The notes under the pieces: generated by a model
Database searches by the model: none
Seen by the model: only the letters and a program-made list of their open reading frames with translations
Told to the model about the DNA's origin: nothing
Part shown: piece after piece, positions 1 to 36,884 of the stretch
Numbering within the stretch: position 1 is the first letter of the stretch
How the letters are laid out: each line of letters opens with the position of its first letter
DNA from: Bacteroidia bacterium
GTDB lineage: Bacteria > Bacteroidota > Bacteroidia > Bacteroidales > Prolixibacteraceae
Length of the DNA: 36,884 nucleotides
Assembly: GCA_026391315.1 (NCBI GenBank)
Contig: JAPLDT010000100.1
Coordinates: forward strand, 1-36,884
Direction of reading: 5' to 3'
Program-made: the position numbers and the translations under genes

Positions 1-128
1 TCCTACCAATGACAGATTTTGTAATATACTGAATATCAAATAGGTGCAAAAATGTATTTAACAGCTTCATTATGCACAAATATTTTCTGTCATCTTCACA
101 TTGTGCCCAAAAAATTTGGGTGGTGACT

Positions 129-252
129 CGCAATGACGATTGCCGCAGAGGGCGTTGGATGAGGCGAGGGGTGGGTCAGATAGTATGATTTGTTGTTAAT
201 TTTCACCCACCCCTCGCCTCATCCAACGGAACAACTAACGACCGTCATTGCG
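129..252. repeat. Nested inverted repeat with perfect 24-bp arms
   Basis: The arms at 153-176 and 205-228 are exact reverse complements over 24 bp and enclose a 28-nt spacer. An outer pair (CGCAATGACG at 129-138, CGTCATTGCG at 243-252) is also exactly inverted. No transposase is present, and the arms are GC-rich compared with the AT-rich DNA before position 120. It could be a dispersed palindromic element or a very long hairpin. The rest of 1-408 holds no convincing gene; the only other structures seen are a small CCCAAA/TTTGGG hairpin at 106-120 and the REP-like copies at 243-379. Confidence 0.75.
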
Positions 253-379
253 ACCGCTGCCTGTCCCGATTTTTCATCGGGAAGGCACGAGCGGGAAGCA
301 ATCTATCGCCTTTTCACCCCCTCACAATACAGCAATCACCATCATTGTAATCCGCGAGGCACAAGCGGGAAGTAATCCG
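243..379. repeat. REP-like CGTCATTGCGA...GGAAGCAATC copies
   Basis: A first copy at 243-303 starts CGTCATTGCGA and ends CGGGAAGCAATC, with an internal CCCGAT/ATCGGG hairpin. A degenerate second copy lies at 341-379 (ATCATTGTAATCCGCGAGG, then GCGGGAAGTAATCC). The layout resembles the widely dispersed bacterial intergenic repeat of the form GTCATTGCGAGG...CGAAGCAATC. That family assignment is from memory; the two related copies are visible directly. Confidence 0.55.
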
Positions 380-408
380 TTGTCTAGCTCCTAAAGCGGA
401 CAGATCTT

Positions 409-3054
409 CTATTTCAAATTCAGGATAACCTTTACTCCTGTCGATCTGAAATTGCCATCTTCAAATCCGGCAATTACTTCAGCAGATAGGAAAAGGAAGA
501 GGTTCGTAAAGCCATAACCTGCTTCGACATAATTTTTCAACTCCGGTGTAGTTAGATAATCGACAAATAATTTTTCAGATATTGAGCTGTTTTTAATAAT
601 AGGCAATCGTTTTAAAATCAATTTGTTCATTTGTAAATTGGCATGCGCTTCGGCATATTGGCTGCCCGTAGAATATTGATAAAATGGCAGTAACCTGAAA
701 CTGTTTTCAGTGGATGAGAAAAGGTATTGGGTGGATTGTGTATTGAAATGTTGAAAATCTTCAAAATAGAGTTTGTTGTGGTTCAGGAACTTGCCGGCAT
801 TGATCTGGTAGGAAAAATGGTTATCAAACCCATAATCAATTTTTTGCCTGATTCCCAACCTCAGCATATCAAAACGGGAGTCACTGCCTGAAAAGGAAGA
901 AAAGGCGCTCTTGTATCCCAACGAAAATGTGGGGTATTTGCTTCCGGCGTACATTTTTTTGTGATCCACAATACGGAACCGGTTGTGGGGTGTATATTCA
1001 AGCTGTAATCTGAAGATGAGAGATTGATGACCATCCAGCTGTCCGACAACAAGTGTGGAGTTTTCAGGAATATTCGGACGGAACTCCTTGTTTTTATTGT
1101 CAATAAAAGTAAATGATGAATGATTGCTGAGCGAACTATTGTCGCTATAATCCAGGGTTATACCCGAATTCAGCCCATTGGCAAGATCCCTGCTGAAAGT
1201 GAACTGTAAAAAATCACGCCGGAAGTATCTTTTGTAATTTTCTTCCCAAAAGAGGGTATAGAATTCGTTGGTAAGGGTCGAAATTCCGCTATTCCTGTTG
1301 TAATCATCTGTTGTACTTCCCAGCGATACACTTAACCAACTATTGGCTAGTCCTCTGAATCGCTGACTATAATTGATTGTGGCATCCACTTTGTGACGAA
1401 GAAAAGCATAGGCCAAATTGGGATTCAATCGCAACGACCTTCCTGTACTGTCAGCTTTATAGTAACTGAAAGGCAACTCCAGCCGCAGCCCGTCAACGGT
1501 ATTGAAAGAGAAGGCCGTGGGATTCAGTAGGTTTGGAGTGTTGAAGAATTCATATTGCCGGATAGAGTCGATGGAGTAGTTGTAGTTTTTCCCAAAAAGC
1601 AGGTGTTTCATTTTGAATTTTTGCCGGGAGTCCCTGACTGAATCCTTGTACCTTGGAGTAGCTGATTTTCGGAGGAAAGAGTCTTTTTTGACGAAACTTC
1701 TGTTTTCGCTTAGCGTCAATGGTATGGGTCTTTGGGTTGCCCAGAAAGCCGAGTCGTTGTTCACCTTTTTCTGGCTTACCTGCATGCTTGATTTGATCTC
1801 CAGCGGTTCCGGAGGTGAGTTCCGTTTGATCTCCTTTTCCATCAGTTTGTTCAATTTTGAACTCTCCCGATTGGTGAGCTCGGGCTTCTGCATCAGCTTG
1901 GTGATGGTTTTTTGTTGCGATGATTTTGCTGTGATCGGTCCGGCAGCGCTATTTTTCTCTTCGTTTATCCGCTGAACAAATTGTTGCTCTTCCAGTTGCT
2001 GGTCTTTGAGCTTTTCCAGGAAGGTGTGATCCAGGGATGGATTTAATGTTGTCTTGTAGTCGCTGATGGATGCAACATAACGGTATTTCATCTTAAACCC
2101 AAAACCCGAAAAGTTCATGTCAAAATCCAGACTGACAGGCATCCAGGTATTTTTGTTCACCTCGGCATAAACCTGGTGAACATTTACATCGGTCATAGGA
2201 ATATGTAGTTTCAAATCTGCCGAATGTATATTCCAGTAATCCCTTGCGATGAAAATATAACCGGTAAAGACATTGTTACCTTTGGTTTTTGGGGTGACCT
2301 TGACTTTGTTGATGGTTCTTCCCTGGTCCACAAAAACACCTTCCAGATTGAAATCATACATTTTTAGGGCGGTTCTCCCAACCGGAGATACAATACCATA
2401 TTTATCGGCATCATAAAGATTGTTGGTAATCATTCCCATCGGTGAGGTGTTGTTTTGCTGGCCCGATGAGCGCATGGCCAATACCTGCTGGTTTACCTTA
2501 TCAGGAAGTTCAAAATCAATTTTGCTGAGTGTCTCCATCACAAATGGTTCATTCTCTTTCACCCCCTCTTTCTTCATCTGTCTCTCCAGGAGAAAAGGTA
2601 TTTTTTCGAACACTCCGTTTCCTTTCAGGTAAACTTTGCAGGAGTATTTCGATACCTGCTTCTGGTAATAAGGAGCCATGGCAATGGCTTTTCGCATGAT
2701 GTAATAGGCAGGATCCTCCTTTGTCGCCAATACCTCAATCTCAGGAATAACATAACTTTGAGCCGAAAGCGTAACATCAATTTTCTGAACGGATTTGACT
2801 ACTGTTACCTCTTGTGTAACAGTTTGGTAGCCAAGATACTGAAATAAAATGGTCCATTTCCCTTCCGGGATTTTAAGTTCGTAATTTCCTTCCAGGTTGG
2901 AAGTTGTTCCTGTCGAGAGTTTTGGAACATAGATACTGGCAAATGGAATAGGCTCACCGTTGGAATTATTGATATGACCCTTGATGCTTTGAGCTGAAGC
3001 ATAAAAAGATGCTGCGAAGGTCATTAGGACGAAAAGCGTTGTTTTTCCTGCCAT
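409..3054 (-). CDS. DUF5686 / CarboxypepD_reg-like outer-membrane protein
   Basis: Predicted 881-residue exported protein. Residues 1-21 form a signal peptide ending ASAQ. Residues about 24-105 are a CarboxypepD_reg-like (carboxypeptidase regulatory, Ig-like) domain with the pattern IKGHINNSNGEPIPFASIYV and a YLGYQT segment, as in TonB-dependent transporters of Bacteroidota. The rest matches the DUF5686 layout: a middle region with a lysine/glutamate-rich linker (about 355-490), then a long beta-strand-rich C-terminal part that probably forms an outer-membrane barrel. There is no TonB plug. Substrate and role are unknown; members are generally thought to act at the outer membrane. It stands alone, and no strict -7 promoter box was found in the 179-bp gap upstream. 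Confidence 0.8.
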   Translation of the reverse strand: MAGKTTLFVLMTFAASFYASAQSIKGHINNSNGEPIPFASIYVPKLSTGTTSNLEGNYELKIPEGKWTILFQYLGYQTVTQEVTVVKSVQKIDVTLSAQSYVIPEIEVLATKEDPAYYIMRKAIAMAPYYQKQVSKYSCKVYLKGNGVFEKIPFLLERQMKKEGVKENEPFVMETLSKIDFELPDKVNQQVLAMRSSGQQNNTSPMGMITNNLYDADKYGIVSPVGRTALKMYDFNLEGVFVDQGRTINKVKVTPKTKGNNVFTGYIFIARDYWNIHSADLKLHIPMTDVNVHQVYAEVNKNTWMPVSLDFDMNFSGFGFKMKYRYVASISDYKTTLNPSLDHTFLEKLKDQQLEEQQFVQRINEEKNSAAGPITAKSSQQKTITKLMQKPELTNRESSKLNKLMEKEIKRNSPPEPLEIKSSMQVSQKKVNNDSAFWATQRPIPLTLSENRSFVKKDSFLRKSATPRYKDSVRDSRQKFKMKHLLFGKNYNYSIDSIRQYEFFNTPNLLNPTAFSFNTVDGLRLELPFSYYKADSTGRSLRLNPNLAYAFLRHKVDATINYSQRFRGLANSWLSVSLGSTTDDYNRNSGISTLTNEFYTLFWEENYKRYFRRDFLQFTFSRDLANGLNSGITLDYSDNSSLSNHSSFTFIDNKNKEFRPNIPENSTLVVGQLDGHQSLIFRLQLEYTPHNRFRIVDHKKMYAGSKYPTFSLGYKSAFSSFSGSDSRFDMLRLGIRQKIDYGFDNHFSYQINAGKFLNHNKLYFEDFQHFNTQSTQYLFSSTENSFRLLPFYQYSTGSQYAEAHANLQMNKLILKRLPIIKNSSISEKLFVDYLTTPELKNYVEAGYGFTNLFLFLSAEVIAGFEDGNFRSTGVKVILNLK

Positions 3055-3144
3055 ATTTAGGTTTTAAATAGCGAATAAAAATAGACCAATTTGTTTAATA
3101 GTAAAATATTATTATGTTAAAGTTAGTTAAGGAGGTTCGTCTTT

Positions 3145-3210
3145 TGCCCGGTAGGGCATTAAGCTCCATAGAAGAAGATATTGCCAGAATCCATTTTTCC
3201 CGGTAGGGAA
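3145..3210 (-). repeat. Pair of CCCGGTAGGG mini-hairpins downstream of the ppGpp gene
   Basis: Two perfect 5-bp stems share the same GGTA loop: TGCCC-GGTA-GGGCA at 3145-3158 and TTCCC-GGTA-GGGAA at 3197-3210. They lie 24 and 76 bp beyond the stop codon of the minus-strand (p)ppGpp gene. The same core CCCGGTAGGG occurs at 34728-34737, 9 bp beyond the typA stop. No long T-tract follows, so these are not classic terminators. Confidence 0.55.
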
Positions 3211-3233
3211 TAAACAAAATGAAGAGGTAACTT

Positions 3234-5417
3234 TTATTTATCCTGGCGTGTTACAGAATCAATGCCCTTCAGCTTTTGCAGTTTGATGATGAGTGTGTTG
3301 AGGTTGTCAGTGTTGTGGATGTAAAGGTAAAGGTGCCCTTCAAAAATACCATCATGCGCATCCAGGTTGATCGAACGCATGTTGATGCCATATTCGTTGG
3401 AGATGATATTGGTGATCATGTTGGCCATTCCCTGTCGGTCGAAACCGCGAACGTATAAATGGGTCAGGTAGGAGAGGACTTTGAACTTATTCCAGGTGGC
3501 CTGCACAATGTCTTCGCCCCTGCTCGACATCAGTTTGATGGCTTCCGGGCAAGTCTTACGGTGAATTACTATCTGTTCTTCGTCTGAAACGAAACCAACG
3601 ACATTGTCACCCGGAATCGGATTACAGCAAGGAGCCAGTTTATAGTTGGACTGCTTGGAATCTTCGGTGAGCAGGAATGGCTGTTTCTTGTCAATTTTTT
3701 CCTCTTTCTTGTCGGAGGAGAAGGTTAGGTTCCACAATTTCACAAATCTATTTTCTGATTTCGTCTGAAGCACCTCCTCCAGGTTATCCAAAGAGACAAG
3801 TCCCATTCCTATCTCCGCGTACAACTGCTCTTTGGTATGAAATCCATAATGGTTAAGGAGTTTTTTAAAGGTATTGGTCGTAGGTTTGACACTCAGTTTT
3901 TCAAATTGATAAGTGAGTTTTTTTAATCCTGCCTCGATGTGTTTTTTCTGCTCCTGCTTGAAGGAATCCTTGATCTTGGTCTTGGCTCTTGCCGTAACCG
4001 CGATGTTCATCCATTCGGCTTTCGGTGACTGTTTCTCAGAGGTGAGGATCTCCACCTGGTCACCACTCTTGAGCACGTAACTCATAGGCACCAGTGCATG
4101 GTTTACCTTGGCTCCGATGCAATGGCTTCCCAAAGCCGAGTGGATGTCGTAGGCACAATCCAGAACGGTGGAGTCCTTTGGCAACATTTTCATCTCCCCT
4201 TTTGGCGTAAAGACAACAATTTCGCGACTGAAAAGGTTGAGTTTAAATTCGTCCAGAAAATCGAGTGCATCCGATTCTGGATTGGCCAGCAGCTCCCTGA
4301 TCTTTTGCAGCCATTTGTCTAATTCACTTTCTGAGGCACTGTCCCCCTTATATTTAAAATGGGCGGCAAAACCACGTTCATCGATCTCATCCATCCGTTC
4401 ACTCCGGATCTGCACTTCGACCCATTGTCCTTTTGGTCCCATCACCGTAGTGTGAAGCGCCTCATAACCGTTGGCCTTCGGAATGGTTATCCAATCCCTT
4501 ATCCGGTCGGGTTTTGGCGTATAAATGTCAGTAACCAAGGATAGTATATCAAAACATTGTCGTTTTTCGGAGATGTTTTCCTTGGGTTTAAAAACGATGC
4601 GAACGGCCAGCAAATCATAGATCTCTTCGAAGGTGATGTTCTTGGTCTGCATTTTCTGGTAGATCGAATAGATCGATTTTGTTCTGCCACTGGCCGTGAA
4701 ATCAAAATCTTCTTCGTACAGTTTAGCCTGAATCGGCTTGATGAAATCGTGCACCAGGTAACTGATCCGCTCCTCCTCACTGTGAAGGCTCAATTCGATC
4801 TGACGATAGGTTTCCGGGTCTTTGAATTTGAGACTGAGATCCTCCAACTCACATTTGATGGCATAGAGCCCAAGCCGGTGGGCCAATGGGGCGAAGATGT
4901 ATAGTGTTTCGGAGGAGATTTTCAACTGTTTGTTGAGTGGCATCGAGTCGAGGGTCCGCATGTTGTGAAGCCGGTCTGCCAGTTTGATCAAAATGACCCT
5001 CACATCGTCTGAAAGGGTCATCAGCATTTTGCGAAAGTTGGTGGCTTGCTTGGAATCGTAGGTTCCCGACAATTTTGTGAGCCCATCTACCAGCATGGCA
5101 ATCTTGGCGCCAAACATCTTCTCTATATCCTGAACCGTATAATCCGTATCCTCTACGACATCATGAAGGATAGCTGCTACCGCGGATTTGGTTCCCAGCC
5201 CTATTTCGCTAACGACGATTTTTGCGACGGAAAGCGGGTGTACAATATAAGGTTCTCCCGATCGGCGCCTGACTCCCATGTGGGCTGAAGATGCGAATTG
5301 AAAAGCCTTTTGGATCAATTGCACATTTTCAGGTGTCAGCGGACGGGTAAAAGATTTTAGTAACTCTTCGAAAAGGTCTTCAATCTCCCTCTTTTCTATC
5401 TCTGTCTGCAAATCCAT
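3234..5417 (-). CDS. Bifunctional (p)ppGpp synthetase/hydrolase (RelA/SpoT family)
   Basis: Makes and degrades the stringent-response alarmone (p)ppGpp in the cytoplasm. The hydrolase HD domain has H60 (in YIVHP) and the HDVVED motif at residues 85-90. The synthetase domain follows with GRTKSIYSIYQKM, NGYEALHTTV and VEVQIRSERMDEIDE, all intact, so both activities are expected. A TGS domain (VFTPKGEMKMLPKDSTVLD), a conserved-Cys stretch (APCCNPIPGD) and a C-terminal ACT domain complete the long RSH layout. I chose ATG at 5417 (MDLQTEIEKREI, 727 aa). An in-frame ATG at 5447 would add ten residues of unusual composition. It is preceded by a small hairpin (5454-5474) and transcribed in the same direction as the upstream glycosyltransferase, 68 bp away. 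Confidence 0.93.
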   Translation of the reverse strand: MDLQTEIEKREIEDLFEELLKSFTRPLTPENVQLIQKAFQFASSAHMGVRRRSGEPYIVHPLSVAKIVVSEIGLGTKSAVAAILHDVVEDTDYTVQDIEKMFGAKIAMLVDGLTKLSGTYDSKQATNFRKMLMTLSDDVRVILIKLADRLHNMRTLDSMPLNKQLKISSETLYIFAPLAHRLGLYAIKCELEDLSLKFKDPETYRQIELSLHSEEERISYLVHDFIKPIQAKLYEEDFDFTASGRTKSIYSIYQKMQTKNITFEEIYDLLAVRIVFKPKENISEKRQCFDILSLVTDIYTPKPDRIRDWITIPKANGYEALHTTVMGPKGQWVEVQIRSERMDEIDERGFAAHFKYKGDSASESELDKWLQKIRELLANPESDALDFLDEFKLNLFSREIVVFTPKGEMKMLPKDSTVLDCAYDIHSALGSHCIGAKVNHALVPMSYVLKSGDQVEILTSEKQSPKAEWMNIAVTARAKTKIKDSFKQEQKKHIEAGLKKLTYQFEKLSVKPTTNTFKKLLNHYGFHTKEQLYAEIGMGLVSLDNLEEVLQTKSENRFVKLWNLTFSSDKKEEKIDKKQPFLLTEDSKQSNYKLAPCCNPIPGDNVVGFVSDEEQIVIHRKTCPEAIKLMSSRGEDIVQATWNKFKVLSYLTHLYVRGFDRQGMANMITNIISNEYGINMRSINLDAHDGIFEGHLYLYIHNTDNLNTLIIKLQKLKGIDSVTRQDK

Positions 5418-5485
5418 CTGTAACCAAAATATTCTTAGTGTGTTCATTGAATTCTGAATGAAAACAACATTCAGACTTCACCGTT

Positions 5486-6652
5486 CTAAATTAACCTATT
5501 TTTTACTATTTTATCATCCAGTTTTTCAATCGTTTCGACCATTTTTCCCCAGGAAAAACGTCTCTTTTCGATACGGATGTTTGCCTTGAACTCTTTTTCA
5601 CGATCATGTTCCAGAAAATCAATAAGCGCTTTTGAAATTGCATCGGGATCCGGTTCTACCGAATAACCAACTTTTCCGTCAGGCACTGTTTCGCCCAATC
5701 CTCCTACATTGGTAACAAGAATTGGTTTTTCGAAATGGTAGGCAATCTGCGTGACACCACTCTGTGTGGCGCTCTTATAGGGTTGTACAACAAGGTCGGC
5801 AACGCCAAAGTAAGAAGGAACCATGCTGTCAGCGATGAAATGTGTATGCAGTACCACATGATCTTCCAGATGATTCTTCTTGATAATCTGGTCGTACTTC
5901 TCTGATGTGGTATAATATTCTCCGGCAACAAGCAGCTTGACCTTAAATTTTCGCAAAGCTGGATTTGCAAAAGCAGTCAGCAACCAGTCGAGACCTTTGT
6001 AATCGCGGATAAAACCAAAGAACAGCAGGTACTTGAAATCAGGATCCAAATTAAGGTTGAACAAAGCCTCCTCCCGGGATACCGCCTTTCCAAAATTGTC
6101 GTATAGCGGATGCGGTGTGTAAAGAACTGGTACCGATGGACGTATCCTCTTCAGATCATCAAGAACTTTGTGCGATAGCGTGACAAAACCGTCGACACTT
6201 CTTACCAAATAATTGGTCAGTTGCTTGTCTCCTACACGTTTTTCGTGGGGGATAATATTGTCAGCCAGTGAGATAACGCGTGTGAGCCGGTTTTTCCTCA
6301 CAATACGGGCAATTGTGCCAAGCGCCGGGGCCATCATGGGAATCCAGAACCGCATGATAAGCAAATCAGGCGCCAGTTTCTTAATCTCCCTTCCTACCGA
6401 AATCCAGTTGAAAGGATTGACAGAATTAACCCTGATATGTATTTCCAGATCCGGGGGTGCAGGCTGATCCGAATATTGGGATTTACCAGGGAATAAAAAA
6501 TTGGGATATTGAAGTGAAAAAGTATAGATAATCACCTTATGCCCCTCAGCGATAAGTGCCCTGGCCAGTCTTTCGTTAAATGTAGCGATACCTCCTGGCC
6601 GGAATGGCCATGTCGTTCCCAAAAGGATGATGCGTTTTTTTAATTCAGCCAT
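5486..6652 (-). CDS. Glycosyltransferase family 4 (GT-B fold)
   Basis: Predicted cytoplasmic or membrane-associated retaining glycosyltransferase of 388 residues. The N-terminal half has the GT4-type start IILLGTTWPFRPGGIATFNERLARAL. The C-terminal half has the nucleotide-sugar-binding pattern LLFFGFIRDYKGLDWLL, VVQPYKSATQSGVTQIAY and an FEKPILVTNVGGLGE segment. Donor and acceptor cannot be read from sequence; surface polysaccharide or glycolipid synthesis is likely. The start at 6652 (MAELKKRIILL) is chosen over a longer frame from 6715. A strict -7 promoter box lies at 6660-6667, inside that extension, and the extension (rich in Trp, Tyr, Cys) does not resemble the family. Confidence 0.85.
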   Translation of the reverse strand: MAELKKRIILLGTTWPFRPGGIATFNERLARALIAEGHKVIIYTFSLQYPNFLFPGKSQYSDQPAPPDLEIHIRVNSVNPFNWISVGREIKKLAPDLLIMRFWIPMMAPALGTIARIVRKNRLTRVISLADNIIPHEKRVGDKQLTNYLVRSVDGFVTLSHKVLDDLKRIRPSVPVLYTPHPLYDNFGKAVSREEALFNLNLDPDFKYLLFFGFIRDYKGLDWLLTAFANPALRKFKVKLLVAGEYYTTSEKYDQIIKKNHLEDHVVLHTHFIADSMVPSYFGVADLVVQPYKSATQSGVTQIAYHFEKPILVTNVGGLGETVPDGKVGYSVEPDPDAISKALIDFLEHDREKEFKANIRIEKRRFSWGKMVETIEKLDDKIVKNRLI

Positions 6653-6659
6653 ACAAGTG

Positions 6660-6667
6660 CAAATGTA
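6660..6667 (-). promoter_or_regulatory. Bacteroidota -7 box TACATTTG for the glycosyltransferase
   Basis: The minus-strand sequence TACATTTG fits TAnnTTTG exactly and ends 8 nt before the chosen ATG at 6652. Transcription would therefore start almost at the start codon. No clear -33 TTTG was found at 19-21 nt, so only half of the promoter is supported. Confidence 0.4.
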
Positions 6668-6767
6668 CCAATTTAACCAATAAATTCGTCGGTGCACCCA
6701 TGAGAGGCGCCCCAAAATGATATTGAACGAATATTGGTAAATGGAAAAATATTTCCGTCCGAACGAT

Positions 6768-6775
6768 TATCTTTG
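6768..6775 (+). promoter_or_regulatory. Bacteroidota -7 box TATCTTTG for surE
   Basis: TATCTTTG matches TAnnTTTG exactly and ends 17 nt before the surE ATG. It faces away from the divergent glycosyltransferase promoter. No -33 TTTG at the usual spacing was found. Confidence 0.45.
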
Positions 6776-6792
6776 GACAAAATAAGGAAATA

Positions 6793-7533
6793 ATGGAAGA
6801 ACGGCCTTTGATATTGATATCCAATGATGACGGGGTTTTTGCCAAAGGGCTGATCGAACTCGTTGAAGTGATGAAACTCTTTGGCGACTCCCCACATTCC
6901 GGCATGTCTCATGCAATTACCGTTGAAAGGCCAATAAGGATCAACAAATTGCAGGAAGAGGAGGGATTGTCCATCTATTCCTGTTCCGGGACACCGGTCG
7001 ACTGCGTCAAACTTGCCTGTAGCAAAATACTCAGTAAACTTCCCGATTTTGTGATTTCAGGGATCAATCATGGTGCCAATACCTCTATTTCAGTGCTATA
7101 TTCCGGCACAATGGGCGCCGCGATCGAAGGTTGTATCCATGGCATTCCCTCCATTGGATTTTCGCTGGATGATTATACACAGGAGGCTGATTTCACAAAA
7201 GCCAAAAAAGTGGTGGCCCGCATATTCCAAAAAGTGGCCGAATTTGGTCTGCCTGATGGAATTTGCCTGAATGTGAACATTCCCAAAGGAGAGGTCAAAG
7301 GCATCAATTTCTCGCGTCAGACACGCGGAAAATGGATGGAAGAGTTCGAACAACGTACCGATCCGCATGGTCGTGAATACTACTGGATGACAGGCTATTT
7401 CAACGATGCCGAGAATGAGGCACGCGACACCGATACCTTTGCCTTGCTCAACGGATTTGTTTCCGTAGTGCCAGTGACGACAGATCTGACAGCCTATACC
7501 GCATTTCATTTCATGCAAAAATGGAAATTCTAA
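6793..7533 (+). CDS. surE: 5'/3'-nucleotidase SurE
   Basis: Metal-dependent nucleoside monophosphate phosphatase acting on 5'- and 3'-nucleotides, linked to survival in stationary phase. The N-terminal metal-binding motif SNDDG is at residues 10-14, directly after the first beta strand (PLILI). The other hallmark, ISGINHGANTSISVLYSGTM, is intact, followed by AAIEG, and the C-terminal VPVTTDLTAY segment is typical. At 246 residues the length is normal. It is first in a plus-strand run, with only 4 bp to the next gene and then lpxB, an order known from other Bacteroidota. Its own -7 box lies just upstream. Confidence 0.95.
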   Translation: MEERPLILISNDDGVFAKGLIELVEVMKLFGDSPHSGMSHAITVERPIRINKLQEEEGLSIYSCSGTPVDCVKLACSKILSKLPDFVISGINHGANTSISVLYSGTMGAAIEGCIHGIPSIGFSLDDYTQEADFTKAKKVVARIFQKVAEFGLPDGICLNVNIPKGEVKGINFSRQTRGKWMEEFEQRTDPHGREYYWMTGYFNDAENEARDTDTFALLNGFVSVVPVTTDLTAYTAFHFMQKWKF

Positions 7534-7537
7534 CCCT

Positions 7538-7849
7538 ATGAGCGCAGCTTATTATGAACCTTCGGGATTGAACAAATTCTGGCTTGGCCTCCTGCTCGGA
7601 CTGGGTTTTCCTTTGGTATTTTTTATGCTCTATTTTCTTTTCCGGTTCAGGGATCTTTCTTTTAACGATTACATTCATATCCTGATTCAAACCGGAAAAT
7701 ATGTCCATGTCATAAGTTTGGCCGTCTTCTCTAATTTAATCCCGTTTATGTTTTTTGTAAGGACCAATAGGTTTAAATCGGGGAGGGGAGTGATGGCCAT
7801 CACCATTCTTTTTGTAGTGTCCGTCTTTGTTATGAAATTCGCTATGTAA
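7538..7849 (+). CDS. Small three-helix membrane protein between surE and lpxB
   Basis: A 103-residue hydrophobic protein with three probable membrane segments at about residues 14-36, 53-74 and 83-102, separated by short basic loops (RFR, RTNRFKSGR). There is no signal peptide and no catalytic motif I recognise. It starts 4 bp after surE and ends 32 bp before lpxB, so it is almost certainly co-transcribed with both. The context suggests an envelope role, perhaps near lipid A synthesis, but no function can be assigned. Confidence 0.8.
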   Translation: MSAAYYEPSGLNKFWLGLLLGLGFPLVFFMLYFLFRFRDLSFNDYIHILIQTGKYVHVISLAVFSNLIPFMFFVRTNRFKSGRGVMAITILFVVSVFVMKFAM

Positions 7850-7881
7850 TTAGTTTTCAATCAACTATATCGAGCAATAGG

Positions 7882-9012
7882 ATGAGATATTTTATCATTG
7901 CCGGAGAGGCCTCTGGCGATCTGCACGCCTCCCACCTAATGGCAGGCATCAAAAAGAAAGATCCGGAGGCGAGCTTTTGGTTTCTGGGTGGTGAATTGAT
8001 GGCCGAACAGGGAGGCGTCCTGCTTAAACACTACCGTGATATGGCTTTCATGGGCTTTTTTACGGTTTTAGTGAACCTGAAGCAGATCAACATCAATTTT
8101 AAAATGGCCGAGGAGAAACTCCTCGAATTCCAGCCCGATGTTTTGATTCTGGTTGATTATCCCGGATTCAATTTCAGAATGGCAAGATTCGCCAAAGAGC
8201 ACAATATCAGGACATTTTACTACATATCACCGAAAATATGGGCCTGGCGTCCGGGTCGTGTAAAGTGGATATTAAATTATGTGGATGAACTGTTTACCAT
8301 CTTTCCGTTTGAAAAAGCCTTTTACGACAGATTCAACTACAAAATACGCTATGTCGGAAACCCCACCATCGATGAGCTGGCAGTTCGCCCCAACATGGAT
8401 CAGACCTATAGGCAATTTATCGATGAAAATAATCTGGAGGATCGGCCCATCGTGGCCCTGCTGGCCGGAAGCCGGAAACAGGAGATCAATCTGATATTGC
8501 CTGTTCTGACCGAGGTGGCCGATCTGTTTCCAGATTATCAGTTTGTTATAGCCGGCGCTCCCTCTTTGCCGCTCAGTTTGTACCAGCAGCACCTGAAAGA
8601 TCGCCGGATTCCTGTCCTGTTTGGCAAAACTTACGAACTTTTGCAGCAATCCAGGGCAGCGGTTGTCGCTTCCGGCACAGCAACGCTCGAAACCGCTGTG
8701 ATCAATGTTCCACAGGTGGTCTGTTACATCATGGAGTTGGGAAGATTTACATCGTTGCTGAAGAAAATCTTCCTGAACATTCAATGGTTTTCGCTGGTCA
8801 ACCTGGTGATGGACATGGAAATTGTCAGGGAATTTTTCCAGGAACACTGTAAACCTGAAGCGGTGGCAGTCGAACTCAGGAAAATATTGGAAGATGATGC
8901 TTACCGGGATGAGATGCTGAAAAACTACAAGCTGATGCTGGCCAAACTGGGACCTCCGGGATGCGCGGATAGGGCAGCTGAAGAGATGGTTGGGTTGCTG
9001 AGAAACTTTTAG
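7882..9012 (+). CDS. lpxB: Lipid-A-disaccharide synthase
   Basis: Transfers glucosamine-acyl from UDP-2,3-diacylglucosamine to lipid X, forming the lipid A disaccharide at the inner membrane (GT19 family). The start MRYFIIAGEASGDLHASHLM is the family's hallmark N-terminus. YYISPKIWAWRPGRV, LLAGSRKQEI and the C-terminal ASGTATLE/VPQVVCY segments are also present. At 376 residues the length is standard. The GC-rich sequence (57% in the hand-counted line 8461-8520) contrasts with the following cassette. No terminator was seen after it. A 10-bp direct repeat TGACTATTAT (9017-9026, 9059-9068) lies in the downstream spacer. Confidence 0.96.
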   Translation: MRYFIIAGEASGDLHASHLMAGIKKKDPEASFWFLGGELMAEQGGVLLKHYRDMAFMGFFTVLVNLKQININFKMAEEKLLEFQPDVLILVDYPGFNFRMARFAKEHNIRTFYYISPKIWAWRPGRVKWILNYVDELFTIFPFEKAFYDRFNYKIRYVGNPTIDELAVRPNMDQTYRQFIDENNLEDRPIVALLAGSRKQEINLILPVLTEVADLFPDYQFVIAGAPSLPLSLYQQHLKDRRIPVLFGKTYELLQQSRAAVVASGTATLETAVINVPQVVCYIMELGRFTSLLKKIFLNIQWFSLVNLVMDMEIVREFFQEHCKPEAVAVELRKILEDDAYRDEMLKNYKLMLAKLGPPGCADRAAEEMVGLLRNF

Positions 9013-9130
9013 CTATTGACTATTATTAGATTGTGGTGAAGAACAGCTCATTCCATGCTGACTATTATCAAATTTAAATGAAAAACCGAATTTTTTCTGC
9101 CGATCAATAGCAAAGTTAGAAAATATTATT

Positions 9131-9151
9131 TATATTTGACAATATTTGACA
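9131..9151 (+). promoter_or_regulatory. -7 box overlapped by tandem ATATTTGACA repeats (candidate operator)
   Basis: TATATTTG at 9131-9138 fits the TAnnTTTG box. It overlaps two exact tandem copies of ATATTTGACA at 9132-9141 and 9142-9151, one helical turn apart, 22 bp before the GTG start of the XRE gene. A repeat over the promoter is what a self-regulating controller would need. No -33 element was found at 19-21 nt. The rest of the 161-bp spacer after lpxB is AT-rich and holds no gene. Confidence 0.45.
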
Positions 9152-9173
9152 AGCCAAATAAAGTACAAATTAA

Positions 9174-9473
9174 GTGAACAACTTAGGTCGAAAAATTAGA
9201 GAACTAAGAGAAAAGCAAAATCTACTTTTGAGACAAGTGGCTGCACGACTTGAGGTGGATACAGCATTAATAAGCAAGATTGAGAGAGGAGAACGCAACG
9301 CTTCAAAACAGCAGGTTATTGACATTGCTAACTTTCTGAAAGCAAATGAAGAGGAACTTTTAACTCTATGGTTGGCTGACAAAATTAAATCTGTAATTGT
9401 TGAAGAACCGGCTATAGCCTATCAGGCCATGAAGATTGCCAATAAAAACCTAAAAAATGAAGAAAGGCATTAA
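9174..9473 (+). CDS. XRE-family HTH transcriptional regulator
   Basis: A 99-residue DNA-binding protein. Residues about 5-60 form a Cro/C1-type helix-turn-helix (LGRKIRELREKQNLLLRQVA, then VDTALISKIERGERNASKQQ), and a short C-terminal helix may serve in dimerisation. The start is GTG at 9174; no upstream ATG exists in frame and the family consensus begins here. The stop codon lies inside the next gene (17-bp overlap), so the two are translationally linked. It resembles controller (C) proteins of restriction-modification systems in size and position. The likely job is timing or repression of the downstream helicase and methyltransferase; this is inferred from context. Confidence 0.85.
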   Translation: MNNLGRKIRELREKQNLLLRQVAARLEVDTALISKIERGERNASKQQVIDIANFLKANEEELLTLWLADKIKSVIVEEPAIAYQAMKIANKNLKNEERH

Positions 9474-12400
9474 ACTCATAGACAATTCCTGCGATGAATA
9501 TCAGTTGGGAAGTGTGCTCAAAGAGTTGATAAGCGGCAAATCATTTTCGCAAATCTCCATTGCAACTGGGTATTGGGATTTACCCGGTATGGTCGAAATA
9601 CTGACAGAACTTTCTCAATTTCTTGAAAGAGAAAATATCACATTTCGCCTACTGTTGGGGGAAGAACCGTCCGTCAAAGCATATCAGGTTAAAAACCCCG
9701 CAAAACAAGACCCGGATTTTCCCGAAAAATACTTGAAAAAAGATTTAGAGGAGTTACAACTGAAAGAGGAGTTTCAAAAGGTTGCTGAACTGTTGGGAAG
9801 ATACATGAATGGAGGCAATTCAGATAAAATCCAAATCAAAGTTTACCGAAAAAAATTCCTTCATGCCAAGTGCTACATTTTTGGAAATGATGAAGAAAAT
9901 GCTGTTGGCATTATAGGAAGTTCCAACTTTACCAAGCAGGGTTTGTTCGGTAATCTTGAACTGAATCAGTTCGAGGACAACAACGCAACCGTAAATTATA
10001 TAAGAAAGAATTTATCGCAACATCCTTCGCATCGGTCATGGTTTGAAGAACTATGGAATAACAGTGAAGATTGGTCACGGACTTTCAAAGAAGAGATTTT
10101 AGCATTGAGCAAACACGGTGGAACTTGTTTTAGTGCCTATGAAATGTATATCCATGCTTTGTACCGCATCTACGGACAGGATTTGCAAGATGAAAAGGAA
10201 AACAAAGTTGATATTGACGACCCGGCATCAGGTAAACCACAATTACTGAAATTTCAGATTCAAAATGCAAACAGTTTAATCAAGAAGTTGGAAAGACAAG
10301 GCGTTGCGATGCTTTCCGATTCAGTTGGCCTGGGCAAAACTTATACTGCAATTAAAGTAATTGAGTACTACAAGCACAACATGAATCAGCGTGTAGTAGT
10401 AATTGCACCTGCAGGACTAATACCACAGTGGAGAAAAGCGTTTGACGATTTCAGGGTTATACACATTCCGGAAATTTACAGTTTGCAGGATACGGAACGG
10501 ATAAAAGATGTTCGCGAAAACTTGCAATCCATTCCGGTTGGTTTGTTTGTGTTTGATGAAAGCCACAACCTGAGAGCATCAGGTGGACAGCGATTTGATG
10601 TGTTTATTAAATGGCGCCAGGAAAACGAAAATGCAAAAACGTTAATGCTCACTGCAACTCCAATCAATAATCAATTAGCCGATCTGACTAATCAAATCAT
10701 GTTGGGTTCAGGAGGTGATATTTTTAAGTTAGGGAAATTTTATGACCGTAGCAGGCAGAAATATTTTACGCTGAAAGAGAGGCTGGAACTTTTGCAAACC
10801 GACATGAAAAAGCAAATTCGTGAAAGCGGTTTCATTAATTATCAGCAAATCAAAGAGCAACTTACTCCCTTGCTTAATCGATTCATTGTAAGAAGAACAA
10901 GACAGGGAATTGAAAAGGAATATCCTGAAGGTTTGGTGATAAACGGCAAACTGCAAAAATTTCCCAAATCTTACCCTGACAATTTAGAGTATGAGGTACC
11001 TAATCAATTCAAGTCGCAACTATTGAAAAGTGCAGCACAAAACACAGAATTGACAAGGGCTTTCAACTATGAAATAAATAGTTTGGCCGAGTTGGAATAT
11101 TTGGCCCATCCGCTTGACTTGTTTGAACACTACACAGAAAGGGACAAACCAATTCAATCATCGCTTGAAATTATTTACACTGCATTATTGAGTTTAGGCT
11201 TTCCATGCTACCGATATAATATTTACCGTTATGCTTATTACGGGAGAAAACGAGGAGAGTTAGAATTGAATGCAGACGAGAACCGCGAACTTAGCAGACA
11301 AATAGGTATATACGGAATTTTCAGGACGGTATTTTTAAAGCGTTTGGAATCTTCACTTTTTTCTATCAATAAATCAATTGAAAGCTACGAAAGAAAGTTA
11401 AAGGATTTTCAAACCAAACTGGAGAAATTCAACAAAATTATTTCGGTAAAAAATCTTTCAGCCTTAAACAAAGCTATTGATGCATACAACGAACAGAATG
11501 CTGAAGAAGATGAATTGGATTTTGACATTGAAAGCTTTGAAGAAACCGAACAGGAATTTGTAACCATTGTTGCAGATAAAGGTGTTTTCAATGTGGCACA
11601 AATGAAAGCAGACATCCAAAAAGACCTTTCTATTGTTGGTATTTTAAAAGAGCAAATAGCTTTACTAATAAAAAAGGATGATAAAATTCAGGAATTGGCA
11701 AAACATCTGAATCAGAATGAGGAGAGAAAAGTATTGGTGTTCACCTACTTTGCCGATACATTGAAATATCTTTCTGAAAATCTTCCTCAGTATCTGATAA
11801 AGAAAAAGAATATTGAATTTGCGTTGGGTTCGAAGGGTGAGATTGAAGACTTTGCAAAACGCTTTGCACCTGTTTCCAAAAAATACCAACTCAAAAAAGG
11901 CGAAAAAGAAATTGATTTTCTGATTGCCACCGATAAACTTTCGGAAGGCCAAAACTTGCAGGATTGCGGAATGATTGTGAACTACGATTTGCACTGGAAT
12001 CCTGTAAGAATGATTCAACGAAACGGAAGAATTAACCGATTGGGAACCGTTCACGAAGAAATATTTGTTTACAATTTCAGACCAGAAGAACAGTTGGAAA
12101 ATTATTTGCAACTGGTGAGAAAATTACAAGACAAAATCAATCTCATTCGCTATACCATTGGTAGCGACCAAAGTGTTTTAGATGAAGAACCCATTCCACA
12201 GGATTTCACCGAAGACCTTTACAGCCGTGATGAAAAGAAACGATTGGCAGCGTTTCAAAAAATATTTGAAACCTCTGAGTTGCTTGCAGCCGAAGACTTA
12301 TTTATGGATGACCTTAGAGCATTTGACCGTAATGAAAATTTCAATCCAACTTACATTGAACAAATAAAAAATTTACCGAAGGGGAAATGGGGCAAAGTTC

Positions 12401-12960
12401 AAATGAAGAAAGAAGAGGACGATTTTATTCATCTTGCCCATTTGGCAGCTGGTGAAGATGCTACCTTCGAAGCAGGATATTTTGTCGCTTTCAATAAAGA
12501 TAAAGTTGGTGAACTCTTCACAAATGTAGAAGGACTTTTATCTATAAAGGCCACGAGTGAGCAGAATGAACGCTTTACAGACAAGTTCAAAAATAAACCA
12601 GAAGCTGAAGCATATATTTTGGATTTTATCCAGCGTTACCAATTTTCGGAAGAAGAACATCGTGTTAAATACAATCAACCACAACAGGCAGCATTCTCCT
12701 TTATGATTAATAAAATGATGGAATACGGCTATGCTGTTTCTGAAATCGAAAAGGTGAGCAATTCAGTTTTGCATTCGCAAAATGCATACATCAACAAAGA
12801 AAATTTAAAATTAGTTCGTTTGATAAACCGTTTGAACCGTAGACAGGAACACATAGGCGATGAAATAATCAAGCAATTTATTTCATTGGCCAATCAGTAT
12901 AAACCTGAAGAAAAAACAGAAAAGGCACCATTGAAAGAAATCATACAAATATTCGCATGA
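9457..12960 (+). CDS. PLD-domain SNF2/SF2 helicase of a restriction-like defence system
   Basis: A 1167-residue predicted DNA translocase and nuclease. Residues about 20-200 form a phospholipase D-like domain with one HKD half-motif: H136-x-K138, then the GSSNFT segment with N157. SF2 helicase motifs follow: Walker A DSVGLGKT at 288-295, motif Ia VVVIAPAGLIPQW, DESH box at 367-370, motif III TATPINNQ, motif V ATDKLSEGQNLQD and motif VI QRNGRINRLG from 854. A long, charged, partly coiled-coil insertion (about 610-750) lies between the two RecA-like lobes. One HKD per chain implies a dimeric active site, as in BfiI-type nucleases. It overlaps the regulator by 17 bp and the methyltransferase by 4 bp (ATGA). 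Line 11401-11460 is only 27% GC. Comparable parts occur in DISARM (DrmA, DrmC), but there they are separate proteins. Confidence 0.85.
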   Translation: MKKGIKLIDNSCDEYQLGSVLKELISGKSFSQISIATGYWDLPGMVEILTELSQFLERENITFRLLLGEEPSVKAYQVKNPAKQDPDFPEKYLKKDLEELQLKEEFQKVAELLGRYMNGGNSDKIQIKVYRKKFLHAKCYIFGNDEENAVGIIGSSNFTKQGLFGNLELNQFEDNNATVNYIRKNLSQHPSHRSWFEELWNNSEDWSRTFKEEILALSKHGGTCFSAYEMYIHALYRIYGQDLQDEKENKVDIDDPASGKPQLLKFQIQNANSLIKKLERQGVAMLSDSVGLGKTYTAIKVIEYYKHNMNQRVVVIAPAGLIPQWRKAFDDFRVIHIPEIYSLQDTERIKDVRENLQSIPVGLFVFDESHNLRASGGQRFDVFIKWRQENENAKTLMLTATPINNQLADLTNQIMLGSGGDIFKLGKFYDRSRQKYFTLKERLELLQTDMKKQIRESGFINYQQIKEQLTPLLNRFIVRRTRQGIEKEYPEGLVINGKLQKFPKSYPDNLEYEVPNQFKSQLLKSAAQNTELTRAFNYEINSLAELEYLAHPLDLFEHYTERDKPIQSSLEIIYTALLSLGFPCYRYNIYRYAYYGRKRGELELNADENRELSRQIGIYGIFRTVFLKRLESSLFSINKSIESYERKLKDFQTKLEKFNKIISVKNLSALNKAIDAYNEQNAEEDELDFDIESFEETEQEFVTIVADKGVFNVAQMKADIQKDLSIVGILKEQIALLIKKDDKIQELAKHLNQNEERKVLVFTYFADTLKYLSENLPQYLIKKKNIEFALGSKGEIEDFAKRFAPVSKKYQLKKGEKEIDFLIATDKLSEGQNLQDCGMIVNYDLHWNPVRMIQRNGRINRLGTVHEEIFVYNFRPEEQLENYLQLVRKLQDKINLIRYTIGSDQSVLDEEPIPQDFTEDLYSRDEKKRLAAFQKIFETSELLAAEDLFMDDLRAFDRNENFNPTYIEQIKNLPKGKWGKVQMKKEEDDFIHLAHLAAGEDATFEAGYFVAFNKDKVGELFTNVEGLLSIKATSEQNERFTDKFKNKPEAEAYILDFIQRYQFSEEEHRVKYNQPQQAAFSFMINKMMEYGYAVSEIEKVSNSVLHSQNAYINKENLKLVRLINRLNRRQEHIGDEIIKQFISLANQYKPEEKTEKAPLKEIIQIFA

Positions 12961-15900
12961 GCGTCAACGATATCAATATAGTACTCGCACAACTTACAAA
13001 AGATCCCTCAAGGGAAAATATCCTTGACCTTTCCTTCAGCTTGTTACAATGGATGGGTATCGAACCCAATACAGGAAACAAACCACAACTTCTGTCACCT
13101 CAAACGCAAAAGCTAAAAGACTTTTTGGCAACCGCGCCGCAAACAGTGCAACCACAACTTTACCGTTTATCAGCCGATAACCAGAATATCCGTATCCGAT
13201 TTGCCGTATTAAAAAAATTAAAGAAAGAATACATCAGCCAGCTGGTCAACAATGATCCGGGACTTGGCAGTTATCAGGCGATGGCCAAAGGTTTAATCCA
13301 ACCAAAAACTGGCACAACATATATTCCTTCACAGCCTTACTACATTCACTTTGTCACAACAACCGATTACAATAAACTGGTTTTGATTTTCAACCAGGGT
13401 GAGCAAAAAAGAGTTGTAGCATTTCGCAACAGGTTAACCAATACGCAATTCAACAAAATCATTCAGTTGTGGCAGGGCATCGGCACAAAATCAAAACCGG
13501 AAATTACCGATTTGTTGTGGAAATCACTTGATATCAAAGAGGTAAACAAAGAGTTTTATCGGCAGGTTAAAGATAAATACGACACCCTTCTGGGTATTTC
13601 CAAGACACAACTACCAGCGTTCGATGTGAATATCGCGAAACAGTTTGCCGTTAAGCTTATTGGCCGTTATATTTTTTGCTGGTTCCTGAAAGAAAAAGGG
13701 GTCATACCTGAAAGACTGCTCTGTTCTGAAACGGTTTCGCAATACCGCGATAATTATTTCCAGGTTTTCCTGACCAAGCTTTTTTTTAAAACGCTCAATG
13801 GCGAAGTGACCGATTCGGTGCGTATCGAAAACCTTACCGAACTCGACGAACTGTATAAAAACATCCCCTACCTCAATGGGGGCTTATTCGAATATCACGC
13901 CGAACAGGATGTATTGTTCGACCAGCTTGATTTGAACGACTGGTTGATCTCGTTTGTAAAGGTACTCGAAGAGTTTGATTTTACGGTTGACGAAAGCAGC
14001 AGCCAATACCAGCAGGTGGCTATCGACCCCGAAATGCTTGGCCGTATTTTTGAAAATCTGCTGGCCAGTCAAAACACCGATACAGAGAAAATGGCCAATC
14101 AGCGCAAAGCATTTGGCGCATTTTACACCCCTCGCGAAATTGTTGATTACATGGTCAACGAAAGCCTGAAAGCGTCACTTGCAACAAGGCTTTTGCCGGC
14201 ATTGCCTGAACAAGCCAACGTTGTGAATGAATCATTTGTTGAAATGAAGGGTACGCTGTTTCAGGATATTGTTGCCGAACCTCCAAGAACGAAATATTAC
14301 AACGCAGAAATTACTGATGTGGAGCAAAAGCGTGATCGGCTTAATGTAAAAATCGATAAACTTTTTGCCATCGATTGCTGCGAAAACCCATTTGAGAAAG
14401 AAGAAACAGCAGAGGTACGAAAAGCTTTGAGCGAAATAACCGTGCTCGACCCTGCCTGTGGATCCGGCGCTTTTCCTATGGGCATGATGCTGCGCCTGAT
14501 GGAACTCCGCCAGATTGTAGGGCATGGGCACCGGAACAATTACGACCTGAAAGAAGAAATACTGAGCCGGAACATTTATGGAGTTGATATTATGCCTATG
14601 GCCGTTGAAATTGCCCGACTCCGGGCTTGGCTCAGTTTGGTATTGGAAGCCGATTACAAACCCAACGACCGCAAAAACAATTTTGGTATTGCTGCCCTGC
14701 CCAATCTCGACTTTAAGTTTGTGTGCGCCAATTCATTAATTGATAGCGGGTATGATGCCTTTTTAGAAAATGTACATCACAATTTGACTCTTTACCGCTT
14801 GGATGGCGAAATACAAAAACTCGAAAATGTCCGTAACAATTATTTTGACCCACGGGGCGATAAAACCAGAAAAACCGAGCTGCAAAACGAATTCCTGAAC
14901 ACGAAGAATTACATTAAAACCGAGTTTGAAAGCCTGAGAAAGAATTGGAACCTCGAAGATTTTTTAAGCAAGGTTGACGAATGGAACCCCTTCGATAACA
15001 GCCATCCATCCTCGTTTTTTTCACCAGGCTGGATGTTTGGCATCCGCAATGGGTTTGATGTGGTGATTGGGAATCCGCCGTATGTTAGTGCTAATAACAT
15101 GAAGTTTGAGCAACGTGTCTTTTTCAATAGTTACAGTTATTATAACACATTAAAAGGCAAATGGGATTTATATGTTGCTTTTACCGAAAGATCTTTGAAA
15201 CTGCTGAGAACCAGAGGTGTATTTACTTTTATTGTACCCTTCGGGTTGCTTAATCAGCCGTTTGCTCAACATTTAAGAACTTTGATTCTATCTGATTATA
15301 AATTAGTAAGTATTGTTGATTTGCATAATAATAAAATTTTCGAAAATGCAACTGTCCCATCATGTATCCCTTTAATCAAAAAAGGTATAAGTAAAAATCA
15401 TGATGTTGTGATTCTAGATTTTAAAGACGAAAAGTTTGAGAAATTATATCTCATTGGAATAGAGAAATATTCTGCATCAACTCAACAGATGTTTAGAACG
15501 GAGGATTTAGATGTCAAAACTGCAGTGTTAGACAAAATTAGACAAAAGGGTGAAAATCTTGACAGTTTCTTTTATTGTTCGACGGGAGCAGAGATTCATG
15601 GGAAGGAGATAAGAAACGATAATGGAACCTTAACTTCTGGTAAAAGTAAATTCGATGTATTGTACGATCAATTTAATGAAGGATTGATGCCTTACATTGA
15701 AGGTTCTGACATAAAGAAATCAAAGGAGGGAAGGTATTCATGGCCGAGAATCACCCAATGGATTGACATTAATAAACCGGAAGAAATGCGATCTGCCAAA
15801 TTCAAAGAACTCTTCGAAAGTGAAAAAATTATAATTAGAAGAAGTTCAGGACTGCTAAGAATTTTGGCTGTTTATGATGATAGAAAGATTTATACATCGG

Positions 15901-16301
15901 AAAAATGCATACTAATTCTTAATAAGTCTAGCCTTCCCCAAAAACACTCTCATTATGAAAATAATGATAAAATTGATCTAAAATACCTTATTGCTATTCT
16001 GAATAGTCAACTTATTGATTTTTATTATGAAAGTGTATATGGTGGATTTATTGATGTTTACCCCAATAATTTAAAAGAGCTTCCGATAGTATATTGTGAT
16101 CAAGCTATTCAAAATGATTTTGTTGGCAGAGTTGAAATGATACTCAACCATAGAAAGGAAGATAAGTTCACTACTGACTTGGAAAAAGAAATTGATGTGC
16201 TGGTTTACAAGCTGTATGAGCTTACTTATGAGGAGGTAAAAGTGGTTGACAAGGATTTTTGGCTGAGTGAAGAGGAATATGAAAATTTAAAGATAGAATA
16301 G
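12957..16301 (+). CDS. Eco57I-like N6-adenine DNA methyltransferase with specificity domain
   Basis: A 1114-residue methyltransferase of the type IIG/PglX-like class. The SAM-binding motif I DPACGSG is at residues 498-504, a second conserved segment (GVDIMPMAVEIARLRAWL) follows, and catalytic motif IV NPPY is at 706-709, giving N6-adenine specificity. Residues after about 720 form a TaqI-like target-recognition region. The N-terminal 350 residues are mostly helical, and I see no PD-(D/E)xK nuclease motif, so cleavage probably depends on the helicase partner. The start overlaps the helicase stop in an ATGA. The catalytic half has ordinary composition (57% GC in line 14461-14520), while the recognition half is strongly AT-rich (25% in 15301-15360, 30% in 15901-15960). 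That fits exchange of the specificity part. Confidence 0.9.
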   Translation: MSVNDINIVLAQLTKDPSRENILDLSFSLLQWMGIEPNTGNKPQLLSPQTQKLKDFLATAPQTVQPQLYRLSADNQNIRIRFAVLKKLKKEYISQLVNNDPGLGSYQAMAKGLIQPKTGTTYIPSQPYYIHFVTTTDYNKLVLIFNQGEQKRVVAFRNRLTNTQFNKIIQLWQGIGTKSKPEITDLLWKSLDIKEVNKEFYRQVKDKYDTLLGISKTQLPAFDVNIAKQFAVKLIGRYIFCWFLKEKGVIPERLLCSETVSQYRDNYFQVFLTKLFFKTLNGEVTDSVRIENLTELDELYKNIPYLNGGLFEYHAEQDVLFDQLDLNDWLISFVKVLEEFDFTVDESSSQYQQVAIDPEMLGRIFENLLASQNTDTEKMANQRKAFGAFYTPREIVDYMVNESLKASLATRLLPALPEQANVVNESFVEMKGTLFQDIVAEPPRTKYYNAEITDVEQKRDRLNVKIDKLFAIDCCENPFEKEETAEVRKALSEITVLDPACGSGAFPMGMMLRLMELRQIVGHGHRNNYDLKEEILSRNIYGVDIMPMAVEIARLRAWLSLVLEADYKPNDRKNNFGIAALPNLDFKFVCANSLIDSGYDAFLENVHHNLTLYRLDGEIQKLENVRNNYFDPRGDKTRKTELQNEFLNTKNYIKTEFESLRKNWNLEDFLSKVDEWNPFDNSHPSSFFSPGWMFGIRNGFDVVIGNPPYVSANNMKFEQRVFFNSYSYYNTLKGKWDLYVAFTERSLKLLRTRGVFTFIVPFGLLNQPFAQHLRTLILSDYKLVSIVDLHNNKIFENATVPSCIPLIKKGISKNHDVVILDFKDEKFEKLYLIGIEKYSASTQQMFRTEDLDVKTAVLDKIRQKGENLDSFFYCSTGAEIHGKEIRNDNGTLTSGKSKFDVLYDQFNEGLMPYIEGSDIKKSKEGRYSWPRITQWIDINKPEEMRSAKFKELFESEKIIIRRSSGLLRILAVYDDRKIYTSEKCILILNKSSLPQKHSHYENNDKIDLKYLIAILNSQLIDFYYESVYGGFIDVYPNNLKELPIVYCDQAIQNDFVGRVEMILNHRKEDKFTTDLEKEIDVLVYKLYELTYEEVKVVDKDFWLSEEEYENLKIE

Positions 16302-16322
16302 TCAGCTAAGTTACCAAATATC

Positions 16323-18758
16323 ATGTTAAGCCTCATAAAAAAAGAACTCCTTCAATTTTTCGGATCATTGATTGCCTACCTTATCCTGGCGGTCTTTGCG
16401 CTGATTACCGGATTGTTCCTATGGTTCTTTGACGGGAACATGAACATTCTTACGGGAGGATACGCCTCTATCTCCTCCTTTTTTGATCTGGCGCCCTGGT
16501 TGTACCTGTTTCTGATCCCTGCAATCACCATGCGGCTTTTTTCGGAAGAGGTGCGGAGCGGTACCATGGAATTGCTGCTGACTAGGCCATTAACTGTTTT
16601 TCAGTTGATTATGGCCAAATTACTTGCAGCTTTTTTTGTTGTTTTTCTGACAATTCTTCTGTCTCTCGTCTATTTCTATACGGTTTACCAGCTTGGAAAT
16701 CCCGTTGGTGTAGTGGATGTGGCGGCAACCTTTGGAAGCTACTGCGGACTGCTTTTACTTGCACTGATATTTTTGTCGGTTGGATTGTTCACCTCTTCGC
16801 TCTCCGAAAACCAGATTGTGGCCTTCGTGCTGGCAGTTCTGCTCTCGTTTTTCCTCTTCTCCGGATTTGAACTCCTTTCAGACCTGACATTACAGACATC
16901 TCTATCCTCCTTCCTGCTTTCGCTGGGAATCTCCGCGCATTACGAATCCATCAGCAGGGGGATGATCGATAGCCGTGATCTCTTCTATTTTTTAACGGTT
17001 GCCGCTACCTTCCTGATTCTGACAGGTGTTGCCTTAAACTGGAAAAGAACAATTGTATCCTTGCAGCGCAGGCGGATAACTCTCTATCTGCTTCCAATTC
17101 TTGGTTTATTAGTTTTGGCCAACCTTCGGCTCTTTCGTCTGGATTTTACCGGTGAAAAAAGATTTACCCTCTCGCCCTCATCCATCAGGGTACTCGAAAA
17201 AATTGACAAACCGTTGATGGCCGAAATTTATCTGGAGGGAGAGATGCCGGTCGGATTTCGCAGGCTTAAAACAGCCATTGTCGAGAAATTGACTGACCTT
17301 CAGCAGTATCGGAAAAATTCGATCTACATCCGAAAAGTAGATCCTTACAAAGAGGTCTCCGCCCAGGATCGAAAGGCCTATTTTGATCAGTTGTTTCAGC
17401 ATGGAATTGTTCCTACTGATTTGAGAATCAAAACAGAACAAGGCATCACTACCAAACTGGTATTTCCTACAGTAGTTTTGCATTATGGTGAAAGGTCGAT
17501 GGTGCTGAACCTGCTCAAAAACGATCCGGCACAACCAGCCGAGGAGAACCTGAACCGTTCTGTTGAGCTACTTGAGTATGAATTCATGAATGCCATCAAC
17601 ACGCTCACCCGCGATAAACCGACACATGTTGCCTTTCTGGAGGGGCATCAGGAGGCCGACTCTTTGCAACTCCTCGACTTTTCTTCCGCCTTGTCTTCCA
17701 ACTTTGCCGTTTCCAGGGTAAACAGCAACATGCTCATGTCCAACCCTGACAGTATCAGGGTACTCCTCGTGGCCAATCCACTTTCTAAATTTTCGGAACG
17801 CGACAAATTGATCCTGGACCAGTACCTGATGAAAGGTGGCAGGATGGTCTGGCTCATCGATCCTGTCAAAGTGAGCCTGGATAGCCTCTCCGAAGGGATG
17901 ACTACCCTGGCGCTTCCGGTAGATCTCAACCTCAGTGATCAGTTGTACCACTATGGTGCCCGCCTGAACAATGACCTGATTCAGGATGCCGAATGTCTGC
18001 AAATACGTGTCAATACGGCTCCGATAGGGGCTTCGCCCCACTATTCCATGGCGCCATGGAATTTTTCACCTTTGCTGCATCCACTGCAGTCGCATCCCAT
18101 CGGAAAAAATGTCAATCCGGTCTCTGCCGAATTCATTAGTTCGATCGATACAGTGGGTGAGAATCCGGATGTACGCAAGAAAGTGCTACTAAGCTCGTCG
18201 CCTTTTTCCCGCAAGAATGAAGCGCCGGTCCTGGTTAATCTTAGGATGATTGATGTGGTTCCATCCCGAAATTTTTTCAACAAATCAAATCTGATCACAG
18301 GGATTTTGCTGGAAGGAAAGTTTAGCTCTGTTTTCAAAAACAGGATTGTTGATATGCCCGATCTTCCGGCAGGATTTAAACCGATTGTCGGGAGCAAGCA
18401 AACCCAGATGGCGGTTTTTTCGGATGGTGGGCTCATCTCAAATAAGGTTAACCGAACCACCAATGAGCCTAAAACAGTTCCGCTGGGATACGACCGTGTT
18501 TCAAAAATCACTTGGGGAAACCGAGATTTTTTCGTCAACCTGGTCCAGTACCTCAGCGACGATGCCTCACTGATTGAGTTACGCGGTAAATCGTGGCAAC
18601 TTAGGCTTCTTGATAAAGTAAAAGTCAACGCCCAAGGCAATTTTTACAGGTGGTTCAACCTGGTTCTTCCGTTGGCGCTCATTCTGATTTTAGCCGTTTT
18701 ATTTACCTGGCGGAGAAAGCGGTTGAACGAAAAACCACAACTGAAAACTGTAAAGTGA
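16323..18758 (+). CDS. Fused GldF-GldG gliding-motility ABC transporter subunit
   Basis: An 811-residue membrane protein combining two proteins that are separate in Flavobacterium. Residues 1-245 are GldF-like ABC-2 permease with about six membrane helices (15-36, 55-75, 98-122, 138-160, 163-182, 218-238) and the loop EEVRSGTMELLLTRPLT. A helix at about 251-270 starts the GldG-like part, with DFTGEKRFTLSPSSIRVL, a large periplasmic ABC_transp_aux-type region and a C-terminal anchor at 779-795. It would pair with the ATPase GldA, which is not in this window. The family supports gliding or type IX secretion-related envelope functions. The start is 21 bp after the defence cassette, with no visible separate promoter. 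The next gene is dnaN, as in many Bacteroidota. Confidence 0.88.
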   Translation: MLSLIKKELLQFFGSLIAYLILAVFALITGLFLWFFDGNMNILTGGYASISSFFDLAPWLYLFLIPAITMRLFSEEVRSGTMELLLTRPLTVFQLIMAKLLAAFFVVFLTILLSLVYFYTVYQLGNPVGVVDVAATFGSYCGLLLLALIFLSVGLFTSSLSENQIVAFVLAVLLSFFLFSGFELLSDLTLQTSLSSFLLSLGISAHYESISRGMIDSRDLFYFLTVAATFLILTGVALNWKRTIVSLQRRRITLYLLPILGLLVLANLRLFRLDFTGEKRFTLSPSSIRVLEKIDKPLMAEIYLEGEMPVGFRRLKTAIVEKLTDLQQYRKNSIYIRKVDPYKEVSAQDRKAYFDQLFQHGIVPTDLRIKTEQGITTKLVFPTVVLHYGERSMVLNLLKNDPAQPAEENLNRSVELLEYEFMNAINTLTRDKPTHVAFLEGHQEADSLQLLDFSSALSSNFAVSRVNSNMLMSNPDSIRVLLVANPLSKFSERDKLILDQYLMKGGRMVWLIDPVKVSLDSLSEGMTTLALPVDLNLSDQLYHYGARLNNDLIQDAECLQIRVNTAPIGASPHYSMAPWNFSPLLHPLQSHPIGKNVNPVSAEFISSIDTVGENPDVRKKVLLSSSPFSRKNEAPVLVNLRMIDVVPSRNFFNKSNLITGILLEGKFSSVFKNRIVDMPDLPAGFKPIVGSKQTQMAVFSDGGLISNKVNRTTNEPKTVPLGYDRVSKITWGNRDFFVNLVQYLSDDASLIELRGKSWQLRLLDKVKVNAQGNFYRWFNLVLPLALILILAVLFTWRRKRLNEKPQLKTVK

Positions 18759-18903
18759 ATGTGAAAAAAATGTTTAACACGAAGAGAAATCGAGTGAATG
18801 TTTGTATATTCGTAGCTTCATGATCTATCCCTGCGTTGCAGATCAAAAGCCTGGATTATACAGGGAAATAGCGTATTATCAACAGTAATTAATTTTATAT
18901 AGA

Positions 18904-18998
18904 ATGAAACGACCATGAGAAAATCCTAAACAAACAATAGAATGATTGTTGGGAGTTCCATATGGCCGTTAAAAATCAAAATTATAAACATATGAAAT
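18904..18998 (+). repeat. dnaN leader sequence shared with miaA
   Basis: Block A (18904-18924, ATGAAA...CCATGAGAAAAT) matches 29683-29703 at 18 of 21 positions. Block B (18951-18998, from GGG through the dnaN start codon) matches 29731-29777 at 37 of 48 alignment columns, counting one gap. The middle is about half conserved, and the distance from block A to the start codon is 88 nt in both. In front of dnaN an ATG at 18962 is in frame with the gene. The equivalent ATG at 29740 is out of frame with miaA, so the shared part is unlikely to be selected as protein. The rest of 18759-18903 shows nothing I can name. Confidence 0.65.
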
Positions 18999-20119
18999 TT
19001 GTCGTTTCAAGTACCGAGTTGCTGAAGCACCTCAATGCCATCAGCCGGGTGATCAGCAGCAAGAATACACTGCCCATACTGGATAATTTTTTGTTTAGGT
19101 TAGAAGGGAAATCCCTTTCTATAACAGCTTCAGACCTGGAAACAACCCTCATAACCACCATGGGGCTGGATCATTCAGAAGATGATGGTTTGGTAGCCCT
19201 GCCGGCAAAAATCCTTTTGGACACTTTGAAAGAGTTTCCTGAACAGCCGCTCTCCTTTCAGTTGGATGCGGATACGATGGGAATGAGTATTCTTTCGGCC
19301 AATGGTAAATTCGCCATTCCCGGACAAAACGGCGAGGAATTTCCAAATCAGCCGACCCTAAATCCCGAGCACTACACCATCAATGTTCCGCACGATGTCA
19401 TGCTGAACGGTATCAACAAGACTCTTTTCGCTACCGCGGATGACGAACTCCGTCCGGTGATGAACGGAATCAACATTGAGATTTCTCCTGTCGAGATGAC
19501 TTTTGTGGCATCTGATGCGCACAAATTGGTCCGCTACAAACGCACCGATGCCAAATCAGACAATGAAGCATCCTTCATCCTGCCAAAGAAACCTGCATCC
19601 CTGCTCAAAAACCTCCTTCCCAAAGAGGATTTTGATGTAGTCCTTGAGTTTGATGAGAAGAATGCTATTTTCCAGTTAACTGGATTTAGAATGGTTTGCC
19701 GGTTGGTGGAAGGGAGATATCCCGCCTACAATTCGGTAATTCCGATTAACAACCCCAACAAACTGGTGATCGACCGTGTTGAATTTTACAATACACTTCG
19801 TCGGGTTTCTGTTTTTGCCAACCAGGCCAGCAATTTGGTTCGATTAAAACTCACCGCATCTGAATTAATCGTCTCTGCCCAGGATATCGACTTTGCCATT
19901 TCCGCGGTAGAAAAGATCAAATGTGATTTTGACGGTCAGGAGATGGAGATTGGTTTCAAATCGACCTTCCTGATTGAAATTCTTTCAAATCTAACTTCTA
20001 CGGATGTGAAAATGATGCTTTCGGATCCTTCCCGTGCGGGTTTGTTACTTCCCGCAGAGCAGGAGTTTGAGCATGAAGATGTGCTGATGCTGCTCATGCC
20101 AATGATGATAAACGCTTAA
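18992..20119 (+). CDS. dnaN: DNA polymerase III beta subunit (sliding clamp)
   Basis: Ring-shaped processivity clamp that tethers the replicase to DNA. At 375 residues it has the usual three-domain length. Family features include the start MKFVVSSTELLKHLNAISRV, SKNTLPILDNFL, the ATDDE-type segment TADDELRPVMNGI, VASDAHKLVRY and the C-terminal LLMPMMINA. The ATG at 18992 is preferred over 18962. The latter adds MAVKNQNYKH, which lies within a leader that recurs before miaA in a different frame. It follows the gld fusion by 233 bp and ends in a strong terminator at 20141-20172. No dnaA or DnaA-box cluster was seen nearby. Confidence 0.96.
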   Translation: MKFVVSSTELLKHLNAISRVISSKNTLPILDNFLFRLEGKSLSITASDLETTLITTMGLDHSEDDGLVALPAKILLDTLKEFPEQPLSFQLDADTMGMSILSANGKFAIPGQNGEEFPNQPTLNPEHYTINVPHDVMLNGINKTLFATADDELRPVMNGINIEISPVEMTFVASDAHKLVRYKRTDAKSDNEASFILPKKPASLLKNLLPKEDFDVVLEFDEKNAIFQLTGFRMVCRLVEGRYPAYNSVIPINNPNKLVIDRVEFYNTLRRVSVFANQASNLVRLKLTASELIVSAQDIDFAISAVEKIKCDFDGQEMEIGFKSTFLIEILSNLTSTDVKMMLSDPSRAGLLLPAEQEFEHEDVLMLLMPMMINA

Positions 20120-20140
20120 TTATACCATAAAAAGTTGAAA

Positions 20141-20172
20141 AACCTGGCGGTAAACACCTGCCGGGTTTTTTT
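20141..20172 (+). terminator. Rho-independent terminator of dnaN
   Basis: The stem AACCTGGCGG (20141-20150) pairs with CTGCCGGGTT (20158-20167) over 10 bp including two G-U pairs, around the loop TAAACAC. It runs into a seven-T tract. It lies 21 bp after the dnaN stop. Confidence 0.85.
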
Positions 20173-20191
20173 GTACCGAATACCAGCCATC

Positions 20192-21001
20192 ATGAAGCTT
20201 AATTTAAAGAATCCCCTTGTTTTCCTCGATTTGGAAACTACCGGGATCAATGTCGTAACAGACCGGATTGTGGAAGTTGCCTTTTTGAAAATTTTCCCGG
20301 ATGGGAAAGAGGAGGAGAAGTTGATGCTTATCAATCCTGGTATGCCCATTCCGCCACAATCGACAGCGATACACGGCATTTCGGATGAAGATGTAAAGGA
20401 TGCTCCGCTCTTCAAAGAGGTGGCCAAAAACCTTGCGAAATTCATTGAGGGGTGCGATCTCGCAGGTTTCAACTCCAATCGCTTCGATATTCCGCTGCTT
20501 ACCGAAGAGTTTTTGCGGGCGGATGTAGATCTGGACCTCAAACGAAGAAAATTTGTGGATGTCCAAACCATCTTTCACAGGATGGAAAAGCGGACCCTTG
20601 CTGCTGCGTATAAATTTTACCTCCAGAAAGAGCTCGAAAATGCCCACAGCGCCATGATCGACACGAAAGCAACATACGAAGTTTTGCAGGCTCAACTGGA
20701 AAGATATGAAGGCGCTACCTTCGAGGAGGGGGGCAAGGTGTCGGTCCCTATCGTCAACGAAATCAGCCAGCTTTCGGCCTTCTCCTCCTTCGACCGCAAC
20801 GTTGATTATGCGGGTCGCATTGTTTTCGACGACCTTGGTGTAGAGGTCATTAATTTTGGAAAACACAAGGGGAAACCGGTTGAAAAAGTACTCGCTGAAG
20901 AGCCTTCCTATTACAACTGGATAATGAACGGTGAGTTTCCTTTGTATACCAAGAAGGTTTTGACAGGGATCAAACTTCGTTCGTTGAACAGAAAGTTATA
21001 A
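20192..21001 (+). CDS. DnaQ-type 3'-5' exonuclease with ExoX-like C-terminus
   Basis: A 269-residue DEDDh-family exonuclease. The first acidic motif is FLDLETTG near residue 15, the middle motif is FNSNRFDIPLL, and the last is HSAMIDTKAT, supplying the catalytic His and Asp. The C-terminal part (VINFGKHKGKPVEKVLAEE, then YYNWIMNGEF) resembles the small domain found in exodeoxyribonuclease X-like proteins. It could proofread or trim DNA ends; a specific role is not evident. The ATG at 20192 is chosen because the longer frame from 20135 would begin upstream of and run through the dnaN terminator. It lies between dnaN and the FAH-family gene, with no clear promoter of its own. Confidence 0.85.
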   Translation: MKLNLKNPLVFLDLETTGINVVTDRIVEVAFLKIFPDGKEEEKLMLINPGMPIPPQSTAIHGISDEDVKDAPLFKEVAKNLAKFIEGCDLAGFNSNRFDIPLLTEEFLRADVDLDLKRRKFVDVQTIFHRMEKRTLAAAYKFYLQKELENAHSAMIDTKATYEVLQAQLERYEGATFEEGGKVSVPIVNEISQLSAFSSFDRNVDYAGRIVFDDLGVEVINFGKHKGKPVEKVLAEEPSYYNWIMNGEFPLYTKKVLTGIKLRSLNRKL

Positions 21002-21003
21002 AA

Positions 21004-21125
21004 AAGTGCCTAAAGTATTTAAAGTGTCTAGAGTGCCTAAAGTTGGGGACTTTGTAAATTTGCTCGAAATCTTTTATCAGTGAGAACTTTAGGCATTTTA
21101 AATACTTTTTGCACTCTAGGCACTT
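21004..21125. repeat. Inverted array of 9-nt units (GTGCCTAAA family), copy 1
   Basis: The left arm (21004-21044) is four 9-nt units of the type AAGTGCCTA plus AAGTT. The right arm (21085-21125) read in reverse complement is the same length (41 nt) with the same unit, in a slightly different order of variants. A 40-nt spacer separates them. A related element lies at 30682-30771. It could fold into a long hairpin downstream of the exonuclease gene. Confidence 0.75.
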
Positions 21126-21158
21126 GCAGTAAATTGTACAACTTAACATCATATCGCC

Positions 21159-21770
21159 ATGAAAATCATTTGCATCGGCCGTAATTACGTCAAACATGCG
21201 CAGGAGCTGAACCACGATGTTCCGGCAGAACCGGTTTTTTTTATGAAACCAGATTCAGCTCTTTGCCTCGACAACAAACCTTTTTTTCTGCCCGACTTTT
21301 CAAAAGAGATTCACCATGAAATTGAACTGGTGATCAAAATCAACCGGCTCGGGAAAAATATCGAAGCCAAATTTGCCCCTCGCTATTACGACGAAATAGG
21401 TTTGGGCATCGATTTTACTGCGCGGGATTTACAGCGGCAACTGATTGAGAAAGGACTGCCATGGGAGAAAGCAAAGGCTTTCGATTCTTCCGCTGTACTT
21501 GGAAAATTCATCTCAAAAGAGGAGTTGGGCGATCTGGGGCACATCCTTTTTTCGCTCAAAAGGAACGGTGAAACTGTCCAGTCAGGTGATTCGCAACTCA
21601 TGATATTTCCTTTTGACACCATCATCGAGCATGTTTCCAAATATGTTACCCTGAAAATAGGTGACCTGATCTATACAGGAACACCTGCCGGCGTTGGCCC
21701 TGTTGCCATTGACGACCGCCTGGAAGGGTTCATCGGGGAGAAGAAAATGTTCGATATTCAGGTAAAATAG
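21159..21770 (+). CDS. Fumarylacetoacetate hydrolase (FAH) family protein
   Basis: A 203-residue single-domain member of the FAH superfamily, which hydrolyses or isomerises acyl-pyruvate-like substrates with a divalent metal. The start is MKIICIGRNYVKHAQEL. Metal-ligand segments EIHHEIELVIKI and GIDFTARDLQ are present, as are the family motifs PVFFMKPDSAL and IYTGTPAGVGPV. Small FAHD1-like members act as acylpyruvases or oxaloacetate decarboxylases; which substrate applies here cannot be told. It is preceded by the 9-nt inverted array and ends 85 bp from the convergent phosphopantetheinyl transferase gene. Confidence 0.88.
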   Translation: MKIICIGRNYVKHAQELNHDVPAEPVFFMKPDSALCLDNKPFFLPDFSKEIHHEIELVIKINRLGKNIEAKFAPRYYDEIGLGIDFTARDLQRQLIEKGLPWEKAKAFDSSAVLGKFISKEELGDLGHILFSLKRNGETVQSGDSQLMIFPFDTIIEHVSKYVTLKIGDLIYTGTPAGVGPVAIDDRLEGFIGEKKMFDIQVK

Positions 21771-21810
21771 TACATGGGAGATTAGCGCGCTCACCATAGT
21801 TAAAAGGTTC

Positions 21811-21852
21811 ACGCAAAGTTCGCAAAGGTAAAAACGCAAAGAAAACGCAAAG
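21811..21852. repeat. ACGCAAAG short-repeat array
   Basis: Four ACGCAAAG/CGCAAAG units occur in 42 nt, with short AT-rich or GTT/GGT spacers, between two convergent genes. The unit resembles the CTTTGTGCC array at 34579-34660 and the CGCGCAAAGTTTGG text at the end of the window. Confidence 0.5.
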
Positions 21853-21855
21853 ATT

Positions 21856-22500
21856 TTATAGCTTAATATGCCCCCAGACCATCAGTATATCACCAATACA
21901 ACGAAAATTTAGCGGGATATGCAGGGATCCTTCCTTTGAAGTAAAAGTTGCTGAAAAAACTCCCTCCTTGGTGGTCAGAGGTTGGGCGATGCAGGCGATC
22001 TGGCTGGCGAAGTCGATGTCAGAAAAGGGCACCATTTTGAATACCGCCTCTTTCGCGCACCAGCGCAGCATGATATCCTTGTTGGAAAGTTGATCGCCAT
22101 CCATACAATCTTTTAACTCTTCCGCTGACAAAAATTTTCTGGCAGGCCTGGTCACATTTCTTGTGATTAATTCGATGTCGATACCAGGCTGCTCTTCAGG
22201 ATGCAAATAGATTACAACGCAACTGGAGGAGTGAGAGATAGATATATGTCCCGGCGTATTGACCAGATGGGGCTTCCCGGCATGGTCATAGCTTAATTTT
22301 GAATCACCTCCGGTCATTTTTTGCAGAAGCAAACGCACCGTCAGCCACTCTTTCCGGCGAAGATCATTTCGAATTGGCAGATATCTTTCCAGTTCTTCAG
22401 TTTCAGGATTTAATGTTTTCAGCAATTGCTCAGTCGACTCTTTTATCTCCCAAAAGCCAAGAAGACCTTTCCCCATATGTTCGATAAACTTAATGGCCAT
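21856..22500 (-). CDS. 4'-phosphopantetheinyl transferase superfamily protein
   Basis: Transfers the phosphopantetheine arm of coenzyme A to acyl- or peptidyl-carrier proteins. This 214-residue protein is of the Sfp/AcpT-like class. The signature residues are D108 and E110 in PGIDIELI, and E151 and K155 in LRWCAKEAVFK, with the substrate-binding stretch HISISHSSSCVVIYL before them. It overlaps the upstream gldD by 11 bp, so the two are translationally coupled. This gene at the end of the gldE-gldD block is a recurring arrangement in Bacteroidota, though the carrier protein it serves is not evident here. Confidence 0.9.
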   Translation of the reverse strand: MAIKFIEHMGKGLLGFWEIKESTEQLLKTLNPETEELERYLPIRNDLRRKEWLTVRLLLQKMTGGDSKLSYDHAGKPHLVNTPGHISISHSSSCVVIYLHPEEQPGIDIELITRNVTRPARKFLSAEELKDCMDGDQLSNKDIMLRWCAKEAVFKMVPFSDIDFASQIACIAQPLTTKEGVFSATFTSKEGSLHIPLNFRCIGDILMVWGHIKL

Positions 22501-23086
22501 GATACGCTGTCCATTCAGTTGTTTCTATCATTTTGATGACATCTGCGGATAAGAAACTGATAACCGGCCTTAAACTGTCATAATTTGGGATCTCTTTTAT
22601 GTACAAGGCGCCTCTGATAAAGTTTTTGACACTATCGGTCAGATAGAATTGCATGGGTGAGGCTGCGTTTCCCTTTAAAGTGTAAACGGTGCCATACATT
22701 TTATGGGCAGGATGGATAAATATCTGCTCATCTATCGAACTGGCTTTTTGTTCATGCTTGAATACCAGACTCCTCGATTCTTCAATAAGTTGGGATAAAT
22801 TGCTATCAACCTTTTTGTAGCTGATATGAATCTGTGCATGGTTGCCTGGAATTTCGACCGTGATCCAATCCTTTTGTTCCAGATTTAATAAGTCAGGTGT
22901 GACAGTAGCGTAAGTTGGTATACTGAAGTTGTAGGGAAACGGTCCATTGAGTGCCTGGTATGATTTCTCAGGGAAGGTTATCCGGTAGAATCCCCTGGGT
23001 TTTGGCGTTGCCTCATGTCTGCAGGAGGAGAACAAACTCACAGTAGCAGAGACACATAAAAAGAAAAGGTAGAGACGTCCTATCAT
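22490..23086 (-). CDS. gldD: Gliding motility lipoprotein GldD
   Basis: A 198-residue lipoprotein with a signal peptide and lipobox LFSSC (Cys at about residue 22), followed by the GldD pattern KPRGFYRITFPEKSY and a C-terminal region ending in TTEWTAYHGH. GldD is needed for gliding and surface-protein secretion in Flavobacterium and is retained in many non-gliding relatives. The gene sits 4 bp after gldE and overlaps the phosphopantetheinyl transferase gene, consistent with one operon. No defects were seen. Confidence 0.9.
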   Translation of the reverse strand: MIGRLYLFFLCVSATVSLFSSCRHEATPKPRGFYRITFPEKSYQALNGPFPYNFSIPTYATVTPDLLNLEQKDWITVEIPGNHAQIHISYKKVDSNLSQLIEESRSLVFKHEQKASSIDEQIFIHPAHKMYGTVYTLKGNAASPMQFYLTDSVKNFIRGALYIKEIPNYDSLRPVISFLSADVIKMIETTEWTAYHGH

Positions 23087-23090
23087 TGGT

Positions 23091-24431
23091 CTATCTGTTT
23101 TTTTCAGGCATCCTGTTGATCAGTACTTTGATCTCTTTGATTCTTTTGCGGTCCAAAGCCTCTATCTGGAAGGTGAAATTCTTGCAAAGCACTTTTTCGT
23201 GAAGTTCGGGAAACTCTCCGGTTAACTCAAGAATCAAGCCTGCCAATGTATCGGCATCGCCTTTGACCTCTTCGAAAACATTGTCCTCACATTCGACAAC
23301 TTTATAAAAGTCGTTCAGCAGCGTCTTACCATCAAACAAATATTCATTGGCCCCAAGTCGTGTATAGAATTTCTCTTCTACATCAAATTCATCTGAGATG
23401 TCGCCAACAATCTCTTCCAGAATATCTTCCAGTGTGACCAGGCCTGAAGTACCGCCAAATTCATCCACCACAATGGCGAGATGTACTTTGGACTTCTGAA
23501 ATTCTTCGAGGAGATCATCTATTTTTTTCGTTTCAGGAATAAAGAACGGAGCTCTTATCAAGGTTTGCCATTTGAAGGTAGCTCCTTTGGTTATATGGGG
23601 CAGGAGGTCCTTGATGTAGAGAACTCCCGTTACCTGATCCAGGGTTCCCGAGTAAACGGGAATACGTGAATATCCGGCAGTACGAATGATTTCCAGTACT
23701 TCACTGAAATTGGAACCGAAATCCGCAACCACCATGTCGAGTCGGGAGTGCATGATTTCACTGACACTTTTGGAGCCAAATTTAACAATGCCTTCCAGAA
23801 TCTCCTTGTCATCGTTTAAATCTTCATGGTTGGCCAGTTTCAATGCCTTGGAAATTTCGTCGATAGAGAGAACACGCCTGTGTTTGCTCATTCGCTTGTT
23901 GACGAAGGAGGTAGAGTGAATCAGAATGTAATTGACAGGCTTGGTGATCTTGCCCAGAATATCGATAAAGGGAGCGATTTTTAGAGCGAAATTTTTAGGA
24001 TAATGTGCTGCATATACTTTTGGGATAATCTCTCCAAAAAGCAAGAGCAGAAAGGTGATGATAACTGTCTGGAAAATAAACTCAAAAGTTTTGGCATCAC
24101 CAAAACTTATCAAGGAGCTGGAAATATGGGAAGCGAGCAATACTATGGCAATGTTGATGAAATTGTTCCCTACCAGGATGGATGCCAACAGTTGCTCGGG
24201 ATCGGAGAGAAGTTTTAAAATCTGTTGCGCCGATCGTTTTTTGTTGGATTTAAGCACCTCAATGTCTTTGGGTTCAAGAGAAAAAAGAGCTACCTCCGAA
24301 CCTGAAACAAGTGCAGAGAGGCCGAGAAGTATCACCAATACCAGAAGCCCTGAAAGGGCACTGATTGTAAAAGGCAAGAAATCAATGTTCCCAAACAAGG
24401 CTCCAACGGAAGTAACGAAGTTTGTTTCCAA
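23091..24431 (-). CDS. gldE: Gliding motility-associated GldE (CorC/HlyC-like, CBS domains)
   Basis: A 446-residue membrane protein of the CNNM/CorC type. The N-terminal DUF21 region has several membrane helices (first at about 22-44, others to about 150) and the motif GLSALVSGSEVALFSLEP. Two CBS domains span about 205-340, with DMVVADFGSNFSEVLEIIR, YSRIPVYSG and VDEFGGTSGLVTLEDILEEI. A CorC_HlyC transporter-associated domain forms the C-terminus. GldE is thought to work with GldD in gliding and type IX secretion. It lies 17 bp from ssb upstream and 4 bp from gldD downstream. Confidence 0.92.
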   Translation of the reverse strand: METNFVTSVGALFGNIDFLPFTISALSGLLVLVILLGLSALVSGSEVALFSLEPKDIEVLKSNKKRSAQQILKLLSDPEQLLASILVGNNFINIAIVLLASHISSSLISFGDAKTFEFIFQTVIITFLLLLFGEIIPKVYAAHYPKNFALKIAPFIDILGKITKPVNYILIHSTSFVNKRMSKHRRVLSIDEISKALKLANHEDLNDDKEILEGIVKFGSKSVSEIMHSRLDMVVADFGSNFSEVLEIIRTAGYSRIPVYSGTLDQVTGVLYIKDLLPHITKGATFKWQTLIRAPFFIPETKKIDDLLEEFQKSKVHLAIVVDEFGGTSGLVTLEDILEEIVGDISDEFDVEEKFYTRLGANEYLFDGKTLLNDFYKVVECEDNVFEEVKGDADTLAGLILELTGEFPELHEKVLCKNFTFQIEALDRKRIKEIKVLINRMPEKNR

Positions 24432-24448
24432 ATTAAGCAGTTAAAAGA

Positions 24449-24895
24449 TCAAAATGGAAGATCATCAGGTGTGTTCCCTTGCTCGGTGTAACCTGAGGCA
24501 GCCTGAGGTTCGCTAACGGCTTTTTTCGCTTCAGAAACCGGATGCTCGGGCGTGCTGTTGCTTCCGGCTTTCCTGTCCAGAAGCCTCACTTCGTCGGCAT
24601 AAATCTCATAAGCAGTCTTTTTAATCCCGTCTGTGGTGTCATAAGTTCTGGAGCGAATACGACCCTCAATGTAGACCTGGCTTCCTTTGCGGATAAATTT
24701 CTCAGCAAGGTTGGCCAGATTTCGCCAACATACGATGTTGTGCCACTCAGTTTGTGTGACCTTTTCACCGGCTTTGTTGTTGTAGACCTCGGAAGTAGCC
24801 AAGGAGAAGGAAGCAACTGATACGTTGCTGTCTAAATGCCGGATCTCAGGATCCTTTCCGACATTCCCGATTAAGATGACTTTGTTAACTGACAT
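24449..24895 (-). CDS. ssb: Single-stranded DNA-binding protein
   Basis: Binds single-stranded DNA in replication, repair and recombination. It has 148 residues: an OB fold from MSVNKVILIGNVGKDPEIR to about residue 108, including TEWHNIVCW and SQVYIEGRIRSRTY, then a flexible polar tail ending DDLPF, the acidic-hydrophobic tip that recruits partner proteins. Its own -7 box lies at 24958-24965, so it can be transcribed separately from mutY. It is the first gene of the ssb-gldE-gldD run. Confidence 0.97.
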   Translation of the reverse strand: MSVNKVILIGNVGKDPEIRHLDSNVSVASFSLATSEVYNNKAGEKVTQTEWHNIVCWRNLANLAEKFIRKGSQVYIEGRIRSRTYDTTDGIKKTAYEIYADEVRLLDRKAGSNSTPEHPVSEAKKAVSEPQAASGYTEQGNTPDDLPF

Positions 24896-24957
24896 AGTTC
24901 AAAATATTTTATTGTATGTTGTAAGTTACTGAAAAATTCGGACAATTCAAAATCGAT

Positions 24958-24965
24958 CAAAGATA
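24958..24965 (-). promoter_or_regulatory. Bacteroidota -7 box TATCTTTG for ssb
   Basis: The minus-strand TATCTTTG matches TAnnTTTG exactly and lies 62 nt upstream of the ssb start, in the 105-bp gap after mutY. It would give ssb a leader of about 55 nt. No good -33 TTTG was seen. Confidence 0.45.
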
Positions 24966-25000
24966 AAAATTATTTGGGGTCCGAAGCAGATATTGTCTGC

Positions 25001-26056
25001 TCAATGACCTATCTCCAGCAAAAAGTTCTCAACAGGTTTGGGGACAGGATACTTTGAGATCTCCCCATGTTCCGCAACAATCAAACGACCTGAAATGCTG
25101 TTTTCATTGAGCTTGACAGAAAAGAACCTGATATGCAAACGCTGGTGCGTCAATAGATGGATCCTTTCCGGATATACAGATTCGATGGTTATGGAGCTGT
25201 TTTTGAACAGAGTTTCCCATGCCTTACTAACCATCACCTCTTCCGGGGAGGTCGGGGCATTTGTTTCAATCATTGGAAATTGGAACATGTTCCGCCAGAT
25301 ATCCTTGTCGCCCCTTTTCTCAAGAAAGAGTTTGTTTTTGTGATGAAGATAGATGAAGTTCAGGTAACGCTCTTTTTGTTTTGTCTTTTTTGACTTAACA
25401 GGAAAACTGTCAATACATTGATTTGTAATGGCATAACAATTTGTACTGAAAGGGCAGCCCAGGCAAAGCGGCTGAGCCGGCAGACATTGAATGGCACCCA
25501 ATTCCATGAGTGCCTGGTTGGAATCTCCCGGTCTGCCGGGATCCAGCATGAGTTGGGCTAATTGGTAAAACTCTTTCTTCCCTGCAGTCGAATCAATGGG
25601 CGTAAAGATACCAAAAAGACGCGAAAGAACCCGGTATACATTGCCATCAACCACGGCGTAGGGAAGTCCGAAAGCAATGGATGCTATGGCTGCAGCCGTA
25701 TAATCCCCTATCCCTTTCAGCTTTTTGATAGAATTGTAATCGGCAGGAAATACGCCGTTATTGGTGCTTTGAATGGTTTTGGCAGCATGGTGCATATTCC
25801 TCGCGCGGGAGTAGTAACCCAAACCTTGCCACGCTTTCAATACCTCCTCTTCCGAAGCATTTGCCAGCGAAATTACATCAGGAAACAGCCGAAGGAAATT
25901 GTGATAATATTCTGTTCCTTGTTGAATCCTTGTCTGCTGTAAAATCACTTCAGAAACCCAAATTTGGTAGGGTTCGTGACTATCCCGCCAGGGGAGATCC
26001 CTTTTTGCATGGTCGTACCAAACTGTCAATGCTTTACGATATTCCTCCATTTCCAA
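25001..26056 (-). CDS. mutY: A/G-specific adenine glycosylase MutY
   Basis: Removes adenine mispaired with 8-oxoguanine. The 351-residue protein has the catalytic Glu36 in SEVILQQTR, the helix-hairpin-helix LKGIGDYTAAAI and catalytic Asp137 in VVDGNVYRVLSR. Four cysteines ligate the 4Fe-4S cluster (C191, C198, C201, C207; spacing 6-2-5). The C-terminal NUDIX-like recognition domain contains LFLEKRGDKDIWRNMFQFP. ATG at 26056 was used; a second Met two residues later is equally possible. It is divergent from HU. It starts the minus-strand mutY-ssb-gldE-gldD block, whose order is conserved in Flavobacterium. Confidence 0.95.
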   Translation of the reverse strand: MEMEEYRKALTVWYDHAKRDLPWRDSHEPYQIWVSEVILQQTRIQQGTEYYHNFLRLFPDVISLANASEEEVLKAWQGLGYYSRARNMHHAAKTIQSTNNGVFPADYNSIKKLKGIGDYTAAAIASIAFGLPYAVVDGNVYRVLSRLFGIFTPIDSTAGKKEFYQLAQLMLDPGRPGDSNQALMELGAIQCLPAQPLCLGCPFSTNCYAITNQCIDSFPVKSKKTKQKERYLNFIYLHHKNKLFLEKRGDKDIWRNMFQFPMIETNAPTSPEEVMVSKAWETLFKNSSITIESVYPERIHLLTHQRLHIRFFSVKLNENSISGRLIVAEHGEISKYPVPKPVENFLLEIGH

Positions 26057-26128
26057 TTGATTTTGTTAAAAAAACGACCAAAGAGCAAAAAATATTGGCT
26101 AAGATGATATTAGTTAATTCAAAAGCTA

Positions 26129-26136
26129 TATATTTG
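26129..26136 (+). promoter_or_regulatory. Bacteroidota -7 box TATATTTG for HU
   Basis: TATATTTG matches TAnnTTTG exactly and lies 63 nt before the HU start codon. It would give a leader of about 57 nt carrying two copies of ATAAAGTTAAATCA. No clear -33 element was found. Confidence 0.45.
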
Positions 26137-26149
26137 TGCACCGAAATTT

Positions 26150-26183
26150 AGGATAAAGTTAAATCAAAAATAAAGTTAAATCA
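26150..26183 (+). repeat. Direct repeat in the HU leader
   Basis: ATAAAGTTAAATCA occurs at 26153-26166 and 26170-26183, a 17-nt period. The first copy begins within AGGATAAAGTTAAA (26150-26163), the same 14-mer that forms the tandem array at 33855-33952 and recurs at 36649-36662. Confidence 0.6.
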
Positions 26184-26199
26184 TTTAAAATTTCTTACA

Positions 26200-26484
26200 A
26201 TGACTAAAGCAGATATCGTAAACGAGATTTCTAAAAGCACAGGTATTGAGAAACTTACTGTACAAAAAGCAGTTGAAGCATTCATGGACACCGTATCAGG
26301 CTCATTGGCTGATGGTAACAATGTTTATCTTCGTGGTTTCGGTAGTTTTATCGTAAAAAAACGTGCAGAAAAGACAGCACGCAACATTTCCCGTAACACA
26401 ACTATCATTATTCCAGAACACAACATTCCTTCTTTCAAGCCTGCTAAAACATTCGTAGGTCGCGTTAAAAGCAACGTGAAGTAA
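26200..26484 (+). CDS. HU-family DNA-binding protein
   Basis: A 94-residue nucleoid protein that bends DNA as a dimer. The N-terminal helices (MTKADIVNEISKSTG, LTVQKAVEAFMDTV), the RGFGSF turn and the arm region KTARNISRNTTIIIPEHNIP followed by FKPAKTF are intact. HU and IHF subunits cannot be separated with certainty here, so no symbol is given. It is followed after 25 bp by the 30-residue basic protein and then rng; a stem-loop lies between the last two. It is expected to be highly expressed, and it has its own promoter box. Confidence 0.93.
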   Translation: MTKADIVNEISKSTGIEKLTVQKAVEAFMDTVSGSLADGNNVYLRGFGSFIVKKRAEKTARNISRNTTIIIPEHNIPSFKPAKTFVGRVKSNVK

Positions 26485-26509
26485 TTTCCATTTTTAATAA
26501 AATATTGTT

Positions 26510-26602
26510 ATGCCAAGCGGTAAGAAGAGAAAAAGACATAAAATGGCCACCCACAAGCGTAAAAAACGCTTGCGCAAGAATCGTCACAAAAAGAAAAAAT
26601 AG
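26510..26602 (+). CDS. AURKAIP1/COX24-type small ribosomal protein (mS38 relative)
   Basis: A 30-residue protein, MPSGKKRKRHKMATHKRKKR followed by LRKNRHKKKK, missed by ordinary length cut-offs. It is extremely basic. It fits the C-terminal COX24/AURKAIP1 pattern (mitochondrial ribosomal protein mS38), in particular the KRKRHKMATHKRKKRLRK stretch. I recall annotations of AURKAIP1/COX24-domain proteins of this size across Bacteroidota, and a ribosomal assignment in that phylum; this should be checked. It lies 25 bp after HU and 103 bp before rng. No other reading frame competes, and the start has a conserved-looking MPSGKKRK. It probably binds rRNA. Confidence 0.8.
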   Translation: MPSGKKRKRHKMATHKRKKRLRKNRHKKKK

Positions 26603-26632
26603 GCTTTTTGTAACGCCTTGATAAAATATACA

Positions 26633-26662
26633 AAACCTAAAGTGCGCATGCGCTTTAGGTTT
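26633..26662 (+). terminator. Strong stem-loop between the small ribosomal-type protein and rng
   Basis: AAACCTAAAG (26633-26642) and CTTTAGGTTT (26653-26662) pair perfectly over 10 bp, extended by T-G, G-C and C-G inside. The following tract (GTTGTATTT) is only moderately T-rich. It lies 43 bp before the rng start, so it may end HU transcripts, attenuate, or act in the rng leader. Confidence 0.55.
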
Positions 26663-26705
26663 GTTGTATTTAATAGTTTTAATTAACATAAAATGAGTAA
26701 ACAAC

Positions 26706-28256
26706 ATGAGCAATGAGTTGATTATTGACGTAGCGTCCTCTCATGTCGAAATTGCTTTACTCGAAAACAAAAGACTTGTAGAACTAAACAGGGAAAGTAA
26801 CGATGTTAAATTTCAGGTTGGTGATATTTACCTGGGAAAGGTAAAGAAGATCATGCCTGGTTTAAATGCTGCTTTTGTTGATGTTGGCTACGAGAAAGAT
26901 GCGTTCTTACATTATTTGGATTTGGGACCACAATTCCAGACCCTAAATAAGTTCCTCAAATTGGCGGCCGCCAAAAAAATCAAGTTGGCTCCTTTTCCGA
27001 GAATTAACCCGGAACCCGATATCAACAAAGACGGCAAAATCAGCGAGGTCCTTAAAGCCGGTCAAACTATTCTGGTACAGATTGCCAAAGAACCCATTTC
27101 TACCAAAGGACCCCGATTGACATCAGAAATCTCGGTGGCAGGAAGAAACATGGTTTTGGTACCATTCAGTGACAAAATCTCTGTATCCCAGAAAATTGAA
27201 ACGACGGAAGAAAAAACCCGTCTGAAAAAATTAATCCAGAGCATCTGCCCCAAAAACTATGGGGTCATTGTTCGGACAGCGGCTGAAGGGAAAATGGTTG
27301 CAGAGTTGGACCAGGAGTTGAGACGACTGATTGCTAAGTACGAAAACGGATTTAGTAAGCTTGAAAAGCAAGTCGTTCCTTCACTGGTACTTGGAGAAAC
27401 CGATCGTACCATCTCTTTGATCAGGGATGTCTACAGCAGCGATTTTTCCAACATCTACATCAACAATGAAGATGCTGCTGCTGACGCTAAGGAATATGTG
27501 GGTACCATCGATTCCGAAAAGAAAAAGATTGTCAGGTATTACAATGGTAAAATGCCAATCTTCGAATATTTCGGAATTGATAAACAAATCAAAGCATCTT
27601 TTGGAAAGACAGTCTCCTTTAAAAGCGGAGCTTACCTGATCATCGAACACACTGAAGCGTTCCACGTTATTGATGTCAATAGCGGAAATCGTTCCAAGAC
27701 TGGAGATCAGGAAACCAACGCGTTGGAGGTAAATCTGGCCGCCGCCGAAGAGATCGCACGACAATTGCGACTTCGCGACATGGGGGGAATTATCGTAATC
27801 GATTTTATCGACATGCACGGTAACGAAAACCGCCAGAAAGTTTTCGATAAAATGAAGGAAGTAATGTCTTCCGACAGAACCAAACACAATATACTCCCAC
27901 TGAGTAAATTCTGTTTGATGCAAATCACACGGCAACGTGTAAGACAGGAGATGGCAATCGAAACGGAGGAAAATTGCCCCGTTTGTAAAGGTACAGGGAA
28001 AGTAACCCCGACTTTGCTTTTCATCGAGGAGATCGAACAAAGGGTCCGGTACATTTTTGAAGAACTTCAGAAAAAAAGCCTTACCATTGAGCTTCACCCT
28101 TTTGTTGGAGCTTTCCTGACCAGAGGTTTTATCTTTTCTAAAGTCTGTAAATGGCGATGGAAATACCATAAAAGGATAAAGATCGTAGAGATGAATTCAA
28201 TGAGTTTTCTTGGATCCAAATATTACGATGAACACCAGGATGAGATCATCATCTGA
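26706..28256 (+). CDS. rng: Ribonuclease E/G family endoribonuclease
   Basis: Single-strand endoribonuclease for rRNA maturation and mRNA decay. At 516 residues it is RNase G-length, without the long C-terminal scaffold of RNase E. The N-terminal S1-type region contains VGDIYLGKVKKIMPGLNAAF and VDVGYEKDAFLHYLD, with a charged insertion at about 95-120. The catalytic Asp segments are AFHVIDVNSGN and GGIIVIDFIDM, and the Zn-link CPVCKGTG is present. The frame begins at ATG 26706; an ATG at 26694 stops after seven codons. A strong terminator follows at 28274-28304. The upstream neighbour is the ribosomal-type small protein. Confidence 0.92.
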   Translation: MSNELIIDVASSHVEIALLENKRLVELNRESNDVKFQVGDIYLGKVKKIMPGLNAAFVDVGYEKDAFLHYLDLGPQFQTLNKFLKLAAAKKIKLAPFPRINPEPDINKDGKISEVLKAGQTILVQIAKEPISTKGPRLTSEISVAGRNMVLVPFSDKISVSQKIETTEEKTRLKKLIQSICPKNYGVIVRTAAEGKMVAELDQELRRLIAKYENGFSKLEKQVVPSLVLGETDRTISLIRDVYSSDFSNIYINNEDAAADAKEYVGTIDSEKKKIVRYYNGKMPIFEYFGIDKQIKASFGKTVSFKSGAYLIIEHTEAFHVIDVNSGNRSKTGDQETNALEVNLAAAEEIARQLRLRDMGGIIVIDFIDMHGNENRQKVFDKMKEVMSSDRTKHNILPLSKFCLMQITRQRVRQEMAIETEENCPVCKGTGKVTPTLLFIEEIEQRVRYIFEELQKKSLTIELHPFVGAFLTRGFIFSKVCKWRWKYHKRIKIVEMNSMSFLGSKYYDEHQDEIII

Positions 28257-28273
28257 TCAAATACCACAAAGAG

Positions 28274-28304
28274 ACCCGCTCAAATTGCCGAGCGGGTTTT
28301 TTTA
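28274..28304 (+). terminator. Rho-independent terminator of rng
   Basis: ACCCGCTC (28274-28281) pairs perfectly with GAGCGGGT (28290-28297) around an 8-nt loop and runs into a T-tract. It starts 17 bp after the rng stop. Confidence 0.9.
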
Positions 28305-28434
28305 TGAATACATTCACCGCGAAGAAATAATATTATATTAACACCCTACATCGTGGTTTTGGGTGATATTTTCTATAAGTTTGAGGATCTTACAGTAATC
28401 ATACTATCAATCAAATATAATTGTCAATTTTCTG

Positions 28435-28456
28435 TCCTGAGCTTTATCGAAGGGTC
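28435..28456. repeat. Degenerate CCTGAGC-TTGTCGAAGGG-type motif
   Basis: TCCTGAGCTTTATCGAAGGG resembles the common dispersed sequence CCTGAGCTTGTCGAAGG seen in many bacterial genomes (from memory). It lies 28 bp upstream of the cysteine hydrolase gene. Nothing else in 28305-28484 could be named. Confidence 0.35.
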
Positions 28457-28484
28457 CATTGTCAATCAATAAAAGAATGAAGTT

Positions 28485-29114
28485 ATGCATGAAGGTATTC
28501 TATTCTGGAATGTGGACACTCAGTTTGATTTCATCGAACCTACCGGGAAGTTGTATGTGAAAGGTGCGGAAAAGTTGAAGCCTGTTCTGAAAAAAATCAC
28601 AAATTTTGCCGCCGAGAACCATATACGTGTGATCAATACATGCGACTTCCACCTGATCAATTCATCGGAATTGTCACAAAATCCTGATTTTATAAAGACT
28701 TTTCCCGAACATTGCATGGCGGGAACCTTTGGTGCAGAGTTCATTACTGAAACCAAACCTGTGTTGCCAGCCATTGTCGACTGGATGAGTCAGCTGGCTA
28801 TTTTGCCTTACCTTGCCAATGCAAACCAGTTCAGGAATATTGTGATCCGAAAGGATGCTTTTGATGTCTTCGAAGGGAACCCATATACCGAGCAGATTCT
28901 CAATTTATTACGCCCTGAAAAGGTTTTTGTTTATGGCGTTTCGACCAATGTTTGCGTGGATAAAGCCGTTTACGGATTGGTCAGGCTGGGATATAAAATC
29001 TTTGTTTTTGAGGATGCCATTAAGGAGTTACCCAAAATTCCATTGCCTTTTAAACGCTGGAAAGAGTTGGGCGTAAAGATGATAGATTTCGGGAAAGTCA
29101 AGAAATACCTCTAA
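28485..29114 (+). CDS. Isochorismatase-like cysteine hydrolase
   Basis: A 209-residue protein of the isochorismatase/nicotinamidase fold. The catalytic triad is visible: D11 (NVDTQFDF), K123 (VIRKDAFDVF) and C157 (VSTNVCVDKAV). The early CDFH segment and HCMAGTFGAE resemble the metal-binding and substrate region of nicotinamidases (cf. HCxxGTxGAE), so amide hydrolysis of nicotinamide or a related compound is plausible. The usual D-H-H metal set is not clearly complete, so no symbol is given. Its stop overlaps the convergent smpB stop by 4 bp. Confidence 0.85.
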   Translation: MHEGILFWNVDTQFDFIEPTGKLYVKGAEKLKPVLKKITNFAAENHIRVINTCDFHLINSSELSQNPDFIKTFPEHCMAGTFGAEFITETKPVLPAIVDWMSQLAILPYLANANQFRNIVIRKDAFDVFEGNPYTEQILNLLRPEKVFVYGVSTNVCVDKAVYGLVRLGYKIFVFEDAIKELPKIPLPFKRWKELGVKMIDFGKVKKYL

Positions 29115-29572
29115 TACTTTTCGTGTCGGTCCATTTCACGACGGGCATCTTTGTCTTTGAGCGTCTGTCTTTTGTCAAAGGTGTGTTTTCCTTTGGCCAG
29201 GGCGATTTCCACCTTCACCAGTCCCTTGTCGTTGAGAAACAACCGAATGGGGATGATGGTCAGACCATTCTCCTTCACTTTACGCTCCATCTTGTTCAGC
29301 TCCTTTCTGTTCAAAAGTAATTTGCGTTCACGCAACACCTCATGGTTGTTGCAAGTACCAAAATCGTAGGCCGAAATAGACAGATTTTTAATCAGCATCT
29401 CATTGTTCACAAAATGGCAATAGGCATCATTCATGCTTACTTTCCCCAACCTGATTGATTTAATCTCCGTTCCAAGAAGGACGATCCCGGATACGAATTT
29501 TTCAATAAATTCGTAGTCAAAACTTGCCCTTTTGTTCCGAATGTTGATGATATGCTGGAATGCTGTTTTCAT
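29111..29572 (-). CDS. smpB: SsrA-binding protein SmpB
   Basis: Binds tmRNA and delivers it to stalled ribosomes. The 153-residue protein contains NKRASFDYEFIEKFVSGIVL, LLGTEIKSIRLGKVSMNDAY, the conserved LLLNRKEL segment and the basic C-terminal tail KGKHTFDKRQTLKDKDARRE, which forms a helix in the mRNA channel. Length is typical. It converges with the cysteine hydrolase (4-bp stop overlap) and diverges from miaA. No ssrA gene was found in the window. A -7 box lies just ahead of the start. Confidence 0.96.
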   Translation of the reverse strand: MKTAFQHIINIRNKRASFDYEFIEKFVSGIVLLGTEIKSIRLGKVSMNDAYCHFVNNEMLIKNLSISAYDFGTCNNHEVLRERKLLLNRKELNKMERKVKENGLTIIPIRLFLNDKGLVKVEIALAKGKHTFDKRQTLKDKDARREMDRHEKY

Positions 29573-29577
29573 GCGTG

Positions 29578-29585
29578 CAAAAATA
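29578..29585 (-). promoter_or_regulatory. Bacteroidota -7 box TATTTTTG for smpB
   Basis: The minus-strand TATTTTTG matches TAnnTTTG and ends 6 nt from the smpB ATG, so a transcript from it would have almost no leader. No -33 TTTG at the expected distance was found. Confidence 0.35.
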
Positions 29586-29606
29586 GCAAAAGCGGACGAT
29601 AAAATT

Positions 29607-29677
29607 GTTTGAAATGTTTGAAGGGTTTAAAAAGTTATAACCCTTCAAACATTTCAAACCCTTCAAACATTTCAAAC
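29607..29677. repeat. Inverted array of GTTTGAAATGTTTGAAGGG units, copy 1
   Basis: The left arm 29607-29627 and the right arm 29639-29659 are perfect 21-bp reverse complements with an 11-nt loop. The unit TTCAAACCC/TTCAAACAT continues for a further 18 nt (29660-29677). The repeat period is 9 nt. It sits between divergent smpB and miaA, so it is not simply a terminator. A second member lies at 31622-31674. Confidence 0.8.
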
Positions 29678-29682
29678 AATAT

Positions 29683-29777
29683 ATGAAATACCCATGAGAA
29701 AATATTCACACCAACCGAAAATGAATATCTGGGTATTCCATGCGACAGTTAAAAAACAAATTATATACGCATGAAAT
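29683..29777 (+). repeat. miaA leader sequence shared with dnaN
   Basis: This is the partner of 18904-18998. CCATGAGAAAAT, TTCCAT, GTTAAAAA and TTATA are shared in order and at nearly the same distances, and both copies end at ATGAAAT of the downstream gene. Here the internal ATG at 29740 is 31 nt from the gene start and thus out of frame. Confidence 0.65.
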
Positions 29778-30682
29778 ACGACATGCTGACGATCCTTGGC
29801 CCAACGGCAACCGGTAAAACCCAACTGGCCGCCAGGGTGGCTCATCAGTTGAATGGAGAGATCCTTTCAGCCGATTCACGTCAAATATACCGTGGAATGG
29901 ATCTTGGGACAGGGAAAGACCTTGCCGACTATAGAGTTGAGGGGCGACAGATCCCTTATCACTTGATTGATCTGGTAGACGCAGGCACCCAATACAATGT
30001 TTTTGAGTTTCAGAGGGAGTTTATCAAAGCCTACAATGATCTTCGCCAAAGAGGCAGGTTTCCTGTCTTCTGTGGCGGAAGCGGTTTGTACCTGGAGGCT
30101 GTGCTCAAGGGTTATAGGCTTACACAGGTACCATCAGATAAGACACGAAGGGAGGAATTGTCCCAATTATCTCTCGAAGAGTTGGCATCCATTTTGAAAA
30201 GCTACAAAACTGTTCACAACAGCAGTGACACGGAGACCAAAAACAGGGCCATAAGGGCTATAGAGATTGAAGAACACCTCTTGCATCATCCTGAGCTTGA
30301 TTTTGCATTTCCAACCATCCATTCGTTGATTGTAGGGGTTCAATACGACAGGGATACCCGTCGGGACAGGATTACCAACCGTTTGAAACAGCGGTTGGAG
30401 GAGGGAATGGTGGAAGAGGTGGAAGGGCTGCTCGCAAAGGGACTGACACCAGAAGATCTGACTTACTATGGTTTGGAGTACAAATTTCTAACGCTTTATC
30501 TCATTGGCGAATTAACCAAAGAGGAGATGTTCGAACGTCTAAACATTGCCATTCACCAGTTTGCAAAACGTCAAATGACCTGGTTCCGGAAGATGGAGCG
30601 TGATGGTTTTGAGATCCATTGGCTGGATGGGTTTATGCCGATGGAGGAGAAGGTTGAGTTAATTATGAAGCTTTTAAAATGA
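29771..30682 (+). CDS. miaA: tRNA dimethylallyltransferase
   Basis: Adds the isopentenyl group to A37 of tRNAs reading UNN codons. The 303-residue protein begins with the P-loop LGPTATGKTQLAARVA, then GEILSADSRQIYRGMDLGTG (DSRQ motif), FCGGSGLYLEAVLKGY and RITNRLKQRLEEGMVEEVEG. The C-terminal YYGLEYK and FAKRQMTWFRKMERDG complete the family pattern. Some Bacteroidota carry two MiaA paralogues; whether this is the main copy cannot be told. The leader is shared with dnaN. It is followed by the 9-nt inverted array before map. Confidence 0.92.
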   Translation: MKYDMLTILGPTATGKTQLAARVAHQLNGEILSADSRQIYRGMDLGTGKDLADYRVEGRQIPYHLIDLVDAGTQYNVFEFQREFIKAYNDLRQRGRFPVFCGGSGLYLEAVLKGYRLTQVPSDKTRREELSQLSLEELASILKSYKTVHNSSDTETKNRAIRAIEIEEHLLHHPELDFAFPTIHSLIVGVQYDRDTRRDRITNRLKQRLEEGMVEEVEGLLAKGLTPEDLTYYGLEYKFLTLYLIGELTKEEMFERLNIAIHQFAKRQMTWFRKMERDGFEIHWLDGFMPMEEKVELIMKLLK

Positions 30683-30771
30683 GTGCCTAGAGTGCCTAAA
30701 GTATTTAAAGTGCCTAAAGTTTCAGGACTCCGAACAATTGATGCAGGTATTTAGGCACTCTAGGCACTTTA
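30682..30771. repeat. Inverted array of 9-nt units (GTGCCTAAA family), copy 2
   Basis: The left arm 30682-30722 reads as four units of the type AGTGCCTAA plus AGTTT. The right arm 30747-30771 carries about two and a half inverted units (TTTAGGCAC, TCTAGGCAC). The family is the same as 21004-21125, with a shorter right arm. The repeat begins at the last base of the miaA stop codon. Confidence 0.75.
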
Positions 30772-30780
30772 ATTGGGCTA

Positions 30781-30810
30781 TTGCTGATTAAAATTTTAGC
30801 AATAACTTTA
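30781..30810 (+). promoter_or_regulatory. Promoter of methionine aminopeptidase
   Basis: TTG at 30781-30783, a 19-nt spacer and TAACTTTA at 30803-30810 (7 of 8 to TAnnTTTG) give a complete Bacteroidota-type promoter. It ends 14 nt before the map start codon. Confidence 0.5.
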
Positions 30811-30824
30811 CAAAAAATTGGCAC

Positions 30825-31601
30825 ATGAACATTATCATAAAAACTGCTGAGCAAATTGAAGGAATCAGGAAAAGTTCCAGGCTTGCAGGCGAAACTTTAC
30901 TATATATCGAGTCCTTTATCAAAGAGGGCGTTTCTACCGAATATCTGGATAGTTTGATTCATCAGTTCATGGTAGAGAGAGGTGCGGTTCCGGCCACACT
31001 CGATTACAACGGATTTCCCAAATCCTGTTGCATCTCTTTGAATGAGGTGGTTTGCCATGGTATTCCTTCGGCCAAAACAATTCTCAAAAAAGGGGATATT
31101 CTCAATGTTGATGTTACCACGATTTTGGATGGCTATTTTGGTGATACCAGCAAAATGTATACCGTTGGCGAATGCTCTGAAGAAGCTTTAAAGTTGATTC
31201 AGGCGACAAAACAGTGTCTGAATCTTGGAATCCAACAGGTTTTCCCGGGTAATTATTTTGGAAATATAGGATATTTTATCAACAGATACGCGACCGCCCA
31301 GGGATTCAGTGTGGTATATGAATTTTGCGGACATGGTGTAGGGATCGACTTTCATGAAGATCCGCAGGTCGACCATGCGGCCCGTAAAAATAGTGGTCCG
31401 AAGATGAAACCAGGCATGATATTCACCATCGAACCGATGATCAATGAGGGGAAACCCCGTGTAAAAGTAGATCAGTTGGATGGTTGGACCGCCCGTACGG
31501 TCGATGATAAACTATCAGCTCAGTTTGAACACACGCTGCTTGTGACCGAAACCGGTTGCGAAGTGCTCACGGATATTTCAAATGAATATCCTTTGACCTG
31601 A
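30825..31601 (+). CDS. map: Methionine aminopeptidase, type I
   Basis: Removes the N-terminal Met from nascent proteins. All five metal ligands are present: D96 (NVDVT), D107 (GDTS), H170 (GHGVG), E203 (TIEPM) and E235 (QFEHT), nearly identical in numbering to the E. coli enzyme. The 258-residue length is normal for type I without extension. It is flanked by two different inverted-array families, with its own promoter upstream, so it is probably monocistronic. The 3' hairpin at 31622-31674 could serve it and the convergent DUF4252 gene. Confidence 0.96.
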   Translation: MNIIIKTAEQIEGIRKSSRLAGETLLYIESFIKEGVSTEYLDSLIHQFMVERGAVPATLDYNGFPKSCCISLNEVVCHGIPSAKTILKKGDILNVDVTTILDGYFGDTSKMYTVGECSEEALKLIQATKQCLNLGIQQVFPGNYFGNIGYFINRYATAQGFSVVYEFCGHGVGIDFHEDPQVDHAARKNSGPKMKPGMIFTIEPMINEGKPRVKVDQLDGWTARTVDDKLSAQFEHTLLVTETGCEVLTDISNEYPLT

Positions 31602-31621
31602 GTTGTTTAAAATGTTTGAAA

Positions 31622-31674
31622 AGTTTGAAGGGTTTGAAATGTTGTATTCAATAACATTTCAAACCCTTCAAACT
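31622..31674. repeat. Inverted array of GTTTGAAGGGTTTGAAATG units, copy 2
   Basis: The arms 31622-31643 and 31653-31674 are perfect 22-bp reverse complements with a 9-nt loop, built of the same 9-nt units as 29607-29677 in another order. It lies between the convergent map and DUF4252 genes, 4 bp from the latter's stop. It may act as a bidirectional terminator or transcript end, although no long T-tract is present. Confidence 0.8.
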
Positions 31675-31677
31675 ATA

Positions 31678-32178
31678 TTACTTGTTTTGCTTTTGCGCAA
31701 TTTTTTCTAGTTTATTGAGGTCCTCCACCTTGAAATTTCCATAAAAGGAGATCAGAAGAGACGAGTTGTTGTGATCTCCTTTGTTTCCGATCACGATGTG
31801 GCATTCAGAGACTCTTTTACCATTTCCTTCGATCCAGAATTCAGCATCATCGTTTGGTTTTTCATCTTTGGGATGCACCTGTTCGTAGCGCAGTGAACTC
31901 AGCTCTTTAGAGATATCTTGCGAAAAATGTTTCATGGTACCCTTTTCCTTATTGTAAATCAGAATACGAAATTCCTGGAAATCTCCCGTGATCTTTTTGC
32001 CCTCCTCATCCAGGTTCAGATTCATGGCATCGATCATCGATTTTGAAAAGGTGAAGTAGGTAACACCGATCTCTTTTTGATAACGGTCGTAGATCTTTTG
32101 TGATTTGGTTTGCCCGAATCCGGACAGAAATGATAATAGCATGGCAACAAGTATGCCAACTCGATAAAAGAAGCTCAT
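31678..32178 (-). CDS. DUF4252 exported protein
   Basis: A 166-residue protein with a hydrophobic signal peptide (residues about 1-23, ending SGFGQ) and a DUF4252-like body: MIDAMNLNLDEEGKKITGDF, FRILIYNKEK and a C-terminal LLISFYGNFKVEDLNKLEK. It is predicted periplasmic or surface-attached; there is no lipobox Cys. The function is unknown. It is 4 bp downstream of the PspC gene and so co-transcribed with it, and the pair may respond to envelope stress. Confidence 0.8.
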   Translation of the reverse strand: MSFFYRVGILVAMLLSFLSGFGQTKSQKIYDRYQKEIGVTYFTFSKSMIDAMNLNLDEEGKKITGDFQEFRILIYNKEKGTMKHFSQDISKELSSLRYEQVHPKDEKPNDDAEFWIEGNGKRVSECHIVIGNKGDHNNSSLLISFYGNFKVEDLNKLEKIAQKQNK

Positions 32179-32182
32179 TGTT

Positions 32183-33784
32183 TTACTTTTTTACAGGTTT
32201 TACATTAGGAATTGCTCTGTTGACGAGGGTCAGGCCATCCGGCTTCATGGTCCAGTATTTGTTGACCATGTCGTCATCAGAGGTGTCAGTTGTGTTTTTA
32301 ACATCCCGGAGTATTGGTTTGACAGATTCATCGAGATAAATTGTCTTCCCAACCGGGATATATAATTTTAGATTGACGCGTTGATTTCTCCAGATTTTGG
32401 GAAGCAGATAAGAGCTTTGAACGTTGATCGTCGAATCTTTCATTTGGTAATTGAAAAGAATATCCTCTGCATTTTGTCTGGCGCTGGAAAGTGATGTTCC
32501 CCTTGATGTTTTGTTTATGAGGAGGTTAGCCTCTCTGTCATCATCTTTTTCGATCCTGAGTTCCGGAATACCGATTAAGACATCTACATCATTGAGTGTG
32601 CCAATTCTGAAGCGTTCAAAGTTCAGGTCCGGATCAATGATGGCATCCAGATCTTTCTCACTTTGTCCCTTTTTTGCACTGATGTAAATGGTATCAGAAG
32701 TCGTGACCAACTTTTCAGAATGGGTAACGGTTGATTGTTTGGTGAATTCGCCAAGTGTATTGCTTCCACTGATAATCAAGATAATAATTCCCACTACAAA
32801 CAACCCGCCAAAGATGGATCCAAAAACATGGTTGTGCGATTTAATGCGGAAAATCATTTTGATCCCGGCGTAGATGAGCATGACCAATGGAATTCCGATC
32901 ACCAGGGCAATACCGAAAGTCATCCAGGATAAGGTAGCTCCCGGGGCATAGAGATGTTCCATGAAGTTGAACCCGTTGTTGAAAGGCATTAATCCAATTA
33001 CATGATGGGAGGCAAACAGCAATGCAAACAAGACAATCAGGCATACTGCACCAACGATCAGGAATGGAATACCAATGATCACGAGAATGATTGTTCCCAA
33101 AACTTTAATGACAGAGAGAAGTGTATCGCCAAGATCACAAACATTGCTTCTGCCTTGGACATAAGCAGGGTGAGCGCGATAGTTCCTGAAGTTCTCTTTC
33201 ACATCCTGCATCTCCTCCTTGATGGATTTAGAGATGTTGTCGATGTTTACCTCTTCGCCCTTCATCTCCAGGCGTTGGGCTGTACTTGAGGCTTTTGGTA
33301 CCACGATCCACAGGACCAGGTAAATCAGCACACTGCTACCGATCGGAAAGAAGAAGACCAGCACAAAAATGATCCGTATGATCACAGGGTCCATGTTGAA
33401 ATAAGCTCCCAGGCCACTGCAAACGCCACCCAGCACTTTGTCGTCCGGATCACGGTACAAGCGTCTTCCGCCCCTTATTTTAAACGTTTTTTTATCGGAC
33501 ACGCGTTCCTTATCCTCCTCTTCGTTGGATATTGCTTCAGGTGTACCCATAATCACAATTACCTCATTCACGTGATCCAGATTGATTACCTCTCCACCGT
33601 TTTTGATTTTTTCGGCAAAAATCTCCGCGATTCTGGTTTCGATATCTTCGACAATCTCTTTGGCCTCGGCATCATTTCCAAAATGTCGGGTGATTTGGGT
33701 CAGATAAGCGTACAGTTTTTCATAGGCATCATCATCGATGTGGAAAACCGATCCGCTCAGGTTGATGGTCAACGTCTTTTTCAT
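32183..33784 (-). CDS. PspC-domain membrane protein
   Basis: A 533-residue inner-membrane protein. Residues 1-100 are a soluble domain (LTINLSGSVFHIDDDAYEKL, with a DIETRIAEIFAEKI helix) common at the N-terminus of Bacteroidota PspC proteins. A PspC domain spans about 105-165 (RLYRDPDDKVLGGVCSGLGA and a membrane helix). Three or more further helices follow at about 230-350, and a C-terminal soluble domain is probably periplasmic. PspC proteins take part in phage-shock-type envelope stress responses. It is upstream of DUF4252 and downstream of padR in the same direction, 150 bp apart because of the tandem repeat. PadR control is inferred. Confidence 0.85.
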   Translation of the reverse strand: MKKTLTINLSGSVFHIDDDAYEKLYAYLTQITRHFGNDAEAKEIVEDIETRIAEIFAEKIKNGGEVINLDHVNEVIVIMGTPEAISNEEEDKERVSDKKTFKIRGGRRLYRDPDDKVLGGVCSGLGAYFNMDPVIIRIIFVLVFFFPIGSSVLIYLVLWIVVPKASSTAQRLEMKGEEVNIDNISKSIKEEMQDVKENFRNYRAHPAYVQGRSNVCDLGDTLLSVIKVLGTIILVIIGIPFLIVGAVCLIVLFALLFASHHVIGLMPFNNGFNFMEHLYAPGATLSWMTFGIALVIGIPLVMLIYAGIKMIFRIKSHNHVFGSIFGGLFVVGIIILIISGSNTLGEFTKQSTVTHSEKLVTTSDTIYISAKKGQSEKDLDAIIDPDLNFERFRIGTLNDVDVLIGIPELRIEKDDDREANLLINKTSRGTSLSSARQNAEDILFNYQMKDSTINVQSSYLLPKIWRNQRVNLKLYIPVGKTIYLDESVKPILRDVKNTTDTSDDDMVNKYWTMKPDGLTLVNRAIPNVKPVKK

Positions 33785-33854
33785 TTTCTTGTTGTTTATC
33801 TTAGTTTTTAATATTTTTCTATTCTCATGACAGTTAGCTACTAACGCTACCCCT

Positions 33855-33952
33855 ACTTTATCCTTTTAACTTTATCCTTTTAACTTTATCCTTTTAACTT
33901 TATCCTTTTAACTTTATCCTTTTAACTTTATCCTTTATCCTTTATCCTTTTT
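33855..33952. repeat. Tandem 14-nt array (AGGATAAAGTTAAA) running into padR
   Basis: Five exact ACTTTATCCTTTTA units (33855-33924) are followed by a partial unit and then 7-nt TCCTTTA units. On the minus strand the unit is AGGATAAAGTTAAA. The array covers most of the gap between padR and the PspC gene, and its last 18 nt supply the padR stop codon and final five codons. The unit also occurs at 26150-26163 and 36649-36662. Confidence 0.9.
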
Positions 33953-34285
33953 CCCAGCATCATTCACTTTCAACTGTTGGATAGCCTCCACCAATTCAGC
34001 CCAGGAAACTTCAAGTTCTGTCAAAAAGGTTGTACCGACCGGTGTCAGTTCGTAGTATTTGCGTGGCGGACCTTGCAGCGACTCTTCCCAACGATAGGAG
34101 AGGTACCCGTCATTTTTCAGCCGGGTGAGCAAGGGGTAGAGTGTACCCTCCACAACAATCATTTGCGCCGCTTTTAACTCGCTGATGATGTCAGAAGCAT
34201 ACAGCGGTTTTTTGGAGAGGATCAGAAGTATGCAATACTCCAGGATACCTTTCCTCATCTGTGCCTTTGAATTGTCAATATTCAT
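33935..34285 (-). CDS. PadR-family transcriptional regulator
   Basis: A 116-residue winged-helix regulator with the PadR signature: LEYCILLILSKKPLYASDII, then VVEGTLYPLLTRLKNDGYLS and GPPRKYYELTPVGTTFL. A C-terminal helix mediates dimerisation. It likely controls its own promoter and the downstream PspC/DUF4252 genes, as such trios are usual in Bacteroidota. The C-terminus (KKDKG, stop) is encoded by repeat units of the downstream array, so the tail probably carries no function. A full promoter overlapped by a dyad is at 34381-34421. Confidence 0.9.
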   Translation of the reverse strand: MNIDNSKAQMRKGILEYCILLILSKKPLYASDIISELKAAQMIVVEGTLYPLLTRLKNDGYLSYRWEESLQGPPRKYYELTPVGTTFLTELEVSWAELVEAIQQLKVNDAGKKDKG

Positions 34286-34380
34286 TTTTGCTTCAATTAA
34301 ACTGTTTCAAAATTGCAATGTGCTACTTTTGACTAATATGTATCTGTAAGGTACTTTCCATTACACTGAAGTAGGTTATA

Positions 34381-34421
34381 CAAATATATATATTTATTAT
34401 TGTACCATGCAAGACATAGTA
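34381..34421 (-). promoter_or_regulatory. padR promoter with overlapping dyad (candidate PadR operator)
   Basis: On the minus strand TTG (34410-34412), a 21-nt spacer and TATATTTG (34381-34388) form a complete Bacteroidota promoter, giving a leader of about 90 nt. The imperfect dyad TACCATG-N5-CATAGTA (34403-34421, plus strand) spans the -33 element, a suitable place for autorepression. GTACCAT is also directly repeated at 34402-34408 and 34419-34425. Confidence 0.5.
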
Positions 34422-34578
34422 CCATAATTTTTTAAAATATTTTTTATCTATCAGAAAATCAGTAATATAATAATTGACAAAAGAATGTTCTGAAGTGATT
34501 TTTAGTGAATATTTTTGATAAAATATTTTTTTAGACCGGAATGGTCATCGTTTAATTCCCGAATTTTGGATTTTGGAT

Positions 34579-34660
34579 GGCGCTTTGTGCCCTTTGTGTT
34601 GTACTTTGTGCCCTTTGTGGTTAAATTTTACCACGAAGAACACAAAAGAAAGCACAATGG
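34579..34660. repeat. CTTTGTGCC short-repeat array with inverted part
   Basis: CTTTGTGCC and CTTTGTGTT units (9-nt period) appear twice, followed by an imperfectly inverted ACCACGAAGAACACAAAAG. It lies in the 460-bp gap between padR and typA (34286-34745). Besides the padR promoter, this array and the typA terminator, I see no gene there; the 81-codon frame at 34515 is made of repeat and terminator sequence. Confidence 0.6.
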
Positions 34661-34671
34661 ACCCGAAGGGG

Positions 34672-34717
34672 AAAAAACAACAAACCCGAATCCTTTGAAG
34701 GAATCGGGTCTGTTGTT
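34672..34717 (-). terminator. Rho-independent terminator of typA
   Basis: Arms 34676-34693 and 34700-34717 form an 18-bp stem with two mismatches and loop TTTGAA. On the minus strand it runs into a six-T tract (34672-34677). It starts 29 bp after the typA stop. Confidence 0.85.
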
Positions 34718-34745
34718 ATGGTGGTTTCCCGGTAGGGGAGTGACT

Positions 34746-36548
34746 TTAGACGGTTTTTGAAGATCTCTTGCGTTCTATTTCGCTTAGTTTGATCTTTCGC
34801 AGTCGGATGGATTTTGGGGTGACCTCTACATATTCGTCCTTTTGGATGTATTCGAGCGCCTCCTCCAAACTAAATTTGATAGCCGGAGATAGTCTGATTT
34901 TATCGTCGGATCCGGAAGCACGCATGTTGGTGAGCTTCTTGGGTTTCGTCAGGTTGAGAACCAGATCGCCTTCGCGGTTGCTTTCCCCGCAGACCTGTCC
35001 TTCGTAAATTTCATCCTGCGGCTCGATAAAGTAACGGCCCCTGTCCGAAAGCTTGCCCAAAGAGTAAGCAAATGCGGTGCCGGTTTCCATGGCGATCAAT
35101 GAGCCATTTACGCGTGTCTCGATCGGTCCTTTGTATTTATCGTAGTGAAGGAAACGGTGGGACATGACGGCTTCGCCTTGTGTGGCTGTGAGCAGATTGG
35201 TACGCAGACCGATTATTCCTCTTGAAGGAACGTGAAATTCGAGGTGCGTGCGATCACCTTTGTGCTCCATGTTGATCATCTCACCTTTACGGCGAGTTAC
35301 AAAATCTATGGCGGTTCCGGCCATCTCGGCAGGAAGGTCGATATCAAGCAATTCGATCGGTTCATTACGCTGGCCGTCGATCTCTTTGTACAGAACCTGA
35401 GGCTGTCCGACCTGTAATTCGTAACCTTCGCGACGCATGGTTTCGATCAAAACGGAAAGGTGCAGAACACCGCGACCGTTAACATTCCACGAATCGGCCG
35501 AATCGGTTGGCTCGACACGCAGGGCCAGATTTTTCTCCAACTCACGTTCCAGACGTTCGTGGATGTGGCGGCTGGTGACAAATTTTCCCTCTTTGCCGTA
35601 AAAAGGCGAATTGTTGATGGTAAACAACATACTCATAGTTGGTTCATCAACATCGATGGGATCGAGCGCTTCAGGATTCTCGTAGTCGCAAATGGTATCT
35701 CCGATTTCAAAATCATCGATGCCTACCAGTGCACAGATATCTCCGTTGAGGGCAGTGGCAACTTTTTCGCGGCCCAAACCGGTGAAGACATGCAGCTCTT
35801 TGATTTTGGAACGGGTGATGGTTCCATCCCGTTTGACCAGTGAAACGTTCTGTCCCTCCTTGAGTTCGCCTCGGTGAATTCGACCTATCGCGATTCGTCC
35901 AATGTATTTGGAATAGTCGAGTGAGGTGATCAGCATCTGCGGTGTTCCTTCGTTTTCGGGTGGAGCAGGGATGTGTTCGAGGATGGCATCAAAAAGTGGC
36001 TCAATCGAAGTGGTAGGACTTTTCCAGTCGATACTCATCCAGTTTTGTTTGGCTGAGCCATATATAGTAGGAAAATCAAGCTGTTCTTCAGTTGCATCGA
36101 GGCTGTACATCAACTCGAAAACTTGTTCGTGAACGACGTCGGGGTGGCAGTTGGGCTTGTCTACCTTGTTGACGACTACTATGGGTTTCAATCCCAGTTC
36201 GATTGCTTTTTGAAGTACAAACCTTGTTTGAGGCATGGTACCTTCAAAGGCATCAACCAATAGCAACACACCGTCGGCCATGTTCAGCACCCGTTCAACC
36301 TCTCCGCCAAAGTCGGAGTGACCGGGGGTATCAATGATATTAATCTTAACTCCTTTGTACACCACCGATACGTTTTTTGCCAGGATAGTGATCCCCCTTT
36401 CGCGCTCCAAATCGTTTGAATCCAGAATTAATTCACCCGGATGTTGGTTGGAACGAAAAATGTTGGAATGCATGATCATCTTGTCTACCAGGGTCGTTTT
36501 ACCATGGTCAACGTGGGCAATGATGGCTATGTTTCTTATTTTTCGCAT
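34746..36548 (-). CDS. typA: Translational GTPase TypA/BipA
   Basis: Ribosome-associated GTPase needed for stress adaptation and 50S assembly. The 600-residue protein has G1 AHVDHGKTT (11-19), the effector segment ERERGITI, G3 DTPGHSDFGGEVERVL and G4 NKVDK. These are followed by the EF-G-like domains II, III and V and the TypA-specific C-terminus (GRYFIEPQDEIYEGQVCGES, LTNMRASGSDDKIRL). Length is normal. A -7 box lies 17 nt upstream and a strong terminator follows, so it is probably monocistronic. Confidence 0.97.
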   Translation of the reverse strand: MRKIRNIAIIAHVDHGKTTLVDKMIMHSNIFRSNQHPGELILDSNDLERERGITILAKNVSVVYKGVKINIIDTPGHSDFGGEVERVLNMADGVLLLVDAFEGTMPQTRFVLQKAIELGLKPIVVVNKVDKPNCHPDVVHEQVFELMYSLDATEEQLDFPTIYGSAKQNWMSIDWKSPTTSIEPLFDAILEHIPAPPENEGTPQMLITSLDYSKYIGRIAIGRIHRGELKEGQNVSLVKRDGTITRSKIKELHVFTGLGREKVATALNGDICALVGIDDFEIGDTICDYENPEALDPIDVDEPTMSMLFTINNSPFYGKEGKFVTSRHIHERLERELEKNLALRVEPTDSADSWNVNGRGVLHLSVLIETMRREGYELQVGQPQVLYKEIDGQRNEPIELLDIDLPAEMAGTAIDFVTRRKGEMINMEHKGDRTHLEFHVPSRGIIGLRTNLLTATQGEAVMSHRFLHYDKYKGPIETRVNGSLIAMETGTAFAYSLGKLSDRGRYFIEPQDEIYEGQVCGESNREGDLVLNLTKPKKLTNMRASGSDDKIRLSPAIKFSLEEALEYIQKDEYVEVTPKSIRLRKIKLSEIERKRSSKTV

Positions 36549-36564
36549 TTTACTAATTTGGGTG

Positions 36565-36572
36565 CAAAGATA
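36565..36572 (-). promoter_or_regulatory. Bacteroidota -7 box TATCTTTG for typA
   Basis: The minus-strand TATCTTTG matches TAnnTTTG and ends 16 nt before the typA ATG. A possible TTG lies 22 nt upstream, one beyond the usual 19-21 spacing. Confidence 0.5.
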
Positions 36573-36640
36573 GTCATTAATTCAGGGCTATGATCAAGGC
36601 TGCAAGATCATTCTGTTAAATTTACATTACCCTGGAAATT

Positions 36641-36675
36641 AAGGATAAAGGATAAAGTTAAAAGGATAAAGAGGG
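36641..36675. repeat. Tandem 7-nt array AAGGATA/AAGTTAA
   Basis: Five 7-nt units (AAGGATA, AAGGATA, AAGTTAA, AAGGATA, AAGAGGG) contain the 14-mer AGGATAAAGTTAAA shared with 26150 and 33855-33952. It is the only structure seen in 36573-36884 apart from the typA promoter; no gene is recognisable there, and the window ends in GCGCAAAGTTTGG-type repeat-like text. Confidence 0.65.
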
Positions 36676-36884
36676 ATACGTGCTGGGACAGGTTTTGTTA
36701 CGTTGGGGATGAAATAGATGGTGAGATGGGTTGATGATCTCTTTTATGCGACAATAAATTTACCGCAAAGTGATCTGGAGTTTAGAAACTCCAACCTCAG
36801 AACAGATAACTTTGGAACAAAAAGCAGCACATAAGAAACCTGTTAGCGATTGGTTGATGCAAACCCGCGCAAAGTTTGGTTCTG

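What the first reader, a model, noticed from the sequence alone, without database searches (positions are those of the whole stretch)
9174..16301. Three-gene restriction-like defence cassette: XRE regulator, PLD-SNF2 helicase, Eco57I-like methyltransferase
Three tightly overlapping genes (17-bp and 4-bp overlaps) join a controller-size XRE protein, a helicase with an N-terminal HKD nuclease half-site, and a large N6-adenine methyltransferase with no visible nuclease domain. The parts recall DISARM (DrmA helicase, DrmC PLD, DrmMI methylase) and BREX (PglX), but DrmB, PglZ and BrxC are absent and PLD and helicase are fused. It may be a compact defence type in which the helicase translocates and cuts unmethylated DNA.
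Basis: partly seen in the sequence, partly recalled or inferred. Interest (0 to 1): 0.8.

Follow-up and report, generated by a model that had tools for sequence, protein, structure and literature searches.

The report
Compact helicase-methylase restriction cassette
A mobile three-gene cassette in a Bacteroidota genome looks like a stripped-down restriction system: one protein seems to recognise and mark DNA, another to move along and cut DNA that lacks the mark, and the part that chooses the target is swapped between relatives.

Summary
The three overlapping genes are there as described: XRE regulator (9174-9473), PLD+SNF2 helicase (HEL, 9457-12960) and Eco57I-type adenine methylase with TaqI-like target domain (MT, 12957-16301). 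They form a mobile unit: HEL (62-92% identical) is followed by MT in 15 of 15 close loci, XRE precedes in 11; five of five testable same-genus genomes have 65-221 nt instead. Motifs are intact and selection is purifying.

Two findings favour restriction-modification. MT's target domain is exchanged as a block between relatives while HEL and the rest of MT stay. A double-half-site operator lies 38-42 nt before XRE in 10 of 11 XRE loci. In four distant relatives an Mpi-family invertase and an inverted spare target domain flank MT; all share CGACCGATTTTA, so their specificity is probably switchable (inversion not observed; not in the window).

It is not DISARM, BREX or a DUF499 BREX-related system: defining genes were sought and not found. 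Best reading: a split, Type ISP-like ATP-dependent restriction system with a PLD nuclease (0.62). The closest described set, type-2 BREX-related, has the same helicase-methylase pair plus DUF499 and DUF3780. New variant of a known kind; no activity has been shown.

The parts
9135..9157 (+). Conserved operator/promoter element TTTGACAnnnTTTGACAAGyCAA, 39 nt before the XRE start
   Evidence: 10 of 11 XRE-bearing close loci within 2 mismatches, none in 4 XRE-less close loci; only hit in the 4.69-Mb genome with up to 1 mismatch, reversed-pattern control 0
9174..9473 (+). XRE regulator, controller-protein size (99 aa, GTG start)
   Evidence: homologue in 10 of 14 other close loci
9457..12960 (+). 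HEL: PLD + SNF2 helicase, 1167 aa
9547..10020 (+). PLD domain of HEL (residues 31-188); HxK at 9862-9870, GSSN at 9916-9927
10240..12045 (+). SNF2-type motor of HEL (residues 262-863; Walker A GLGK 291-294, DE-H 367-370, QR-GR 854-858)
12957..16301 (+). MT: Eco57I-type N6-adenine methylase with target domain, 1114 aa
12957..13514 (+). MT N-terminal 186 residues, present in the close loci, function unknown (partner contact or nuclease remnant)
   Evidence: mostly pLDDT below 50; most distant MTs align only from about residue 182
15078..16106 (+). MT target domain (residues 708-1050), exchanged as a block
   Evidence: in DNA, identity to L054 is 88-96% over 14950-16149

Best explanation
A compact ATP-dependent restriction-modification system, best pictured as a split Type ISP-like enzyme with a PLD nuclease. 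MT binds a short target through its exchangeable target domain and methylates an adenine (inferred from fold and motifs). Where it meets an unmethylated target it recruits or activates HEL, whose SNF2 motor translocates and whose PLD half-sites pair between two HEL molecules to cut (inferred by analogy with Type ISP, CglI and SauUSI). MT would thus set specificity for marking and cutting alike, which explains why its target domain is swapped while HEL is not. XRE binds the double-half-site operator before its own gene and times expression, as controller proteins do (inferred). Shown here: gene order, intact motifs, recurrence, lateral insertion, target-domain exchange, conserved operator. Not shown: any activity or protection.
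For: HEL-MT adjacency in 15 of 15 close loci (L066 is cut by the contig end after 50 residues of MT; L052 and L067 have one gene between). 4-bp HEL/MT overlap in 6 of 10 loci measured. In viral contigs 22 of 27 MT-family loci also hold a HEL-family ORF. Catalytic motifs invariant; dN/dS 0.03-0.04 for HEL, 0.09 for MT 1-707. Target-domain exchange: of 36 pairs of 9 MTs, three have target domains 79-96% identical with 53-80% before them; the other 33 have 14-35% with 50-87% before them; two such blocks are visible in DNA. PLD domain nearest PDB 2c1l, a restriction endonuclease (BfiI, recalled), E 0.0022. Operator. Lateral insertion. Precedents: abstracts of PMC5737866 (CglI), PMC7913695 (SauUSI), PMC7049714 (Type ISP).
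Against: No experiment. Four of 15 close loci lack XRE (L055, L066, L068, L070). L052 has an in-frame stop in HEL. The D of the HKD motif is missing. In the wider 34-sequence alignment H136 and K138 are not among residues conserved at 90%, so some relatives may not cut. MT residues 1-186 could not be modelled and could hide a nuclease remnant. That HEL takes its target from MT is inferred, not measured. HEL's best structural matches are generic Snf2 motors, not a restriction enzyme.
Confidence: 0.62

Rival explanations
1. BREX-like exclusion without cutting: MT marks DNA, and HEL loaded at unmarked targets blocks replication as a motor, its PLD domain serving in binding or assembly.
For: MT's full-length structural neighbours include BrxX/PglX (9ewz over 1036 columns); the HKD motif lacks its D; the reviewed BREX type 1 excludes phage without cleavage (PMC12707154, passages).
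Against: H, K and GSSN are invariant in the 13 close HELs aligned; the PLD domain aligns with a restriction endonuclease; no PglZ in the operon or over cut-off in the genome.
Confidence: 0.13
2. HEL is a modification-dependent (Type IV, SauUSI-like) nuclease that attacks foreign marks, and MT is a companion that does not guide it.
For: PLD-helicase in one chain as in SauUSI (PMC7913695 abstract).
Against: HEL and MT are adjacent in 15 of 15 close loci; no reader domain was found in HEL by Pfam.
Confidence: 0.08
3. A remnant of DISARM or a DUF499-type system that has lost its other genes.
For: HEL resembles DrmD and HmaA profiles.
Against: The same short unit is kept in many genomes under purifying selection, and scores are far below the family cut-offs.
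Confidence: 0.08
4. Mainly an epigenetic regulator: MT methylation controls genes, with HEL as an accessory remodeler.
For: Best PDB match of MT is CamA, a solitary methylase; relatives have an inversion cassette, as phase-variable methylases do.
Against: The nuclease half-site and motor of HEL are conserved and always paired with MT in the close set.
Confidence: 0.07

Closest known systems
Type-2 DUF499-centred BREX-related (BR) systems (PMC12839542, sections 28 and 30 read, other passages seen)
   Same: HKD endonuclease fused to a Swi2/Snf2 helicase, partnered with an N6-adenine methylase; predicted there to work like restriction-modification.
   Different: Those are built round a DUF499 ATPase and have DUF3780 in 98% of taxa. 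This genome has no DUF499 and no DUF3780 hit (control silent too).
Type ISP restriction enzymes (PMC7049714, abstract)
   Same: SF2 motor, N6-methylase and target domain act together; target recognition by methylase and target domain turns on the motor.
   Different: One polypeptide with an Mrr-like nuclease (recalled); here two polypeptides, with a PLD nuclease on the motor chain.
CglI / NgoAVII (PMC4267653 passages and section 22; PMC5737866 abstract)
   Same: PLD nuclease plus ATP-driven helicase-like motor; over 95 fused PLD-ATPase homologues were already counted.
   Different: Target recognition by a B3 domain on the nuclease subunit and a separate C5 methylase.
SauUSI (PMC7913695, abstract)
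   Same: Nuclease domain and helicase-like translocase in one chain, working as a dimer held by the nuclease domains (PLD named in PMC12707154, passages).
   Different: Cuts modified DNA and needs no methylase partner.
PbeA / CxC-ABC systems (PMC10853773, passages)
   Same: HKD endonuclease fused to an SF2 helicase, in some loci with methylases (cytosine-type there).
   Different: Centred on an ABC ATPase-DndE core that is absent here; PADLOC PbeA 2.9e-24, below C3a139.
DISARM class 1 pair DrmD-DrmMI (pairing recalled)
   Same: SNF2 helicase with an N6-methylase.
   Different: DrmD 144.5 bits against cut-off 610; no MZB domain in the genome.
PADLOC profile C3a139 'HKD+Snf2'
   Same: Best PADLOC hit of HEL, 2.2e-51, so this helicase type had been noted before.
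   Different: A single profile whose parent system I do not know; no description of an XRE-HEL-MT unit was found in the paper searches made.

Membership tests
DISARM | DrmD helicase over its curated cut-off | tested here: not met
   144.5 bits against 610, 65.2 against 950
DISARM | DrmB (MZB, formerly DUF1998; link recalled) in the locus | tested here: not met
   no MZB match in the window's genome; hits in 4 of 10 genomes, on contigs other than the cassette's; control rang in 8 of 14
BREX | PglZ | tested here: not met
   own genome: one match under cut-off, on another contig; 8 of the other 9 cassette genomes have PglZ-domain hits over cut-off, none on the cassette's contig; control rang in 2 of 14
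BREX | PglX over its curated cut-off | tested here: not met
   87.1 bits against 500 (BREX-1); lower for BREX-2, -5, -6
BREX-related type 2 (DUF499) | HKD-Snf2 helicase with N6-methylase | tested here: met
   definition from PMC12839542 section 30
BREX-related type 2 (DUF499) | DUF499 ATPase | tested here: not met
   none in the own genome; 3 of 10 genomes have one on other contigs; control rang in 1 of 14
BREX-related type 2 (DUF499) | DUF3780 | tested here: inconclusive
   0 of 10 genomes, but the control was silent too
Type IIG restriction enzyme | Nuclease domain in the methylase chain | tested here: inconclusive
   no Pfam nuclease; residues 1-186 not modelled with confidence
Type ISP-like mechanism | Target-activated translocation and cleavage | not testable with these tools
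   needs purified proteins
Controller-protein (C-protein) regulation | Small XRE protein with a conserved repeated-half-site element before its own gene | tested here: met
   10 of 11 XRE loci within 2 mismatches, L067 degenerate
Controller-protein (C-protein) regulation | Binding of the protein to that element | not testable with these tools
   needs a binding assay; TTGACA also resembles a promoter box

The most novel reading that the evidence does not exclude
A self-standing class of two-component ATP-dependent restriction-modification system: a PLD-SNF2 translocating nuclease plus a methylase that is the only specificity subunit, with target domains exchanged between lineages and, in relatives from Bacteroidota to a Lactococcus plasmid, flipped by an Mpi-family invertase at a shared site in the target domain. 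It may be close to the minimal module round which DISARM class 1 and BREX-related systems added further genes.
Probability: 0.4. Interest if true: 0.75.

Novelty: new variant of a known kind. Interest (0 to 1): 0.6.

Why it matters
If right, two proteins suffice for ATP-driven self/non-self discrimination without DUF499, PglZ or DrmB. One swappable domain would set the target for both marking and cutting, so how a methylase tells a translocating nuclease to attack becomes directly testable. The inversion cassettes of relatives would let one clone change its restriction target and its DNA marking pattern in a single step.

Tried and rejected
Led nowhere: no tRNA/tmRNA and no Rfam match in the window, so no integration site is visible. 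HEL and MT models are of medium confidence (mean pLDDT 70.9 and 68.7); no fold could be assigned to MT 1-186. Phage records: 13 with some similarity to HEL, none covering 80%. The lactococcal pan-plasmidome paper (PMC6458302, passages only) did not mention the pJM1F unit in what I saw. The DrmD model rings below cut-off in all 14 control genomes, so presence or absence of weak hits says nothing.

Considered and rejected: DISARM or BREX membership (defining features not met); chance overlap of frames; a contaminating contig (flanking genes match same-genus genomes); the window cassette itself being invertible (no CGACCGATTTTA anywhere in the window, and core genes on both sides).

L069 and L071 (35-39% HEL) are outside the close set of 15. 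The target-domain matrix used 9 of 15 MTs: L049, L053 and L066 are cut by contig ends, L055 is split, L067 and L070 were simply not included. The HEL comparison holds 13 sequences (the window and 12 of the 14 other close loci; L052 and L066 left out).

'Not found' means not found by these in that open-access library.
Full report
WHAT IS THERE. Three + strand genes overlap by 17 and 4 bp. XRE (9174-9473) is a 99-residue helix-turn-helix protein with a weak match to PADLOC controller proteins (5.9e-9; capH is slightly better, 4.1e-9). HEL (9457-12960) joins an N-terminal PLD domain (31-188) to an SNF2-type ATPase; its best PADLOC profile is C3a139 'HKD+Snf2' (2.2e-51). MT (12957-16301) is an Eco57I-type N6-adenine methylase with a TaqI-like target domain, best matched by a type IIG profile (1.2e-93). 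Neighbours are surE and lpxB upstream, a gldF-gldG gene and dnaN downstream; the cassette sits alone among core genes.

IS IT INTACT. H136, K138 and GSSN (154-157), Walker A, DE-H and QR-GR of HEL are invariant in 14 sequences, and DPA-GSGAFP and NPPY of MT in 12. The PLD domain finds 2c1l, a restriction endonuclease (BfiI, recalled), E 0.0022, with HxK and SxNFT aligned. The D of a textbook HKD motif is absent. HEL dN/dS against L049, L050 and L051 is 0.03-0.04, MT 1-707 against L054 0.09 (dS exceeds 1, so rough).

RECURRENCE. Among 140 genomes of the family (own included) 4 others hold HEL at 80% or more. Samples of 393 from the order and 395 from the phylum (own included in both) gave 5 and 2 others at E 1e-80 or better, one of each at 39%. 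A scan of GTDB genomes gave 9 loci at 74-92%, among them Sphingobacterium lumbrici and an Ignavibacteriae MAG. Without duplicates the close set is 15 loci with the window. MT follows HEL in 15 of 15 (L066 ends after 50 residues of MT; L052 and L067 have a gene between), XRE precedes in 11 of 15. More distant HEL-MT pairs are common: of the 16 distant loci among the 20 fetched, 10 hold both at 24-30% HEL identity (L038 by a weak, truncated MT match). The own genome has a second such pair on contig C39. In viral contigs 22 of 27 MT-family loci also hold a HEL-family ORF. On plasmids 566 records show some similarity, 5 of them over 80% of HEL: four Lactococcus, one Lactiplantibacillus. In phage records 13, none over 80%.

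MOBILITY. Of the 7 other genomes of the genus, 5 hold lpxB and gldFG on one contig, 65-221 nt apart; here the gap is 7310 nt. G025 gave no gldFG match and in G028 the two lie on different contigs. lpxB is 72-84% identical within the genus (84% being a 165-residue piece), while HEL is 89% identical to that of Sphingobacterium lumbrici, of another order if the window's family is that of locus L056, a Prolixibacteraceae MAG (inferred; orders recalled). GC3 of XRE and HEL (0.31, 0.36) is below the other window genes measured (0.45-0.57); MT 1-707 (0.48) is within that range. The reading is lateral insertion.

THE TARGET DOMAIN IS SWAPPED. Among 9 full-length MTs of the close set, residues 1-707 are 50-87% identical over all 36 pairs; residues 708-1050 are 14-35% in 33 pairs and 79%, 92% and 96% in three. 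The window and L054 share 96% in the target domain and 74% before it. In DNA their identity is 88-96% over 14950-16149, 59-89% in the bins before (one bin, 14500, reaches 89%) and 81% just after. L052/L057 show 92-95% over L052 15256-16155 and 56-87% before. GC3 of the target block is 0.26. HEL shows no such break in the same comparisons, though its last 170 residues vary more. This is expected if MT alone sets sequence specificity and HEL follows it.

THE OPERATOR. TTTGACA-nnn-TTTGACAAGyCAA lies 39 nt before the XRE start (9135-9157). It is kept at 38-42 nt in 10 of 11 XRE-bearing close loci with at most 2 mismatches; L067 is degenerate; none of the four XRE-less close loci has it. It is the only hit in 4.69 Mb allowing one mismatch, but the reversed control also gave none, so the weight lies on its conservation. 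TTGACA resembles a promoter box; promoter and operator may overlap. Autoregulation by XRE is the natural reading, as in C-protein systems (recalled).

AN INVERSION CASSETTE IN RELATIVES. Beside MT in four distant relatives lie a convergent spare target domain and a serine invertase over NCBIfam's Mpi cut-off: L039 (G025, same genus as the window), L071 (G751), L072 (Lactococcus cremoris pJM1F) and L166 (viral contig 3300000304_000212). Exact inverted repeats join MT and cassette: 261 bp in L166, 56 bp in L039, 23, 22 and 20 bp in L072, only 13 bp in L071. All four share CGACCGATTTTA, one copy in MT and one in the cassette frame (L072, L166) or 43-60 nt before it (L039, L071), 1292-1432 bp apart. 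The site is absent from the 24 other loci tested with the first three, the window included; among L077-L199 it occurs only in the L166/L147 contig. A scan of 2.9 million viral contigs for an extended site drawn from L039 and L072 returned one contig, that of L166. Part of the shared site codes for a protein motif (RPIL), which could account for some of the likeness. All four HELs keep HxK and GSSN; by simple expressions Walker A (G[LT]GKT) was not matched in L071 nor DE[SA]H in L039. Inversion itself was not observed, and the window locus has no such cassette.

MECHANISM. Best reading (0.62): MT recognises and methylates; at an unmethylated target it licenses HEL, which translocates and cuts through paired PLD half-sites. 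Precedents: Type ISP, where recognition by methylase and target domain turns on the motor (PMC7049714, abstract); SauUSI, a dimer held by its nuclease domains that translocates and shreds DNA (PMC7913695, abstract); CglI, one nuclease site per R2H2 complex with translocation (PMC5737866, abstract). Structure searches fit the parts: MT nearest CamA and BrxX/PglX, HEL nearest Snf2 motors.

WHAT IT IS CALLED. Not DISARM (DrmD 144.5 bits against 610; no MZB in the genome). Not BREX (PglX under cut-off; no PglZ over cut-off in the genome). Not a DUF499 BREX-related system (no DUF499 in the genome). The closest description is the type-2 BR system (PMC12839542, sections 28 and 30). Fused PLD-ATPase proteins were counted by 2014 (over 95, PMC4267653 section 22). 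Hma (PMC8565338, passages) is helicase, methylase and ATPase. The 2008 MORC survey (PMC2292703, passages) lists a few Rad25-like helicases with N-terminal HKD domains in restriction operons; PbeA (PMC10853773, passages) is an HKD-SF2 fusion with an ABC partner. No paper describing the XRE-HEL-MT unit or its inversion cassette was found in the ten searches, which cover open-access papers only.

VERDICT. New variant of a known kind; interest 0.6.

Noticed in passing
L039:11015-11070 and 12439-12494, invertase 12757-13353: Same-genus genome with a likely invertible target-domain cassette: 56-bp exact inverted repeat and Mpi-family invertase next to a HEL-MT pair.
   Followed up: yes
L166:7931-8191 and 9481-9741, invertase 9802-10401: Viral contig with a 261-bp perfect inverted repeat between MT and a spare target domain; the only contig returned by a scan for the extended site.
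   Followed up: yes
L072 (Lactococcus cremoris pJM1F):8763-9557: Gene annotated 'TaqI-like C-terminal specificity domain-containing protein' looks like the inverted spare target domain of the neighbouring methylase.
   Followed up: yes
L029:3680-10774 (own genome, contig C39): A second, distant HEL-MT pair (about 26% identical) in the same genome, followed by a gene with an SMC/ABC-type ATPase domain.
   Followed up: partly
L077:4957-12838: Viral contig with HEL, a SoFic-like Fic protein, then MT: a possible third partner.
   Followed up: partly
L050:7641-11517: Downstream of the cassette, a GHKL-type ATPase (HATPase_c_3) and a 633-aa protein with no Pfam or PADLOC match.
   Followed up: partly
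L035:2024-9047: An SNF2 helicase of this wider family between a type III Res subunit and a DUF4391 gene; L037 has a similar layout but was not scanned.
   Followed up: partly
L067:15418-15481 and 16697-16760: Two further copies (92% alike over 64 nt) of DNA coding for MT's C-terminal tail, with other genes between, as if inserted by recombination.
   Followed up: no
L076:5049-13274: Parabacteroides plasmid with genes annotated RNA-binding domain protein, SNF2-related protein and N-6 methylase in a row: a cousin of the unit.
   Followed up: no
window 16323-18758: gldF and gldG lie fused in one frame (GldF part 284.2 bits, just under its 288.5 cut-off; GldG part 490.8 bits).
   Followed up: no
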